Notes under the pieces: generated by a model
What the model saw: only the letters and a program-made list of their open reading frames with translations
Database searches by the model: none
What the model was told of the DNA's origin: nothing
Position numbers and translations under genes: made by a program
Source: Methylomonas sp. 11b
Lineage (GTDB): Bacteria > Pseudomonadota > Gammaproteobacteria > Methylococcales > Methylomonadaceae
Assembly (NCBI RefSeq): GCF_000515215.1
Contig: NZ_KI911557.1
Coordinates: 4,521,741-4,585,740 of the forward strand
Direction: 5' to 3'
DNA length: 64,000 bases
Shown: positions 1-64,000 of the stretch, piece after piece
How positions within the stretch are numbered: position 1 is the first letter of the stretch
How the letters are laid out: each line of letters starts with the position of its first letter

Positions 1-12
1 ACCACCCCGAAT

Positions 13-147
13 TCATTCATTGAAGAGTCTGATCTTCAATCGAAATTTGCCCAACCTCATAGCGGCAATCTCCATACCCAAACGCTCGAATACTCCAGGC
101 CTGATTGCGCCGTTCGTAATCAAGATCTTACCTGGCAATCCGCTCAT
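13..147 (-). CDS. possible 44-residue basic peptide
   Basis: On the minus strand an ATG at 147 opens a 44-codon frame ending in TGA at 13-15. The reading frame is also open for nine codons upstream before a stop at 175-177. The peptide is basic, starts MSGLPGKILITNG and ends RLKIRLFNE. No good ribosome binding site precedes the ATG. I do not recognise it; it could be a small gene, a decayed gene end or a chance frame. It is divergent from the TonB receptor. Confidence 0.2.
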   Translation of the reverse strand: MSGLPGKILITNGAIRPGVFERLGMEIAAMRLGKFRLKIRLFNE

Positions 148-350
148 GGCAGCTTTCTCTGCCCCACTAAATTTCTATCGTACTTAACCGCCGACGCTAG
201 GTTTCCAGGCGGCATTTTCAGTATTCATGTGCTTCCGGTAAGCCGAATTAGCTTGCCGTTTGCAATGTCAGTAAAACCGCTCGACCGAGTGTTTCCCGTT
301 CCAAACATAACAATAACAATCAACCACATATTCAACTTATGAGGAAAGCA
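148..350. other. intergenic leader region upstream of the TonB locus
   Basis: This stretch holds the upstream region of the metal-uptake locus. I looked for a cobalamin riboswitch because of the CobN-like gene downstream and found none of its conserved boxes. No convincing sigma-70 promoter stands out. An A-rich run around 303-325 precedes the leader ORF. Confidence 0.4.
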
Positions 351-419
351 ATGCACACCCTAACCCACGTCCGCTGTGCCCATGTCTTTTGTGCGCTAAC
401 ACCTGTTAACGGTCAGTAA
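351..419 (+). CDS. 22-residue His/Cys-rich leader peptide
   Basis: A short frame starts at ATG 351 behind a strong ribosome binding site (GAGGAAAG at 341-348) and stops at TAA 417-419, ten bases before the TonB receptor start. The peptide has three histidines and two cysteines in its first 14 residues, in the order H2, H5, C9, H11, C14 (core HVRCAHVFC). The good ribosome binding site and position suggest a translated leader peptide, perhaps sensing a metal or haem-like ligand or translationally coupled to the receptor. That role is inference; I know of no family for it. Confidence 0.45.
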   Translation: MHTLTHVRCAHVFCALTPVNGQ

Positions 420-429
420 AGGAGCTGAA

Positions 430-2649
430 ATGAATCCGTATATCGCAATGACGAAAAAGAAACCTTTGATTGTCGCCCTGGAAATCATTTTGGGCCTAAG
501 CTGCGCGACGCTCCAGGCTGCACCCGGCACAGAGCAGCCGGAACAACAGGCGCAGTCCGAAGCTACCGATACTGCCGACAAACCGGCTAAAGCCAAGGTG
601 AAGGCCAAAGCCGATAACACGGAAGAGCTGGGCGCGGTGGAAGTGGAAGAAGACGGCCGCGGCAAGAATTTGATCGGTATTGCACCGTCGGCCTCGCAAG
701 GCGAAGTCAGCCAGAAGCAATTCGAATACCGGCCGTTCTCGCGTAACGGCGAATTGGTCGAAGTGGTACCCGGTGCCGTCGCCACCCAGCATAGTGGCTC
801 CGGCAAGGCCAACCAATACTTCCTGCGCGGCTTTAACCTGGACCACGGTACCGATTTTACGACTTACGTCGACGGTATTCCGATGAACATGACTACCCAC
901 GCCCACGGTCAAGGTTATATGGACATCAACAGCATCATTCCGGAGCTGGTGAAAAAAGTCGAATACGGCAAGGGCCCGTATTACGCGGAAGTGGGGGACT
1001 TCTCGGCGGCCGGTTACGCCAAAATGTTCAGTATGGACAGGCTGGATAAAGGTATCGCCAAATTTACTGCCGGGTCGTTTGATTACTACCGAACGCTGGT
1101 GGCCAATTCCCATAAAATCGGCGACGGCGATTTGCTCTATGCCGGCGAATTCAATCTGTACGACGGTGTTTGGGAAGTGCCGGAAGATTCGAAGAAATTT
1201 AACGGCCAATTGCGCTACACGCTGGATCGCGGCGATTGGGGCATGGCAATCAACGGCAAAGCCTATACCAACAGCTGGACTGCCACCAACCAGATCCCGC
1301 AAGCCGCGATTGATAGCGGCGCCATCGGCCTGTACGGCAGCATGGACCCGACCGACGGCGGCGAGACCAACCGCTATAGCGCCTCGGCCAGCTTTTGGAA
1401 CCAGGGCGGCAACTGGAAAAACGACGCGAATATCTACGCGGTCTATACCGATTTGAATTTATTCTCCAATTTCAGCGGCTTTACCCGCGGTGACGGCGGC
1501 GACCAGATTTTGCAAACCGAGCGCCGAGTACAAACCGGCGGTCATTTCGAGCATACCCGCTACAACAAGCTGTTCGGTTTTGAAATGGACAACAGCATCG
1601 GCCTGCAATTTCGTAACGACCAGATCATGGACTTAGGTCTATACGAAACCACAGCCCGGCAGATCGTCAATACCGTCAGCAAAAGCAATGTCGGTGTGAC
1701 CACGGTGGGCACCTATTTCAAAAACACCACCCACTGGCACGATAAAGTCCGCACCATCGCCGGTTTGCGTGGCGATTTCATCAATAATGAGGTTGAGGTT
1801 TTGGCCAGCGGCAGCGGCACGGCCGAGACCAATGCGGCTAACTCCGGCAGCCGTGGCAAAGCCATGATCAGTCCGAAACTGAGTTTGGTGGTCGGCCCCT
1901 GGTACAACACCGAATACTTCGCGAATATCGGTTACGGCTATCACTCCAACGATGCACGCGGCACTACGCTGCAAGTACATCCAGTGACCGGCACCGATTT
2001 GGACCCGGACGGCAATGCGGTTAGCCCACGGATTCGTCCGGCGGCCTGGTCGCGCGGCGGCGAGGTTGGCGCCCGCACGAATATCATCCCCGGTTTGAAC
2101 AGTACCTTTGCCTTGTGGTGGCTGCAATCCAGCGAAGAGCTGGTGTTCGTTGGCGATGCCGGTACTACCGAAGTCAACGGTAAATCGCAACGTTACGGTA
2201 TCGAGTTTACCAACTACTACAAACCCACCGAATGGCTGACGCTGGACGCCGATTATGCGCTGACGACCGCTCAATTCAACAAAGCTCCGGACGGCGCCAC
2301 CAATAAATTCATTCCTAATTCGGTGGGCCGAGTAATCAGTGCCGGTGCCCTGATCGAAGCGCCCAACGGCCTGTTCGGCACCTTGCGTTTTCGACATTTC
2401 GGCAGCGTACCCTTGGATGAATCAGGCGCGGTTTGGGCCGGCGATACCAATATCGTCAACCTGGGCGCGGGCTATAAGCAAAAGCAATACAAGTTCGAGA
2501 TCGATATCTTCAACATCCTGGGTTCGCAAAGCAACGATATTGCCTACAACTACGAATATAACTATCCGAACGGCGTCGCCGGGGCAGGCCTAATGAAACA
2601 TCCGGTAGAGCCGCGCATGGTGCGTGGCACCATCACGGTCAATTTTTAA
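430..2649 (+). CDS. TonB-dependent outer-membrane receptor
   Basis: This 739-residue protein is an outer-membrane gated beta-barrel of the TonB-dependent receptor family. The ATG at 430 has a good ribosome binding site (AGGAG). A signal peptide ends near LSCATLQA, followed by a Glu/Lys/Ala-rich linker and the TonB-box-like ELGAVEVEE. The plug domain occupies roughly residues 85-200, with YFLRGFNLDHGTDF and YVDGIPMNM, and includes a His pair in TTHAHGQGY. The rest is barrel, ending in phenylalanine (TITVNF) as these proteins do. A HupE-type permease follows 10 bases downstream and a CobN-like gene lies in the same direction, so a metal ion or metallated cofactor is a likely substrate. The exact ligand cannot be read from sequence. 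Confidence 0.93.
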   Translation: MNPYIAMTKKKPLIVALEIILGLSCATLQAAPGTEQPEQQAQSEATDTADKPAKAKVKAKADNTEELGAVEVEEDGRGKNLIGIAPSASQGEVSQKQFEYRPFSRNGELVEVVPGAVATQHSGSGKANQYFLRGFNLDHGTDFTTYVDGIPMNMTTHAHGQGYMDINSIIPELVKKVEYGKGPYYAEVGDFSAAGYAKMFSMDRLDKGIAKFTAGSFDYYRTLVANSHKIGDGDLLYAGEFNLYDGVWEVPEDSKKFNGQLRYTLDRGDWGMAINGKAYTNSWTATNQIPQAAIDSGAIGLYGSMDPTDGGETNRYSASASFWNQGGNWKNDANIYAVYTDLNLFSNFSGFTRGDGGDQILQTERRVQTGGHFEHTRYNKLFGFEMDNSIGLQFRNDQIMDLGLYETTARQIVNTVSKSNVGVTTVGTYFKNTTHWHDKVRTIAGLRGDFINNEVEVLASGSGTAETNAANSGSRGKAMISPKLSLVVGPWYNTEYFANIGYGYHSNDARGTTLQVHPVTGTDLDPDGNAVSPRIRPAAWSRGGEVGARTNIIPGLNSTFALWWLQSSEELVFVGDAGTTEVNGKSQRYGIEFTNYYKPTEWLTLDADYALTTAQFNKAPDGATNKFIPNSVGRVISAGALIEAPNGLFGTLRFRHFGSVPLDESGAVWAGDTNIVNLGAGYKQKQYKFEIDIFNILGSQSNDIAYNYEYNYPNGVAGAGLMKHPVEPRMVRGTITVNF

Positions 2650-2659
2650 GGGCAGCCTG

Positions 2660-3763
2660 ATGATATTTCGCACCTTTAAAGATGGACGATGGCTGATGGC
2701 GGCATTGTTGATGATCCAATCGGTCTGGGTTTACGCGCATCCGCCCGGCCTGAGCTCGCTGGATGTAACGATCAAACCCGCGCAAATTGATGCCAAGGTG
2801 ACCTTTGCCTTGCAAGACATCGAAGCCTTCGCGCCGATGGATAGCGATTTGGACGCGGAGGTGACCGATGCCGAGCGTGAAGCGGCCAAGCCAGCAATTG
2901 CCAAATTGCTGGCCGCGCAACTGCGCGTCAGTGTCGATAGCCGGGATGTTCAGCCTAGCGAACCTGGGCAGGTCAGTTTCGACGATCAAAATAATGCGCG
3001 GGTGGAACTGCACTATGCGGCGCATGTGCAAACAGCTTTGTTGCTACAGTCGAAGTTTTTGGCTTTGCTGCCCGACGGCCATCAGCAGTATTTGACGGTC
3101 AGGGACGCCGACGGCAAAGCGCTTGCCGAGAAAATGCTGGGCAAACACGACGATCAAATCAGTTTACCCATCGCTAACGCGGCGGCGGAGTCCCCCCAAG
3201 CTCCGTTTGCGGCGTTTGGCGATTTTTTTAAGCTGGGCATCGAGCACATCGTCACCGGTTACGACCATCTGCTGTTTTTGTTCGCTTTGTTGGCGGTCAC
3301 TCACAGCTTCTGGCCGGCCTTGAAAATCATCACGTTTTTTACGATAGCCCATTCCATCACCCTGGCTTGCGCCGGACTTAACTTGATCGAGTTGCCCAGC
3401 AGTTTTGTCGAGCCGTTCATTGCCGCGACGATTATCTATGTGGGTGTGGAGAACATCATCCGCGGCGACCATCCCAAGGGCCGGCACTGGTTGACCTTTG
3501 GTTTTGGTTTGATCCACGGTTTTGGTTTTGCCGGCGTGTTGCAGGAAATGGATATTTCTTCGGGCGATACCGGCATCTTGTTGCCCTTGCTGTCGTTCAA
3601 TTTAGGCATAGAAACCGGACAAATCGCCGTCGCCGCTATCGTGTTGCCGATGATCTGGTGGCTGAATAATAAAGTCGAGACTGCCGAGAAGTTTCTAAAA
3701 GCCGGTTCGATTGCCGTCAGCTTGATGGGCGCATTCTGGTTGGTGGAGCGAATCATGCTGTAA
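2660..3763 (+). CDS. HupE/UreJ-family metal permease with exported N-terminal domain
   Basis: The protein (367 residues from ATG 2660) has a signal peptide ending in VYA before a mature histidine (HPPGLSSLD). A soluble domain of about 160 residues follows, then a membrane domain of roughly six or seven helices from about residue 190. That domain contains the HupE/UreJ signatures EHIVTGYDHLLFLFALL, HSITLACAGL and FGFGLIHGFGFAGVL with conserved His and Asp. HupE/UreJ proteins are linked to nickel or cobalt uptake. The gene starts 10 bases after the TonB receptor, so the pair probably forms an outer- plus inner-membrane import route. An upstream in-frame start at 2624 would overlap the receptor and spoil the signal peptide, so I rejected it. 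Confidence 0.85.
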   Translation: MIFRTFKDGRWLMAALLMIQSVWVYAHPPGLSSLDVTIKPAQIDAKVTFALQDIEAFAPMDSDLDAEVTDAEREAAKPAIAKLLAAQLRVSVDSRDVQPSEPGQVSFDDQNNARVELHYAAHVQTALLLQSKFLALLPDGHQQYLTVRDADGKALAEKMLGKHDDQISLPIANAAAESPQAPFAAFGDFFKLGIEHIVTGYDHLLFLFALLAVTHSFWPALKIITFFTIAHSITLACAGLNLIELPSSFVEPFIAATIIYVGVENIIRGDHPKGRHWLTFGFGLIHGFGFAGVLQEMDISSGDTGILLPLLSFNLGIETGQIAVAAIVLPMIWWLNNKVETAEKFLKAGSIAVSLMGAFWLVERIML

Positions 3764-3976
3764 ATACAACCGAATGGCGGGATCCAAGCCCGCAGTTGCT
3801 GCCTCAAGGCCACCTAAACTGGCCTGATTCAATCCTGATCCAAAAAAATGGTTCATCCGAGCCACGGATTGCTATTGCCTGTCGTTTGGGTAAAGCGGTG
3901 ATGGGTTTTCAGGTAAGCGTCTGAGTAAAAAAGATTTTTTAATAAAACAACAACAATTTTATAGAGGAGGAAGGCC
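3764..3976 (+). promoter_or_regulatory. intergenic gap that may hold a promoter
   Basis: This 213-base gap separates the permease from the ExbB-like gene. Its 3' end is AT-rich (poly-A and poly-T runs at 3929-3960) and leads into a strong ribosome binding site, GAGGAGGAAGG at 3964-3974. A separate promoter for exbB-DUF2149-cobN-like genes is plausible, but I cannot assign -35 and -10 boxes. Confidence 0.25.
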
Positions 3977-4585
3977 GTGGAACTCACCCATACACTAGAA
4001 CAAATTCTGTACATGATCTCGTCGTCGCTCTACCTGCCGGTATTGCTGATCGTCACTTTGCTGGCCGCTTATTCGGTCTATGTCTGCGGTCGTTTGGCGC
4101 AGGAATGGCTGGAACGACGCAAGGCCGGCTCGCGCACCGTGCGCTTGTTCAATCTCGATCTGGCCGTCGCGCTGGGGCGCCAGCAACGCGCCAATGCCGC
4201 GCCGCTGGACGTGGAATTGGAGTTGCTGCTGCAAACCCACGAACATCAGCAATTGATCAAGTTGGACCAAGTTCGCTTTGTCATTAAATTGGGGCCGGCG
4301 CTGGGTTTGATGGGCACTTTGATTCCGATGGGTATTTCCCTGGCTGCCTTGGCACAAGGCAACATTCCCAGCATGGCCGGCAGCATGGTCACCGCGTTTA
4401 CCGCTACCGTCACCGGTTTGGGCTGCGGCGTAATCACCTATCTGGTGGCATTGGTACGCGAGCAATGGCTGCGTGCCGATTTTGCGGCGATGCGCCATCA
4501 GGCCGAACTGGCTGCCAGTCGGATTCTGGACGCACAAGACCTGACTATCGCGGAGGAAAGCCATGCGCTATCTGAGACGCTCTAA
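3977..4585 (+). CDS. MotA/TolQ/ExbB-family proton channel protein
   Basis: This 202-residue inner-membrane protein starts at GTG 3977 behind GAGGAGGAAGG. It has one hydrophobic helix near residues 18-38 and two more near 105-130 and 135-160. The region KLGPALGLMGTLIPMG, then MVTAFTATVTGLGCGVITYLV, is the MotA/TolQ/ExbB proton-channel signature. Family members use the proton gradient to drive partners such as TonB. The next gene overlaps it by 23 bases and encodes a single-helix protein suited to the ExbD role. Together they may energise the neighbouring TonB receptors or the CobN-like enzyme; that assignment is inference from context. Confidence 0.88.
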   Translation: MELTHTLEQILYMISSSLYLPVLLIVTLLAAYSVYVCGRLAQEWLERRKAGSRTVRLFNLDLAVALGRQQRANAAPLDVELELLLQTHEHQQLIKLDQVRFVIKLGPALGLMGTLIPMGISLAALAQGNIPSMAGSMVTAFTATVTGLGCGVITYLVALVREQWLRADFAAMRHQAELAASRILDAQDLTIAEESHALSETL

Positions 4586-4898
4586 TCTGCACCGCAACAG
4601 CGAGCCGCTGGAAGATCCGATTGCCGGCGTCGCGAATCTGTTCGATGCCAGCGTGGTGTTCATCGTTAGCATGATGGTGGCCTTGTTCATGGCTTACAAC
4701 ATGCTGGATTTGATGAACCCGGAGTCGACTGTGACGATGACCAAGGAGAACGCCGACGGCACGATGGAGATCGTCAGTAAGAAGGGTTCGCAGATCAAGG
4801 TATCCAAAGTCACCGACCGCAAACTCAGCGGTTCCGGCGAGCGCTTGGGGACCGCCTATCGCTTGAACGACGGCAAGGTAGTTTATGTGCCGGAATAA
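4563..4898 (+). CDS. DUF2149 protein, ExbD-like in topology
   Basis: The 111-residue product starts at an ATG inside the end of the ExbB-like gene, behind GGAGGAAAGCC. It has a short cytoplasmic N-terminus, one transmembrane helix near residues 30-50 with an aspartate (D28) just at its entry (NLFDASVVFIVSMMVAL), and a small periplasmic domain. This matches the DUF2149 family. The single helix with a proton-relay-type Asp resembles ExbD/TolR/MotB. It overlaps both neighbours, so translation is coupled. The ExbD-like role is inference; the family assignment is from recall of its size and pairing with ExbB-type and CobN-like genes. Confidence 0.75.
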   Translation: MRYLRRSNLHRNSEPLEDPIAGVANLFDASVVFIVSMMVALFMAYNMLDLMNPESTVTMTKENADGTMEIVSKKGSQIKVSKVTDRKLSGSGERLGTAYRLNDGKVVYVPE

Positions 4899-7800
4899 AT
4901 ACTGGGCCTGGCTGCTGATCCCGTTGCTGTGGTTGGCGACCGGTTTGGCAGCGGCCGAAACGCCTATCAACCTGAGCCTGATCCTCGGTGACCTGGATTC
5001 GCAAACCGCCGTCGAAGCCACGGCCAAACTGCAAAATGATCCGTTGTTGAAAGGCGTGTCGATCCGAGTGTATTCCAGCTCCAAGCTGGCGCAAGCCGAT
5101 AGTGCTGCATTGCAAACATCCCATCTGGTACTAGCGCAGATTACCGGGCGCGGCATTCTGCGCGAGGGCGGCGAGATGTTCAAACAGATCGTCGCGCGCG
5201 GCGGCAAGCTGTACGCGGTGGGTTTGAGTTACGACGCGGATTTCGCCGACTACGGCCTGCAACTGGACAAAGAGCTGCAAGCCTATATGTCGGCCGGCGG
5301 CGCCGACAATGCCGCCAACATGATCCGACTGGCCTTGGCCAAATTCAAAAACGTCCAGGCCGACATCGCGCCGCCGCAAGCTCAGCCGGAAATCGGCGCC
5401 TTCGACGTGCGCAGCAAGCAATTGTTCGCGGATTTTGATAGCTACCAAAAAGCTTACGCGGGTTTCAAAGCAGGCCAACCGTGGATAGCCATTTTGTTCT
5501 ATCGCTCCTCGGCTTTGTCCGGGCAAACCGATACGGTAAAAACTTTGGCCGAAAATCTGGAGGCCAAAGGCTACAACGTACTGCCGGTGTTCGGCTACCC
5601 CTACGACAAAACTCTGGAAAAAATGCTGATCAATGCCGACGGCAAATCACGGGTCGAAGCCATCGCCGCGCTAGCCTTGAAGATCGGCGCCAGCCCGGAC
5701 AAAACCGTACCGACGCTGACGCGTTTGGGGGTGCCGGTGTTAAACGGTATTGCCTTGAATAGCCAAAGCCAGACGCAATGGACCGAGTCCGCAACTGGTC
5801 TGGACGTCATGGAGCGGGCCTGGCAAGTGGCCTTGCCGGAATTCGCCGGCGAAATCGCCCCGACCGTGGTCGCCAGCAAGGAGAGCGTACACGACAAGAT
5901 CACCGGCCAGGATTTCGTCCGCGAAACCCCAATCCCGGAACGCATCGCCCGCTACGCCGACCGCCTGGACAAGTGGGTGAAATTGCGCAGTACCGGCAAC
6001 GCCGACAAAAAAGTCGCCTTGATGTACTACAACTACCCGCCGGGCAAGGAGAACATCGGCGCCTCCTATTTGAACGTGTTGCCGGAATCGTTGCTGCAAA
6101 TCTTGGAGAGACTGCGTAAGGAAGGGTATCAATTGGGCAATGCGCCGCAAGATGGCGATGCCTTGAAAGCCGCTGTCAAAAATCACGGCATCAACCTAGG
6201 CAACTGGGAGCCCGGCGCGATTGCCGAAGCCGCCGCCAGCGGCCGCGCGGTGTTGCTGCCGATCGAAGACTACCAAAAATGGTTCGACACCTTGCCGGAA
6301 ACCTTCAAGGCGGCGATGCTGAAGTCGTGGGGCAAACCGGAAGACAGCAAGATCGGCGCCTGGACCGACGCCAAGGGCAAGCGCTTTTTGATCCTACCGG
6401 CGCTGCAATACGGCAATCTGCTGCTGGCACCGCAACCGTCGCGCGGTTGGGAGCAGGACGTCAAAAAACTCTACCACGACGTGACCATGCCGCCGCACCA
6501 TCAATACGTGGCGTTTTACTTATGGCTGCAAAAAGGCTATGGCGCGAACGCGATGATCCATCTGGGCACCCACGCCACCCACGAATGGCTATCCGGTAAG
6601 GAAGTGGGTTTCAGCGCAGTCGATCCCGGCGAGATTCTGATGGCCGACGTGCCGCAGATTTACCCCTACATCATGGATGACGTCGGCGAAGCCTTGCAGG
6701 CCAAGCGCCGAGCGATGGCGACGATTATTTCGCATATGACGCCGCCTTTGGACAAGGCCGATCTGAATCCGGAACTGGCTAAGCTGGCGGGTTTACTGGA
6801 CGACTACAACGTCGCCGCGCAAAAAAGCGAACAGCTGGCAAAGATCAGGCTGGATGAGATCAACCAGATCGCCGGCAAGGCCGGGCTGCTGAAAGACCTG
6901 AAAATGCAACGCGCCGAAACCGGCGACCAGCTGGAAGAGCTGGAACATTATTTAAAGGAAATCCGCGAGAAAAAAGTGCCGATGGGCTTGCATACCTTTG
7001 GCAAGGCGCCGGACGAAGCAACCCGCTTGCGTTTTGCCGAAGCCATCGTGTCGCGCGACACCAAGCTGAAAGGTGAGGCCCGCAAGCAGAAAATCCAGGC
7101 CATGGCCAACATCATAGCCGACAGCGCCAACGCCGAAATGGACGCGCTGATGGATGCGCTGGCCGGCTTCTATATCGCAGCCGGCAGCGGCGGCGACCCG
7201 TTGCGTAACCCGGACGCGTTGCCGACCGGCAAGGATTTGTACGGTTTCGATCCGTCGCGGATTCCCAGCGAGTCGGTTTATAACGAAGGCGCACGACTGG
7301 CGGAGCAAGTGGTCGCCGATTTCAAAAAGCAGCACGGCCACTATCCGGAGCGGCTGGTATTCAATTTGTGGGGCGTGGAAAGCTCGCGCCACGAAGGCGT
7401 GATGGAAGCCGAGATCATGCATCTGCTCGGCGTCAAACCGCATTGGGACGAACGCGGTCGCACCCAAGGTGTGGACGTGATTGCGCGGGATAAACTGGGC
7501 CGGCCACGCGTCGATGTCACCATCATTCCGTCCGGTTTGTATCGGGATTTGTTCTCCTCAGTCATCAAGCTGTTGGATCAGGCCGAAACCAAGGCTCAGG
7601 AACAGGACGAGCCGGACAATCCATTACGCCGGCATATCCAGGAAACCCAGGCTGAATTGGTCAAGCGCGGATTGAAAGCTGAGGAAGCGTTGGACATGGC
7701 TTCGGCCCGCTTGTTCAGCGTGCCGTCCGGTGCCTACGGCACCAATTTGGATCGGGCGATTCCGCTGTCCAACACCTGGACCGACGAAAAGCAACTGGCC

Positions 7801-8844
7801 GACATATTCTTCAACCGCATGCACCACGTTTACGGTCGCGGCCATTGGGGCGAAGCAGCCAGCCAGGACGCGACGCTGGCGGTGGACTTATTCAAAATGT
7901 CGTTAAAGGATACCGACGCGGTGATCCACAGCCGCTCTAGTAACGTCTACGCCAGCCTGGACGGCGACGACTTCTTCCAATATCTGGGCGGCACCGCAAT
8001 GGCGGCAAGGCAGGTCAACGGCAAAACCCCTGAAGTGTTGGTCGCCGATTTGTCCGACCCGACCGCTGCCAAGACTATGAGTCTGGAGCGCTATCAGGGC
8101 CGGGAAATGCAAAGCCGCTACCTGAACCCGAAATGGATAGAGTCGATGTTGAAAGAAGGCTATGCCGGCGCCCGCTTCATCAATATGGTCGCGGAAAACC
8201 TGTGGGGTTGGCAGGTGACGGTGCCGGAAGCGGTCGGCAGCGAGAAATGGCAGGCGATGTACGAAACCTACGTCGAGGACAAATACCAGCTGGACATCCA
8301 GAAAAAGTTCGAACAGGCCGACAACCTGCTGGCCTACCAAGCGATGGTGGATCGGATGTTGGTGGCTATCAACAAAGGCTACTGGAAAGCCGATCCGGCG
8401 GTGAAAGCCAAGCTGGAACAAGTTAACAAGGAAGTCATTGCCAAAGCTGGCGTGGCCTGCAACAAGGACACTTGCAGCAGCCCGGAAATCACCAAGCTAG
8501 CCGAACAACAGGATGCAGCCAAGGCTGCGAAAGCAGCGGCGCCGGGGGCGCAAGCCCAACCACCGGCATCCGCAGCGGCTCAGTCACAGCCGCAGCCCAT
8601 ACAGAGTCAGCCGCAATCGCAACAGCCACCCGCGCAGTCTCAAGCACAAGCTGCGCCGGATGCCGCCAAGCCTCTGGAAGGCTATGAGATGGAAGAGAAG
8701 AAAGCCGCCAGCGACAGCGACAGCGCCGAGCAACAGCAACCGTTGAGTTCGGCGCAAAGCTGGTGGTTGAGTTTCGCGATATTGCTGTTGTTTGCTGCCG
8801 GTTATCTGCGCGGTAGTTGGGAGCAGCGTAAGCAAAAAACCTAG
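4885..8844 (+). CDS. exported, membrane-anchored CobN-like chelatase
   Basis: This 1319-residue protein belongs to the CobN/magnesium-chelatase H-subunit family. The motif HLGTHATHEWL begins at H559, and IYPYIMDDVGEALQAKRRA follows as in cobaltochelatases. Unlike cytoplasmic CobN it begins with a signal peptide (AWLLIPLLWLATGLAAA, then ETP). It ends with a Pro/Gln/Ala-rich linker, a transmembrane helix at about 1293-1311 and a positive tail (EQRKQKT), so the catalytic body should lie in the periplasm. A cysteine pair at C1192/C1197 sits before the linker. No CobS/CobT ATPase partner is nearby. The closest context I know is the CobN-like HmuS protein of Bacteroidetes haem-uptake operons. I infer insertion or, more likely, removal of a metal from a tetrapyrrole. 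It overlaps the DUF2149 gene by 14 bases. Confidence 0.88.
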   Translation: MCRNKYWAWLLIPLLWLATGLAAAETPINLSLILGDLDSQTAVEATAKLQNDPLLKGVSIRVYSSSKLAQADSAALQTSHLVLAQITGRGILREGGEMFKQIVARGGKLYAVGLSYDADFADYGLQLDKELQAYMSAGGADNAANMIRLALAKFKNVQADIAPPQAQPEIGAFDVRSKQLFADFDSYQKAYAGFKAGQPWIAILFYRSSALSGQTDTVKTLAENLEAKGYNVLPVFGYPYDKTLEKMLINADGKSRVEAIAALALKIGASPDKTVPTLTRLGVPVLNGIALNSQSQTQWTESATGLDVMERAWQVALPEFAGEIAPTVVASKESVHDKITGQDFVRETPIPERIARYADRLDKWVKLRSTGNADKKVALMYYNYPPGKENIGASYLNVLPESLLQILERLRKEGYQLGNAPQDGDALKAAVKNHGINLGNWEPGAIAEAAASGRAVLLPIEDYQKWFDTLPETFKAAMLKSWGKPEDSKIGAWTDAKGKRFLILPALQYGNLLLAPQPSRGWEQDVKKLYHDVTMPPHHQYVAFYLWLQKGYGANAMIHLGTHATHEWLSGKEVGFSAVDPGEILMADVPQIYPYIMDDVGEALQAKRRAMATIISHMTPPLDKADLNPELAKLAGLLDDYNVAAQKSEQLAKIRLDEINQIAGKAGLLKDLKMQRAETGDQLEELEHYLKEIREKKVPMGLHTFGKAPDEATRLRFAEAIVSRDTKLKGEARKQKIQAMANIIADSANAEMDALMDALAGFYIAAGSGGDPLRNPDALPTGKDLYGFDPSRIPSESVYNEGARLAEQVVADFKKQHGHYPERLVFNLWGVESSRHEGVMEAEIMHLLGVKPHWDERGRTQGVDVIARDKLGRPRVDVTIIPSGLYRDLFSSVIKLLDQAETKAQEQDEPDNPLRRHIQETQAELVKRGLKAEEALDMASARLFSVPSGAYGTNLDRAIPLSNTWTDEKQLADIFFNRMHHVYGRGHWGEAASQDATLAVDLFKMSLKDTDAVIHSRSSNVYASLDGDDFFQYLGGTAMAARQVNGKTPEVLVADLSDPTAAKTMSLERYQGREMQSRYLNPKWIESMLKEGYAGARFINMVAENLWGWQVTVPEAVGSEKWQAMYETYVEDKYQLDIQKKFEQADNLLAYQAMVDRMLVAINKGYWKADPAVKAKLEQVNKEVIAKAGVACNKDTCSSPEITKLAEQQDAAKAAKAAAPGAQAQPPASAAAQSQPQPIQSQPQSQQPPAQSQAQAAPDAAKPLEGYEMEEKKAASDSDSAEQQQPLSSAQSWWLSFAILLLFAAGYLRGSWEQRKQKT

Positions 8845-8846
8845 AG

Positions 8847-8961
8847 GTCGGCCCGAAAACCTTGGTTATGTCTTTCCAGCGAAGGCGGTAACTCAGAAAA
8901 GTTGGAAGTCTGGATCCCCGCTTGCGCGGGGATGGCGGCTATAGGGGATTTAAGGGCCGAC
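8847..8961. repeat. palindromic intergenic element, copy A
   Basis: A 115-bp stretch is bounded by the inverted repeat GTCGGCCC (8847-8854) and GGGCCGAC (8954-8961). Inside is a perfect 8-bp stem, ATCCCCGC (8914-8921) with GCGGGGAT (8926-8933). The right end TTTAAGGGCCG recurs at 43950-43960, closing an element of nearly the same size. I read both as copies of one REP- or MITE-like family. Copy A could also act as a weak terminator after the CobN-like gene. Confidence 0.5.
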
Positions 8962-9105
8962 TTAGGCCCGATATGAATAACGGCGTGGTGCCTTGATAGA
9001 CGAAATTCGAGGGCTGGTCCGCGCTCGATGTAAGAAAAATTAAAAATATATCCAACAAACCATAAGCAGCCATCTCGTTTGGCGGTTGATTACAGGAGGA
9101 GTACT

Positions 9106-11448
9106 TTGTCTCGTTTATCTTTAATAACGCTGTTGGCCTTGAGCAATTTGGCCTACAGCACTCAAATCCTGGCGGAAGAAATCGATCAAGCTGCGGCGGG
9201 GTCTACCGAAACCACGAAGACAGACAAATCGGCGGGCAACGAAGACACGTTGGGCGCAACCGTGGTGACCGCTACCCGCTCGGAAATGAGCGCCGCGATG
9301 GCCCCTGCGAATGTCAGTGTGATTACCACCGATAATACTGAAAACCGCCTGACCCAACGTATCGGCGATGCGTTGAAAGACGTGCCGGGGGTGTATTTGC
9401 GCGGGAGTGCTTACGGTACTAACTTTCCTGGATCCAGCGTGGCGTCTTCAAGTTTTCACGGTGTCAGCGGCACTAACCGCTCCTTGTATTTAATCGATGG
9501 TCTGCCGGTCAATACCGGCAGCAACGGAAATGTCGATTGGAATATCCTGAACATGGACGACGCCCAGCAAGTGGAGTACGTGCCGGGACCGTTCTCGGCT
9601 TTGTACGGCAGCGGGGCGATGGGCGGGGTATTGAACGTGATCTCCAAGGTGCCGACCAAACGCGAGGGCCGCTTGTCGTTTGGTGCCGGCGGCGCGGCGG
9701 TCGATCAATGGGGCATCAAGGGCCGTTACCGGGACCGTTTCGAAAACGGTTTAGGGATTTCGTTGACCTTTAATCATATGGATAGCGACAATTGGGCGGT
9801 CTCGGATTATGTCACGGTCGCGCGCAGTACCACGGCCACCAACGGTGCGTCGGTGCCGGTGTTAGGCGCAACGCCGACCATCAACAACCAGGGCGCCCCG
9901 GTGTATCTGATCGGCGACAAGGGCAGGCGCCCCTGGGAGCAAAATAACGCGTCGCTGCATCTGTATTACGATCTGACGCCCAGCACCCAAATCGACGGCG
10001 GCATGAGTTGGAGCCGCAGCGAAACTAGCGATACCGGTAGCTATAACAGTTATTTGACCCGTAGTAACGGCAATCCACTGGCGATAGGCGTCGGCAACGC
10101 CGGCAATCCCAGCAATAACATCAATATCGACGGTCGCCGTTACAACGTCTACGAACAATTATTCCTGCATTCCTTGCCGTCAATCGAAGACACGCGGCGT
10201 TATTTCACGCATCTGAAGCACGATTTTGGGCATGATGTGAAGTTGAATATCGACTTCCAATACATGCAACACGAGACTTACTCGCCGTTTGCCAACGTTA
10301 CCTCGGATTCGCTAAGCGGCGGCACTGGCCAATTGACGGTGACGCCCAGCAACCGGATTGACGGTAACGTGGCATTGCGTTTTCCTTTTCTTTGGGCGCA
10401 ACGCAATTTCCTGACTGTGGGCTTTGGCGCCACGCACAGCGAGTTGGAAGGCCAATCGCGCTATGCACTAGGCAACTGGCGTAACTGGGACTCAATCACC
10501 AGCCGCACCGCTTTTGGTAGCGGTGAGTCCAGTATTTATTCGGCCTATTTGCAGGATGAACTGTGGATCATGAGCAATCTGATCGCGCATTTAGGGGTGC
10601 GTTATGACGATTGGTCGACCTCGGGTTTGAATCAAAGTACCAGTCCCGCAGTGAACCGCAGCTATCAGGAACGCTCGGTTGGACAGTTTAATCCCAAGTT
10701 TAGCCTGACTTGGTTGCCAGTCGACGGCTACAAGTTGTTTGCGTCCACTGGTTGGGCATTTCGTCCGCCCACCAATTTCGAGTTGTACGGCAACACGCAA
10801 ACATCAACGGTTTTGACCGAACCCAATCCGAACTTGGAACCGGAAACCATGCATTCCTGGGAAGTGGGCGGCGAGGCTACGCCTATCGGGGGCACCACTA
10901 TAGCAGCCAGCTATTTTCATCATTACATCAGCGATCTGATCTATGCCAAAAGCGGAATTCCGACTCCCGGTTTACTGCAAACGCTCACCGAAAGGCAGAA
11001 TGCCGGCAAGGCCGAGGTGGAAGGCGTGGAAGTTAAGTTGCGGCAGAAACTGTATTGGGATTGGCTGCACTTCAACGGCACGTACACGCTGAACGATTCG
11101 ATCATCACCGAAAACACCGCCAATCCGTTAATCGTCGGTAAGCAAATGGTGCAATTGCCGGAAACCATGTTTAGCGGCGCACTGGACGTCAAATACGACA
11201 AATGGATCGGTGGCATCATTGGCCGCTATGTCAGTCAGCCGTACTTCGACGATCAGAACCTGGACCAATACACTAATGTGCCGGGTAGCTACGACCCGTA
11301 TTTTCTGGTTGATACCCGCATCGCGTATCAGGCCACGAAGAATATCGACTTGTCGTTTTCGGTGAATAACTTGTTGGCTAGGGAGTATTCGGCGTTTTAC
11401 CAACAAGCCGGCCGCACGGTTTATGGGGAAATTTCTTACAGCTTTTAG
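9106..11448 (+). CDS. second TonB-dependent receptor
   Basis: I place the start at TTG 9106, five bases after a perfect AGGAGGAG; an upstream TTG at 9079 has no such site. The 780-residue product has a signal peptide (LSLITLLALSNLAYSTQILA), a TonB-box region at about ATVVTATRS, a plug domain (residues about 55-190 with LYLIDGLPVNTG and ALYGSGAMGGVLNVISK) and a barrel ending in ISYSF. It resembles BtuB/HmuR-type receptors more than the first receptor does. The gap upstream contains a repeat element, so it may have its own promoter. The ligand is unknown; a metallated tetrapyrrole would fit the CobN-like neighbour. Confidence 0.92.
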   Translation: MSRLSLITLLALSNLAYSTQILAEEIDQAAAGSTETTKTDKSAGNEDTLGATVVTATRSEMSAAMAPANVSVITTDNTENRLTQRIGDALKDVPGVYLRGSAYGTNFPGSSVASSSFHGVSGTNRSLYLIDGLPVNTGSNGNVDWNILNMDDAQQVEYVPGPFSALYGSGAMGGVLNVISKVPTKREGRLSFGAGGAAVDQWGIKGRYRDRFENGLGISLTFNHMDSDNWAVSDYVTVARSTTATNGASVPVLGATPTINNQGAPVYLIGDKGRRPWEQNNASLHLYYDLTPSTQIDGGMSWSRSETSDTGSYNSYLTRSNGNPLAIGVGNAGNPSNNINIDGRRYNVYEQLFLHSLPSIEDTRRYFTHLKHDFGHDVKLNIDFQYMQHETYSPFANVTSDSLSGGTGQLTVTPSNRIDGNVALRFPFLWAQRNFLTVGFGATHSELEGQSRYALGNWRNWDSITSRTAFGSGESSIYSAYLQDELWIMSNLIAHLGVRYDDWSTSGLNQSTSPAVNRSYQERSVGQFNPKFSLTWLPVDGYKLFASTGWAFRPPTNFELYGNTQTSTVLTEPNPNLEPETMHSWEVGGEATPIGGTTIAASYFHHYISDLIYAKSGIPTPGLLQTLTERQNAGKAEVEGVEVKLRQKLYWDWLHFNGTYTLNDSIITENTANPLIVGKQMVQLPETMFSGALDVKYDKWIGGIIGRYVSQPYFDDQNLDQYTNVPGSYDPYFLVDTRIAYQATKNIDLSFSVNNLLAREYSAFYQQAGRTVYGEISYSF

Positions 11449-11579
11449 CTTTAGTGATTGTCAGTTTCCGGATATTCGCACGCTACCGAGTATTCGGAAG
11501 CAAGGCTATTGGCGGCTCCAGCGCTCGCTTAGCGTGCACAGTTCACAAAAATTGGCGATGTCAGCGCTGGCTTTGCCGT

Positions 11580-11634
11580 CTTCATCTGTTCTTAATCTTT
11601 TCCTAATCAAGACTTAAACATTGCGCTCTAGAAT
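11580..11634 (+). promoter_or_regulatory. PmrA/QseB-type tandem operator with -10 box
   Basis: Half sites CTTAAT (11591-11596), CCTAAT (11602-11607) and CTTAAA (11613-11618) are each separated by exactly five bases. A weaker one, CTTCAT, lies at 11580-11585. A -10 box TAGAAT (11629-11634) begins after ten bases. This matches the CTTAAT-N5-CTTAAT box bound by PmrA/BasR/QseB-type OmpR-family regulators and replaces the -35 element. The same layout recurs at 46901-46955. Confidence 0.6.
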
Positions 11635-11671
11635 CAACTCATAGATGAATTATTCTCGATAAAGGGGATTT

Positions 11672-12001
11672 ATGTTTAGAGTGGCAAGTGTCGTTGTAAT
11701 TAGTCTGTTGGTTTCGCCGTTAGCAATGGCTGATGGGCATGGACGAGGTCATCACAAACATCACCACCATGACCGGTACGTCGAGGTCGAGCGGGTGTAT
11801 GTACCGGAGCGGGTTGTGCAATACGTCCCGGCACCGACGCCTGCACCGCGCTACAACAGTAACGACCAACGATCCACTCAGGGCTTGGTAGGCGGCGCGT
11901 TAGGTAGTGTAGCGGGTTACGAGATGAGTAAGGGCGATCCGTTGGGAGCCGGCATCGGTGCCGCCGCGGGCGCTTGGATCGGCAACAGTATGAGTCGTTA
12001 A
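11672..12001 (+). CDS. His-rich exported glycine-zipper protein
   Basis: The 109-residue product has a signal peptide (VVVISLLVSPLAMA), then a histidine cluster (HGRGHHKHHHHD) that could bind metal. A short basic and proline-rich linker follows, and then a glycine-zipper segment (residues about 70-105, LVGGALGSVAGYEMSKGD and AGIGAAAGAWIGN) of the kind seen in 2TM/OmpA-like surface proteins. The ribosome binding site is AAAGGGGA. It follows a PmrA/QseB-type operator. An envelope-stress or metal-related role is plausible but unproven. Confidence 0.8.
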   Translation: MFRVASVVVISLLVSPLAMADGHGRGHHKHHHHDRYVEVERVYVPERVVQYVPAPTPAPRYNSNDQRSTQGLVGGALGSVAGYEMSKGDPLGAGIGAAAGAWIGNSMSR

Positions 12002-12065
12002 TCAGCTACCGCCAATTAATTAACCGGCTTTGAATTTTTGGATGCTCATGCGACAGGAGGACAAA

Positions 12066-12200
12066 ATGAGAATAAAAAATGGTAAAAAATATCAACAAGA
12101 GCAATACAGTAGAGTGGAAAAGTTATTGAATGTATTGTTGTTTTTTGTCGTTGTCTATTACAGCTACTATGTGTTGTCTTTCTCCCAAATGGGCGCTTGA
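12066..12200 (+). CDS. 44-residue single-helix membrane peptide
   Basis: A short frame starts at ATG 12066 behind a near-perfect ribosome binding site (AGGAGG at 12055-12060). The peptide has a basic, polar N-terminus (MRIKNGKKYQQEQYSRVEK) and one hydrophobic helix (LLNVLLFFVVVYYSYYVLSF). It lies 64 bases after the glycine-zipper gene and before a terminator, so the two are probably cotranscribed. Many small membrane peptides under PhoP/PmrA-type control modulate sensor kinases; that comparison is only suggestive here. Confidence 0.6.
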   Translation: MRIKNGKKYQQEQYSRVEKLLNVLLFFVVVYYSYYVLSFSQMGA

Positions 12201-12277
12201 GATCACTGGCAGTAGCGGTTTATTGTCAGTTTGCGTTCCCGTTATACAGTCCGGATAACCAAACGCTAGATCGAATC

Positions 12278-12315
12278 AAAACCCTGCAAGTCGCAAGGCT
12301 TGCAGGGTTTTTTAT
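12278..12315 (+). terminator. rho-independent terminator
   Basis: A perfect 11-bp stem, AACCCTGCAAG (12280-12290) with CTTGCAGGGTT (12299-12309), closes over an 8-base loop and is followed by a T run. It ends the glycine-zipper/small-peptide unit. Apart from this hairpin, nothing else is evident between 12201 and the hrcA promoter. Confidence 0.88.
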
Positions 12316-12473
12316 TGCCCGTTGTTGGACAATATCGAGGATGCGTCTAAAAATTGCAGTTCCGGAAAAACTGCCCGTCTATCAGTTCTTGATAAGATTG
12401 GTGTTTCGGAGATTCAATCCCAGCCCTTGAATGTGCAGGCTATGCTTAGTTTATTGATAACCTGTTCAAGCCG

Positions 12474-12502
12474 TTGACAATGCTGGACCCAGCTGATAGC
12501 TT
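12474..12502 (+). promoter_or_regulatory. sigma-70-like promoter of hrcA
   Basis: A consensus -35 TTGACA (12474-12479) is followed after 17 bases by TAGCTT (12497-12502). The CIRCE operator begins seven bases downstream, where it would cover the transcription start. Confidence 0.55.
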
Positions 12503-12508
12503 TGCTGT

Positions 12509-12535
12509 CTGGCACTCACCAATATCGAGTGCTAA
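12509..12535 (+). promoter_or_regulatory. CIRCE operator
   Basis: The inverted repeat CTGGCACTC, nine bases, GAGTGCTAA is a near-perfect CIRCE element (consensus TTAGCACTC-N9-GAGTGCTAA), with one arm carrying two changes. HrcA binds CIRCE and is encoded immediately downstream, giving an autoregulated heat-shock cluster. Confidence 0.93.
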
Positions 12536-12553
12536 CGGAATTTGGGGGATGAC

Positions 12554-13594
12554 GTGGCTGGCGGACAAGATTTAAACGAAAGATCGCTGTATTTATTAAA
12601 AACCTTGGTTGAACGTTATATCCAGGACGGCCAGCCTGTTGGTTCGCGATTGTTGTCTAAAGATCCGCAGCTAAAGCTTAGTCCGGCCAGTATTCGCAAT
12701 GTGATGGCGGATCTGGAAGAGATGGGCTTGATCCATTCCCCGCACACTTCCGCCGGCCGAGTACCGACCGTGAGCGGCTATCGTTTATTCGTCGACAGTT
12801 TGTTAACCGTCAAGCCTTTGGCATCCAGCGAGTTGGATCAACTGCAACATGGCTTGAAAGGCGAGGCGGATAAGGCTAGCGACGTGTTGAGCAAGGCCTC
12901 TAAATTGCTGTCGGACGTGACGCGGATGGCCGGCGTGGTGACTTTGCCGCGCAGAGAAAGCGTCACCTTGCGGCACATCGAATTTCTACCGATGTCCAAT
13001 ACCCGGGTGTTGGTGATTTTCGTCACCGACGACCAGGAAGTGCACAACAAAATTATTCATACCCACAAGCAATTCAGTCCTGCGGAATTACAACAGGCTG
13101 CCAACTATTTGAATTCGGTTTATTCCGGCCGCAGCTTGGCGAAAATTCGCGATTTGATCGTGCGGGAGATGGAACACGATCAGCGGCAGGTCAATCAAGG
13201 CATGATGGACGCGGTGAACATGGCACAGCTTACCTTCACCGAGCAACCCAACGACGATTATGTATTAAGCGGCGAAACGAATTTAATGGGCTTTTCCGAG
13301 TTGTCGGACATGGAGCGTCTTAAACAACTGTTCGAAGCTTTTAGCCAAAAGCGTGGCGTCATCCATTTATTGGATCAGTGTTTACAGGCCGAAGGTGTGC
13401 AGATTTTTATCGGTGAAGAGTCCGGCTATAGCGCATTCGATCATTGCAGCTTGGTGACGGCGCCTTATTCAGTGAATGACGAAGTGGTTGGGGTGTTGGG
13501 TGTGATTGGACCGACCCGCATGGCTTACGAAAAAGTGATTCCGTTCGTGGATGTGACGGCAAAATTATTGGGCGCGGCCTTGAATCCGAAATAA
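12554..13594 (+). CDS. hrcA: heat-inducible transcription repressor HrcA
   Basis: HrcA represses chaperone genes by binding CIRCE and is kept active by GroEL. The protein is 346 residues, the normal length. It begins with a winged-helix domain (LNERSLYLLKTLVERYI and GQPVGSRLLSK) and a typical NVMADLEEMGLIHSPHTSAGRVP segment. The dimerisation and GAF-like parts follow. I choose GTG 12554, which has GGGGGA just upstream; a TTG at 12542 overlaps that site. A CIRCE element lies 18 bases upstream. Confidence 0.95.
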   Translation: MAGGQDLNERSLYLLKTLVERYIQDGQPVGSRLLSKDPQLKLSPASIRNVMADLEEMGLIHSPHTSAGRVPTVSGYRLFVDSLLTVKPLASSELDQLQHGLKGEADKASDVLSKASKLLSDVTRMAGVVTLPRRESVTLRHIEFLPMSNTRVLVIFVTDDQEVHNKIIHTHKQFSPAELQQAANYLNSVYSGRSLAKIRDLIVREMEHDQRQVNQGMMDAVNMAQLTFTEQPNDDYVLSGETNLMGFSELSDMERLKQLFEAFSQKRGVIHLLDQCLQAEGVQIFIGEESGYSAFDHCSLVTAPYSVNDEVVGVLGVIGPTRMAYEKVIPFVDVTAKLLGAALNPK

Positions 13595-13644
13595 ATGGCC
13601 CTATCGTTAGGCCAACAAAAAGTTTTAGAACCATGGAGTAAGTA

Positions 13645-14280
13645 ATGAGTCATCAGCAATCTAGCCACGAACCACAATCGGATAGCGATTTGATAGCCGA
13701 AGTCTTGGAGCAAACCAAGCCAATGGACGCCGACGAACAGCCTAATGAAGCGCCCGGCGCCGCAGTCACTGTGGAAGCCTTGCAGGAACAACTGGAGCAA
13801 GCCCAGCAACAGGCTGCGGCCAATCTGGATAAAGCCATCCGCACCATGGCTGAGATGGAAAATTTAAAAAAACGCGTGCAAAAAGACTTGGACGACGAAC
13901 GCAAATACGGTCTGGCGAAATTTGCCAAAGAATTGCTGAGTGTTTTGGATAGTCTGGAATTAGGCCTGCAAGCGGCGACCGGCGATAGCCCGGAAATAGT
14001 GAAATTGCGCGAAGGCAGCGAATTGACCATCAAACAATTCGAGTCGGTATTTGCCAAGTTTAATATCGAAACCGTCGACCCCATTGGTCAAGTGTTCAAT
14101 CCGGAATTACACCAGGCCATGGTGATGCAACCCAGCGCCACCGCCCAACCCAACACCGTGTTAAACGTCTTCCAAAAAGGTTATGTATTGAACGGCCGTC
14201 TGCTGCGTCCTGCCATGGTGGTGGTGGCCAAAGCCGACGATAAACCGGCCGATAGTGCAAAAATCGATGAGCAGGCTTGA
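13645..14280 (+). CDS. grpE: nucleotide exchange factor GrpE
   Basis: GrpE promotes ADP release from DnaK. The 211-residue protein has an acidic, unstructured N-terminus, a long helix (residues about 45-100, with RTMAEMENLKKRVQKDLDD) that forms the dimer, and a C-terminal beta domain with GQVFNPELHQAMVM and VFQKGYVLNGRLLRPAMVVV, the GrpE signature. ATG 13645 has GGAG nearby. It lies between hrcA and dnaK as in many bacteria. Confidence 0.96.
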   Translation: MSHQQSSHEPQSDSDLIAEVLEQTKPMDADEQPNEAPGAAVTVEALQEQLEQAQQQAAANLDKAIRTMAEMENLKKRVQKDLDDERKYGLAKFAKELLSVLDSLELGLQAATGDSPEIVKLREGSELTIKQFESVFAKFNIETVDPIGQVFNPELHQAMVMQPSATAQPNTVLNVFQKGYVLNGRLLRPAMVVVAKADDKPADSAKIDEQA

Positions 14281-14351
14281 AATTAAGACGATCAACCGCA
14301 TATCGCTAACAACTTTTTAATTTATTACCAAATCAAGTCTGGAGAATATCA

Positions 14352-16286
14352 ATGGGCAAAATGATCGGCATCGATTTAGGAACCACTAACTCCTGCGTCG
14401 CAGTCCTGGAAAACGGCACCGCGCGGGTTATCGAAAACAGCGAAGGCGCGCGCACCACGCCTTCTATCATCGCATTCACCGGCGACAACGAAGTATTGGT
14501 CGGCCAATCGGCTAAACGTCAGGCGGTCACCAACCCTGAGAATACTTTGTTCGCGATCAAACGTTTGATCGGCCGTCGCTTTAAAGAAGATGCGGTACAA
14601 AAAGACATCAAGATGGTGCCTTATAAAATTATGGAAGCCAACAACGGTGACGCTTGGGTGGAATGTCACGGTAAAAAAATGGCGCCGCCAGAAGTATCAT
14701 CACGGGTGCTGATGAAGCTGAAAAAAGACGCGGAAGCGTTTTTGGGCGAAGAAGTCACAGAAGCGGTTATCACCGTGCCTGCGTACTTTAACGACTCGCA
14801 ACGTCAAGCGACTAAAGACGCCGGACGGATTGCCGGTCTGGATGTGAAACGGATCATCAACGAGCCGACCGCTGCCGCGTTAGCGTTTGGTATGGACAAA
14901 CCGAAAGGCGACACTACCATCGCGGTTTACGATTTGGGCGGTGGTACTTTCGATATTTCCATCATCGAAATCGCTGAAATTGAAGGCGAGCACCAATTCG
15001 AAGTATTGGCCACCAACGGCGATACTTTCCTGGGTGGTGAAGACTTTGACTTGCGCATAATCGATTTCCTGGCCGGCGAATTCAAACGCGACAGCGGCAT
15101 CGATTTGCACAACGATCCATTGGCGCTGCAACGTCTGAAAGAAGCCGCGGAAAAAGCCAAAATCGAATTGTCATCAGCCGAACAAACTGACATCAATCTG
15201 CCGTACATTACCGCCGATGCGTCCGGTCCGAAACATTTGAATGTCAAACTGACGCGGGCCAAACTGGAGTCGCTGGTTGACGAACTGATCGAAAGAACCA
15301 AAGGTCCTTGCTTGCAAGCGATTAAAGATGCCGGTATTTCGACATCTAAAATCAACGACGTGATCTTGGTCGGCGGTCAAACCCGCATGCCGAAAGTCCA
15401 AGCCTTCGTGAAAGAGTTGTTTGGTAAAGAACCACGCAAAGACGTTAACCCTGACGAAGCGGTAGCCTTGGGTGCGGCGATTCAAGCCGGCGTATTGGGT
15501 GGCGACGTCAAAGACGTATTGTTGCTGGACGTCACCCCGCTGTCATTGGGTATCGAAACCCTGGGCGGCGTGATGACCAAGTTGATCGAGAAAAACACCA
15601 CGATTCCGACCAATGCCTCGCAAACCTTCTCGACGGCAGACGATAACCAAACCGCAGTAACCGTGCATGTGTTGCAAGGCGAGCGCGAAGTGGCGGCGGG
15701 TAATAAATCATTGGGTCGTTTTGATTTACAAGACATTCCACCCGCACCGCGCGGTATCCCGCAAATCGAAGTATCGTTTGATATCGATGCTAACGGTATC
15801 TTGAACGTATCGGCGAAAGACAAAGCCACCGGCAAGAAACAATCCATCGTGATTAAAGCGTCCAGCGGTTTGTCGGATGAAGAAGTCGAACGCATGGTGC
15901 GAGATGCCGAATTACATGCTGACGAAGACCGCAAACTGAAAGAACTGGTGTCGGCGCGCAACTCTGCTGAAGGCATGATCCACGCCACCGAAAAGTCCTT
16001 GAAAGAATTGGGCGATCAAGTATCCGGCGACGAAAAATCGGCCATCGAATCGGCGATCAAAGACCTGCACGCGGTGATCAAGTCTGACGATAAAGAGGCG
16101 ATTGAAGCTAAAACTCATGCCTTGACCGAACTGTCCGGTAAATTGGCGGAACGCGTTTACGCACAGAAAGGTGCGGAAGGCGGTGCCGAGGCCGGACATG
16201 CCGCAGGCGCCTCTGACGCTGCCGCCGAGCATGATCACAACGTGGTCGATGCCGAATTTGAAGAAGTTAAGGACGATAAAAAGTAA
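14352..16286 (+). CDS. dnaK: Hsp70 chaperone DnaK
   Basis: DnaK is the ATP-dependent chaperone that works with DnaJ and GrpE. At 644 residues it is full length. The ATPase domain shows [27 protein letters not shown] and [14 protein letters not shown]. The substrate-binding domain follows (residues about 390-505), then a helical lid and a short acidic C-terminal tail ending EEVKDDKK. The start has TGGAGAATATCA upstream. In this window dnaJ does not follow directly: an accessory segment of about 1.1 kb separates them. Confidence 0.98.
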
Positions 16287-16291
16287 GGTGT

Positions 16292-16320
16292 AGGGCGGAT
16301 GCCATCAGGCGATCCGCCCT
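16292..16320 (+). terminator. hairpin after dnaK
   Basis: AGGGCGGAT (16292-16300) and ATCCGCCCT (16312-16320) form a perfect 9-bp stem over an 11-base loop, six bases after the dnaK stop. Only a weak T-rich stretch follows, so it may attenuate or stabilise the transcript rather than terminate it fully. Confidence 0.5.
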
Positions 16321-16359
16321 TGCTCTTGACAAGGAGGAACGCCCAGCGGCTTCTGCCTT

Positions 16360-16731
16360 ATGAGTTACCGGGTTGAGTATTTGTTTATGATTTGGTTTAT
16401 TCGTGCATGGAATGGAGATTTGTCGCCACGTTTAGCATTTTTATTATTGGTTGTTCTTCCAATAGTAATTGTTAGGGTTTTGGGTAAGATTTATGGTCAT
16501 GCCAATTTGTTTGCATATGGATACTTGTTGCACCCTGCATTATCAATACCTTTTGGACTTTTTGAGTTTTTAATCTACTCAACAGGCCTGATTTGTTTCT
16601 GGAGATCTATAAGTCTGTGCCAAAAAAATTGGAAAATTTATTTGGCACAAATTGTTGCAGTTGGGATTGCTTTTTTTCATGTTATCAGACTGATATTTGG
16701 TGTGTTATTTGTTTTATTACCAAATTATTAG
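16360..16731 (+). CDS. AT-rich hypothetical membrane protein
   Basis: The frame encodes 123 residues with about three or four hydrophobic helices (LAFLLLVVLPIVIVRVLG, IPFGLFEFLIYSTGLICFW and FFHVIRLIFGVLFVLLP). Its base composition is much richer in A and T than the dnaK and dnaJ genes on either side, which suggests transfer. Start choice is uncertain: ATG 16360 lacks a close ribosome binding site (an AGGAGG lies about 20 bases too far upstream) and ATG 16387 is an alternative. I do not recognise the family. Confidence 0.55.
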   Translation: MSYRVEYLFMIWFIRAWNGDLSPRLAFLLLVVLPIVIVRVLGKIYGHANLFAYGYLLHPALSIPFGLFEFLIYSTGLICFWRSISLCQKNWKIYLAQIVAVGIAFFHVIRLIFGVLFVLLPNY

Positions 16732-16817
16732 AACTCTGGCGTCTACGGCTAGTATTGACCGCGTACGCCTAGCATATTGCATTCTTGAAATTTAAATCGA
16801 TTTTTACGGGAAAAATA

Positions 16818-17042
16818 ATGGACACGTCAATAATCGAAAGCGAAGCGCTACATCTTCCCCCATCAGAGCGCGCAAAGCTCGCTCATAGTTTGCTGCTGAG
16901 TTTGGAAAATTTATCGGATATAGAATTAAAGGAAGCTTGGCTAGACGAAGCCCAGCGACGTGCCGATGAAATAGATCAAGGTTTGGTCGAATTAATTTCA
17001 GCGGAGGAAGTCAGCGCTAAAGCGCGGTTATTGTTGAAATGA
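16818..17042 (+). CDS. antitoxin of the addiction-module component family
   Basis: The 74-residue protein starts MDTSIIESEALHLPPSERAKLAHSLL as putative addiction module antitoxins do (Unstab_antitox, TIGR02574-like). It is acidic and helical. Its last codons overlap the toxin start (ATGA at 17039-17042), so translation is coupled. I prefer ATG 16818 to an upstream ATG at 16785 because family members begin at this point. The partner should neutralise the ParE-like toxin and may autoregulate the pair. Confidence 0.85.
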   Translation: MDTSIIESEALHLPPSERAKLAHSLLLSLENLSDIELKEAWLDEAQRRADEIDQGLVELISAEEVSAKARLLLK

Positions 17043-17332
17043 ATTATCGATTTCACCCCGGCGCGCAGCATGAACATTTAGAAATTATCGGATTTTACGA
17101 ATCAAGGCAGCCAGGTTTAGGTGCTGTCTATTTGGCGGAATTTGAGAGCTTTATGATTAGCGTTGCCAATATGCCAGGACGTTATCGAGTTGAGCGAAAA
17201 CCAAATATTCGAGTGGTTTCCCTGCTTAAATTTCCTTATAGAATTATCTTTAGGGATAATCATGCTGGCGTACAAATTTTGGCGGTTTCGCATAAGAAAA
17301 GAAGGCCCGATTATTGGTTGGGCAGGCTATAA
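17039..17332 (+). CDS. ParE/RelE-superfamily toxin
   Basis: The 97-residue product has the compact RelE/ParE fold pattern: an N-terminal helix pair (HLEIIGFYESRQPGLGAVYLAEF), then strands with RYRVERKPNIRVVSLLKFPYRIIF and a C-terminal VSHKKRRPDYWLGR. The conserved basic residues and closing motif fit ParE-like toxins that target gyrase, though RelE-like RNase activity cannot be excluded. It lies between dnaK and dnaJ, in the same direction. Confidence 0.85.
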   Translation: MNYRFHPGAQHEHLEIIGFYESRQPGLGAVYLAEFESFMISVANMPGRYRVERKPNIRVVSLLKFPYRIIFRDNHAGVQILAVSHKKRRPDYWLGRL

Positions 17333-17376
17333 CTGAATTTATCCACACTGAAATAATAGATACTCAAGAAAAATAA

Positions 17377-18516
17377 ATGGCCGCAAAAGAAGACTTTTAC
17401 AAACTGCTGGAACTGGATCGCAACGCGAGCGAAGCCGAGATCAAAAAGAGCTATCGCAAGATGGCGATGAAATTTCATCCCGACAGAAATAACGATAATC
17501 CAGAGGAAGCCGAGAAGAAATTCAAGCTGGTCAAGGAAGCTTACGAGGTGCTGTCCGACCCTAAAAAACGCGCGGCCTATGATCAATTCGGTCATGCCGG
17601 CGTCGATTCATCGATGGGTGGCGGTCGTGGCGGCTTTAGCGGGGCGGAGAATTTCAGCGATATTTTCGGCGATGTATTCGGGGATATTTTTGGCGGCGGT
17701 CGGCAGCAGCGCAGCAGTGTGCAACGTGGCGCCGATTTGCGTTACAACCTGGAACTGACTCTGGAAGAAGCCGTCGGCGGTACCGAAGCGACTGTCAAGG
17801 TGCCTGTATTGGTGGCTTGTGCTGAGTGTAACGGTAGTGGTGCGAAAAAAGGTAGCAGTCCGGTGACGTGTAATACCTGTCACGGCCATGGTCAGGTCAG
17901 GATGCAGCAAGGCTTCTTCTCGGTGCAACAAACCTGTCCGACTTGTCGGGGTACCGGTAAGCAAATTAAAGACCCTTGCCCGAAATGTTACGGCCAAGGC
18001 CGAGTGCAGGAAACCAAGACTCTAAATGTCAAAGTACCGCCCGGTGTCGATACCGGTGACAGAATCCGCTTGGCCGGAGAGGGCGAAGCCGGTGCGAACG
18101 GTGGCCCAGCTGGGGATTTGTATGTACAAGTGCAGGTCAAGGATCACCCGATCTTTACCCGCGATGGTGCCAATTTGTATTGCGAAGTGCCGATTAGTTT
18201 TACGACCGCTTGTTTAGGTGGCGAATTGGAAGTTCCCACTTTGGATGGCAAGGTAATGCTGAAAATTCCGCCGGAAACTCAGACTGGTCGGATGTTCCGC
18301 CTACGTGGTAAAGGCGTCAAGCCGGTCCGAGGCGGCTTGGTCGGCGATTTGTTATGTAAGGTGCAACTGGAAACCCCGGTTCATCTAACTAAAGAGCAGA
18401 AAGCCATGATCGAGAAGCTGGGCGAATCTTTGACCGGCGGCGGTAAACATCACAGCCCGCAAGAGCATAGCTGGATGGATGGCGTTAAAAACTTCTTCGA
18501 TAAATTAACGGGATAA
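17377..18516 (+). CDS. dnaJ: co-chaperone DnaJ
   Basis: DnaJ delivers substrates to DnaK and stimulates its ATPase. The 379-residue protein has a J domain with HPD in KFHPDRNND, a Gly/Phe-rich linker ([19 protein letters not shown]), and four zinc-binding repeats ([32 protein letters not shown]). C-terminal peptide-binding domains complete it. The upstream ribosome binding site is weak (AAGAAAAA). It is separated from dnaK by a membrane ORF and a toxin-antitoxin pair and may rely on readthrough or a local promoter. Confidence 0.98.
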
Positions 18517-19326
<810 letters not shown>

Positions 19327-19370
19327 TCAGCGCTCAAACCCAGCCTAAAGACCCGTGAATCAGCCAAGTC

Positions 19371-19808
19371 TTATATTCGTAGAGGCGTTACCTCGCCAGT
19401 CAGTTTATAATGCCGGTAATCCGCAATAACCTGAGCATGATCGAAAGCCAGCAGGCTTGGCAGATTGTCAAAATTGAACAGTCCGTAGTTTTTCGCATCG
19501 TCCGCAGCCATTGGCGTGCCATGGGCTTGCGCCAGGTAGACGGCGGTGACAGTGTGATTGCGCGGGTCGCGTTGCGGATTGGAGTAAAGACCCAGCAATA
19601 CGGTTAGTTCCACATCCAGGCTGGTTTCTTCCTTGGCTTCGCGGATTGCCGCGTGCTCAAGCGTTTCGCCGACATCGACAAAGCCGCCAGGTACCGCCCA
19701 GCCGTAGGGTGGGTATTTCCGCTCTATCAACACGAAGGGGCGCTGTGGATGATCGATCAATTCGATCAAAATATCGGCGGCTAACAAGGGTGTGATCGGC
19801 TTTGCCAT
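19371..19808 (-). CDS. Nudix hydrolase
   Basis: The 145-residue protein carries a complete Nudix box, [20 protein letters not shown] followed by TSLDV, matching GX5EX7REUXEEXGU. Such enzymes cleave nucleoside diphosphates linked to another group, using divalent metal. The preceding [12 protein letters not shown] and overall size fit the ADP-ribose pyrophosphatase or 8-oxo-dGTPase-like groups, but the substrate is not readable. It converges with dapB and diverges from rapA. Confidence 0.9.
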
Positions 19809-20006
19809 GTTGTTCCTGATAATGATGAGTTTTAGCGCATAGAAAATATGAGTGTTCTGCTAAATTTAACCATGTTTTCAAGAGTTGCTGAAATTCTCGA
19901 TTCTTTTTCCTCGACAAATTAATCATGAATTAATCCGCTTTTCATATCATCCCGGCTGCTTTACGCGGCGCTTTTAAAGTCGAATTAAATTTCCAAGAAG
20001 TAAAAC

Positions 20007-22769
20007 ATGAATGAGTTTATTCCCGGCCAACGCTGGATTAGTAATACCGAATCCGAATTGGGTTTAGGTATGGTGATGGATGCTGAATTTAACCGTGTCA
20101 CCGTATTGTTTTTAGCGACCGGCGACAGGCGGGTTTACGCCAGAGATAACGCGCCTTTGACCCGGGTGCAGTTCAACGAAGGCGATGTGATCGAATCGGC
20201 GGATTACGCGAAGATTAGCGTGCAGCAGGTGCAGCAGCACAATGGTTTGTTGACCTACATAGGTGTTGATGAAGACGGTCAGTTGCAGCAAATCGACGAG
20301 ATGGAGCTTAACCATCATATTCAATTTAACAAACCGCAAGACCGGTTATTTACCGGCCAATTCGACCCGACGGCCTGGTTCTTATTGCGCTATGAAACCT
20401 GGCGGCGTCAGCAACAGCATCAGCAAGCGGCTACCAAAGGTCTACAGGGCGCGCGGGCTTCGCTGATTCCGCACCAGCTATACATTGCCCATCAAGCCGC
20501 CAGCCGCGCCTTGCCGCGCATCATGCTTGCCGATGAAGTGGGTCTGGGGAAAACCATAGAAGCAGGTTTGATCATTCAACATCGCTTGATCAACGGTTTA
20601 AGCAAACGTGTGTTGATTTTGGTGCCGGAAAGCCTGTTGCATCAATGGTTGGTGGAGATGCTGCGCCGCTTCAATCTGCGCTTCAGCATTTTCGACGAAA
20701 GTCGCTGCTTTGCCAGCCCCGACGAGAACCCGTTTCTCAGCGAGCAGTTGGTGCTGTGCAGCCAGCGTTTTTTTGCCGATTCTCCGCATCGCCAGCAACA
20801 AGCCTTGGATGCCGGCTGGGATTTGGTGGTGGTCGACGAAGCGCATCATCTGGAGTGGAGCGAAGACGCACCTAGCGCCGACTACTTATTCGTCGAGCAT
20901 TTAGCCTTGGCGTCTCCCGGTCTGATTCTGTTGACCGCGACCCCTGAGCAATTGGGTAAGGAAAGCCATTTTGCGCGTTTGCGCTTGCTCGATCCTGACC
21001 GTTTTTATCGGTTTGAGCAGTTCTTGCGCGAAGAAAGCCAGTTTGAACCGGTAGCCAGACTGGCCAATTTGCTGATTTCCGGCGCAGCGCTGGATGCCGA
21101 ACAGCAGGAGCAATTGAAAAACTTATTAAGACAGGACAATGTCGACAAACTGCTGCAACAGGTTAACGACAGCCAAGCCAATGCTCGGGAAGAATTGATC
21201 AAGTTGTTGCTCGATCATCATGGCACCGGACGGATTTTGTTCAGAAACTCTCGGCAAACCGTGCAGGGCTTTCCGGATCGGCAACGCCATGCTTATCCGC
21301 TGCAAGGTGAAGACACGGCGGATTTAGCCAACAGCCCTTATCTGCATTGGCTGGTTGGGCAGTTGAAAGCCCTGGGCGACGAAAAAGCCCTGTTAATCTG
21401 CAAACGCGCGGAAACCGCAATCCAGCTGGAGCAATTATTACGGCAGCATGTCGGCCATACCGCAGCGGTGTTTCATGAAGGTATGAGTATCGTCGAGCGG
21501 GATCGGGCTGCGGCGTTTTTTGCAGACGAAGAGAGCCGGGCGCAAGTATTGATTTGTTCGGAGATCGGTAGCGAAGGCCGCAATTTTCAATTCGTGCGCC
21601 ATCTGTTTTTGTTCGATCTGCCGGAAAATCCGGATTTGTTGCAACAACGCATCGGTCGTCTGGATAGGATAGGCCAGAAGCATGTCATTCAAATTCATAT
21701 CCCTTATTTGCTCGATAGTGCTCAGCACGTATTGTTTCGCTGGTACGACGAGGGCCTGGACGCATTCCGGCATAACTGTTCGGGTGCCGCGCAAGTTCTG
21801 AAATTGCTTGGCGAAACCCGCGATAACGCGTTGCTTAGCCGCGATGCGGCGGCAGTGGATGCCTTAATCGCCAACACGAAGGCTTTGAACAGTCAGGTTG
21901 AAGAGGAATTGCATAAAGGCCGCGATTTGCTGTTGGAGCTAAATTCTTGCCGCCCGCAAGAAGCCGCGCGTCTGGTGGACGAGATCACGGCCGGCGAACA
22001 CGACGGTAGTTTATGGCCGTTTATGGAAGCGATGTTCGATTGTTATGGTGTCGATGTTGAAGATCATTCGCGCGATTGCCATATCCTGTGGCCCAGCGAA
22101 AATCTGCGCATCGCCCATTTCCCGATGTTGCAAGACGACGGTTTGACGGTAACCGTCAATCGTGACATCGCGTTGGCCAGGGAAGACATGCAATTTCTCA
22201 CCGCCGAGCATCCGATGGTGTTGTCAGCCATGGATTTGGTGTTGTCCAGCGAGACCGGCAATGCCGCAGTGAGCGTGGTCAAACATCCGCAACTCAAAGC
22301 CGGCCAATTTCTGCTGGAGCTATTGTTTGTTGCAGAATGCAGTGCGCCCGCCGAGTTACAAATCGGCCGGTTTTTACCGCATACGCCGTTACGCGTTTTA
22401 GTCGATCAGCATAAAAAAGATCTAACGCTTGTCATTAGCCACGATAGCCTGGTCGAGACCGGCGATAGTTTCGATAAGGCGCAAATCAGTCAGTTTTTGA
22501 ATAGCCAGCGTCAGCATATTCAAGACATGATCAAAGTCGCGGAACAGTTGGCGGGCGGGCAAATGCAGAAATTGATAGCGGAAAGCAGTAATCTGATGAT
22601 TGCGACCTTAACCGGTGAAATCAAACGTTTGGTGCGGCTGAAAAAGATCAATCCCGGTATCAAGGAGCAGGAAATAGAGCAACTCAAGGAAATGACCATG
22701 CTTTCGCACGAAAGCATACAGGAAACCCAGTTGCGGCTGGACGCGGTGCGTTTTGTTATTACCAGCTAG
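20007..22769 (+). CDS. rapA: RNA polymerase-associated SWI2/SNF2 ATPase RapA
   Basis: RapA recycles RNA polymerase during transcription. The 920-residue protein is close to the usual length of about 970. The N-terminal Tudor-like region starts FIPGQRWISNTESELGLG. The first helicase lobe has Walker A near residue 175 (ADEVGLGKTIEAG) and the DEAH box (VVDEAHHLEW). The second lobe has ICSEIGSEGRNFQF and QQRIGRLDRIGQ. The C-terminal RapA domains follow. It is transcribed alone, between divergent nudix and convergent pilZ genes. Confidence 0.95.
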   Translation: MNEFIPGQRWISNTESELGLGMVMDAEFNRVTVLFLATGDRRVYARDNAPLTRVQFNEGDVIESADYAKISVQQVQQHNGLLTYIGVDEDGQLQQIDEMELNHHIQFNKPQDRLFTGQFDPTAWFLLRYETWRRQQQHQQAATKGLQGARASLIPHQLYIAHQAASRALPRIMLADEVGLGKTIEAGLIIQHRLINGLSKRVLILVPESLLHQWLVEMLRRFNLRFSIFDESRCFASPDENPFLSEQLVLCSQRFFADSPHRQQQALDAGWDLVVVDEAHHLEWSEDAPSADYLFVEHLALASPGLILLTATPEQLGKESHFARLRLLDPDRFYRFEQFLREESQFEPVARLANLLISGAALDAEQQEQLKNLLRQDNVDKLLQQVNDSQANAREELIKLLLDHHGTGRILFRNSRQTVQGFPDRQRHAYPLQGEDTADLANSPYLHWLVGQLKALGDEKALLICKRAETAIQLEQLLRQHVGHTAAVFHEGMSIVERDRAAAFFADEESRAQVLICSEIGSEGRNFQFVRHLFLFDLPENPDLLQQRIGRLDRIGQKHVIQIHIPYLLDSAQHVLFRWYDEGLDAFRHNCSGAAQVLKLLGETRDNALLSRDAAAVDALIANTKALNSQVEEELHKGRDLLLELNSCRPQEAARLVDEITAGEHDGSLWPFMEAMFDCYGVDVEDHSRDCHILWPSENLRIAHFPMLQDDGLTVTVNRDIALAREDMQFLTAEHPMVLSAMDLVLSSETGNAAVSVVKHPQLKAGQFLLELLFVAECSAPAELQIGRFLPHTPLRVLVDQHKKDLTLVISHDSLVETGDSFDKAQISQFLNSQRQHIQDMIKVAEQLAGGQMQKLIAESSNLMIATLTGEIKRLVRLKKINPGIKEQEIEQLKEMTMLSHESIQETQLRLDAVRFVITS

Positions 22770-22823
22770 GCTTGCAGGCAGAGCTTTAGAGTGTGTGCGG
22801 CCTATTTTTCGCAGACAAGGTGT

Positions 22824-23186
22824 TTAAACGGTTTTGATCAGCACGGTGGTATCGTCAATTTCGATGCACTCAAACATCAGGTCGTCGATTGAGCCTTCGA
22901 CATGGTCGACATAGTGCAAGCCGCACTCTGAATCGACATGTTGATGCTTCAGAATGCCGTGGACACTGAACGGCGTTCCGGATTCCGGTAATACCATGGT
23001 GATCTTAACCTTGCCGGCAATATCCGCGCTAATCGGATCTTGGAGTTTAACTCGGATGCCGCTGTAGCTGATGTCCAGAATTTCCGCATTTAGCGAAACT
23101 TCCCGGGCTGTTCTGGAATTGAAAATAATGCCTGCCTGTAGACCTCTAGGTTTTACTCTACGGTGAATTCGTTTTTCGAAACTCAT
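22824..23186 (-). CDS. PilZ-domain protein
   Basis: A single PilZ domain fills this 120-residue protein. The cyclic-di-GMP binding motifs are present: RRVKPRG (RxxxR) near residue 9 and DISYSGIRV (DxSxxG) near residue 39. PilZ proteins transmit cyclic-di-GMP levels to motility or surface functions. It could read the signal made or degraded by the GGDEF and HD-GYP proteins elsewhere in the window, though no direct link is visible. Confidence 0.9.
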   Translation of the reverse strand: MSFEKRIHRRVKPRGLQAGIIFNSRTAREVSLNAEILDISYSGIRVKLQDPISADIAGKVKITMVLPESGTPFSVHGILKHQHVDSECGLHYVDHVEGSIDDLMFECIEIDDTTVLIKTV

Positions 23187-23337
23187 TTGTTTTGACCCCT
23201 GCTGAAGAATCGCGCTTACGCTATCGAGGATTTATTGTAGGTGCAAAGTTAATTTTTTCTACTTTAGGTGTGTTCATCATGCCATATCTTTTCTATTCAC
23301 ACACCCGTTAATTACGGGCAAAACATAAGGTTTTTGC

Positions 23338-24624
23338 ATGTTATTTTCAGAATTGGGTTTGTCCGAGCAACTACTTAAGGCGGTTGCCGAGCAAGGCTAT
23401 GAAACCCCGACGCCGATACAGGCGCAGGCCATTCCGGTCATTTTACAAGGCCGCGATGTGCTGGCCGGCGCGCAAACCGGCACCGGCAAAACCGCCGGAT
23501 TTACCTTGCCTCTGCTTCAACTGTTACAAGAACAACCGGTTCCGCAAAAGCCGCGTCCGGTTCGGGTATTGATCTTAACGCCGACCCGCGAATTGGCGAT
23601 GCAGGTTTATGAAAGCGTCAGAACCTACGGCAAGCATTTACCGTTTTTTGCCGAGGCGATATACGGCGGCGTCAGTATCAATCCGCAAATTCAGAAGATC
23701 CAGCGTGGCACCGATATTGTCGTTGCCACGCCCGGTCGTTTATTGGACTTGATTCACCAACAGCATATGGATTTATCCAAGGTTGAACATTTTGTACTCG
23801 ACGAAGCCGACCGGATGCTGGACATGGGCTTTATCCGCGATATTCGTCGAATCATCGCCTTGTTGCCCAGTAAACGTCAGAACCTGCTGTTCTCGGCGAC
23901 CTATGCCCCGGAAATCAGCGCACTGGCCGAACAAATCCTCACCGATCCAGTTGAAATCGCTGTCGCAAAACGTAATGCTGCCGCAGATACCGTCTCGCAG
24001 TTGGTTTATGGCATTAACCGCGAATACAAGCGCGAATTACTGTCCTACCTGATAGGCAATGGTCATTGGCAGCAGGTGTTAGTGTTTGTCCGCACCAAAC
24101 ATGGCGCGGATCGTTTAGCCAAACAGTTGATCAAAGACGGAATCCGTTGCGCGGCCTTGCACGGCGACAAAAGTCAGGGTGCACGGGTACGGGCACTGGA
24201 AGAGTTTAAAAACGGTTCGATTACCGCATTAATTGCGACCGACATCGCCGCTCGCGGTTTGGATATCGATCAATTGCCCCATGTGGTGAACTTCGATTTG
24301 CCGCAAGTAGCGGAAGATTATGTGCATCGTATTGGTCGCACCGGCCGCGCTGGCGCCGAAGGTCAGGCAATTTCCCTGGTCGACCCTGAAGAGGCCTATT
24401 TGTTGGCTGCCATCGAAAAGCTGTTGAAAAGGCAGATTCCGCGAGTTGATGATACGGGCTATCCCAATGTGTCATTGGTAGTAACCAATAGCAAGCCAAA
24501 ACCGCAAACGGCTCAACCGAACAAACCGGCCAGAAGACCGCAAAATGGTCGGCCAGGAGGGGAACCTGGCAAACGCGCACCTAATTCACGTAAACCGCGT
24601 CAGCAAACAGCCAAGCCCCGCTAA
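23338..24624 (+). CDS. rhlE: DEAD-box RNA helicase, RhlE-like
   Basis: This 428-residue ATP-dependent RNA helicase has the full motif set: Q motif ([11 protein letters not shown]), Walker A ([11 protein letters not shown]), [36 protein letters not shown] and [11 protein letters not shown] basic, Pro/Lys/Arg-rich tail (from about residue 380, ending [11 protein letters not shown]) resembles RhlE. Such enzymes remodel RNA in ribosome assembly and RNA decay. It is divergent from the pilZ gene. The exact subfamily name is the least certain part. Confidence 0.9.
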
Positions 24625-24636
24625 TCAGTTTGACTC

Positions 24637-24660
24637 GTCGTGTCCGGCCATGGGCACGAC
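24637..24660. terminator. hairpin between convergent genes
   Basis: GTCGTGTCC (24637-24645) pairs with GGGCACGAC (24652-24660) with one T-G wobble over a six-base loop. It sits between the ends of the helicase and cupin genes and could terminate both, but no T run follows. Confidence 0.35.
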
Positions 24661-24683
24661 ACTTCCTCATGCCGAATGCTGGT

Positions 24684-25028
24684 TTATTCCGCGGCCGGCA
24701 CCTCAAAAATATGAATTGCCAGCCATACCGACTCAATGTCCGGGTTGGTCCATTCCACCCGGTGCCGACAATGCGCCGGAATCAGCAGGTAGTCGCCCGG
24801 CTTCAGGTCCACAGGTGCAGATTGGGCAAATGTCAGCCTGGCTGCCCCTTGTAACAATATCACCCACTCGTCCTGATTTTGATCGTACCACTCGTTTTCG
24901 GCACTGCAATGACCCTTGGAAACGATGCGCTCGATGCGAATAGTAGGCTTGCTAAACAAGGTTTGGCATAATTCTATTGGCAACTGAGCTGGAATGTCTG
25001 TAAAAATGCACGAACTGCTGATATTCAT
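24684..25028 (-). CDS. cupin-domain protein
   Basis: The 114-residue product is one small cupin barrel. It shows DEWVILLQGAARLTF (first cupin motif) and PGDYLLIPAHCRHRVEWT (second motif with His residues), suitable for binding a metal ion. Similar stand-alone cupins are often annotated as phosphoribosylaminoimidazole carboxylase-like or simply cupin; the substrate is unknown. It converges with the helicase gene and is divergent from the DoxX gene. Confidence 0.85.
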   Translation of the reverse strand: MNISSSCIFTDIPAQLPIELCQTLFSKPTIRIERIVSKGHCSAENEWYDQNQDEWVILLQGAARLTFAQSAPVDLKPGDYLLIPAHCRHRVEWTNPDIESVWLAIHIFEVPAAE

Positions 25029-25064
25029 AAAAGCGGGTACATAATAAAAAATTGGGGGAGGGGA

Positions 25065-25730
25065 ATGAAAATGAATAATACGTCTTTTGCTTCGTTAATG
25101 GCGGTGGCCATCGATAAACTACCGGGGATTATGCAGCTGTCCAAACGCATTTGCGATACTGCTAAATGTGTGGATTTTTTGGCGCCGCTGTTTCTGCGGC
25201 TTTATTTGGCGCCGGTGTTTTGGATGGCGGGCACCAAAAAATTCGCCAATTTTTCCGACACGGCCGAATGGTTCGGTAATGTCGAATGGGGCTTGGGTTT
25301 GCCGGCGCCTTATGTGTTGGTATTTTTGGTGGCGCTATTTGAAATTGTCGGCGCCTTGTTTTTATTGTTCGGCTTTGCTACTCGACCGATTACCGTTCCG
25401 TTGATGGTGATCATGGTGGTGGCCGCCATCAGTGCCCATATTCAAAACGGTTGGCTGGCCATTGCGGCCGGTAGCGGTATTTTTGCCACCGAACGCACGA
25501 TAGGCGCGATAGAACGCTTGGAGCGCGCCAAGGAAATTTTACAGGCGCAGGGCGACTATCAATGGCTGACCGAAAACGGGCCCTTGGTCGTACTGAATAA
25601 CGGGATTGAGTTTGCCGCCACCTATTTCATCATGCTGCTGGCGCTGTTTTTCCTGGGCGGCGGCAGGTTTGTCAGTGTGGATTATTGGCTGGCGCGCAAA
25701 TACTTGCCTGAACTAGCACCCAGGGCCTGA
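25065..25730 (+). CDS. DoxX-family membrane protein
   Basis: The 221-residue protein has four hydrophobic segments arranged as in DoxX proteins. Signature stretches are FLRLYLAPVFWMAGTKKFANF, PAPYVLVFLVALFEIVGALFLL, and LMVIMVVAAISAHIQNG. A longer loop (residues about 140-175) separates the third and fourth helices. DoxX proteins are poorly understood inner-membrane proteins linked to redox or sulfur-oxidising functions. The gene runs into the opposite-strand DUF2288 gene by 59 bases. Confidence 0.85.
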   Translation: MKMNNTSFASLMAVAIDKLPGIMQLSKRICDTAKCVDFLAPLFLRLYLAPVFWMAGTKKFANFSDTAEWFGNVEWGLGLPAPYVLVFLVALFEIVGALFLLFGFATRPITVPLMVIMVVAAISAHIQNGWLAIAAGSGIFATERTIGAIERLERAKEILQAQGDYQWLTENGPLVVLNNGIEFAATYFIMLLALFFLGGGRFVSVDYWLARKYLPELAPRA

Positions 25731-26004
25731 CGACAACAGCCCAAACCGAGCTGTTGGCGCTGATCCATTCGCCGGCCTGTCGATCCGAAACATGACCGAT
25801 TAGGCCGGCATCCAGCCATTGTGCGACCTGAGTTTTATTGTCGCGCGAAAACTGGTAAGCCACTTCGACCAGATCTAGCTCCTCTGCGACCGAGATTGCT
25901 AGTCCGGCTGCGAAAAATCGTTGCAACTCGGCCCAGGGAATGGACGAGGTTTCCAAATTCACCTTGGCTTTTTCCAGATCGGGGAGTGACTCGTTCATTA
26001 ACAT
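25672..26004 (-). CDS. DUF2288 family protein
   Basis: The 110-residue cytoplasmic protein matches the DUF2288 pattern: ETSSIPWAELQRFFAAG, VAEELDLVEVAYQF, and a terminal VWAVVVRPWVLVQ. The function is unknown. A second ATG two codons in (25998) is also possible. Its 3' end overlaps the convergent DoxX gene by 59 bases, and it is divergent from the TPR-like gene. Confidence 0.8.
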   Translation of the reverse strand: MLMNESLPDLEKAKVNLETSSIPWAELQRFFAAGLAISVAEELDLVEVAYQFSRDNKTQVAQWLDAGLIGHVSDRQAGEWISANSSVWAVVVRPWVLVQASICAPANNPH

Positions 26005-26081
26005 TTTCCGGTTGGGATGTTGTAGTATGCCCAGCTATTTTATCGTAACCCGATTTATAAAACAGAAGTGAGGATTCATCG

Positions 26082-26783
26082 ATGTCGCTATTGAGTTCAT
26101 TTAAAAAGCGTTCCACCCTGGATGCGGCGATCAAGCAAGTTGCCCAGGCCCGTAAAAGCGAAGGCAGCAAAGCCGAGCAATTATACAAGGGTGCGTATCA
26201 AGGCTTTGCTAATGTCATCGCCGACCATTTGATTGTTTCCGAAGCGCTGTATCACTGGGGTTTTGGTTTATTGCACGAGGCCCGGACTCAGGAGCCGAAA
26301 GCCGCTATCGAAATTTACGAAGACGCCATTTCCAAGTTTTCTTTTTGCTTGCTGATTTCGCCTAACTATTTAGGGGCGGCGATAGACGGCGGCGTAGCAT
26401 TTATGGAATTGGCTCGCATTAGCTCGGAAGCAGCCAAACCCGATCTATACGAGTTGGCGGAAGATTTTTTCGAAAAGGCCTGTGCTATTCAAAAAGGCAG
26501 CGCGGCTTACAATCTGGCCTGCGTTTATGCGTTGCGCGGCGATAACGATGCCTGCTTGGCTGCGTTGCAAACCGCCAGGGACTTTGGCAGTTTGCCCGAC
26601 GAACAAAATATATTGCAAGACGAAGATATGGCTGGCGTGATCAATGCCCAATGGTTCAAGGAGTTTATGGAGGAGGTCCGTGCCACGCCGGCACCGGAAA
26701 AAACCAAACTCAAGGACATTGAAATCAATGTGGAGCCGGGCTTCAAGATAGAGAAGAAAGAGGACTTTGATTACTACTCTTAA
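26082..26783 (+). CDS. TPR-like protein
   Basis: The 233-residue soluble protein is mostly helical and looks like diverged tetratricopeptide repeats, for example AIEIYEDAISKFSFCLLISPNYLGAAIDGG and KGSAAYNLACVYALRGDNDACLAAL. A conserved-looking segment, DEDMAGVINAQWFKEFMEEV, resembles the TPR end-of-group type. The start has GAGG nine bases upstream. No enzymatic motif is visible; a protein-interaction role is likely. Confidence 0.7.
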   Translation: MSLLSSFKKRSTLDAAIKQVAQARKSEGSKAEQLYKGAYQGFANVIADHLIVSEALYHWGFGLLHEARTQEPKAAIEIYEDAISKFSFCLLISPNYLGAAIDGGVAFMELARISSEAAKPDLYELAEDFFEKACAIQKGSAAYNLACVYALRGDNDACLAALQTARDFGSLPDEQNILQDEDMAGVINAQWFKEFMEEVRATPAPEKTKLKDIEINVEPGFKIEKKEDFDYYS

Positions 26784-26920
26784 ATTATTTGGCCATTCAA
26801 ACTTTAATACCCTGCGGGGCCCGGCTTAGCGGGGTTTTAGGTCTGCATGAGTCAGGCTATCTATCTGCGCGGTTTTCAATATAGCCAACCCTTTTTTTCC
26901 GCGGACGAGGGGTGAAAAGC
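26784..26920. other. non-coding gap
   Basis: This begins the 500-base gap after the TPR-like gene. GC-rich complementary segments around 26813-26840 (CCCGGCTTAGCGGGG, then TTTT) may form an imperfect terminator for that gene. No gene is evident here. Confidence 0.3.
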
Positions 26921-26949
26921 ACTAATTGAATAGAAAGTTAAAGGCGTCA

Positions 26950-27290
26950 TCGGCGCCGATGCCGGTCGATTGAAATCGATACATTAAACAAGCGGCCGAT
27001 AGCGGTTTCCACCGGCAATTGAAACCCGCTCGCGCATCTTGGTCGAAACCCCAAACGACCATGCGGCGCGTACTTTGGTCATCGCTTTGGCGCCGCCTAT
27101 CCCGCCCACCGAGATCAACAGTATCGCAAAGACCAGTTGATAGCTCGCATTGTTGCCGCGTGAATGCGGAACAACCTGTTTGATCCAGTCTTGGAAACCG
27201 TTCTAAAAACTTGAGCGCCGGAATTAATCCGGCCAGATCGTTCAGGTCGTTCGTGGTGCCGGCAAGATAAACTTTGTTAGGTCTTTCAGG
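26950..27290 (-). pseudogene. possible decayed membrane-protein remnant
   Basis: On the minus strand two reading frames look coding-like but do not join. One reads NDLNDLAGLIPALKFL near 27250-27200. After an apparent frame change the other reads QLVFAILLISVGGIGGAKAM and continues to a stop near 26984. The second piece has a clear hydrophobic helix and a basic following segment, like the end of a membrane protein. A longer frame over this interval also runs into the HD-GYP gene and is partly its shadow. I cannot name the parent gene. Confidence 0.3.
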
Positions 27291-28449
27291 ATTTAGCCGA
27301 TAGTGAATGCGCTTCGGTTTCGATAGCAGGCTTGGCGTCGCCGACATCCTTGTAGCGCTGAGCAGTTTCATCGAATGCCTCGGCGATAGCCAAAAAGGCA
27401 TCGGTGATATCCGGATCAAAGTGAGTTCCCCGGCCTTTAGCGATCAGTCGCACAGCTTCTTCGTGGGGATACGCTTCTTTATAAACGCGTTTGCTTATCA
27501 GAGCGTCGTAGACGTCAGCGATTGCCATCAAACGGGCGCTCAGCGGTATTTGCTCTCCCGAAAGCCCTTGTGGATAACCGGCGCCATCCCATCTTTCATG
27601 GTGACAATAAGCAATCTCCACCGCGTAATTCAAAAATGACCAGTCGCTGTCGCCAAAATCCCGTGCCGCCGACAAGATGGCAGACCTTCCCTCCTCGCAG
27701 TGCGTTTTCATAATCTTCCACTCATCCGGCGATAACTTTCCCGGCTTAAGCAGTATCGCATCGGGAATGGCAACCTTGCCGATGTCGTGCAGAGGTGCGG
27801 ATTTAAACAACAGTTCGATGGCTCCATCGGAGAGACTATAGCGCGCATTAGAGCTCAACCGTTCGGCCAACAGCTGCACGTATCGTTGGGTACGGCGTAT
27901 ATGGTTGCCGGTCTCGTTGTCCCTGACCTCTGCCAACGCACAAAAAGCGGCGATGATGGAGCTTTGCGCGGCGATCAGCTGCCGATCTTTGCGGAACAAC
28001 TCTTCCGTGCGCTCGGCCACTAATTGCTCAAGGTTTTCGTTGTGCTGTTTAAGCTCACGTCTGGTGGTGGCCAGGACCAGATGATTATGGACCCGGGCCA
28101 ACACCACCGGCGCGGAAGCCGGTTTGTGAATAAAATCCTCGGCGCCCAGCGAAAGGCCACACTCCTCGTCCACGGCGCTATCCAAGCTGGTCAGAAAAAT
28201 CACCGGAATATCGCGAGTCGCGGGGTCGGCTTTAAGGCGCTTACAAACCTCGAAGCCGTCGATACCCGGCATCATGACATCCAGCAATATCAGGTCCGGC
28301 GCGTCGCGGCCGATCAGCGCCAAAGCCTCGGCGCCATCGCTGGCAAAGCTCGTGCTGTATCCCTTGCCCAGGATGTTGCTCAACACCTCGATATTATTTA
28401 AGGAGTCGTCTACGATCAATATTTTTGGTCGTTTATCTTGGCTATTCAT
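27286..28449 (-). CDS. response regulator with HD-GYP phosphodiesterase domain
   Basis: The 387-residue protein has an N-terminal receiver (ILIVDDSLNNIEVL, with phosphoacceptor Asp in DLILLDVMMPGIDGFEV), a coiled linker near residues 130-155, and an HD-GYP domain. The HD-GYP motifs are complete: GNHIRRTQRYV, LHDIGKVAIPD and HHERWDGAGYP, followed by ARLMAIADVYDALISKR. HD-GYP enzymes hydrolyse cyclic-di-GMP. The start overlaps the end of the upstream hybrid kinase gene by eight bases, so that kinase is its likely phosphate donor. Confidence 0.95.
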   Translation of the reverse strand: MNSQDKRPKILIVDDSLNNIEVLSNILGKGYSTSFASDGAEALALIGRDAPDLILLDVMMPGIDGFEVCKRLKADPATRDIPVIFLTSLDSAVDEECGLSLGAEDFIHKPASAPVVLARVHNHLVLATTRRELKQHNENLEQLVAERTEELFRKDRQLIAAQSSIIAAFCALAEVRDNETGNHIRRTQRYVQLLAERLSSNARYSLSDGAIELLFKSAPLHDIGKVAIPDAILLKPGKLSPDEWKIMKTHCEEGRSAILSAARDFGDSDWSFLNYAVEIAYCHHERWDGAGYPQGLSGEQIPLSARLMAIADVYDALISKRVYKEAYPHEEAVRLIAKGRGTHFDPDITDAFLAIAEAFDETAQRYKDVGDAKPAIETEAHSLSAKS

Positions 28450-31400
28450 GGTCTGTCCAGCTATTTCGTTCTAAGAGTTTCTCTAATGCGATCAACGCTG
28501 CATCGTAGCGCAATTCTTGTGTCGCTTGCGCAATTTCCGCAAATTCCAAGGCTAGTTCGTGATCGCCTATCTTGCGGACGAGATCGGTGACCGAATATCG
28601 GGCATCCAGATTCTTAGCTTTCAACTGGAGAAGCAATTTCTTTAGTTCGGGAATCAGGTTGGTATTTTTAAACAGTTCTTTTGAATTGATAGATGAGACA
28701 AGCAGTCTATCGTCAGCATTTTCTAATGACTGACTTAGTAGAAGTATTGCAGCCTCGCATTCCTGTGCAAGTACTTCCGTTTGCGCCATCAAATTCCTCT
28801 CCTCACCGTTTTTGAGCATCCGGCACAGTCGGTCGGCCGAGGATTGAAGCGCGCCGAAACCTAAATTGCCGGCCTCGCCTTTCAGGCTGTGAGCAACGAA
28901 AAACAGTTGCTCCGAATTGTCATCAGCAAGTCGTTGGCGCAATAGCGTTGCAGCGTTCCGATGCTGTTCGGCAAACGCGAGCAATAGGCGCCGGTAAAGG
29001 GCGATGTTGCCTCCCAGTCGGGCCAAAGCCGCTTGCACCGCCACGCCTGGCAGATTGCTCTCGAGTTTGGCAATTGCCTCGGTATCCGGGCAAATCTTGA
29101 CAGCTTTTTCCTGTTGCGCCGCAGCGGATTTGGGTTTGATCCACCTCGCCAACGCATTGGCAAGTTCTTCCGGTTCAACAGGCTTGGCGATGTGGTCATT
29201 CATGCCGGCCGCTAAGCAGGCCTCTTTATCCTGATTCATCGCCGCCGCGGTCATCGCGATGATGGGCAATTCCTTTAACGCCGCCGATTGGCGAATCCTG
29301 CGGGCGGCCTCCAGGCCGTCCAGCACCGGCATATGCAGGTCCATCAACACCGCATCGAAATTGGATTTCTCCAGCCAATCCAAGGCCTCCAGGCCATTGT
29401 TGGCAGTCGTGACCTCCAAACCGCCTTTAATGAGAAATTCCTGTGCCACCTGTTGATTGAGTTTATTATCCTCAACCAGCAAGATCCGAGCGCTACGGAT
29501 GGCTGCTAGCGTGGTTCGGGTGGCGTTGAAAACTTCGGCGACGGGAACAGGCTGGCTGGTTTCGTTTCGTTGCAGTTGAACCAGGGTGTTAAGCAGGTTG
29601 GAGGGAGTGACCGGCTTGGCGATGATCGCATCCACCCGAATGTTGCCGGCGGACTTGGCCAGTGCCTCGTGCTCATAAGCCGTGATCATGATGGATATTG
29701 GCGGCCGGCTGTTATGCTCGCTATCGGCTATGGTCTCGGCCAGCTCCAGACCGTTCATGCCGGGCATTTTCCAATCCAATAACAACAGCTCGAAGGGTTT
29801 GCCACATCGCGCCGCTTCGGCGAACAAGCGCAAACCTGTTTCGCCCGACCGGGCCGTCGCCACCTCGAACTGCCAAGCTTCCAAAATCGAGCGCAGTATC
29901 GTCAGCGAGGTTTCCTGATCGTCGACTACCAGGGTACGCATGGGGTGTAAATCCTGCAAACGCCGGCCCGGTGTCTGCTCGCTTGACGAAATGCCGGCCG
30001 GCAGGCCTAGTCGAACCGTAAAGGCAAAGGTACTGCCGGATTCGGGTTCGCTCTCCAGGGTGATTTCTCCCGCCATCAATTCCACCAGGCGTTTCGAGAT
30101 CGTCAGCCCCAAGCCGGTGCCGCCGAATTTGCGGGTGATACTGGCGTCGGCCTGCGCGAAAGGCTGAAACAGCTGACCGGCTTGTTCGGCCGTGATGCCG
30201 ATGCCGGTATCTCTCACCGCAAAACGCAGGCGTATGGCATCGTCCGTCCTTTCCTGTGCCTCGACGCGAAGGTGGACTTCGCCATGTTGCGTGAATTTAA
30301 TGGCATTGCCGACCAGGTTGTTAATGATCTGGCTGAGGCGGAGCGGGTCGCCCAGCAGCTGATCGGGCACATCTAACGCCATATCGATGAACAGCTCGAG
30401 GCCTTTTTCATCGGCACGTATGGAGAACAAGTCTGCCGTCGCCCGTAGTATTTCTTCCAAGTTGAATTCGATGGCCTCGATGTCTATGCGCCCGGCTTCG
30501 ATTTTCGAGTAATCGAGAATGTCATTGAGAATACCCAGCAAGGCTCGCGACGAATTCAATACCTTGCCGAGGTAATCGCGTTGCTTCTGGTTCAGCTCGG
30601 TATCCAGCGCCAGTTGCGTCAGGCCGATGATGGCGTTCATCGGGGTACGTATTTCGTGGCTCATGTTCGCCAAGAAATCGGATTTGGCCAGGTTGGCATT
30701 GTCGGCTTGTTTTCTGGCGTCCAACAACGCCGTCGTGCGCTCATTTACCAAGTGTTCGAGATGATTTTTGTAGTGCTCCAATTCGACTTCGTAGCGTTTG
30801 CGGTCGGTGATGTCCATGCGTATGCCCAGGATGCGGGTGACCATGTCGTCTTCGCCTCGCTGCACGCAGAACGCTTTAACACTTATCCAGCGATAGGTGC
30901 CATTGGCATGGCGCATCCTGGCTTCGTAACTGTAGGCATTGGCCCGTTTCGACAGTACGGCACCAATTTTTTCGGCGATGTCGGCCCGGTCGTCCGGATG
31001 GAGCCGCTCCAGCCATTCGTTACGATCACCCGGACCGGGTTTCGCCTGGTAGCCTAGCATCGTGAAATAAATCGGTGACACCTCGAAACTGTCTTTTTTG
31101 ACATCCCAATCGAAAACGCCGATTTGTGCCACATCCATCGTCATACGCAGACGCTCTTCCGATGTTTTGAGCTGTTCTTCGACTTGCTTGCGTTCGGTAA
31201 TGTCGAGTGTAAAACCGTTGATCTGTCCGCTTTCTTCATCCAGGTAGGCGGACATCGAGAACCATTTGGTTTGCCCGGTTATGAGCACCGCTTGCGCTTC
31301 AAAGTCGCGTACCTCTTTATCTGTCTGCAGTAACTGATAAAAGGACTTCAATTGATTGAGATCGGCCCACAACTTCTCGGCCGGAACATAACGTTGCAGA

Positions 31401-32515
31401 AAGGTATCGACGGAGTTGCATTCCAATTGGCGTGCCAAAGTGAGATTCAGAAAGCTAAACTGACCTTCAAAATTTCTCTGAAAAATGCCGACCGGTGCAT
31501 TCTCGATGATGTAGCGGTAATTCCTTTCGTTGTTCTGCCATTTCAAGCGGCTGTGTCGCGCAACCAAGGCCAACACTAACGAAGCGATCAAGATGACGAG
31601 TCCGGCCGTGCCGTACCAAACCAAATGTTTTCGCCACTCGGCCAGATAATCCTGTTCGGCGATGGCGGCCAACACGTACAAGGGATAATCGCCGACCCGC
31701 CGAAAACTATAGAGGCGTTTGACGCCATCGGCCGGGCTGGCCTGTAAGTAGGAACCGTGGGCCATACCCTTGGCAACGTATTGGTTCAGGGGGTGGTTAG
31801 GCATGGCTTTGCCTAGATTGGCTTCCAGGTGCGGATGGCGAGCCCAAAGCCGCATCTGTTCGTCGCGGAGTAAAACCGCGCCGTGCTCGCCAAGGTTCAG
31901 CGTCGCGTAAAAACTTTCGAACGAACTCAATTGCACAATGACGTTAACGTACCCGGCAAAGCCGCCGTCGGGAAAATCGATGCGCCGGGTTAGGGATATA
32001 TGCCAGATGTCCAAGGTACGGGATATTTCCGGCGGGGAAATGTGTAAGCCAATCTGGCGATGATCCCTATGAATTTGAAAGCTTTCTTTGTCGGTGACTT
32101 TGATGGCCGGCTGAGCGTCGATGGAGCTGTAGATACAATCGCCGTTGGCATTGAATATCTGGATTCCGCCGATCTCGATCACCGCCGCTTGCTGAATATC
32201 CTTGGCCTTTTCCTTCAGCAAGGCTCGCATAGCATGGTTTTCAACGGCGTTATCGAACTGGCTGCTGCGCATGTCGTCGGGTCGAATATGCCCCTGAAGA
32301 TCTTTCAGAATCAGATCGATTTTTTGTATCGTGGCCAGTGCATGCCCCTCTAGAACCAGAGCGATATTTGCCGTCTCGATACGCGCATGTTCTACGTGGC
32401 TATCGCGCTCTTGCTGCAGACTCAAACCCATCAGCGCCGCAAATCCCAAGATACCGACCAAGCCCGCGGCGATTGCCAAACCAAAAGCGGATATTCTTGG
32501 AAAACGTTGTTTCAT
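28442..32515 (-). CDS. hybrid sensor histidine kinase (sensor-PAS-PAS-HK-REC-REC-HPt)
   Basis: This 1357-residue inner-membrane protein has a first helix near residues 10-32, an extracytoplasmic sensor of about 260 residues, and a second helix ([15 protein letters not shown]). Two PAS domains follow, then a phosphoacceptor His in [14 protein letters not shown], an ATPase domain ([33 protein letters not shown]) and two receivers with [12 protein letters not shown] and [15 protein letters not shown]-terminal HPt domain carries [11 protein letters not shown]. The layout predicts an internal phosphorelay whose final acceptor is probably the HD-GYP regulator encoded next. The stimulus is unknown. 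Confidence 0.95.
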
Positions 32516-33010
32516 GTGTCACTCCCGGCTATAAATTATCATCTAAATCCGGCAATTGCTAAAAAGCCGGCGAAATGGCCGCGTAATCGGCATAGGCTAG
32601 TGGGTAGGTTTATTCATTGAACGGTCCTGATTTTCAAGGAGGTTTTTTAGTCATGAATTCGGGCCGCATGGTCTTGTAACAGGCCCTTGCAACAGTCAAT
32701 TGCCGATATTTAGGCAAGCTCAGCCTCGGTGAGGCATGAAGTGCTTGCTGATTTGCCGGCTTCGTCCAGCTGGGGTAAGGGGCTTCCGGTCTCTGCGAAT
32801 TGGATGGCTATCAATACCCAAAGGAATCAAGTTGAGCCGTGATGAGATGGCCGCGCATAAACTGGCGCGAGACGAATTCCATAGTGAACGGTCTTATCCA
32901 ATCCCGCCGTAAGAACAATTCGACAGGCTTATTTTGCGACGCCGCCGTGCTATTAGAACGCTGCTAATTTTGAAACGAGAAAACCGAACGCATACGGGCA
33001 AATGTTTCCG
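32516..33010. other. non-coding gap upstream of the hybrid kinase
   Basis: About 495 bases without a supported gene. It should contain the hybrid-kinase promoter and the end of the DUF1415 transcript. CCGGC (32552-32556) and GCCGG near 32569 could form a weak hairpin. A strong AAGGAGG at 32637 precedes only an eight-codon frame, which I do not call. Confidence 0.4.
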
Positions 33011-33556
33011 CTACTGTTGGTAGCAGGCATTTACAATCGCCCGCAATTTTTCCAGGCCCAATTCGCGGGTAAGCGCTATATTGCGCTCGGGAATCCCCTC
33101 CGGGTCGGGATGACTAGCGACAGCTTTTTCGATACTGTCCTCGCGAATCAGATGCAGCATGGGGTAAGGGGAGCGGTTGGTGTAATTGCTGGGGTCGTTT
33201 GTCGGCGTTTGCGCAAAGCAATAGTCCGGGTGAAAACTAGCCAATTGGTAGATGCCTTCGTAACCTTGATCGATCAGCAATTGCTCGGCGATAGCCAGTA
33301 AATCCAGGAAATCCTCAAAGTCGGCAAACGCCTCGCTAAATATCAACAAGGTGGTTTCGGTGTCGGGTTCGGAATCGAGATGCACGCACTCGGCAATTAC
33401 CGCTTCCAGGCTATCCTCGATGCTGTTGCTCGACACGACTTGATAGCGAATACTGTCTTTTTCCTGCTCGCGGCGGGCAAACGGGCAAATATTGTATTCA
33501 ATAACAAAAGTTTTTAGCCAAGCCTGAGTGGCGGCGATAATCTGTTGGTTAGTCAT
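33011..33556 (-). CDS. DUF1415 family protein
   Basis: The 181-residue cytoplasmic protein matches DUF1415 through NICPFARREQE near the N-terminus, the central LIDQGYEGIYQLASFHPDYCFA, and the closing NRSPYPMLHLIREDSIEKAV with HPDPEGIPERNI. The function is unknown. Its start codon is only 14 bases from that of the divergent nuclease gene, and no ribosome binding site is visible in the T-rich space before it. Confidence 0.88.
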   Translation of the reverse strand: MTNQQIIAATQAWLKTFVIEYNICPFARREQEKDSIRYQVVSSNSIEDSLEAVIAECVHLDSEPDTETTLLIFSEAFADFEDFLDLLAIAEQLLIDQGYEGIYQLASFHPDYCFAQTPTNDPSNYTNRSPYPMLHLIREDSIEKAVASHPDPEGIPERNIALTRELGLEKLRAIVNACYQQ

Positions 33557-33570
33557 GGTGATCGAAAAAA

Positions 33571-34392
33571 ATGATGAAAAGCACTAAACACTGTCTTTGG
33601 CTGTTGGCGTTATTGCCGGCTTTACTGAACGCCGAAGTCTATCAATGGACCGATCAGCAAGGTCGCCGCCATTATGCTGATCATGGCAATGAAAACGCCA
33701 AAGTTGTAAGCATCGATCCAGGCGTCGCGTATTACCGGGTAGAAAAGGTGTTCGATGGCGATACTATCTTACTAAGCGACGGTCGGAAAGTCCGTTTTTT
33801 AGGGATCAATACGCCGGAGGTTGCCGGTCGTAACAAGTCAGCCGAAGCCGGCGGCGAGCAGGCTAAGGCCTGGTTGAAGCAAAAGTTGGAGCAGCGGAAG
33901 GTATTCCTGCAAGGCGATGTGGAAAAACAGGACAAATATCAGCGCACCTTGGCCTACGTGTTTACCGAAGACAAGGAGCATATCAATCTGGAGCTGGTGA
34001 AACGCGGTTTGGCGACGGTGAATATTTACCCGCCGAACTTCAAATATCTCGACACCTTGCTTGCGGCTCAACGCAGTGCCGAGCAAGCCAGGCTGGGGAT
34101 TTGGGGTGAACAGGCCTATGCGCCGCTGGCTGCGGAGCTGCTCGATGAAAATAATTATCAGGGCTGGAAGCGCGTGACCGGACGTATCCGCGGGGTCAAA
34201 AAGACCGCCAAACACAGTTATCTGCAATTCTCCGATACGGTGTCCATTAGCGTGGAGCCAATATCGGCGGGGTTGTTTCCGCCGCTGGAAACCTATGTAG
34301 GCAAAGACGTGGAAGTGAGGGGCTGGGTGAGACGCTCGAAACAGCGTTTTGCCTTGCAGGTCAGGCATCCGGCGGACATCGTGCTGCGCTGA
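33571..34392 (+). CDS. exported thermonuclease-like protein with DUF4124 domain
   Basis: The 273-residue protein has a signal peptide (LWLLALLPALLNA) and a short DUF4124-type segment (EVYQWTDQQGRRHYAD). A staphylococcal-nuclease domain occupies residues about 50-180. The nuclease motifs are VFDGDTILLSDGRKVRFLGI, NTPE and KYQRTLAYVF with the expected arginines, then ARLGIWGE. A C-terminal OB-like domain (residues about 190-273) contains VTGRIRGVKKTAKHSYLQF. It probably cuts nucleic acids in the periplasm or outside the cell. ATG 33574 is an equally possible start. Confidence 0.9.
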   Translation: MMKSTKHCLWLLALLPALLNAEVYQWTDQQGRRHYADHGNENAKVVSIDPGVAYYRVEKVFDGDTILLSDGRKVRFLGINTPEVAGRNKSAEAGGEQAKAWLKQKLEQRKVFLQGDVEKQDKYQRTLAYVFTEDKEHINLELVKRGLATVNIYPPNFKYLDTLLAAQRSAEQARLGIWGEQAYAPLAAELLDENNYQGWKRVTGRIRGVKKTAKHSYLQFSDTVSISVEPISAGLFPPLETYVGKDVEVRGWVRRSKQRFALQVRHPADIVLR

Positions 34393-34408
34393 TGCGGCCC
34401 GTGTCAGG

Positions 34409-34750
34409 CTAGTCTTCTTCCGCAAATAAAGCCTGAATCATCAGCTTTTCTTCGTCGTTGAGGATATGCTCAGCCGAAAACCAGCGGGTGCGTTGAAACG
34501 GGATTTCCCGCTCCGCGTCGCGCAGTCCGGCGCGACGATCAATCTCGCGGCGCTCGGCGCGCCGGCGATCTAATACCCGTCGGTCTTGTTTTGGCCACAG
34601 CACATATTGTTGCTGAACGAAAGCGATCCACTCCGCTGAGTTGAAGGCGAACGGATTAGTCCGGCGTTCTTGCTGACGGCGCGCCCCTCGGCGGCGCGCC
34701 GAATCATCGCTAGTCATCATAGTGGCTACCACTGACCTATGCCGCCGCAT
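34409..34750 (-). CDS. Arg-rich hypothetical protein
   Basis: The frame encodes up to 113 residues, very rich in arginine and charged residues (RRRGARRQQERR, DRRVLDRRRAERREIDRR), with one more hydrophobic patch (WIAFVQQQYVLW). The start is uncertain: ATG codons at 34720 and 34717 give the compact beginning MTSDDSARRRG and may be the real one. I do not recognise a family. It converges with the nuclease gene. Confidence 0.55.
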   Translation of the reverse strand: MRRHRSVVATMMTSDDSARRRGARRQQERRTNPFAFNSAEWIAFVQQQYVLWPKQDRRVLDRRRAERREIDRRAGLRDAEREIPFQRTRWFSAEHILNDEEKLMIQALFAEED

Positions 34751-35191
34751 ACACGAATGCTGTAGAGGACAACCGGCGAATTGATGTTGAAAAAATAGTT
34801 CCTAAATAACATTCGACCAAAATAATAAACTTCCCAAGAAAATCTGAGTATTTAGGTCGGGATTTTAAATGCACTCGCCAAAATGCTCAATCAAACTTAA
34901 TTCTCCGATGTCATATTACTGGACAAAGTTCCCGGTAAACGCAGCAGTTGATCGTCCATAGTCAACAATTTGGGTGTCGAGCTAAAAATCCGGCTGCTAT
35001 TGCACTGCGGTTTTTTGTTTTGTAATAAGTTGTTGGTCCGACGAAAGGCCACTACACCGATGCCTAACCTGCAAAACGGCTTTGACATTGCTGATGGAAA
35101 CCCGGGAGAAATTGTTGGCTATGCCTTATTCCACCGAATAAGGTAGGCCTGCACCAACTTTTTTATGGCAAAGCCTTTGCTGTTTTGGCGG
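34751..35191. other. mostly non-coding gap
   Basis: About 440 bases, AT-rich in places. A perfect 8-bp hairpin, CCTTATTC (35124-35131) with GAATAAGG (35136-35143), may be regulatory or a weak terminator. A 63-codon minus-strand frame at 34897-35088 lacks a ribosome binding site and family resemblance, so I do not call it a gene. Confidence 0.4.
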
Positions 35192-35386
35192 CTATGGAGC
35201 TATGCGCCATTCGCATCTGGAGAGCTCCGGGAACAATGTATTAATTAATAGCCGCGAATCAACCAAGCCTTTTTTCATCAGCGCAATCAATGTTTTATTA
35301 GTGGACCCAACCGGCACGACAGCCCACTCCTTGGGGCATTTATTCAGCAGGTTTTTTTGAGCAGTAGTAAGTTTTTCTCTTGTCAT
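35192..35386 (-). CDS. 64-residue small basic protein
   Basis: The frame is open for 124 codons, but I choose the ATG at 35386. It has AGGTG six bases upstream, and the protein from there, MTREKLTTAQKNLLNKCPKE, is compact and coding-like. The sequence (VPVGSTNKTLIALMKKGLVD then CEWRIAP) looks like a small winged-helix-type fold with a recognition helix. The upstream part of the frame is poor in coding character. The function is unknown. Confidence 0.55.
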   Translation of the reverse strand: MTREKLTTAQKNLLNKCPKEWAVVPVGSTNKTLIALMKKGLVDSRLLINTLFPELSRCEWRIAP

Positions 35387-35602
35387 CGTTACACCTATTT
35401 TCGGATTTGGTATTGCTAACGAGTCTTGTATATGGGGTTTTACTTGACGTTGGCATACGTTAAGCCAAAAAACAGGCTTTGTTAAATTAGTAATATTCAT
35501 CAGGTCTATTAATAGCGTGCATTTGGGGCCATCGATAGTTATTGGGCTCCGCCGGCGTGGAAACAAGGATAGTGAAGGGCCTGACTAACGGGATCGATGC
35601 AC

Positions 35603-36211
35603 TCACAGTCGGCAGGCCTCATAGATCCGGGCGAGTTCCAGCAGATTCGTCGCGCCGGTTTTCTCCATCACTTTGGCGCGGTGGATTTCAACCGTACGGT
35701 GACTAATGCCCAAGCGCCGGGCTATTTCTTTGTTGGTTAGACCGGCCACCACCATCCCCATAATCTCCAGTTCACGTGAAGTCAGACCGCTTAGCCGATT
35801 ACACAGCGCTTGTCCTTTCATGGTCTCTGCGTGAGTGATGATTTCAATCTGTAGCGCTGCCTGTACCCTGTCGAGCAACAGATCGGTACTGACCGGCTTG
35901 GTGAGAAAATCAACAGCTCCCGCCTTCATCGCGCGCACTGTCATCGGTATGTCGCCATAGGCGGTCAGGAAAATAATGGGGAGGTGGATCTGGCGGCGGA
36001 TCAGTTCGGCTTGCAGCTCGTGACCATCCAGTCCCGGCATGTTGACGTCCAGCACCAGACAGCCGGGCTGGTCCGGGCAATAGCGTTCCAGAAAGCATTC
36101 GGCGCTGGCAAATGTTTGATACGCGAGGCCCGCGGTTTCAAATACCAAACCCAGACTATCGCGGACCGCATCATCGTCGTCCACCACGAATACGCAGGGC
36201 TGAGTATTCAT
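35603..36211 (-). CDS. FixJ-type LuxR-family response regulator
   Basis: The 202-residue regulator has a receiver domain (VFVVDDDDAVRDSL, phosphoacceptor in CLVLDVNMPGLDGHEL, switch residues in FLTAYGDIPM and FLTKPVS) and a C-terminal LuxR helix-turn-helix (LTSRELEIMGMVVAGLTNKE, IARRLGISHRTVEIHRA). This is the FixJ/TtrR type. I place the start at ATG 36211, where it overlaps the kinase stop as ATGA; an upstream frame extension lies inside the kinase gene. It should be phosphorylated by the adjacent kinase. Confidence 0.93.
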   Translation of the reverse strand: MNTQPCVFVVDDDDAVRDSLGLVFETAGLAYQTFASAECFLERYCPDQPGCLVLDVNMPGLDGHELQAELIRRQIHLPIIFLTAYGDIPMTVRAMKAGAVDFLTKPVSTDLLLDRVQAALQIEIITHAETMKGQALCNRLSGLTSRELEIMGMVVAGLTNKEIARRLGISHRTVEIHRAKVMEKTGATNLLELARIYEACRL

Positions 36212-39200
36212 TTTGCAAACGGTAAGGTAAAGAACAGACTCAGACCGTCGCCGACATTCCGCTCCGCCCACATATTGCCGCCATGGGCTTGAATCAAGGC
36301 ACGGCTGATGGCCAAGCCCATTCCCAGGCCCGCGGGTTTAGTCGAGTAAAAAGGTTGAAACAGGGTTTTCAGGGCAATGGCATCCGCCAAGCCTTTACCG
36401 CTGTCACAAACACAAACTATTGCCATGTCAGGATCATCGGCGTATCGGCCGGTGGTTACGCGCAATACCTCGGACAGCTTGCCGTGTTCCTGCATCGCTT
36501 CCAGACCATTGCTGATCAGATTGACCAGCACCTTTTGAATTTGCAGTGCATTGACCGTCGTCTGCGGTAAATCGACAGCAAGGTCCAGTTCTATGTTAAA
36601 CGTGTCTAAGGTTCTGTCGTTTTTTACAAATGCGCAGGCTTCTGTCACTAAAAAGTTAATATCGACCCGTTCGCCGACGGTCTCGGTTTTATTCAAATGG
36701 CTGAATAGCTGCCGTATGACTTCGCCGGCACGCTGAGCTTGTTGCACGCAGGCTTCCAACACGTGCTTGAGTTTTTGCGCATCCGGTTTTTCTGATTGGT
36801 ATAGGCGCAACGCCACATCGGCATACGAGGAAATGGCGGCCAGGGGTTGGTTAAGTTCGTGAGCAATCGCCGCTATCGTCTGTGTCGCCAGCGATACCCG
36901 AAATGACTGTTCCATCCGATTTCGGCGTTCGCTCAATTCCCGGGTCAATTTGTAGTCGGTGATGTCGAAATTGATGCCCAGCAGTCGATAAGGCCGGTTA
37001 TTTTTGTCGTGCAATAAGCTGCCGCGCGCATGGATCCAGCGATACGAGCCATTCTTGTGCCGCAAGCGGAATTCCAGTTCGTAAGCCGACTGATGGCCGG
37101 CGAGATAGTCTTCGGTGCTTGCCAAGACCCATGCCCGATCATCCGGATGCAATCGAGATTCCCATTCTTCCCAGCGGTTCAGCATCTCATGGTCGTCAAA
37201 ACCGATTTGCCGTTTCCATTCCGGCGAGAGAAATAAGGTTTGCGACACTAAGTCCCAGTCCCAATAACCGGCGTTCACTTCGTCGATGATCAGCGCCAGA
37301 CGGGTCTCGGTATGCCGCAATTCCGCGTGGGTGCGCTTCAGTTCGGTAATGTCTACATGGGTAATAATCATGCCCTGGAAACCTTGGGTAATACGTTTGG
37401 CATGCATCATAAACCATAGCTCGCCAAGCGCGGTCCGACACGGATATTCCATCATAAATTCCGACTGATGCCCCGCTATCAGGCTTTCAAGACCGGTCAA
37501 AGCCTTCTGCGCGTCCCGGTCGCCTGCCGCCGACGAACGACGGCAAACCTCAAGGTAATTGGCGCCTTCCGACAATTGACTGGACGAACCGCCGTTCTCC
37601 ATAGCAAAGCAATCCCAAGGCGCGTTGACTGTAGTCACCAAGCCGCTATCATCCAGCACTGCCACATGCGCGGGCAGCGAATTCAGAATACAGCGTACGA
37701 AAGCCTCGCTGCGGCGCAGGGCGTCATCAGCTACTTTGAGCGGAGTAATGTCCAAAAATGCCCCAACGGCCCCGCGCGGTTGACCCTTATCGTCCAGCAA
37801 TGGCGATGCATTAGACACCACGGTAATGACTTTGCCGTCCGGGCGGACTATATCCAGAGTCTCGTCGGTCACCACTTCTCCCCGGCAAGCACGCTGGATC
37901 GGCAGATCCTCGACGGCCAACGGATAGCCGTTTTGTAATACCGTGATGGCCGGCGGGTTCCCGCTGGACAGCGATAGTTCCGAGGTAGGGGGTAAGCCTA
38001 ACATTTGCTCATTAGCCCGATTTCCGCGGATATGTTGCCCGCTTTTGTCGCCGGCGATGGCGAGTCCAATGGGTACCGTGTTGTAAATAACCTGCATTTC
38101 CTCCACGCGGCGCTGCAAGCGTTGGTTCAATAGGGCAATTTTCTGCTCGGACTGTTTGCGCTCTTCGATGTCGATCACATGCACCACAATACCTTTCCGC
38201 CGTCCTGTTTCATCAGCATTAGGAATATAGGTCGCATGCACCCAGCGGGGTTTGCCGTTGCCATAGGGAATTTGTTGATCAAAGCTCACCTGCTCGCCTG
38301 CTAATGCCCGTTCCAGATACGGGCGGACGATGTCCCACGCCGCGACACCCAAAATATCCGGCACGGTGCGGCCGATAACCTGTTCCGGAGAGATGCCGAA
38401 CCAGCGTTCGTAAGTCGCATTCACGCGCACATAGCGAAAATCGACATCCAAATAGGCGATCAGCGCCGGCGTGGCATCCATGATCAGTTGCAGTTCCCTA
38501 TCCTGATCGCGGTATACCGATTCAGCCTGTTTTCGCGCGGTAATATCTTGAAGATAGCCATGCCATAAAATGCTGCCGCCCTGTTCCCGCATCGGCATGG
38601 AATGCCCTTCTATCCAGATTTCGCCTTTACTGGGATGTTGGTAGCGGAAGGTGTCGCGCCAAGGTTCAAGGCTGCGCGCCGATTCGCTGATGGTTTCGTT
38701 GATAAGTTTGATGTCGTCGGGATGAACTCTGGCAAATACCGGACTAAAGTCCTCGGCCACCGCTTCGGGAGCCAGTCCGTACAGGGATTCAAGCGCCTGA
38801 CTGGCATAAGGCATGCTGGCTGAACCATCCGCAGCCAAACGGAACGAACAAATAACGCCGGGTACGGAAGCCGCCACTTTGGACAGTTGATCCTGCAAAT
38901 GACGTCCGGCTTGCAGGAGGCTGCGCCCGTCCGCATCGCGCAGAATGAGGGAATACAAGGTTTGCCCGCCAGTGTCTATCTCGGAAATGACGGCTTCCAT
39001 CGGAAATTCTTCGCCGCTAGCGCGCACGCCGGTCACTGTGCGAAGTTCGTTCGCCTGATGATCGCTAGCGTCTCCCGATTTCGGCGCTGAATAAATGGCC
39101 GGAAAACCAGCCGGAATAAAGTGTTCGATAGCGTCGCCAATGGCTTGATCCGCGCGGCAGCCGAACAGGTTACCGGCTGCGGGATTGAATAATACGATAC

Positions 39201-39846
39201 GGTATTTTGCGTCGATGCAGACGATTGCATCCCGCGCCGATTGTATAAGCGCCGCGCACAGCGTCGGGCTTTGCGCCTGCACCGATGATTCTGCTTGTGT
39301 TTGTCGAGTGAGGTCGGTGAGGGTAATGCGCAGTTCCGGCTGGTCGGCGGGATCGGTGACCATTAGGCAGTCGAGTCTGGCAGGAAATGCAGTGTTGTCG
39401 CCACGCAGCATGTGCAATTCGCAAGATTGATTTTCGCTGCTTTGCTGAATCTGCAATAAACGCCTTTGCCAAAAATCGCGGCTCTGATCGGCAATCAAGC
39501 TTGAAAAATCACGGCCAATTACGTTTTGGCACTCAACAGCCAGCAACGTGGTGGCTGTAAAGTTTATGGCGGATATTATATGGTCCGGGCTGAGTGTGAG
39601 GTAGGCGAGCGGGGCGAAATCGTAAAGATGCTGGAAGCGGTCTCGCGACTGCTGAAGTGTATGTTGGGCCTGAAGCAGCGATTGATTTTGGGTCTCTAAT
39701 TCAATCTGACGCACTTGCAGTTCTTGCAAGATTGTCTCTGGAGCATCCTGGGAACAGGAGGTTTTTTTTGAGTTTGGGTGTCTGTTCTCCACTTCTGGTC
39801 GAAAAGGACTTGCAGTGTTTGCAGACTTGTAACGCTCGTCAGTCAT
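36208..39846 (-). CDS. soluble multi-PAS histidine kinase
   Basis: This 1212-residue kinase has no transmembrane helix. I count about seven PAS units (roughly residues 65-185, 195-310, 330-435, 450-560, 580-700, 710-830 and 850-960), several with HPDD motifs and PAC tails. The kinase core follows: AAIAHELNQPLAAISSYADV with the phosphoacceptor His, then NLISNGLEAMQEHG and GLGMGLAISRALIQAHGG in the ATPase domain. The His-box resembles FixL/NtrB types. It forms an operon with the FixJ-like regulator. PAS domains may bind haem, flavin or ligands; none can be assigned from motifs. Confidence 0.93.
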   Translation of the reverse strand: MTDERYKSANTASPFRPEVENRHPNSKKTSCSQDAPETILQELQVRQIELETQNQSLLQAQHTLQQSRDRFQHLYDFAPLAYLTLSPDHIISAINFTATTLLAVECQNVIGRDFSSLIADQSRDFWQRRLLQIQQSSENQSCELHMLRGDNTAFPARLDCLMVTDPADQPELRITLTDLTRQTQAESSVQAQSPTLCAALIQSARDAIVCIDAKYRIVLFNPAAGNLFGCRADQAIGDAIEHFIPAGFPAIYSAPKSGDASDHQANELRTVTGVRASGEEFPMEAVISEIDTGGQTLYSLILRDADGRSLLQAGRHLQDQLSKVAASVPGVICSFRLAADGSASMPYASQALESLYGLAPEAVAEDFSPVFARVHPDDIKLINETISESARSLEPWRDTFRYQHPSKGEIWIEGHSMPMREQGGSILWHGYLQDITARKQAESVYRDQDRELQLIMDATPALIAYLDVDFRYVRVNATYERWFGISPEQVIGRTVPDILGVAAWDIVRPYLERALAGEQVSFDQQIPYGNGKPRWVHATYIPNADETGRRKGIVVHVIDIEERKQSEQKIALLNQRLQRRVEEMQVIYNTVPIGLAIAGDKSGQHIRGNRANEQMLGLPPTSELSLSSGNPPAITVLQNGYPLAVEDLPIQRACRGEVVTDETLDIVRPDGKVITVVSNASPLLDDKGQPRGAVGAFLDITPLKVADDALRRSEAFVRCILNSLPAHVAVLDDSGLVTTVNAPWDCFAMENGGSSSQLSEGANYLEVCRRSSAAGDRDAQKALTGLESLIAGHQSEFMMEYPCRTALGELWFMMHAKRITQGFQGMIITHVDITELKRTHAELRHTETRLALIIDEVNAGYWDWDLVSQTLFLSPEWKRQIGFDDHEMLNRWEEWESRLHPDDRAWVLASTEDYLAGHQSAYELEFRLRHKNGSYRWIHARGSLLHDKNNRPYRLLGINFDITDYKLTRELSERRNRMEQSFRVSLATQTIAAIAHELNQPLAAISSYADVALRLYQSEKPDAQKLKHVLEACVQQAQRAGEVIRQLFSHLNKTETVGERVDINFLVTEACAFVKNDRTLDTFNIELDLAVDLPQTTVNALQIQKVLVNLISNGLEAMQEHGKLSEVLRVTTGRYADDPDMAIVCVCDSGKGLADAIALKTLFQPFYSTKPAGLGMGLAISRALIQAHGGNMWAERNVGDGLSLFFTLPFAK

Positions 39847-40340
39847 GAGTCATTTTCCAGTTGGGACAGCATTGAGACCGCTTCGGGCTTATCTTCGATG
39901 GGTGTCACTCAAGCAGTATTGTGCGGGTGGTTAGCCGGTAAGCCCTGTTTCGGCAACAGAGGGCGTTAGCAACCGGGTTTTTATCCGGCCATAGCCGAAA
40001 TAGCCAGCCTTAGTTTGTGATGATCTATGCCTGGACTTGGCTTCTTGCCCCAGTTCGCGCAGAAGTATGCTGGCGAAAAATTGACCCTGTCAAACTTATC
40101 TTCAATGCTCGGTCGCTTTTGCCCATTTGCAACTTTCAGCGAATTCGCTCCGCAGTGTTTACAGCTTGGCGAGTATAGGGAATCTGCGGGCAAGGTGAAT
40201 AATCAGATTTCCGCCTAAGTAGCAGTACGTATTTTTACCGGATAGCCGCTGTGTTAAAACGCGCCATGTTGGTATGGATTTCCCGTTTCAGCAATATGAA
40301 TACCTGATGCAGCCCTCGCCAAACAATCCGGAAATAACTG
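39847..40340. other. intergenic region between divergent regulators
   Basis: Nearly 500 bases separate the multi-PAS kinase (minus) and the Crp/Fnr gene (plus), so both promoters should be here. A small hairpin, CTGTT (39945-39949) with AACAG (39955-39959), and a CCGG...CCGG palindrome at about 39973-39988 are visible. I tested the region by eye against a cyclic-di-GMP riboswitch and it does not fit. Short frames on either strand lack coding character. Confidence 0.4.
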
Positions 40341-41153
40341 ATGAGTGAAATGGACCAGCCAAGACAAAACCAGCTACTCGCCATGCTGCCCGAAGCCAAT
40401 TACGCGCACGTTTCAAAACTACTGGAACGGGTTGAAATGCGTTGTGGCGATGTGCTCTGTGAACCGGATGAATCACTGCGTTATGTCTATTTTCCCGTCA
40501 CCGGCGTGATAGCCAAGCTTTACTTTACTGAGAATGGCGCCTCCAGCGAACTGGCCTTGATCGGCAACGAAGGCATGCTGGGCATTTCGCTGTTCATGGG
40601 TGGGGAATCCATGCCGCATCAAGCTGTCGTGGTCATACCGGGCTATGCCTATCGTTTGCGCAGGAGTCTATTTGAGGAGGAAATTGAACGGATAGGCGGA
40701 CAGCGTAGCGGCGCGTTACATGGCATGTTACTCCGCTATACCCAGGCATTGATTACGCATATGACGCAGATAGCCGCCTGCAACCGGCACCATTCAATTG
40801 ATCAACAATTCTCGCGCTGGCTGTTGATGATTCTGGACCGGCAGAGTGGGAGCGAGATAGCGATAACGCAACAATCCATCGCCACCCTGTTGGGCGTACG
40901 CCGCGAAGGTATCACCGAGGCTGCCGGGAAATTACAGCAAGCCGGGGTGATTCGGTATTGCCGTGGGCATATCAGCGTACTGGAGCGCGCCGGCCTGGAA
41001 GCGCAAAGTTGCGAGTGTTACCAGGTCATCAAAAACGAGTTTGCTCGGCTAGTGGCTATTAGCGCTAATCTGTCACCGCTGTCCAAACCTATTACTGCAA
41101 TAACGTCTTATGGACATGTCAAAGATCTCAGGAAGCGCTACGCGTTTGGCTGA
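40341..41153 (+). CDS. Crp/Fnr-family transcription regulator
   Basis: The 270-residue protein has an N-terminal cyclic-nucleotide-binding-type barrel (residues about 20-135, YVYFPVTGVIAKLYF and LIGNEGMLGISLFMGG), a dimer helix and a C-terminal winged helix (ITQQSIATLLGVRREGITEA). It lacks the clustered N-terminal cysteines of oxygen-sensing Fnr, and the cAMP-contact residues of Crp are not obvious, so its signal is unknown. It sits between the multi-PAS kinase and a diguanylate cyclase. Confidence 0.9.
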   Translation: MSEMDQPRQNQLLAMLPEANYAHVSKLLERVEMRCGDVLCEPDESLRYVYFPVTGVIAKLYFTENGASSELALIGNEGMLGISLFMGGESMPHQAVVVIPGYAYRLRRSLFEEEIERIGGQRSGALHGMLLRYTQALITHMTQIAACNRHHSIDQQFSRWLLMILDRQSGSEIAITQQSIATLLGVRREGITEAAGKLQQAGVIRYCRGHISVLERAGLEAQSCECYQVIKNEFARLVAISANLSPLSKPITAITSYGHVKDLRKRYAFG

Positions 41154-41242
41154 TAAAGTCTATCGGCGCTGAAAAATCGCCCCGTGATTTTGTCTGGTCA
41201 CTCAGGCTATTGAAACCCAGTCACCGATAGGGGGGCGATTTT

Positions 41243-43111
41243 ATGAACACTGCATCAGCCAGAGCCAATAGCTGCTTACTAGTTATGGACTACGATCCTG
41301 CCAATCGGATGGCTAACAAACATTCCTTAGCGGCGTTTCAAGATCACGATTCGGTATTTTGCGAGGAAGAACCCAGTCATCACGATCTCAAACTCGCTGA
41401 AGACCGTCAGCCCGAACGATCGCGCTGGGACCGGCAATCGCCGGATATGCTGGACGCCGGCTATATCGCCAATCAAGCGGAAACGGTCAAGCAGCCCAAT
41501 GTTTCGAACCTGATACAGGCAGCATTGGATGATGCGACATTATTAGCGGGAAAATCTCACCACTGCACTAGTGTCGCGGACGCCGAATCGCCCACTGAAG
41601 TTTGCCGAATGCAGCATGAACAACAAATGCTTGTGGAGAAGACCGAAGCCCTGGAGCAATTGCGTGAGGCGGAAGCTAAGTACCGGAGCTTGGTAGAACA
41701 AATGCCGGTCATCACCTATATCGCATCGCTGGAAACGCCGGTAAAGCTGTTATATGTCAGCCCGCAAATTTCTCAATTGGGCTATACCCAGCAAGATTGG
41801 CTTGATGATCCGCAAGGTTTGCTTAAGCAGGTGCATCCGGACGATCTGGCCGTGACCGTGGAAGCCTACGCCTATACCTATGAACATCATGCGCCTTTGC
41901 GATGCGAATACCGATTACGCAATCACGACGGACACCATCGCTGGTTTCTGGACGAAGCCAATGTGGTGCGAAATGAAGCTGGCGATAGTTTGTTTTTGCA
42001 GGGTGTCCTGGTTGATATTACCAAAGACAAGGAAACCGAGCAGGAACTGAGCTATTACCGGCAACGCCTGGAGGAACTGGTATTCAAGCGCACTGAGCAA
42101 CTGGAAAAACAATGCGCCATCCTCAAGTCCGCCAATGCCAGCCTTGACGCCACCTTAGTTAAGCTCAAACACGCCAATACCGAGGCGCGCAACAGCGAGA
42201 GGCGCTTTCGCTTACTGCTGGATTCGGCCGGCGAAGGTATTGTCGGATTGGATGCGAATGGTCGTTGCAGCTTCGTTAACCGGGCCGCGTTGCAGATGTT
42301 GGGTTATTCCGAAGAAGACGCTCTGGGGCAAGACATAATCACCATGCTAGCTGACGATTTAACACTAGCCCTGGAAGCTCTCAGGTCGCCAGACCTTGCC
42401 CGCGATATAGCCGGTCAGCGCAGTGTCGCCAGTTTTAAGCGCAAGGATGGCGGTTCATTTCCGGTCGAATATTCGTTTTATCCGGTCGCGCTGGATGGAT
42501 TCGTCGACAGCGTGGTACTGGTGTTTTGGGACATGTCCGCATCTCATACCAAAATTCGGAGTTTGGCCTATCACGCCAGCCACGATCCTTTGACTGGACT
42601 AGTCAATCGGACAGCCTTCGAACAACGGGTGACCAGAGTATTGGCCAGTGCCCGCCCCGGCTATTTTCAACACGCGCTTTGTTATATCGACCTGGATCAT
42701 TTCAAGCAGGTTAACGATACCTGCGGACACGCAGCCGGGGACGAATTATTGCGCAGAATAAGTGCCGTTTTGTCCTCCAAACTGCGGCAACGCGACACTC
42801 TGGCCCGGCTGGGCGGTGACGAGTTCGCGTTGTTGCTGGAACACACCACGCTTGACCAGGCACGCAATATCGCCCATGAACTGTGCGATAGCCTGCGCAA
42901 TTTCAAATTTAACTGGGGGGATACCGAATTTACCGTTAGCGCCAGTATCGGAGTAGCCGCGGTGACCTGTAGTGTTCGAGATGTCGATGAGTTTTTAAAT
43001 AACGCCGATAGCGCGTGCTACCGAGCCAAAGAAAAAGGCCGTAATCAGGTACATGTGTTTTTACCCGACAATGTCGAGCGCCTCAATCAATTCGGTCAAT
43101 GGAAAGCTTAA
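41243..43111 (+). CDS. PAS-GGDEF diguanylate cyclase
   Basis: The 622-residue protein has an unusual N-terminal stretch of about 130 residues without clear domain, a PAS domain with PAC (VKLLYVSPQISQLGYTQQDW, then YRLRNHDGHHRWFLD), a coiled coil (residues about 270-310), a second PAS domain and a GGDEF domain. The active-site GGDEF is at residues 524-528, and an RxxD product-inhibition site (RQRD) lies at 515-518. The enzyme should make cyclic-di-GMP. No EAL domain or membrane segment is present. Confidence 0.95.
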   Translation: MNTASARANSCLLVMDYDPANRMANKHSLAAFQDHDSVFCEEEPSHHDLKLAEDRQPERSRWDRQSPDMLDAGYIANQAETVKQPNVSNLIQAALDDATLLAGKSHHCTSVADAESPTEVCRMQHEQQMLVEKTEALEQLREAEAKYRSLVEQMPVITYIASLETPVKLLYVSPQISQLGYTQQDWLDDPQGLLKQVHPDDLAVTVEAYAYTYEHHAPLRCEYRLRNHDGHHRWFLDEANVVRNEAGDSLFLQGVLVDITKDKETEQELSYYRQRLEELVFKRTEQLEKQCAILKSANASLDATLVKLKHANTEARNSERRFRLLLDSAGEGIVGLDANGRCSFVNRAALQMLGYSEEDALGQDIITMLADDLTLALEALRSPDLARDIAGQRSVASFKRKDGGSFPVEYSFYPVALDGFVDSVVLVFWDMSASHTKIRSLAYHASHDPLTGLVNRTAFEQRVTRVLASARPGYFQHALCYIDLDHFKQVNDTCGHAAGDELLRRISAVLSSKLRQRDTLARLGGDEFALLLEHTTLDQARNIAHELCDSLRNFKFNWGDTEFTVSASIGVAAVTCSVRDVDEFLNNADSACYRAKEKGRNQVHVFLPDNVERLNQFGQWKA

Positions 43112-43325
43112 GGATTTTGCCAAAACGGATTTTGTGTATAAAGAACGGAGCCAGCGAATTACTAAGTTGCTAATCCGGCCCTATTTATTACCGGTATCCC
43201 GCTCCGGCTAAGTTTATCGAAGCCAAGTGGGCTATATCCTCCGGCAAGCTCGGAGCAAACGGTATTGAACGACCGGATAAAAACTCAGTGTTCAGGATGA
43301 ATGTTAACTTACTCGGAGTATCGCC

Positions 43326-43835
43326 ATGAAACACTACCTATTAATAATACTGGGCCTTTTGCAATGCCTTATCGTCGTGCAAGCCATTGAACATGCGCCC
43401 GCTAAACCCATCAATCAAGAACAATTACAGACAATAGTGCCTTACGCGGTGAAGGGGACGGTACAAACCTTTACCAAAACGGTTCACGGCGGCGTCCAGC
43501 ATGTGGTGATCAAATCGGCGGACAACACCTCGCAAATCAAATTGATCCAGGCGCATTTGCAAAAAAGGGCTGAACAATACAAAGCGGGAGATTATTCGGT
43601 CACCGAACGTTTGCACGGTGCGGATATGCCTGGACTGGCGCAGTTAAAAAAGGCAAAAGTCGACGATATAAAAGTTCTATATCAAGCCTTGGATAACGGC
43701 GGACAGATTCATTTTTCCACCGAATATCCTCAATTCGTTCAGGCCCTGCATGAGTGGTTCGATGCCCAAACCCAGGACCACGGCAATCCGGACATACCCG
43801 GTCACAATAGCCATCATTCGCCGCCTGCGGAATGA
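43326..43835 (+). CDS. conserved exported protein, His-rich tail
   Basis: The 169-residue product has a signal peptide (LLIILGLLQCLIVVQA) and a soluble domain including HLQKRAEQYKAGDYSVTERL, then HGADMPGLAQLK and QIHFSTEYPQFVQALHEWF. The C-terminus is histidine-rich (HGNPDIPGHNSHHSPP). Similar proteins are sometimes mislabelled aspartate carbamoyltransferase; no such active site is present. The histidines suggest metal binding in the periplasm, which is inference. CGGAG lies 8 bases upstream of the ATG. Confidence 0.75.
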   Translation: MKHYLLIILGLLQCLIVVQAIEHAPAKPINQEQLQTIVPYAVKGTVQTFTKTVHGGVQHVVIKSADNTSQIKLIQAHLQKRAEQYKAGDYSVTERLHGADMPGLAQLKKAKVDDIKVLYQALDNGGQIHFSTEYPQFVQALHEWFDAQTQDHGNPDIPGHNSHHSPPAE

Positions 43836-43847
43836 TATTGTTGACTA

Positions 43848-43959
43848 GGCCCTTAATTACCTGGAGTCGTCTTCCCGCAAAGGCGGGAGCCGTTTAGACT
43901 GCGCAGCGAAGCCAATATTGTCGCTCCCGCCTTGACTGGAGCGACAATATTTAAGGGCC
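43848..43959. repeat. palindromic intergenic element, copy B
   Basis: A 112-bp element is bounded by GGCCCTTAA (43848-43856) and TTAAGGGCC (43951-43959). Inside is a perfect 14-bp stem, AATATTGTCGCTCC (43914-43927) with its complement at 43938-43951, over a 10-base loop. A smaller TCCCGC/GCGGGA stem lies at about 43873-43888. Its right end matches that of copy A at 8847-8961. Confidence 0.55.
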
Positions 43960-44107
43960 GGGTTAGCAAATAGGCATGGGAACTCAACTCGTGGGTTCCC
44001 TCATTTCCCTAGCCTTATGCTTGGAATAGAAAAGTGGGGCAATTACTCGACGCTTAAAGCGTTCCTTCTGGCAAAATACCTGGCTATCTACAAGCCGGGT
44101 CTGCGTC

Positions 44108-45913
44108 ATGCTCGAAAAATCAATTGGTCAATCAGCCGCAATCCTGAATAGTGATTTCATCGCCATCGCGATAATTAAGGATAGGCACATCGTTTGGGCC
44201 AACGCGGCCATGCATCGTATTTTTGCTTACGAGCCGGATGAACTAATTAACCAGGCTACCCGAAACCTGTTTCTTGACCAGGACAGCTATGAGGCATTCG
44301 GGCGTGAGGCTTACGCTGCTATTGCGGAGGGCAGCACCTATACCGGCATCATCCCGCAGAAGCGCAAGGATGGCTCGACGGGTTGGTATGAATTCAATAT
44401 TTCAAGTTTTGGGGATTGCTCTGATGTGGCCGTGGGGGCAATCGTCGATAGAACCGCAAGCTATCAAGGTCTTCAAAAACTAGAAGTGAGCGAGTCCCGC
44501 TATCGGTCAGTCGTGGAAGATCAGACCGAGGTTATCAGTCGGTTCCTGCCTGACGGAGCCTTTCTGTTCGTCAATGATGTTTTTTGTCGGGTTTTTGGCA
44601 AAGTCGCCGACGAGTTGATTGGTCATCGCTGGCATCCGGCAGCCCATCCCGACGATATTCCCATGATCGAGGCCAGGCTAAGCGAGATGTCGCCGGACCA
44701 CCCCGTCGTCACCATCGAGAACAGGGTGTATGTCGCTGGGGGCGAACTGCGCTGGATGCAATTCATCAATCGAGGATTCTACGATATTGGCGGCATACTC
44801 AAGGAAATTCAGTCGGTTGGTCGTGACATTACGGTCCAGCGCGAAGCCTTGACCAGTTTGCAGGCCAGCGAGGAACGCTACCGAACGTTGGTGGAAACAA
44901 CCAGTGTCGTGACATGGTTCTGCCCTGCCAATGGTCTTCAGGTTGCCCCCCAACCGGCGTGGATGGCATTCACCGGCCAGACAGCGGAAGAAATGCTCGG
45001 CGCGGGGTGGGCCAAGGTCGTGCATCCCGACGATGTCGAAGCGGCTGCGGCGCTCTGGAAATCCGCAGTCGAGCGCGGCGAACCGTTCTTGAACGTACAC
45101 CGCATTCGCCGCCATGATGGCGTATGGCGCTGGATGAACGTGCGTGCGGTGCCGGTTCGCGATAGACAAGGCCGCATTCTCGAATGGATGGGCATGGGCC
45201 AGGATGTTACCGAGCAAAAGCAGGCCGAAATGGCGCTGGCAGAAAGCGAGGAACAACTCGAAATGGCGCTGGCGGCATCGGGATTGGTTTTATGGGATTG
45301 GCATATTCCTGAACGTAAAGTCACAACAGGCAATCGCTGGTTCGAATTACTCGGCTACAACAAGGAGGAGTTGGGCGACAACGAAGACGACTGGATGGAT
45401 TTGGTCAATCCCAAGGACCTTGAACACTTCAAACAGAAAATCTCAGCGCATTTGCAGGGTGAAACCGTCAGCTTCGAAAGCGAACACCGGTTGAGGCACA
45501 AGGATGGCCATTGGGTATCGGTCGAAGCAAGAGGCAGGGTTACCCTTCGGGACAGGCAAAATAACCCGCTACGCATGGTCGGCACGATATTGGATATTAG
45601 CCAACGCAAGCGCCTGAATGAAGAAGGTGTGGACTTGCTGAAGCGGATTGAATCGCTCATACGCGAAAGTTCATCGCCTTTAACCTCTAAGGCAGAAAAC
45701 GTTAAAGCAGCCGAAAGTCTGACCAAGCGGCAGCGGCAGATTCTCGGGATGATTGCTACGGGAATGACCTCTGCCGAAATCGGAAGACAGCTACACCTAG
45801 CCACGCCAACGGTCATCTCGCACCGCAGGAACCTGATGGCAAATCTAGGCCTGCACAGCACGGCCGAAGTCACGCGCTTTGCCATCGATCACGGTCTGAT
45901 TACTACCAAGTAG
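44108..45913 (+). CDS. multi-PAS LuxR-type one-component regulator
   Basis: The 601-residue protein has four PAS domains (roughly residues 10-120, 130-250, 255-375 and 385-500, with HPDD and PAC motifs such as LRHKDGHWVSVEARG) and a C-terminal LuxR helix-turn-helix (LTKRQRQILGMIATGMTSAE then RRNLMANLG). There is neither a kinase nor a receiver domain. It therefore probably senses a ligand, light or redox state directly and binds DNA. A large inverted repeat lies 75 bases downstream, but no evidence links them. Confidence 0.9.
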   Translation: MLEKSIGQSAAILNSDFIAIAIIKDRHIVWANAAMHRIFAYEPDELINQATRNLFLDQDSYEAFGREAYAAIAEGSTYTGIIPQKRKDGSTGWYEFNISSFGDCSDVAVGAIVDRTASYQGLQKLEVSESRYRSVVEDQTEVISRFLPDGAFLFVNDVFCRVFGKVADELIGHRWHPAAHPDDIPMIEARLSEMSPDHPVVTIENRVYVAGGELRWMQFINRGFYDIGGILKEIQSVGRDITVQREALTSLQASEERYRTLVETTSVVTWFCPANGLQVAPQPAWMAFTGQTAEEMLGAGWAKVVHPDDVEAAAALWKSAVERGEPFLNVHRIRRHDGVWRWMNVRAVPVRDRQGRILEWMGMGQDVTEQKQAEMALAESEEQLEMALAASGLVLWDWHIPERKVTTGNRWFELLGYNKEELGDNEDDWMDLVNPKDLEHFKQKISAHLQGETVSFESEHRLRHKDGHWVSVEARGRVTLRDRQNNPLRMVGTILDISQRKRLNEEGVDLLKRIESLIRESSSPLTSKAENVKAAESLTKRQRQILGMIATGMTSAEIGRQLHLATPTVISHRRNLMANLGLHSTAEVTRFAIDHGLITTK

Positions 45914-45987
45914 CGCATCCAAGCTCTTCGATTTTATGTGATTGGCATATATGTGCTAAATAATTACCATATACAGGTGGTTATTTT

Positions 45988-46051
45988 TTTTGCTCATTAC
46001 CGTATGCTTTTTACATGAATTTATGTAAAAAGCATACGGTAATGAGCAAAA
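45988..46051. repeat. perfect 29-bp inverted repeat
   Basis: Bases 45988-46016 are the exact reverse complement of 46023-46051, leaving a six-base GAATTT loop. The arm core is GCTCATTACCGTATGC. The left arm follows a T run and no T run follows the right arm, so it is not a standard terminator for either direction. A degenerate third copy of the core, ATTACCATATAC, lies at 45963-45974. Two possible starts of the next gene (46015 and 46042) lie inside the stem. Confidence 0.85.
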
Positions 46052-46326
46052 TAGACTTCGGGCGAAATTGCCCGCTTGCGCGATTTTTGGAAGAGGAATC
46101 GATGATAGACAATGGCGGACGCAAAGCCCAGTTCGCCAGCACTTTGTTACTCGGGCTCGGCTATCCGCTATATATCAAGCCACCCGACAATAAATTTAAT
46201 GCGTATTTGTTGCGGCAAATTCAGGAGGAAAGGCAGAATGATCTATTGTCGGAAGTGGCAAGCATTTGTTCGCATTGCCCTCAATTAGCTCACTGCGAGG
46301 CAGGAGCCTTATTTCAAGTCTGCTAG
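46042..46326 (+). CDS. small Cys-containing hypothetical protein
   Basis: From ATG 46042 the product has 94 residues, with CPLARFLEEESMIDNGGRKA near the start and a Cys-rich end (CSHCPQLAHCEAGALFQVC) that could hold a metal. Three starts are possible. ATG 46015 and 46042 lie inside the inverted repeat, and ATG 46102 has the best ribosome binding site (GAGGA six bases upstream). If 46102 is used, the hairpin is entirely in the leader. The 3' end overlaps the convergent ykgJ-like gene by 18 bases. I do not recognise the family. Confidence 0.6.
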   Translation: MSKIDFGRNCPLARFLEEESMIDNGGRKAQFASTLLLGLGYPLYIKPPDNKFNAYLLRQIQEERQNDLLSEVASICSHCPQLAHCEAGALFQVC

Positions 46327-46815
46327 AGACCAATCCGCAAACCACTCCGGCAATTCGCGCGACTCGCCTAGAGCGAGTAGTCGATGATCGATGCCGTCAT
46401 GATTGCCCCACACTACTTCGTTCAGCGCGCCATCGGTAACGAGCGATTCGATATCCTTGCAGTAAAGCCCCTGGTCGCGCTGGACATAGAAGCCGTAAGT
46501 TCGGCAAGCCACTGGGCGGTGGGCATAGACCAGACAGGCGCCTTTCGCCTGGTCCAGCAGCGGGCAGATGATCGGGCGCGACGTCTGGCCGGCCAGTGCG
46601 GCTATCGCCCGGCCGACTTCCTGAAGTTGCTCCGGAGGTAAGTCCTTTAGGCCTTCTTGCAGGCAACGCCATTCCTCCTCGGTGATTTTGGGTACTGCGG
46701 CAAGCCGTCGGCAACAGCTATCGCAACCCTGGCGGCATAGCCAATCGGGTTGGCCGTCGCGGATGGTTTTTACGCGCGTATTGATATCTGTCTGGAGCTG
46801 GGTGAGGGTATTCAT
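46309..46815 (-). CDS. YkgJ-family cysteine-cluster protein
   Basis: The 168-residue product has the cysteine pattern of the YkgJ/CxxCxxCC family: CRQGCDSCCRRLAAVP near the start, then CPLLDQAKGACLVYAHRPVACRTYG. These cysteines probably bind a metal or iron-sulfur cluster; the biochemical role is unknown. The frame is open a further 35 codons upstream, but MNTLTQLQTDINTRV at 46815 is the natural start. A divergent PmrA/QseB-type promoter lies upstream. Confidence 0.82.
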   Translation of the reverse strand: MNTLTQLQTDINTRVKTIRDGQPDWLCRQGCDSCCRRLAAVPKITEEEWRCLQEGLKDLPPEQLQEVGRAIAALAGQTSRPIICPLLDQAKGACLVYAHRPVACRTYGFYVQRDQGLYCKDIESLVTDGALNEVVWGNHDGIDHRLLALGESRELPEWFADWSLADLK

Positions 46816-46900
46816 TTGAATATACTGCCTGTTTAACCAGGTTTTGCAAAGCCTTTCCGAGCATGACGCCGGTTCGGCGCGGTCTAAATAGCCGGCTGCT

Positions 46901-46955
46901 TTTAACCGGATCCTAATCAAAGCTTAAGTAGATTTTAAGTCGCCAAACTTAGAAT
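46901..46955 (+). promoter_or_regulatory. PmrA/QseB-type tandem operator with -10 box
   Basis: Four half sites are spaced by exactly five bases: TTTAAC (46901-46906), CCTAAT (46912-46917), CTTAAG (46923-46928) and TTTAAG (46934-46939). After ten bases comes a -10 box, TAGAAT (46950-46955). The spacing and the -10 sequence are identical to the site at 11580-11634. This is good evidence for one shared OmpR-family activator, encoded outside the window. Confidence 0.62.
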
Positions 46956-46986
46956 TTTCCGCAAGTGAATAACTTGTGGAGTGATT

Positions 46987-47172
46987 ATGTGCGACTCGAA
47001 TGCTTTATTGAATCAACAGCTTGGCGAAAAATGCATTGGCGGCGGCACTTATGTTGCCATTGACGGCCTCTTAAAATATTGCATAACAGCGCCCTTACTC
47101 GAGCTGCCGATAGATTTTAAGGAATGGTACAAACCAGTCGGCAGCAATATCCCACAACTTTATCACTTCTAA
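46987..47172 (+). CDS. 61-residue hypothetical protein
   Basis: I choose ATG 46987, with GGAG five bases upstream. The peptide begins MCDSNALLNQQLGEKCIGGG, contains three cysteines and ends PVGSNIPQLYHF. No transmembrane helix or known motif is visible. It lies 31 bases downstream of a PmrA/QseB-type promoter, which argues that it is a real, regulated gene. Confidence 0.55.
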   Translation: MCDSNALLNQQLGEKCIGGGTYVAIDGLLKYCITAPLLELPIDFKEWYKPVGSNIPQLYHF

Positions 47173-47274
47173 TGCGTGCCGCGGTGTCCATCCCGCAGCG
47201 GCATCGCTCTATGTCTTAAGCATAAATGCTGAAATGTTATCTAACGATTTAAACATGTCTGTTTTGGAGAAAAA

Positions 47275-47664
47275 ATGACACAAAAATATTTACCCACTAT
47301 GTTGGTACTTGCCACATTAACCAGCGGCTGCGCATCCATGAGTGGTTGGCATCCGATCATCGATCCGCGCTTGGACCAACAGCCGGAAACCGCGCAACGC
47401 GACATGGTCGAGTGCAAGTCGCTGGCGGAACAAGCGTCGGATATCACCAAAGAAATCGGTATGGGCGCGGGCGTCGGTGCGGTTACCGGTGCTGCGGGTG
47501 GCGCGGCAGTCGGTGCGATAGCCGGCAGCGCCGCAACCGGTGCCGCCGGTGGCGCTATATTGGCTATTCCTGCAGGATTGTGGGAAGGGTACAAAGCCAA
47601 CGAGGGCTTTAAACGGGCATTTAAAACCTGCATGCGTCAACGCGGTCATACGCTGGTTAACTAA
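47275..47664 (+). CDS. glycine-zipper lipoprotein
   Basis: The 129-residue product has a lipoprotein signal with lipobox LTSGC, so its Cys19 should be lipidated. A glycine zipper (residues about 62-100, GMGAGVGAVTGAAGGAAVGA then GSAATGAAGGAI) may span or insert into a membrane. A short C-terminal part with one more cysteine follows. The function is unknown; such proteins are common in the outer membrane. Confidence 0.82.
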   Translation: MTQKYLPTMLVLATLTSGCASMSGWHPIIDPRLDQQPETAQRDMVECKSLAEQASDITKEIGMGAGVGAVTGAAGGAAVGAIAGSAATGAAGGAILAIPAGLWEGYKANEGFKRAFKTCMRQRGHTLVN

Positions 47665-47694
47665 AGAAAACCTCTGAAAATACCTGATTGCTGT

Positions 47695-47726
47695 GTACGC
47701 GGGAGAGCCGCTATTTAAGGACCGAG
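47695..47726. repeat. partial copy of the intergenic element (right end)
   Basis: The stretch GGGAGAGCCGCTATTTAAGG, followed by ACCGAG, resembles the right end of copy A at 8929-8960 (GGGATGGCGGCTA, then ATTTAAGGGCCGA). No matching left end is evident, so it looks like a decayed or partial copy. Confidence 0.3.
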
Positions 47727-47815
47727 AGAATAACAGTTCTACACATTATAAATATCCGTTATCAGGCAGGGGCTTGATACTATATCGTCGGGATATTTGT
47801 TGAACTTATTTAGAA

Positions 47816-48376
47816 ATGACGATGCGTGAATTAACCGACCGAGAGTTGTATCAGGCCCTGCAATACGCCAAAAGCCAGGATGAAAATGCTGGCCGCGCCA
47901 TACTTCAGCAATTCCAAACCGAGCAGCCTGCCTTGGCGCAAACCATCTTTGGCGTGTTTTCGGCGTTGATTGCCGATAAGGATCGGAACCTGGCGAATCT
48001 ATTCATGGATCTTTGTTTTGATGTGATTTGCGTATTCAAGCATGCTTTCGGCGATTTGCCGGATCAGCGGGTCTTGAGCATGGAATGGTTACAGAACACC
48101 GCCGCCTTACTCGATGCCGAGTTGCAGGCATTCATGCCGGGTAACCAGATGGATACGAAGTTTCGCGATAAATTTCAGAATCGATTTACCGAGCGCCTGA
48201 TCGATAGCAACTCGCAACCTGACTTGGTTAAATTCATGGACGAAACGATCAGCGAATATGTCGCCGAAAGCCCGACTGATCCGGATGCGCTGCGCACCAC
48301 CCGGACCATGATTTTTGTCGTTATTCAGCTATTTTGCGCGATGTACGATCAAGCGGAACGCCTGGCTAAGGCTTAA
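47816..48376 (+). CDS. hypothetical helical protein
   Basis: The 186-residue soluble protein is helical, starts MTMRELTDRELYQALQYAKS and has conserved-looking segments FMDLCFDVICVFKHAFGDLP and PDALRTTRTMIFVVIQLFCA. No catalytic motif is visible and I do not recognise the family. ATG 47822 is an alternative start. It converges with tpx. Confidence 0.65.
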   Translation: MTMRELTDRELYQALQYAKSQDENAGRAILQQFQTEQPALAQTIFGVFSALIADKDRNLANLFMDLCFDVICVFKHAFGDLPDQRVLSMEWLQNTAALLDAELQAFMPGNQMDTKFRDKFQNRFTERLIDSNSQPDLVKFMDETISEYVAESPTDPDALRTTRTMIFVVIQLFCAMYDQAERLAKA

Positions 48377-48430
48377 TAAATCCAGCGGTTTGGCACAGTC
48401 GGAGGCGATGGGTCATTAGAAATGTTCATT

Positions 48431-48458
48431 GCGCCGAGCTGAAAATCGGACTCGGCGC
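48431..48458. terminator. hairpin between convergent genes
   Basis: GCGCCGAG (48431-48438) and CTCGGCGC (48451-48458) form a perfect 8-bp stem between the hypothetical gene and tpx. No long T run follows on either strand, so terminator function is likely but not certain. Confidence 0.5.
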
Positions 48459-48470
48459 TCCGGTTTACGA

Positions 48471-48968
48471 TTAATGCAACGCCGCCAATGCGCTGACATA
48501 ATCAGGCTCGTCGGCAATTTCACTAACCAATTGGGTGTAGATCACCTTGTCGTTTTCGTCGATGATGACGATGGCGCGCGCGGTCAGGCCGGCCAAAATG
48601 CTGTCTAACAGTTCGACGCCGTAGTCGTGTGCAAATTTGGAACGGAAACTGGAGAGCGGCACCACGTGTTTGATGCCTTCGACTTCGCAAAAGCGTACTT
48701 GCGCGAAAGGCAGGTCGGCTGACACCACCAGCACCACGGTATTATCCAGATGCGCGGCTTTTTCGTTGAATTTGCGGGTCGAGGTAGCGCAGGTGGGCGT
48801 ATCCAGGCTGGGGACAATATTCAGCACTTTACGTTTGCCGGCGAATTCCGCCAAACCCACATCCTGCATTTTACGATTGGTTAGCTGGAAATCAGGCGCT
48901 TGCGCACCTACCGCCGGTAAGTCGCCGATAGTGTTGATCGGCTTGCCTTGGAAAGTGATGGTTGCCAT
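48471..48968 (-). CDS. tpx: thiol peroxidase Tpx
   Basis: Tpx is an atypical two-cysteine peroxiredoxin that reduces peroxides using thioredoxin. The 165-residue protein has the peroxidatic cysteine in [14 protein letters not shown] (about C60) and the resolving cysteine in [12 protein letters not shown] (about C94). Length and motifs match the family. It lies 26 bases downstream of der on the same strand and may be cotranscribed. Confidence 0.96.
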
Positions 48969-48994
48969 AGGAATGCTCCAGGTATCTTGAGTTG

Positions 48995-50386
48995 TTATTT
49001 TTTTCGTTTACTGAAATCGATCAAGCGCTTGCGTTTTTTCACTTGGCGATCAGACAGCGGGTTTTTCTGGCCTTGAAACGGGTTTTCCGGCGACTTAAAT
49101 ACCAAGCGTATCGGTGTACCCGTCAGTCGCAGCTGGTCGCGGAAGTAATTCATCAAATAGCGTTTGTAAGCGCCTGGTAACGAGTCTGTCTGGGTGCCGT
49201 GGATTACCACCACCGGCGGATTGCGGCCGCCTTGGTGCGCGTATTTCAATTTAATCCTTCGACCACCGACTAGTGGCGGCTGATGCGCTGTCAGAGCGTC
49301 GGTCAAAATCCGGGTCAGCAAGGGCGTTGACATATCGGTCATGGCCGAGTCGTACAAGGTATGCACTACGTCGAACAACTTCCCGACGCCGCTGCCGTGT
49401 AGGGCGGAAATCGGATGTTTTTCGGCGAACTCCAAAAACGACAATTTGATTTCGATCTGCTTTTTCACGAAATCGCGGTGTTCGGCGTTCAGACCATCCC
49501 ATTTGTTCAAGCCGATGATCAAGGCCCGGCCGGCTTCCAGGACCAAACCTAAAATATGTGCATCCTGATCGGTCACACCTTCGCGGGCGTCGATCAAATA
49601 AATCACCACATGAGCTTTTTCGATAGCTTGCAGCGATTTGATGATGCTGAATTTTTCCACCGTCAACGATACCCTGGAACGGCGGCGCATGCCGGCGGTA
49701 TCGATCAAGGTGAATTTCTGACCGTTGCGTTCGAAGGGGATATAAATACTGTCGCGGGTTGTGCCGGCTTCGTCGAACACTACGACGCGTTCCTCGCCGA
49801 GCAGTCGATTCACTAAAGTCGATTTGCCGACATTGGGGCGGCCGACGATGGCAATGGCGATGCCCGGATCTTGTTCTTCGAATTCGTCCTCGACTACCGG
49901 CAACAGCTCGTCGATGCGATCCAGCAAGTCGTGGACATTGCGGCCGTGCGTGGCGGCAATCCCGATGGGTTCGCCGAGCGCCAGGCTATAAAAATCGTTG
50001 GTCACGGTATTGCTGTCTATGCCGTCAACTTTATTGACTACCAGCACTACCGGTTTGCCAAGCTTGCGCAACATGTCGGCAATGGCTTCGTCGATGGCGT
50101 TGAGGCCATCGCGGGCGTCGACTAGAAAAAACACGACGTCGGCTTCCTGCAAGGCGATTTCCACCTGCTTTTTGGCGAAGACGTCTATGCCTTCCTGTTC
50201 GTTGGTAATCCCGCCGGTATCTACTATCAGACAATCGCGTTCACCGCGTTTGACGCGACCGTATTGGCGGTCGCGGGTCAGGCCGGGATAGTCGGCGACT
50301 AATGCTTCGCGGCTGCGGGTTAGATAATTGAACAGTGTGGATTTGCCGACATTGGGGCGGCCCACTAGGGCTATAACGGGTAACAT
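48995..50386 (-). CDS. der: ribosome assembly GTPase Der
   Basis: Der (EngA) carries two GTPase domains in tandem and acts in assembly of the 50S ribosomal subunit. The 463-residue protein shows GRPNVGKST twice (residues about 8 and 185), DTGGI and DTAGM switch motifs, NKVD and NKWD specificity motifs, and a C-terminal KH-like domain with a basic tail. It begins four bases after bamB ends, in the same order as in other gammaproteobacteria. Confidence 0.98.
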
Positions 50387-50390
50387 GAAT

Positions 50391-51602
50391 TTATTTTGCT
50401 CTCAAGGCGGCCAAGGTGCCGTCTTTGGCGTAAATGTAAACAGTGTCGTCCACGACTACCGGCTTGGCTTCTATCGCCGCTTTACTGACCTGAATGCGGC
50501 CCAATTGGCGGCCGTCGCTATTGGACAGCCAATGTACGTAGCCTTCGAAATCGCCAACTACCACATAATTTTGATAAACCACCGCCGCTGTCAATTGGCG
50601 GTTGTGTAAGTCTTTTTGTTTCCACAACGAGGCGCCGCTACGTTGATCCAGTTGCCAGACCTCGCTTTGGGTGTCGCTGACATAAAGGTAACGATAATCC
50701 AGACTCAGGCCGGTGTAGGACGACACCGCTTCGTTGCGCCACAGCACGTCGCCGTCCACTTCCGAAACAGAGGACGCGCCGCCGGTGAAGCCGGCAATAT
50801 AAATCGCGCCGCGCGCCGCGACCGGATCGACATCCAGATCGACCAAGCGTTCCACTTCGGAACGGCCGCTTGGAATCGCGATCGTGGCTTCCCAGATGGA
50901 TTTGCCGTCTCTTAATTGCAGGGCCTCCAGCTTACCGTTAGCCGAGCCGGCGATCACATTGTCATCAATGATGATGGGCGCGCCGGTGCCACGGATACTC
51001 AAGGCCGGTACGTTGTGCTCGAAGGTCCAGAGTTGTGCGCCGTTATCTTCTTTTAGGCCTATGATCTTGCCGTCGGTGGTACGGACGATGACGATCCCGC
51101 GACTCACCACGGGAGCGGCCAATACTTCGCTAGGCACGTCAACTTTCCAGCGTTGTTCGCCGCTGGCTTTGTCAAAACCGATGACTTCGCCGGTGCTGGT
51201 ACCCATCACCACCGTATGTACACCCAGGCCGGGACCGGCCGAGAAGCTGTAATCGGTGTTGTTTTCCCAGGTCAGGCTGCCGTTACCGGCCCCGCGAGCT
51301 TGCAAATGGCCTTTGTTGTCGCCGACGTAGACTGTGCCTTCAGCGACTGCGGGTATCAGTTTCAGATATTTTTCGTCCGCGCCATTACCGATTGATTCCT
51401 TCCATAGCACCTCGACTTGCACTTCAGGGGTATATTCCTGCAAGGCGGCCGGTGGATCGGCGTTGTCGTCGTCGCCGGTGATATATTCCGTTAAGCCCGA
51501 GATAAAGTCGCGTCCGGCATCCAGTCCCGCGCAGCCGGCCAGCATAGGCAGACAAGCAAGCAGCGGGAAAAGTGAGCGGTATCTGAAGTTCCTGATTAAC
51601 AT
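50391..51602 (-). CDS. bamB: outer-membrane assembly lipoprotein BamB
   Basis: BamB is an eight-bladed beta-propeller lipoprotein of the BAM complex that inserts outer-membrane proteins. The 403-residue product has a lipobox (LPMLAGC) and repeated PQQ-like blades such as [32 protein letters not shown] and [12 protein letters not shown]. It lies between yfgM and der. Confidence 0.96.
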
Positions 51603-51630
51603 GCTAAAGCGTGTATCCGTTGGAGTGAGC

Positions 51631-52287
51631 TTAATTGGCGGTCGCCGGGGCAGCGTTGCTCGGCGTTGCGACGTCGTCCAGTTTGAACTGAGTCAACGGC
51701 GTGGCTTGACCGGTTCTGATTGCGCTTTGGTAAGCGCTACGAGCTTCGTCCAAGCGGTCCAGCGCCACATACAGGTCACCCTGCAATTCGTCGTAACTGG
51801 CGGAAAATCCTTCGGATTTGGCGGGATCGACCGCAGCGATCAATTGCAAGCCTTGTTCGTATTGACCGGTAGCCAACATTAACTGAATCAGACGCAGACG
51901 GGCGACATGTCTTAATTCATCGCTGTCGGCTTCTTTGATTGATTTTTCCAGAATCGCTTTAGCGCCTTCCAGATCGCCTTTTTGCACTTTACTTTTGGCC
52001 AGTTGCAGGCCGGCATAGTGGGCGTAAGCGGTGCCGGGAAATTCGATAGGCAAGCGTTCCGCCAGTTTTTCGGTGGATTCGCTATTGTCCTTGGCCGCGC
52101 TGTCCAATAATTGTTGGTACATTTGCGAGGCTTGGTTGCGTTTGTCCAGTTGGTGGTTTTGCCAAAGATTCCAGCCGCTCACCAATACTATTGCGGTGAC
52201 AACACCGGCGATCAATGAAGTCTGATTGGCTTCCCACCATTTTTTCAACTGTTCCAGCTGTTCTTCTTCGGTATCGTAAATTGCCAC
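51631..52287 (-). CDS. yfgM: YfgM-type inner-membrane TPR protein
   Basis: The 218-residue protein has a short cytoplasmic N-terminus (YDTEEEQLEQLKKWWEAN), one transmembrane helix near residues 25-42, and periplasmic TPR-like helices (for example GDLEGAKAILEKSIKEAD and YDELQGDLYVALDRLDEA). YfgM works with PpiD at the Sec translocon. Position between hisS and bamB supports the name. Confidence 0.93.
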   Translation of the reverse strand: MAIYDTEEEQLEQLKKWWEANQTSLIAGVVTAIVLVSGWNLWQNHQLDKRNQASQMYQQLLDSAAKDNSESTEKLAERLPIEFPGTAYAHYAGLQLAKSKVQKGDLEGAKAILEKSIKEADSDELRHVARLRLIQLMLATGQYEQGLQLIAAVDPAKSEGFSASYDELQGDLYVALDRLDEARSAYQSAIRTGQATPLTQFKLDDVATPSNAAPATAN

Positions 52288-52320
52288 GGTAGTTCTCTTC
52301 TATTCTCAGGTTACAAGGGA

Positions 52321-53607
52321 TTATTGGCTGTGCCAGTCTTGCAGGGTTTGCAGGAGTTGGTCGTGATTGTGCGTGCTTTGTTCAGCGTCGATACGCAAGG
52401 GTTTCAAGGCCACTTCGCCGCGTTGGGCTTCGTCGTCGCCGATGATGATGGCGTACTCTGCACCTGATTTATCGGCTTTTTTAAACTGACTCTTGAAGCT
52501 GCCGCCGCCGCAATTGACTTGCAGTTTTAAGCCGGGAATCGCATCGCGGATGCGCTCTGCCAAGCGCATGCCGGCCACTTCGGCACTGGTGCCGACGCGT
52601 ATCATGTAAACATCCGTGGTACGTTCGACCGGTACGTTATCCAGCAACTCGAGCAGGGCCAGGATGCGCTCCATGCCCATCGCAAAGCCGATGGCATGGT
52701 TGGCTTTGCCGCCCAATTGTTCGATCAGGCCGTCGTAGCGGCCGCCGGCGCAGATGGTGCCTTGCGAACCCAAGTGCTCGGTGACCCATTCGAATACGGT
52801 CTTGCCGTAATAATCCAGGCCGCGCACCAAGCGGGTATTCAACTGGTAGGCGATGCCCAGGTCGTCCAGCGTGGCTTTCAGGCTATTGAAATGCGCCAGG
52901 CTTTCTTCGCCCAGGTGCTCAAGCAACACCGGAGCCTGTTGCAGCATGGCCTGCATGTCGGGGTTTTTACTATCCAGAATGCGTAGCGGATTGGTTTCCA
53001 GGCGGCGCAAGCTGTCTTCGTCCAAAACCGCCAGATGTTGTTGGAAATAGTCGACCAGTTTGCCGCGGTAGGTCAGACGTTCTTCGCTGGTACCCAGGGA
53101 ATTGATTTGCAGTTCGACTTTATCGCGAATCCCCAATTGCTTCCACAGCCGGTCGGTTAGGGCGATGATTTCCGCGTCGATATCCGGGCCCGGCATGCCA
53201 TAGGTTTCCACGCCCAGTTGGTAGAACTGCCGGTAACGGCCTTTCTGCGGGCGCTCGTGACGGAACATCGGTCCGTAATACCACAAGCGGTGGCTCTGAT
53301 TGTGCAATAAACCGTGTTCCAGACAGGCGCGCAAACAGCCGGCGGTGCCTTCAGGACGCAGGGTCAACGAATCTCCATTGCGGTCGTCGAAGGTATACAT
53401 TTCTTTTTCGACGATGTCGGTGACTTCGCCGATCGAGCGTTTGAAAAGCTCGGTTTTTTCGACGATGGGCAGCCGGATTTCCTGATAGCCGTATGCGCCC
53501 AGTACTTGTCTGGCCTGGCCTTCCAGCCACTGCCAATAAGGCGATTGCTCGGGAAGGATGTCGTGCATGCCGCGGATGGCTTGGATAGCCTGTTGTTGTT
53601 TTGCCAT
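52321..53607 (-). CDS. hisS: histidyl-tRNA synthetase
   Basis: HisRS charges tRNA-His. The 428-residue class II synthetase shows [14 protein letters not shown] at the N-terminus, motif 2 ([21 protein letters not shown]), the histidine-A signatures [16 protein letters not shown] and [12 protein letters not shown], motif 3 ([12 protein letters not shown]), and a C-terminal anticodon-binding domain. It lies between pilW and yfgM. Confidence 0.98.
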
Positions 53608-53626
53608 GATCTTGTTTGCTGCCGGA

Positions 53627-54388
53627 TTATTTGCTGATCGCGGTTTTTACTTGTTGAGCCTCTTTGGAAGCCGGAAATGAGCTAATCAATTGCTCGCGGT
53701 ATTCTTCGGATACTTTGCTGTTGCCCAGCGCCCGTTCGGTTTGAAACGCTATCCACAGCGTTTCCGGGGTATGTTTGGCGACACCCAGGTAGCGTTCCAG
53801 AAAAGCACGGGCCGACATAAACTGGCCATTCTGATAGCTGATGCGTTGCATCTCCTGCAAGGCCGGCGAATAGTCCGGTTGAGATTGCAGTGCTTGACGA
53901 AAATACTCTTCGGCGTGCTGCATGTCGTTTTGTTTTGCATGGCAAACGCCCAAATTGGTCAGCGCGAACCAGGGCCGGCTGTTCATCGGCGAGGCCATGG
54001 ATTCTTGCAGCAGGGCGATGCCTTTGTCGAATTTGCCTTGCTCGCACAAAAAACGCCCGTAGTTGTTCTTGATGCTGAAGTTGTCCGAGTCTTTACTCAA
54101 GGCTGTTTGATAGCTCTCGCTGGCCGCTTCGGTTTGTTTGATACGCTCGTAGAATACCGCCAGCGCGTTATGGGTTTCCGGGTTGCTGGAATCCAGTCGC
54201 ACTGCGGTTTCCAGCTTTTCCTTGGCGACTTCGAGCATGCCCATATCCAGATAGCGGGCGCCCATCTGTAAATTGAGCTTGGCTTTTTCGGCATTGCTCA
54301 TCGTGTCGCGGGTCTCCGGCAGTAAGCCGCAGGCACCCAGCAATAAACCGATCAGCACTAATCCGCGCGCTGTTCGCCTATTGGCCAT
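53627..54388 (-). CDS. pilW: type IV pilus lipoprotein PilW/PilF
   Basis: PilW (PilF) is an outer-membrane TPR lipoprotein needed for assembly of the PilQ secretin. The 253-residue product has a lipobox (LLLGACG) and about six TPR units, with [40 protein letters not shown] and [20 protein letters not shown] typical of the family. It overlaps rlmN by 11 bases and precedes hisS. Confidence 0.94.
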
Positions 54389-55490
54389 GCGAAAGTCCTT
54401 GCGCTTGCAGCTTTAAATGTCTGCGGCTCTTATCTTGTACTTGACCGACCAATTGCCCGCAAGCTGCGTCTATGTCTTCGCCGCGGGTCTTGCGGACGGT
54501 GGTGACGATGCCGGCATTATGCAGAATATCGCGAAACTTCAGGATAGCGGCGTTACTGGAGCAGCGATAGTGCGATTGCGGAAACGGATTGAAAGGAATC
54601 AAATTCAGTTTGGACGGCACGGTTTTCAATAATTTGACCAGGGTGCGTGCATCTTCGGGGCTGTCGTTGATGCCGTCCAGCATCACGTATTCAAACGTAA
54701 TGTGTTTGCGCGGACCTGTTTTGGCGTATTCGCGGCAGGCCTCCATCAATTCTTTCAGCGGATATTTGACGTTGATCGGCACTAGTTGGTCGCGTAATGC
54801 GTCATGCGGAGCATGTAACGATACGGCGACGCTGACATCACAGACTTCGTTCAGGCGTTTCATCGCCGGCACAATACCGGAGGTGCTGATGGTGACGCGG
54901 CGTTTGGACAGGCCATAGCAAAAGTCGTCCATCATTAAATTCATCGCTGCCACGACATTGTCGAAGTTCAGCAGAGGCTCGCCCATGCCCATCATCACCA
55001 CATTGGTGATGCGGCGTTCCGGCCCCAGTCTTTGTTGCGCCAGATAGAGCTGGCCGATGATTTCGGCGGTGGACAGGTTGCGGTTGAAGCCTTGTTTGGC
55101 GGTCGAGCAAAAGGTGCAGGCCAGTGCGCAGCCCACTTGTGAGGACACGCACAGGGTGGCGCGGCGTTCTTCGGGGATGTAAACGGTTTCCACCCGATTG
55201 CCGCAGTGCATCTGTACCGCCCATTTGCAGGTGCCATCGGACGCCAATTGTTCGGCAACGATTTCCGGGACTTTGATCTGGCAGTGTTCTTTTAAATGAC
55301 TGCGCAGCGATTTGCTCAGGTTGGTCATCTCGTCGAAATCGGAGATGCCTTCCTGATAAATCCATTTCAGCACCTGAGTGGCGCGAAACGGCTTTTCGCC
55401 GAGCTCGACAAAAAAGGCTTGCAAGCCTTTTCTGTCGAAATCCAGCAGATTAATCAATGCTGGCTTAGCGGATACGGTCGCAGAGTTCAT
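54378..55490 (-). CDS. rlmN: dual-specificity rRNA/tRNA methyltransferase RlmN
   Basis: RlmN is a radical-SAM enzyme that methylates adenine C2 in 23S rRNA and tRNA. The 370-residue product has the CX3CX2C cluster motif in [28 protein letters not shown], and the C-terminal cysteine in [11 protein letters not shown] choose ATG 55490, where the protein begins [18 protein letters not shown]; a longer frame from 55538 lies inside ndk. It overlaps the end of ndk by 26 bases, so translation is coupled. Confidence 0.96.
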
Positions 55491-55896
55491 CAGCAGAGAA
55501 GAAGTAAGCGATTTCTCTCGCAGCAGATTCCGGTGCATCGGAACCGTGTACGGCGTTTTCGTCGATGCTGACCGCGAAGTCGGCGCGAATGGTGCCGGGA
55601 GCGGCTTCTTTAGGATTGGTGGCGCCCATCAATTCACGGTTTTTCAGAACCGCATTTTCGCCTTCCAATACTTGCACAACGACCGGGCCGGAGGTCATGA
55701 AGCTGACCAAGTCTTTGAAAAAGCCGCGTTCTTTATGCTCGGCATAAAAGCCTTCGGCTTGCTCTTGGCTCAGTTGCAGCATTTTGGATGCGACGATGCG
55801 CAGGCCGTTTTTTTCGAAGCGGCTGACAATTTCCCCAATCACATTTTTAGCGACTGCATCAGGCTTGATGATTGAGAAAGTACGTTCGATTGCCAT
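55465..55896 (-). CDS. ndk: nucleoside diphosphate kinase
   Basis: Ndk transfers phosphate from ATP to nucleoside diphosphates through a phosphohistidine. The 143-residue protein starts [20 protein letters not shown] and has the signature [20 protein letters not shown] with the catalytic histidine. GGAG precedes the ATG, and a TATAAT box lies about 45 bases upstream. It probably begins the ndk-rlmN-pilW-hisS-yfgM-bamB-der run. Confidence 0.98.
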
Positions 55897-55939
55897 TGTG
55901 TAACTCCAGTGAGGATAGTGATTGAAAAATTAATTACGC

Positions 55940-55945
55940 ATTATA
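55940..55945 (-). promoter_or_regulatory. -10 box of the ndk promoter
   Basis: The minus strand reads TATAAT here, 43 bases before the ndk ATG. The -35 about 17 bases upstream (TCTCAA) is poor. A GGCAGGGTG/CGCCCTGCC inverted repeat at about 55954-55979 overlaps that position and could be an operator or the end of the secD transcript. Confidence 0.45.
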
Positions 55946-56045
55946 TCTTGTCAGGCAGGGTGTTGAGAAACGCCCTGCCGAATAGTGCTTTTCCGAAACG
56001 GCTGAATAGGCCCGGTTTGTGCTGCGCCGAGCCTCAATTTTTTGG

Positions 56046-57893
56046 CTAGATGGAAATTTTATCGGTGCGATGATCGTTGCCGTAGAACCAGTTGACCAAC
56101 ATCCGGGTGCCGGTAACCGCAGTAAATACCGAAGTGGCAATCCCAATCATCAGGACCAGCGCGAAACCCTTAACCGGGCCCGTGCCAAAGCCGAACAATA
56201 ATACTGCGACGATGAAGTGAGTCACGTTGGAGTCGAGAATGGTCGCAAACGCTTTTTCGTAACCGACGTAAATACTGGCCTGCCGGCTCAAGCCATTACG
56301 CAGTTCCTCGCGGATCCGTTCGTTGATCAGCACGTTGGCGTCCACTGCCATACCCACAGTCAAGACGATACCGGCCATGCCTGGCAAGGTCAGGGTGGCT
56401 TGCAAAACGGACATGATGGAGATCAGCAGTACGACATTGAACAACAAAGCAAAGTTGGCGATCAAACCGAACGCGCGGTAATAAGCGACCATGAAAAACA
56501 CGACCAGCAGGAAGCCGGCGGTAATCGACATCATGCCTTGATCGATATTTTCCTGACCTAAGCTGGGGCCGACTGTGCGTTCTTCGACGATTTCAACCGG
56601 AGCGGCCAAGGCGCCGGCTCTGAGTAATAAGGCCAAGGTGCGGGCTTCTTCAGGGCTATCCAGGCCGGTGGTTTGGAAGCGTTTGCTGAAACTGTCGCGG
56701 ATGGTGGCGACGCTGATGACTTTTTCGACTTTTTCCTTATGTTGGACTTTCTCGCCGTTAACGACCCGGGTTTCGGATTTGTATTCGATGAACACCACCG
56801 CCATCGGCTTGCCGATATTTTCCTGGGTCATCTTGCCCATCTTCTTGGCGCCGACGCCATCCAGCGTGATGAATACGGCAGGTGAACCGTCTTGATCCAA
56901 GCCCGATGACGCATCGGTGATCTGGTCGCCAGTCACGATAACCGAACGTTTCAACAGCACCGGAGCGCCGTTTTTGTCTTTATACAAACGGCTGCCGATA
57001 GGTTCGTGACCGCCCAGGGCCGACTGCACATCATGCTCCACGTCCACTAAACGGTATTCCAGTGTTGCTGTGGTGCCTAACAATTCTTTCGCGCGGGTAG
57101 TGTCTTGTACGCCGGGTAATTGCACGACGATGCGGCTGTCGCCTTGTTGCTGAATGATAGGCTCGGCTACGCCCAGTTCGTTCACCCGGTTACGCAGCGT
57201 GGTAATGTTTTGGCCCAGCGCCGCCTTCTTGATTTCACGCAGGTTGCGTTCGGGAATGTTTAACGTAAATTCATTCGGACCGCTTTCCACTAGATCGAGG
57301 GTGCGGAAGTCTTTGTTGAGTACTTCCGTGGCGGCAACTCTGGATTCTTCGTTAGGCAGCACGACTTTGATGCCGCCAGCTTCCTTCGAAACTGATTGAT
57401 ACCGAACTTTTGCATCGCGGAAGGCCGAGCGAATATCGTTGGTATAGCGCTCTTCCGCTTGTTTCAGCGCGCTGTCCATATCCACTTCCAACAGGAAATG
57501 CACGCCGCCGCGTAAGTCCAAGCCAAGATGCATAGGGTTTGCACCGAAAGCGCGCAGCCAAGCAGGGGTGGCAGGCGCTAAATTTAAGGCGACTGTCGCT
57601 TTGCCGGACATTTGTTCGCGCAATATGTCCGCCGCTTTCATTTGTTCGTCGGTATTGTTGAAGCGCGCCAGAATTTTGCCGTCGGCAAATTCGAAGCTTT
57701 TCAGCGTAAAACCAGCGTTTTTGATGCTGGCGGCGACTGCGTCAGCCTGAGACTGCTGCAATGGCGTCGGGCTAGACGAAGCCAATTGCACTGCCGGGTC
57801 GTTGCCATAAAGATTGGGCAACGCGTAAATCGTACCAACCAACAGCACGAAAATTACTAGGATGTTTTTCCAGACAGGGAAATGATTTTGCAT
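56046..57893 (-). CDS. secD: protein translocase subunit SecD
   Basis: SecD, with SecF, uses the proton gradient to pull proteins through SecYEG. The 615-residue protein is full length: first helix (ILVIFVLLVGTIYALPNLYG), a large periplasmic P1 domain with LGLDLRGGVHFLLEVD, and five C-terminal helices including VGPSLGQENIDQGM and GIVLTVGMAVDANVLINER. It is 75 bases downstream of yajC. Remarkably, no secF follows; ndk is next after 149 bases. Confidence 0.97.
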   Translation of the reverse strand: MQNHFPVWKNILVIFVLLVGTIYALPNLYGNDPAVQLASSSPTPLQQSQADAVAASIKNAGFTLKSFEFADGKILARFNNTDEQMKAADILREQMSGKATVALNLAPATPAWLRAFGANPMHLGLDLRGGVHFLLEVDMDSALKQAEERYTNDIRSAFRDAKVRYQSVSKEAGGIKVVLPNEESRVAATEVLNKDFRTLDLVESGPNEFTLNIPERNLREIKKAALGQNITTLRNRVNELGVAEPIIQQQGDSRIVVQLPGVQDTTRAKELLGTTATLEYRLVDVEHDVQSALGGHEPIGSRLYKDKNGAPVLLKRSVIVTGDQITDASSGLDQDGSPAVFITLDGVGAKKMGKMTQENIGKPMAVVFIEYKSETRVVNGEKVQHKEKVEKVISVATIRDSFSKRFQTTGLDSPEEARTLALLLRAGALAAPVEIVEERTVGPSLGQENIDQGMMSITAGFLLVVFFMVAYYRAFGLIANFALLFNVVLLISIMSVLQATLTLPGMAGIVLTVGMAVDANVLINERIREELRNGLSRQASIYVGYEKAFATILDSNVTHFIVAVLLFGFGTGPVKGFALVLMIGIATSVFTAVTGTRMLVNWFYGNDHRTDKISI

Positions 57894-57968
57894 GGTTATT
57901 CCATTAAAAGCAGTGACAGCCAGGCTGTTGCGAATAAAAGCGGGGGATATCGCAGGGTTAAAGCAAAC

Positions 57969-58319
57969 TTATTCTTTGGTTCTTTTGCTGTTCAAGGTTT
58001 TGTAAGTACCTTTTGGCATCATGTTGGCGATGGCATGGCGCTGTACCTGAATAAAGCTGTTATCGGATACTTCCAGTTTGACGAAGTTGTCGTCCAGTTC
58101 GGCCACTTTACCTAGAATGCCGCCGGTGGTGACCACTTCCGCGCCTTTACCCAACGCAGCCAGCATTTGTTTTTGTTCCTTGTTGCGCTTGGATTGTGGG
58201 CGGATGAACAGGAAATAGAAAAATATCAGAATGCCCAACGGGAACAGCATGCCTTCAAAACCGGGTTGTACGGCGGTGGGCGCTGTTTGGGCCAGCGCAT
58301 CAGAAATCAAGAAACTCAT
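57969..58319 (-). CDS. yajC: Sec translocon accessory protein YajC
   Basis: The 116-residue inner-membrane protein has one helix (GMLFPLGILIFFYFLFI) followed by RPQSKRNKEQKQMLAALGKG and VVTTGGILGKVAELDDNFVK, the YajC signature. It associates with SecDF. The usual upstream queA and tgt genes are absent here; psd lies upstream instead. Confidence 0.96.
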   Translation of the reverse strand: MSFLISDALAQTAPTAVQPGFEGMLFPLGILIFFYFLFIRPQSKRNKEQKQMLAALGKGAEVVTTGGILGKVAELDDNFVKLEVSDNSFIQVQRHAIANMMPKGTYKTLNSKRTKE

Positions 58320-58427
58320 GGTAATCCTCTTATTGTTATCGTCGTTTTAATGGTCCGGCCGGGCGGACAGGCGCGCATTATGCCACACTAGCAGTGCTTA
58401 TCACATTACGCAGTCGATTTGCCCGGT

Positions 58428-59288
58428 TTATGCTAGCGTCCGGCCGATGGCTTCGCCCAGTTGTACCGCTTTGCCGGCGGTCAAGTCTTCATTCCAGGCG
58501 GTTTTTTCTTTACCGAACAAGACGATAATGGTTGAGCCCATATTGAACCTGCCCATTTCCACGCCTTTTTCAAGCGTCGGCGCGTCTTCTTGATAACGCC
58601 AAGTTCTGGGTGCGCTGATGCTAGGTGGCGTTACTACACCGTGCCAGACGGTTTCGACGCTGGACACGAAAATCGCGCCCACCAGAATCAAAGCCATTGG
58701 TCCGGCGTCAGTGTCAAAAATACAGGCTACACGTTCGTTGCGCGCGAACAGATTCGGTACGGCGCCAACTGTGGTGTTATTCACGCTGAATAGTCGGCCG
58801 GGAATATGCACCATTTCTTTCAAAGTGCCGGTTAAGGGCATATGCAGCCGGTGATAATCCTTCGGTGATAAGTAAATGGTGGCGAAGGAACCGTTTTCAA
58901 AGGCCTGTGCCCGTTCCGTATCGCCGCCAAGCAACTCCAGTGCGGTGTAGTCGTGGCCTTTGGCCTGGAAAATTCGACCATTGCTGATCGGTCCGGCTTG
59001 GCTGACCGCACCGTCCGCCGGGCAGGCTATGGCGTTGGCTGCTGAGGCAATTTGTCTGGCACCGTCTTTTAATTCGCGGGTAAAAAAATCATTAAAGCTA
59101 GGATAGTGATCCAGGTCTTGAAACCTGGCTTCCTGCATATTCACGCCGTACATCTGCACGATGGATTTGATAAACAGGTTTTTCCAGGTTTTGTTTTGGC
59201 AATGGGTCAGTTTGGACATCAAGCCGGACAGCGCGTGGTGCGGCAATGCGTATTGCGGCAGCACGGTAACAATTTCTTTTAAATTCAT
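58428..59288 (-). CDS. psd: phosphatidylserine decarboxylase
   Basis: Psd makes phosphatidylethanolamine from phosphatidylserine at the inner membrane, using a pyruvoyl group formed by self-cleavage. The 286-residue proenzyme has YPSFNDFFTRELKDGAR, CPADGAVSQAG, YLSPKDYHRLHMPLTG and the cleavage site in GRFNMGSTIIVLFG (cut before the serine). Its start overlaps the upstream FlhB-like gene as ATGA. Confidence 0.97.
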   Translation of the reverse strand: MNLKEIVTVLPQYALPHHALSGLMSKLTHCQNKTWKNLFIKSIVQMYGVNMQEARFQDLDHYPSFNDFFTRELKDGARQIASAANAIACPADGAVSQAGPISNGRIFQAKGHDYTALELLGGDTERAQAFENGSFATIYLSPKDYHRLHMPLTGTLKEMVHIPGRLFSVNNTTVGAVPNLFARNERVACIFDTDAGPMALILVGAIFVSSVETVWHGVVTPPSISAPRTWRYQEDAPTLEKGVEMGRFNMGSTIIVLFGKEKTAWNEDLTAGKAVQLGEAIGRTLA

Positions 59289-59569
59289 GATTCGGAATCG
59301 GGGGTTTTGCCGCTGATGAAATACGCAAAGGCGATGACTTCGGCGACAGCAATATACAGTTGTTGGGGGATTTCCTCGCCGAGCGGGACTTGCGCCAAAA
59401 TTCGCGCCAGCTCCGGTTCGTTTTGCAGCGGTACGCCGTGTTTTTCGGCGATGGCCAGAATTTGCTGAGCGGTAAAGCCTTCGCCTTTAGCCGTAACCTT
59501 CGGCGCATTTTTGCCGTCGTACTGGAGCGCGACGGCAATGTCGCTGTTGTAGAAGGTTCTACCGCTCAC
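59285..59569 (-). CDS. stand-alone FlhB C-terminal domain protein (FlhX-like)
   Basis: The product, about 94 residues from GTG 59569, equals the cytoplasmic domain of the flagellar export switch FlhB: VALQYDGKNAPKVTAKG, then AIAEKHGVPLQNEPELARIL and IPQQLYIAVAEVIAFAYFISG. The membrane part and the NPTH self-cleavage site are absent, as in FlhX-type proteins. The start is uncertain; the frame is open up to ATG 59632, inside queF, and no ribosome binding site is clear. It overlaps psd by four bases. Confidence 0.82.
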   Translation of the reverse strand: MSGRTFYNSDIAVALQYDGKNAPKVTAKGEGFTAQQILAIAEKHGVPLQNEPELARILAQVPLGEEIPQQLYIAVAEVIAFAYFISGKTPDSES

Positions 59570-59576
59570 GTCAGGT

Positions 59577-59966
59577 TCAAGGTAGATTGACCAATTCGGG
59601 CGCCTGCCAGCTTGGGTCGCGATGCTCGGCAATTACGGTGGTGTAAATGCCGCCGCGCACATTGAATTCGGCGCGCAAGCGCATGAAATTAGGTGAAATC
59701 GCCGCGACAATATGATCCAAAATCTCGTTGGTGACCGCTTCATGAAAGGCACCACGCTCGCGGAAAGTCCACATGTACAGCTTTAAGGATTTGAGCTCGA
59801 CGCACAATGTGTTGGGTACGTATTCCAGAACCAGTTTGGCGAAGTCGGGTTGGCCGGTCATCGGGCATAAACAGGTAAATTCCGGGATGTCGATGCGAAT
59901 CGTAAAGTCGCGCGCCGGCCTGGGGTTTTCGAAAGTGGTGAGGTCTGCGCTGGGTTTTGTAGTCAT
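59577..59966 (-). CDS. queF: NADPH-dependent 7-cyano-7-deazaguanine reductase QueF
   Basis: QueF reduces preQ0 to preQ1 in queuosine synthesis. The 129-residue unimodular enzyme contains the substrate-binding cysteine in [13 protein letters not shown], then [20 protein letters not shown] and [12 protein letters not shown]. It matches the short QueF type. A GGCGGAT/ATCCGCC hairpin (59999-60017) lies in its leader, but I do not see a preQ1 riboswitch. Confidence 0.96.
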
Positions 59967-60260
59967 TGCTTGATTTGGGGTGCTAGGGATTCCGGAGTGG
60001 CGGATATGACATCCGCCGGTTAAGTCTGGTTATATTTTACCAGCTAAGATGCCATAGCGTATTAAGCATTTAAAATCAATTATTTATAGCATTATTTTAC
60101 GTTGGCGGGTGTGTAGGGTTCCGGGTTTGTCCTTCCTAAACGAGTCGAAACAATTGGTCGGCGGAATTGTCAACAACTTGGGGCGAATGATGTAAAATTA
60201 GTGCTAAGGCGAATCGTAAAAACCGCTAGAATGTAAGTTCAATTTGCAGGGGAGTCGACG
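59967..60260. other. intergenic region between queF and a divergent small gene
   Basis: About 290 bases, AT-rich around 60050-60110, holding the promoters of both genes. The GGCGGAT (59999-60005) and ATCCGCC (60011-60017) arms form a 7-bp hairpin in the queF leader. A TAGAAT at 60229-60234 could be the -10 box of the following gene. No gene or riboswitch is evident. Confidence 0.4.
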
Positions 60261-60620
60261 ATGGAAATCAACACTACATACCCAAACCCAAATTCCTTGG
60301 CTAGCCAAGGCGTATCCAGAGAGCAAAAAGCCGGCGCAATTGAAGAATTGGCCGAGCGCAGAAAGGCAAGTAATTCGCAAAGTCAGGTTGAGAGAACCGA
60401 GCCAAGCCCAAGCGACACAGTCAGTTTGTCCCAGGAATCTTTGAAATTGGCGCAGGCTGCCAGCGGACAAAATAGCGACAGTCAGGCCAGAATCAACAGT
60501 CCGGAGCAGGCGCAAGAGGTGGTTGGGAAGTTAATCTCGGACATTCAAAACAATCCAGTTCAAGCCCAATCTGCTGTCGCCAACAGAGCGCGCGCCAACT
60601 TAAGCGCATTATTGAATTAG
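60261..60620 (+). CDS. hypothetical Ser/Gln/Ala-rich small protein
   Basis: The 119-residue soluble product has a polar N-terminal half and a more ordered C-terminal part (VSLSQESLKLAQAAS, EQAQEVVGKLISDIQNNPVQ and ANRARANLSALL). GGGGAG precedes the ATG. The overall pattern faintly recalls FlgM-like or other flagellar small proteins, but there is no diagnostic motif, so I leave it unnamed. Confidence 0.7.
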   Translation: MEINTTYPNPNSLASQGVSREQKAGAIEELAERRKASNSQSQVERTEPSPSDTVSLSQESLKLAQAASGQNSDSQARINSPEQAQEVVGKLISDIQNNPVQAQSAVANRARANLSALLN

Positions 60621-60820
60621 GCTCGCTACGTTTCTTTCGGCAGTTTCCGCAAATAGGGGCCAGTCTTTTGGCTGGCTCCGCTATATTCCGGTAATTTCAT
60701 ACCAATCCTCGTCTCGCCCCGATTGACTGAAGTCTTGAAATAGTCGTTGGCGATAAAAACGAAGCGACTATCACTAAAGAAGTGGAATCCTGTGCTGCCA
60801 GTTGATCTCGAATGGTTGCT

Positions 60821-61519
60821 CTACTCGGTATCATCAATCGCCATGCGGTAGCCCACGCCGACTTCAGTCAGTAAATAACGTGGCCGCGCCGGGTTGACTT
60901 CCAGCTTGTGGCGCAATTGCCCCATGTAAATACGCAGATAATGTTGATCGTGGATGTGTTCCGCGCCCCAGACTTCCTGTAGTAGCTGGCGATGGGTGAC
61001 CACCACGCCGGCATGGCGAATCAGAATCCCGAGCAATCGATATTCGATAGGGGTGATGCGTACTTCGTTATCGGCGACGAATACTTTCCGACGCGTCAAA
61101 TCTACCTTTAATAGACCGGTTTCGAATACCTCTAGGTTGCTACGGCTGCGAGCGACCCGGCGCATCAAGGCTTGCAGACGAGCGTGCAATTCGCCGCTAC
61201 CGAAGGGTTTGGTCAAGTAATCGTCGGCACCGGCATCTAGTGCCAGGATCTTGTTTTGTTCCTGGCTGCGCGCCGACAAGATCAGGATGGGCAAATCCGA
61301 CAATTGGCGCAGGCGACGGGTGACCGCTATACCGTCCATGTCAGGTAACCCTAGATCCAAGATCACCAAATCTGGATGTTCGCTATTCAGCATTGCCAGC
61401 CCCGATTTGCCGCAGTCGGCTTCGATTGTGGACCAACCGCGATGGGTGAGGCTGGTTTTTAGGAAGCGTCGGGTTTGTGCGTCGTCTTCTATCAGTAGAA
61501 TCAGGGGGATTGCTGTCAT
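60821..61519 (-). CDS. kdpE: KdpE-like OmpR-family response regulator
   Basis: The 232-residue protein has a receiver domain (ILLIEDDAQTRRFL, phosphoacceptor in LVILDLGLPDMDGIAVT, YLTKPFGSGEL) and an OmpR winged helix (EVRITPIEYRLLGILIRHAG, then QLLQEVWGAEHIHDQHYLRI). These match KdpE, which controls potassium uptake genes. It overlaps the kinase gene by four bases. No kdpFABC genes are in the window, so its target may differ. Confidence 0.9.
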   Translation of the reverse strand: MTAIPLILLIEDDAQTRRFLKTSLTHRGWSTIEADCGKSGLAMLNSEHPDLVILDLGLPDMDGIAVTRRLRQLSDLPILILSARSQEQNKILALDAGADDYLTKPFGSGELHARLQALMRRVARSRSNLEVFETGLLKVDLTRRKVFVADNEVRITPIEYRLLGILIRHAGVVVTHRQLLQEVWGAEHIHDQHYLRIYMGQLRHKLEVNPARPRYLLTEVGVGYRMAIDDTE

Positions 61520-63054
61520 GCCACGCTCCCAAGCGCTTCCGATTCTGCAAGCAGCGGCGGCGCATGCAGGGGTAGTTCAATGCTAAATTCCGCACCTTTG
61601 CCGGCGCGGTTATCGGCTTGAATAAGCCCGCCATGCGCCTCGACGATAGCCTTGCACAATGCCAGCCCCAGGCCAACCCCGTTTTGCTGGGTTTCGGTGG
61701 CGCCGCGATAAAACTTCTCGAAAATCCGGGTTTGTTGATGTTTGGCAATGCCAGGGCCGTAATCCGTTATGCTTAAGCGAAAGCGCTTCGGCAGCGCTAT
61801 CGCTTCGATGTCAATGGGGCTGCCCGGCGACGTATACTTAACCGCGTTTTCGATCAGATTGACCAGTACCTGTTCCATCAGTACCGCGTCGATCCACAAT
61901 AGCGGCAAGCTATCCGGCAGCAGCGTGCGTACCGGTCTGTCCTGTAAGTGTTTATCCAGGCGGTTCAAGGCACTGCCGACGATTTCTTCAATGGCGTTCC
62001 AACTGCGGTGCAAAATGATCTGACCGCTGCTCAAGCGGGCCATATCCAGAATTTTGCCGGTGAGCTCAGACATGCGTTGCGCTTCGTCCAATACAGATTG
62101 ATTCAACTCTTGGCGTTCCATGGCTGATAAACCGGCATCATTCTCGATAGCGGTGCCGACCGCACCAATGATGCGGGTCAAAGGCGTGCGTAGGTCATGG
62201 GAAATGGAGCTTAACAACGCATTGCGCAAGGCTTCAGTTTCGGCTTGCAGATTGGCCTCGCGGGCTTGAGCGGCTAGCTGAAATCGCTCCAAGGTTTGCG
62301 CGATTAAATGGCAGAAGGTGTTTACTTCCGGCGATTGTCTGACCAATGCTTCAGTTTGTAGGATGGTTAACACACCTTGCACGGCACTAGATCCGTGCAG
62401 CGGGTAATAGCTTAAAGGGTGCTGCTGTCTGACTTCGCCTTTCTCGAAGGCCCCTTGTGCCAGAGCAAGATCGATGTTGTGCAGTGAAACGGGTAATACC
62501 TGATTTGTCTGTATTTGCAGGCCGTTTTCGGTATTGGCAATCAGCAGCACCGAATCCGTACCAAATTCATTGTCGATATGTTCGGCCGCGATACGGGCAA
62601 CGGCGTTGTGATCCTGGGCCGCGGACAGGTCACGACTCAATCGATAGAGCGCATTAGTATGCGATTCACGTTGTTTGGCTAACTCGGCTTGCAAGCGTGA
62701 TTTTTCAAGCAAGCTGCCGGTGACGTTCGCGACAATGATCATTACCGCCAAGCCGACGATATTTTCCAGGTCGCTAATCGCAAACGAGAAAATTGGCCGG
62801 GCAAAATAAAAGGCAAAGGTTGGCGCGCTGAGTAGCGAGGCGACGATGGACGCGCTGCGACCATAGCGGCTGGCGACCAGAAATACGCCCAGCAAGTAAG
62901 TCATCAGGATGCTGGCCGGTCCCAATAGGTCGCGCAAAGGCCAATCGATCAGCGTGCAAATGAAGGGCGCGGCTAAACCCCAGGCATGGCCGATGAAACG
63001 CTCGTTTCTCGCTAAGTTCGGGCTGGAGCCGAAAACGCCAGATAATTTCATCAA
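61516..63054 (-). CDS. KdpD-like sensor kinase lacking the usual N-terminal half
   Basis: The 512-residue protein equals the C-terminal half of KdpD: a four-helix DUF4118 membrane domain (LIDWPLRDLLGPASILMTYL, FLVASRYGRSASIVAS), a GAF-like domain, and a kinase core with SSISHDLRTPLTRIIGAVGT, NLIENAVKYT and GVGLGLALCKAIVEAHGG. KdpD proteins are usually about 900 residues; the N-terminal KdpD and USP domains are missing. The clean start shows this is a real short form, not a cut gene. It sits 21 bases after an NhaD-type antiporter gene. Confidence 0.92.
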   Translation of the reverse strand: MMKLSGVFGSSPNLARNERFIGHAWGLAAPFICTLIDWPLRDLLGPASILMTYLLGVFLVASRYGRSASIVASLLSAPTFAFYFARPIFSFAISDLENIVGLAVMIIVANVTGSLLEKSRLQAELAKQRESHTNALYRLSRDLSAAQDHNAVARIAAEHIDNEFGTDSVLLIANTENGLQIQTNQVLPVSLHNIDLALAQGAFEKGEVRQQHPLSYYPLHGSSAVQGVLTILQTEALVRQSPEVNTFCHLIAQTLERFQLAAQAREANLQAETEALRNALLSSISHDLRTPLTRIIGAVGTAIENDAGLSAMERQELNQSVLDEAQRMSELTGKILDMARLSSGQIILHRSWNAIEEIVGSALNRLDKHLQDRPVRTLLPDSLPLLWIDAVLMEQVLVNLIENAVKYTSPGSPIDIEAIALPKRFRLSITDYGPGIAKHQQTRIFEKFYRGATETQQNGVGLGLALCKAIVEAHGGLIQADNRAGKGAEFSIELPLHAPPLLAESEALGSVA

Positions 63055-63075
63055 TCCGTTTAAGGCTTCTGCTGG

Positions 63076-64000
63076 TCAGAAAGACCCTGCATTGACCAGC
63101 ATATGAGTGCCGATACTGGCAAAGTATGCCAACAGGATTACCGGACACCATTTCATATGGCTGCCGAACGTATATTGTCCTTTGGCTTGGCCCATTAAAC
63201 CGATGCCTGGCGCGGAGCCAATTGCCAGCAGGCTGCCGCCAACGCCCAACGTCAAGGTCAGCAACAGCCATTGTCCTTGCGGAATATCGGGATGCATGGT
63301 TAACACGGCGAACATCAAAGTGCCGTTATCGACGAATGCTGACGATAAACCGATCATCACATTCGCCAGAGTCGGGCTGAATTGCCCGTATAGCACCTGT
63401 GAAATCGCATCAAGATAGCCTATGAAGCCTAGGCCACCGATGCCCATCATCGCGCCGTAGAAGAACAGTAAAGTATCCCATTCCAGTCGGCCCACTTTAT
63501 CGAAAACATCCAGGCGCTTGGCTTCAATAGACAGCGAATGCAAATCGCCACCGCCGAAAAATAGCGAAAACTCCGACTGTTGCGGATTACTTGGCTTATC
63601 GGATTTTTGCAAATAGAAATAAAAGAATTGTAACAAGGATAGACCTGCCATCATGCCGGCTGCCGCCGGTAATCCCAACGCCATATCAAAACCAACCGCC
63701 AAGCTGATGGTGACGCCGAACAGGAATATGATGCGTTTGGCCCCGCGTGGTAACAAAATTTGCTGGGGTTCGATAATGGGTTTGTCTTTGGGTAGTGCAA
63801 AATGCATAGCTGCGGCTGGTACCAAAAAGTTGACGAGACAAGGTACGAACAATTTAAAAAACTCGGTAAAACCCAGCATGCCATGTTGCCAAACAAACAG
63901 CGTCGATATGCCGCCCAACGGGCTAAATGTGCCGCCGGCATTGGTGGCAATCACGATGTTCAAACAGCCCAGTGAGACAAAACGCGGACTGTTTTTGCCA
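63076..64000 (-). CDS. NhaD-type sodium/proton antiporter (5' end outside the window)
   Basis: The reading frame continues beyond base 64000, so only the C-terminal 307 or so residues are seen. They include VSLGCLNIVIATNAGGTFSP, then GLSSAFVDNGTLMFAVLTMH and GVGGSLLAIGSAPGIGLMGQ, which are typical of NhaD antiporters in the ion transporter superfamily. A TTG at 63961-63963 is not the true start, because the family sequence continues upstream. It probably exports sodium. It forms an operon with the KdpD/KdpE-like pair. Confidence 0.9.
   Translation of the reverse strand, partial: GKNSPRFVSLGCLNIVIATNAGGTFSPLGGISTLFVWQHGMLGFTEFFKLFVPCLVNFLVPAAAMHFALPKDKPIIEPQQILLPRGAKRIIFLFGVTISLAVGFDMALGLPAAAGMMAGLSLLQFFYFYLQKSDKPSNPQQSEFSLFFGGGDLHSLSIEAKRLDVFDKVGRLEWDTLLFFYGAMMGIGGLGFIGYLDAISQVLYGQFSPTLANVMIGLSSAFVDNGTLMFAVLTMHPDIPQGQWLLLTLTLGVGGSLLAIGSAPGIGLMGQAKGQYTFGSHMKWCPVILLAYFASIGTHMLVNAGSF

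Follow-up and report, generated by a model that had tools for sequence, protein, structure and literature searches.

The window analysed here, a stretch of 64,000 nucleotides from Methylomonas sp. 11b, begins with seven genes that all lie on the plus strand, the first of which is split by the window edge. This first gene encodes a canonical HupE/UreJ permease with a C-terminal extension (HupE1; PF04955 match 9.1e-44, motif HPLNGWDH) and contributes its 3' end at positions 1..342; the whole gene corresponds to L040:10930-12342, with its first ATG 1071 bases upstream of the window start. It is followed by a TonB-dependent receptor (TBDR1, 430..2649; Plug 2.6e-13) with a THAHGQGY stretch in the plug and, 10 nt further on, by a permease of the HupE_UreJ_2 family (HupE2, 2660..3763; 4.2e-46). 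After a gap of 213 nt (3764..3976), a second group of genes comprises an ExbB/MotA/TolQ-type proton channel (ExbB, 3977..4585; MotA_ExbB 1e-9), a DUF2149 protein (4563..4898; family match 5.9e-32), a CobN-type class I chelatase of 1319 residues (4885..8844; CobN-Mg_chel, PF02514, 1033 bits) and, 234 nt downstream, a second TonB receptor (TBDR2, 9079..11448; barrel 6.2e-52, Plug 1.5e-22). The first-pass annotation had listed the last six of these genes, and their coordinates and strong family matches confirm them in place on the plus strand, together with the central overlap it described, which measures 23 nt between ExbB and DUF2149 and 14 nt between DUF2149 and CobN. The gap between HupE2 and ExbB, which separates two modules, is conserved in part among Methylomonas loci. 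Comparison with Rfam yielded two matches in this gap, each under its cut-off, and no RNA family in the whole window.

The comparison of related loci provides a good basis to judge which of these genes belong together. The survey of the family covered 121 genomes, 23 of which contain any CobN, and genes in GC-rich loci were assigned by homology and codon-position GC instead of by the longest ORF; over NikR in L075 and L076 the longest-ORF calls lie on the wrong strand. ExbB, DUF2149 and CobN are found in all nine Methylomonas chelatase loci, and TBDR2 in all seven of them whose contig extends far enough. HupE1 accompanies the chelatase in 9/9 loci and HupE2 in 7/9; in L006 and L009 the core is present without TBDR1-HupE2, and HupE1 abuts or overlaps ExbB. 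HupE1-TBDR1 and/or TBDR1-HupE2 also occur in genomes that have no CobN match at all (L075, L076, L079, L080, L084 and L089). Because it is conserved across the Methylomonas loci, the gene set is not a product of chance, and because each module is found without the other, the six genes do not form a single inseparable system. ExbB-DUF2149-CobN-TBDR2 makes up the chelatase core, and HupE1 is its steady partner. The conserved neighbourhood of CobN with HupE and DUF2149 that had been suggested as a check in relatives is therefore there, with HupE1 as the permease, and the predicted association of a putatively exported CobN with a TonB receptor, ExbB and DUF2149 recurs. The idea of a metal permease as partner survives in altered form, as the steady permease is the HupE1 that the first-pass annotation had not seen and not HupE2, whereas its single system of six genes gives way to two modules, each also found alone.

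Within the first module, HupE2 appears to start with a signal peptide and a mature N-terminal histidine (AHPPGLSS, cleavage site judged by eye), followed by a periplasmic domain that is of the Ang-1 type by description. The motif AH[PAD]PGLSS occurs in 27 of the 28 listed HupE2 sequences. The anglerases of the Ang-1-HupE/UreJ-2 type are recognised by a histidine directly after the signal peptide plus PF13795, and HupE2 seems to combine both. A TonB receptor and a HupE with an N-terminal histidine, together with NikR in related loci, are what the locus type shares with published NikR-linked nickel receptors and HupE/Ang-1 permeases, for which the accessible parts of the reports describe no accompanying chelatase (PMC11247825, PMC12537917). 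A PDB sequence search gave no match for HupE2 or TBDR1. The gene context of HupE2 was also considered as a clean divide between nickel and copper and rejected, since contexts are mixed across the HupE2 tree.

NikR heads HupE1-TBDR1-HupE2 in 5/9 Methylomonas chelatase loci, and its nickel-binding domain, NikR_C, is rare in the family (7/121 genomes, one marginal); in five of these seven genomes (G011, G079, G117, G041 and G107) HupE2 is preceded by a NikR copy at a distance of no more than about 5 kb. NikR is absent from the genome to which the window belongs, and four types of consensus pattern found no NikR operator upstream of the locus; the genome does encode [NiFe]-hydrogenase large subunits. 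Outside Methylomonas, three of 27 DUF2149-CobN loci show the core in a nickel setting. In G091 (L041), which represents a different genus of the family, the order is HupE, nickel superoxide dismutase (PF09055, 3.4e-43), a small ORF, ExbB, DUF2149 and CobN. Azospirillum brasilense combines CobN-ExbB-DUF2149 with a binding protein, a permease and a TBDR, with NikR about 6.7 kb further on the opposite strand, and in Runella a [NiFe]-hydrogenase operon contains TBDR-permease-ExbB-DUF2149-CobN between hypA-hypB-hypF and hypC-hypD-hypE. The other 24 loci lack nickel markers in screens that were run without urease, CO dehydrogenase or other nickel genes; one of them lies behind cobalamin riboswitches and three belong to hmu-type operons. 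Judged by its neighbours, the locus likely handles nickel, where the first-pass annotation had left the metal unspecified.

The chelatase differs from the enzymes after which it is named. Cytosolic class I chelatases such as CobN and ChlH are driven by AAA+ ATPases and insert metals. The window protein shares their fold family and catalytic histidine and carries a GTH motif and a CX4C, but in contrast to these cytosolic enzymes its sequence starts with a hydrophobic stretch and ends in a hydrophobic anchor, which suggests that it is exported and membrane-anchored. In a tree calculated without the L007 and L040 sequences, because these are cut, it falls outside the B12 CobN clade, and the exported clade stands separately. 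The residue before the catalytic histidine is Thr in 50/50 HmuS, type A and window-clade proteins, or in 50/53 if three Cupriavidus-like exported proteins with Arg at this position are counted; the stretches around these three gave no match for ExbB or DUF2149. It is Lys in 13/16 of the B12 CobN clade, in which the rows L122 and L123 and the second copies of L106, L114 and L124 are included without checked B12 context.

Co-occurrence in the family suggests how such an enzyme could be powered. Among the 23 genomes with CobN, DUF2149 accompanies exported CobN in 14/14 and is absent from all nine with only cytosolic CobN, while the AAA+ partner is found in 10/10 genomes with cytosolic CobN and 0/13 with only exported CobN. 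The periplasm contains no ATP, so ExbB-DUF2149 would replace the AAA+ ATPase there, and from this apparent gene swap we propose that the pair is the proton-driven motor of the exported chelatase. It is not simply the motor of TonB, since a separate TonB-ExbB-ExbD set stands alongside in L104, L112, L115, L047 and probably L042. DUF2149 has one predicted transmembrane helix with a conserved NL.D at its start and a periplasmic part after it. It agrees with ExbD, TolR and MotB only in this topology and in an Asp that is conserved where the helix starts and replaced by Glu in Runella; homology to ExbD was rejected (hhalign probability 4.6%, no profile match to ExbD in the PDB). Its structural model has a low pLDDT of 64.5, and a comparison of its fold with the PDB gave no match at E 0.001. 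DUF2149 stands without a nearby CobN match in one copy (G107:C1:3162358) and in one genome (G104).

With slightly more confidence than doubt, we interpret the locus from its gene content, conservation and family placement as a nickel-acquisition cluster of two modules that includes a periplasmic chelatase with a proton-driven motor. TBDR1 would bring nickel through the outer membrane, as ions or as small chelates, and HupE1 and HupE2 would pass nickel into the cytoplasm. TBDR2 would import chelated nickel, with a tetrapyrrole as the most likely chelator, the CobN that is probably anchored in the membrane could strip the metal from it in the periplasm, and the nickel thus released would enter through the same permeases. 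ExbB-DUF2149, a pair of the ExbB-ExbD/MotA-MotB kind, may stand in for the AAA+ ATPase of cytosolic CobN. Whereas gene content, conservation, separable modules, family placement and the swap of motor genes by co-occurrence are observed, export and anchoring (from the sequence), nickel as the metal, removal as the direction, a tetrapyrrole as the substrate and the motor role are what we infer. The demetallation model of the first-pass annotation, in which a metallated chelate is imported, stripped in the periplasm and its metal handed to the permease, gains from the conserved, seemingly exported CobN/TonB unit and the HmuS-like C-terminal half, but not in its assumption of one six-gene system. 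If true, the locus would represent the nickel equivalent of the haem iron-stripping enzyme of gut bacteria, make tetrapyrroles a source of nickel in methane-cycling sediments, show how a chelatase is powered where ATP is absent, and assign a role to ExbB-DUF2149, of which DUF2149 is named in just five papers of the open-access literature searched. Periplasmic CobN would then offer a general route to metal from tetrapyrroles, and the metal of each lineage could be read from its regulator and neighbouring genes. A wider and rather speculative extension, unlikely as a whole, is that exported class I chelatases form a group driven by the proton motive force in which ExbB-DUF2149 took the place of AAA+ and the metal varies by lineage (iron in hmu, zinc in Pseudomonas, cobalt in Trichlorobacter, nickel here), and that Methylomonas supplies its hydrogenases with nickel mined from tetrapyrroles, for example coenzyme F430 released by methanogens or methane-oxidising archaea below.

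Database annotation offers a B12-biosynthesis cobaltochelatase, in line with PF02514 and the name 'cobaltochelatase subunit CobN'. This plain identity was rejected and is barely credible: apart from its position outside the B12 clade and its probable export, the protein scores under every listed CobN equivalog cut-off, is the sole PF02514 protein of its genome, and has no AAA+ partner there (G000) at E 1e-80. The closest solved structure to its C-terminal half is the haem de-chelatase HmuS (266 bits), whose operon in Bacteroidota, hmuYRSTUV, likewise contains a TonB receptor, an exported, anchored CobN-type protein, an ExbB-like protein and DUF2149, as far as the accessible text describes it (PMC12583661). 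The enzyme could thus be a HmuS of Proteobacteria that extracts iron from haem after uptake through TBDR2, with the nickel genes as chance neighbours, and TBDR2 does fall in the neighbourhood of haem/B12 receptors, with a TonB-hemin score of 187.7 bits against a cut-off of 316.85. The GTH motif matches Thr537-His538 of HmuS in 29/29 proteins of the window clade; however, the position of His1209 is Asp in all 29, the Met-rich insertion in domain IV (residues about 690-890) has no counterpart, the haem ligands Met79 and His254 face Thr and Ile in a weakly aligned stretch, and Phe502, Gln1198 and Trp1202 are missing too. Neither HmuY nor FeoB is among the seven genes, there are HupE permeases instead of HmuT, the steady partner is HupE rather than an iron permease, and relatives carry NikR, all of which makes the haem-iron alternative very unlikely. 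An assignment of HmuT to DUF2162 was rejected, as three HmuT proteins gave no Pfam match. HmuU/HmuV are assigned to powering the receptor in the publication on HmuS (PMC12583661, EMBO J 2025), which speaks against the chelatase motor proposed here.

Other metals deserve the same scrutiny. Cobalt freed from imported corrinoids and carried by HupE1 would agree with the transport of cobalt reported for some HupE proteins in the available text of PMC7689651 and with a Trichlorobacter CobN homologue of about 48% identity, which lies behind tandem cobalamin riboswitches amid cobalamin and cobalt-transport genes. Yet in an Rfam comparison of the window and six related loci these riboswitches appeared in Trichlorobacter only, with none at the cut-off in the window, L003, L009, L059, L080 and L105; no cobalamin genes were recognised in the Methylomonas gene clusters, not each of which was Pfam-checked, and with NikR in relatives we consider cobalt quite improbable. 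CopC is a copper-binding family; it adjoins NikR in L003, L004, L008 and L059 and accompanies HupE2 paralogues in many loci. This could mean that TBDR1 and HupE2 import copper and the chelatase frees it from a chelate, and an Ang-1 domain from a relative binds copper better than nickel (74 nM versus 220 nM) according to the accessible data of PMC12537917. The regulator, though, is NikR with its nickel-binding domain, HupE1 belongs to a nickel/cobalt permease family, and the settings in Runella, Azospirillum and G091 are those of nickel, so that copper appears decidedly improbable. Unlikely as well, if worth serious attention, is that two independent loci merely adjoin, a nickel importer of the NikR type and a chelatase system that has nothing to do with it, as the 213-nt gap and the separate existence of each module might suggest. 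Against this independence, HupE1 remains and abuts ExbB where TBDR1-HupE2 is absent, and nickel markers accompany the chelatase core in three other lineages.

The two-module nickel reading can also be set beside relatives already published. In agreement with the first-pass annotation, which knew of no described methanotroph system with HupE, neither a nickel CobN system nor a methanotroph version was recognised in the accessible text of the open-access literature searched. As far as the available descriptions go, the core is known outside Bacteroidota from the Zur-regulated PA1922-PA1925 of Pseudomonas aeruginosa, which share a TBDR, a CobN-like protein, a protein annotated as ExbD and DUF2149 (PMC4542158, PMC9431628); a set of this type, TBDR, CobN, ExbB and DUF2149, is found together at the window locus. 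Compared by description, the Pseudomonas operon differs in its zinc regulator, the absence of HupE from the listed genes and the numbered order TBDR-CobN-Exb-DUF2149. The core also occurs on plasmid pSZ77 of Geobacter (Trichlorobacter) lovleyi, for which the accessible part of the report states that CobS and CobT were not found (PMC3403914). Its CobN belongs to the same clade as that of the window and its genes follow the order TBDR-permease-ExbB-DUF2149-CobN...TBDR, but the plasmid differs in its cobalamin riboswitches, a DUF2162 protein in the permease slot and a TonB-ExbB-ExbD set of its own.

The gene set at 430-11448 of the window belongs to a composite arrangement that starts beyond the window's edge. 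Its six plus-strand genes were as the first-pass annotation had described them, encoding TBDR1, HupE2 (HupE_UreJ_2), ExbB, DUF2149, CobN (PF02514) and TBDR2, with overlaps of 23 nt for ExbB/DUF2149 and 14 nt for DUF2149/CobN. The window begins at G000:C1:4521741 of a one-contig, 5.41 Mb genome whose closest named relatives belong to Methylomonas, and reading upstream into the flank (L040) revealed a seventh gene, HupE1, whose 3' end occupies window positions 1-342 on the plus strand. HupE1 is a canonical HupE/UreJ permease (PF04955, 9.1e-44; motif HPLNGWDH) with a C-terminal extension. When L040:10930-12342 was aligned with 12 further HupE1 genes, a conserved motif around N..PG...L.S.G.G.TSPP was found after the permease domain in 13/13; in L091 part of it is present twice. 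Window positions 12542-16286, downstream of a glycine-zipper gene, hold what we take to be heat-shock genes (HrcA-, GrpE- and DnaK-like by eye), unrelated to the chelatase set.

The set had been proposed to form one demetallation system, its metal left open. A neighbourhood search for CobN with HupE and DUF2149 covered nine distinct Methylomonas loci that bear this CobN (the window, L003-L009 and L059). HupE1 is present in all nine (assigned by Pfam in the window, L006 and L009, by alignment in the remainder), and TBDR2 in the seven whose contigs are long enough, those of L005 and L007 stopping short. TBDR1 and HupE2 occur in seven of nine; L006 and L009 lack them and have HupE1 adjoining or overlapping ExbB instead. 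A Pfam-tested nickel regulator, NikR, heads the set in five (L003, L004, L005, L008, L059); none was found in the whole window genome, nor in the L006, L007 and L009 stretches, which reach 2.4, 4.0 and 7.8 kb before HupE1, respectively. The set is thus best described as two modules, HupE1-TBDR1-HupE2 and ExbB-DUF2149-CobN-TBDR2. What stands of the one-system reading is a conserved chelatase core with HupE1 (9/9), but TBDR1-HupE2 is missing from two of the loci and occurs elsewhere free of CobN. HupE1-TBDR1 and/or TBDR1-HupE2 pairs lie in CobN-free stretches at L075, L076, L079, L080, L084, L089, L090 and L091; six of the genomes concerned (G079, G011, G061, G041, G096, G001) gave no match to CobN at all, and G067 and G039 (L090, L091) have one elsewhere. 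Of the 121 genomes of the family, seven contain NikR_C (one marginally), and in five of these (G011, G079, G117, G041, G107) a copy lies at most about 5 kb upstream of HupE2. The L003 NikR retains H..HVH..C, presumably the residues that bind nickel in the E. coli protein.

Outside Methylomonas, 27 DUF2149-CobN loci were compared (L041-L049, L104, L105, L107, L108, L110, L112, L115-L121, L127-L131). Their flanks differ widely in length, and the screens applied detected a nickel marker in only three. Nickel is therefore assigned to particular lineages and does not characterise the family at large. Close relatives from another order, G1118 (54%), G887 (51%) and G965 (48%), share the order TBDR...ExbB-DUF2149-CobN, and no nickel markers were found at their loci. 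In Trichlorobacter lovleyi pSZ77, TBDR-DUF2162-ExbB-DUF2149-CobN-ExbB-ExbD-TonB-TBDR sits amid cobalamin genes, directly downstream of tandem cobalamin riboswitches. Runella slithyformis pRUNSL01 encodes hypA-hypB-hypF-TBDR-permease-ExbB-DUF2149-CobN-hypC-hypD-hypE with hydrogenase subunits; the permease is annotated as 'urease accessory protein' and matches NicO and DsbD_2 under cut-off. A second nickel arrangement within the window's family is found in another genus (G091, L041:4763-11170), where HupE (PF04955, 7.3e-40), nickel superoxide dismutase (PF09055, 3.4e-43) and a small ORF precede ExbB-DUF2149-exported CobN, with a FUR-family gene further upstream. In Azospirillum brasilense, CobN-ExbB-DUF2149 is followed by a periplasmic binding protein, FecCD permease and TBDR, with NikR about 6.7 kb further along on the opposite strand. 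Records of Bacteroides finegoldii, Aureibacter and Prevotella nigrescens hold hmu-type operons. At L115:2331-4060, genes for a CbiK-type class II chelatase and Peripla_BP_2 follow the exported CobN, placing two chelatase classes in one cluster.

The best solved relatives of the window CobN are two CobN structures (7c6o, 9uk9) and the haem de-chelatase HmuS (9d26), which is the top solved relative of its C-terminal half (266 bits). A 69-row tree, midpoint-rooted for drawing only and leaving out P. aeruginosa PA1923 and the solved HmuS, splits a B12 CobN clade of 16 rows from 53 others: HmuS (3), Cupriavidus-like (3), type A (18, including Azospirillum and L041) and the window clade (29, including Trichlorobacter, G723 and, on a long branch with support 94, Runella). 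B12 gene clusters are the setting of eleven of the 16 B12 rows (type B, with L053 as the checked case, plus two annotated plasmids); five are without checked context. Thr precedes the catalytic His in all HmuS, type A and window-clade rows; the residue is Arg in 3/3 Cupriavidus-like rows, and Lys (13), Thr (2) or Ala (1) in B12 CobN. At the site matching His1209 of HmuS, the residue is His in 3/3 HmuS rows, His (10) or Asp (8) in type A, and Asp in 29/29 window-clade, 3/3 Cupriavidus-like and 13/16 B12 rows. A CX4C pair close to the C-terminus is found in 29/29 window-clade and 3/3 Cupriavidus-like rows; it aligns in 1/3 HmuS rows but in none of type A (0/18) or B12 (0/16). By a crude hydropathy test, N-terminal and C-terminal hydrophobic segments occur in 21/29 and 22/29 window-clade rows versus 3/16 and 0/16 B12 rows. 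Tree, residues and hydropathy together point to the window CobN as an exported relative of HmuS, but not HmuS by sequence. Unlike HmuS, with residue roles as given in PMC12583661, it does not retain Phe502, Ser1014, Gln1198, Trp1202, Met79 or His254 and has no counterpart of the Met-rich insertion; it is probably not a haem enzyme. Cupriavidus-type loci (L106:8737-17801, L114, L124) pair one exported-clade with one B12-clade CobN; in L106 a CobW-like GTPase (by eye) separates them, and ExbB and DUF2149 have no match in that stretch.

It is established, and also stated in PMC12583661, that CobN and ChlH have AAA+ ATPase partners in the cytosol. CobN occurs in 23 of the 121 family genomes, sorted as exported or cytosolic by the tree (G048, G116 and G039 by their top BLAST hit among its rows). 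In counts inflated by shared descent, DUF2149 over cut-off is present in 14/14 genomes with exported CobN and 0/9 with cytosolic CobN only, while the ChlI-type AAA + VWA partner of cytosolic clusters is present in 10/10 with cytosolic CobN and 0/13 with exported CobN only (E 1e-80); G065 carries both kinds. Of the 17 DUF2149 copies over cut-off, 15 are at most about 5 kb away from CobN. The exceptions are G104:C495, where no CobN was found, and G107:C1:3162358-3162561, a second, lone DUF2149-like copy with no CobN nearby; G026 and G073 have matches under cut-off. PMC12583661 assigns HmuU/HmuV to powering the receptor, counter to a chelatase motor, and profile comparison, PDB profile and fold searches found no DUF2149-ExbD homology. 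Yet a separate TonB-ExbB-ExbD set adjoins ExbB-DUF2149 in L104 (annotation), L112, L115 and L047 (Pfam), and in L042, with ExbD by phmmer only. DUF2149 has the right build for a motor role, with a single predicted helix, NL.D standing at its start in 18/19 (Glu in Runella), and a portion in the periplasm. On the simplest interpretation ExbB-DUF2149 works for the chelatase; a motor swap from AAA+ ATPase to ExbB-DUF2149 for the exported enzyme is a tentative proposal, falling just short of likely.

In the proposed working, nickel starvation would relieve NikR repression in species that have the regulator, TBDR1 would import nickel or small chelates, and a larger nickel chelate would enter through TBDR2. 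The anchored CobN-type enzyme, powered by ExbB-DUF2149, would extract the nickel, which HupE1 and HupE2 would transfer inward to hydrogenases. Nickel is the probable metal, and metal removal in the periplasm is favoured somewhat less strongly as the reaction; F430, a nickel tetrapyrrole coenzyme, is suggested as a possible source on ecological grounds. Compared with the first-pass annotation, the analysis divides the set into two modules, adds the seventh gene cut by the window's edge, and assigns a probable metal and a probable reaction along with the proposed motor swap. HupE2 has an N-terminal histidine domain similar to Ang-1, a comparison drawn from PMC12537917. Copper may instead be the metal of HupE2, because CopC lies near the set in four loci and alongside many HupE2 paralogues. 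Such paralogues recur in a set of BNR-repeat protein, CopC, membrane protein and HupE2, its members varying by locus (L072, L074, L078, L079, L081-L091; in the window genome at G000:C1:2856912), which looks like a separate uptake set for a metal, perhaps copper.
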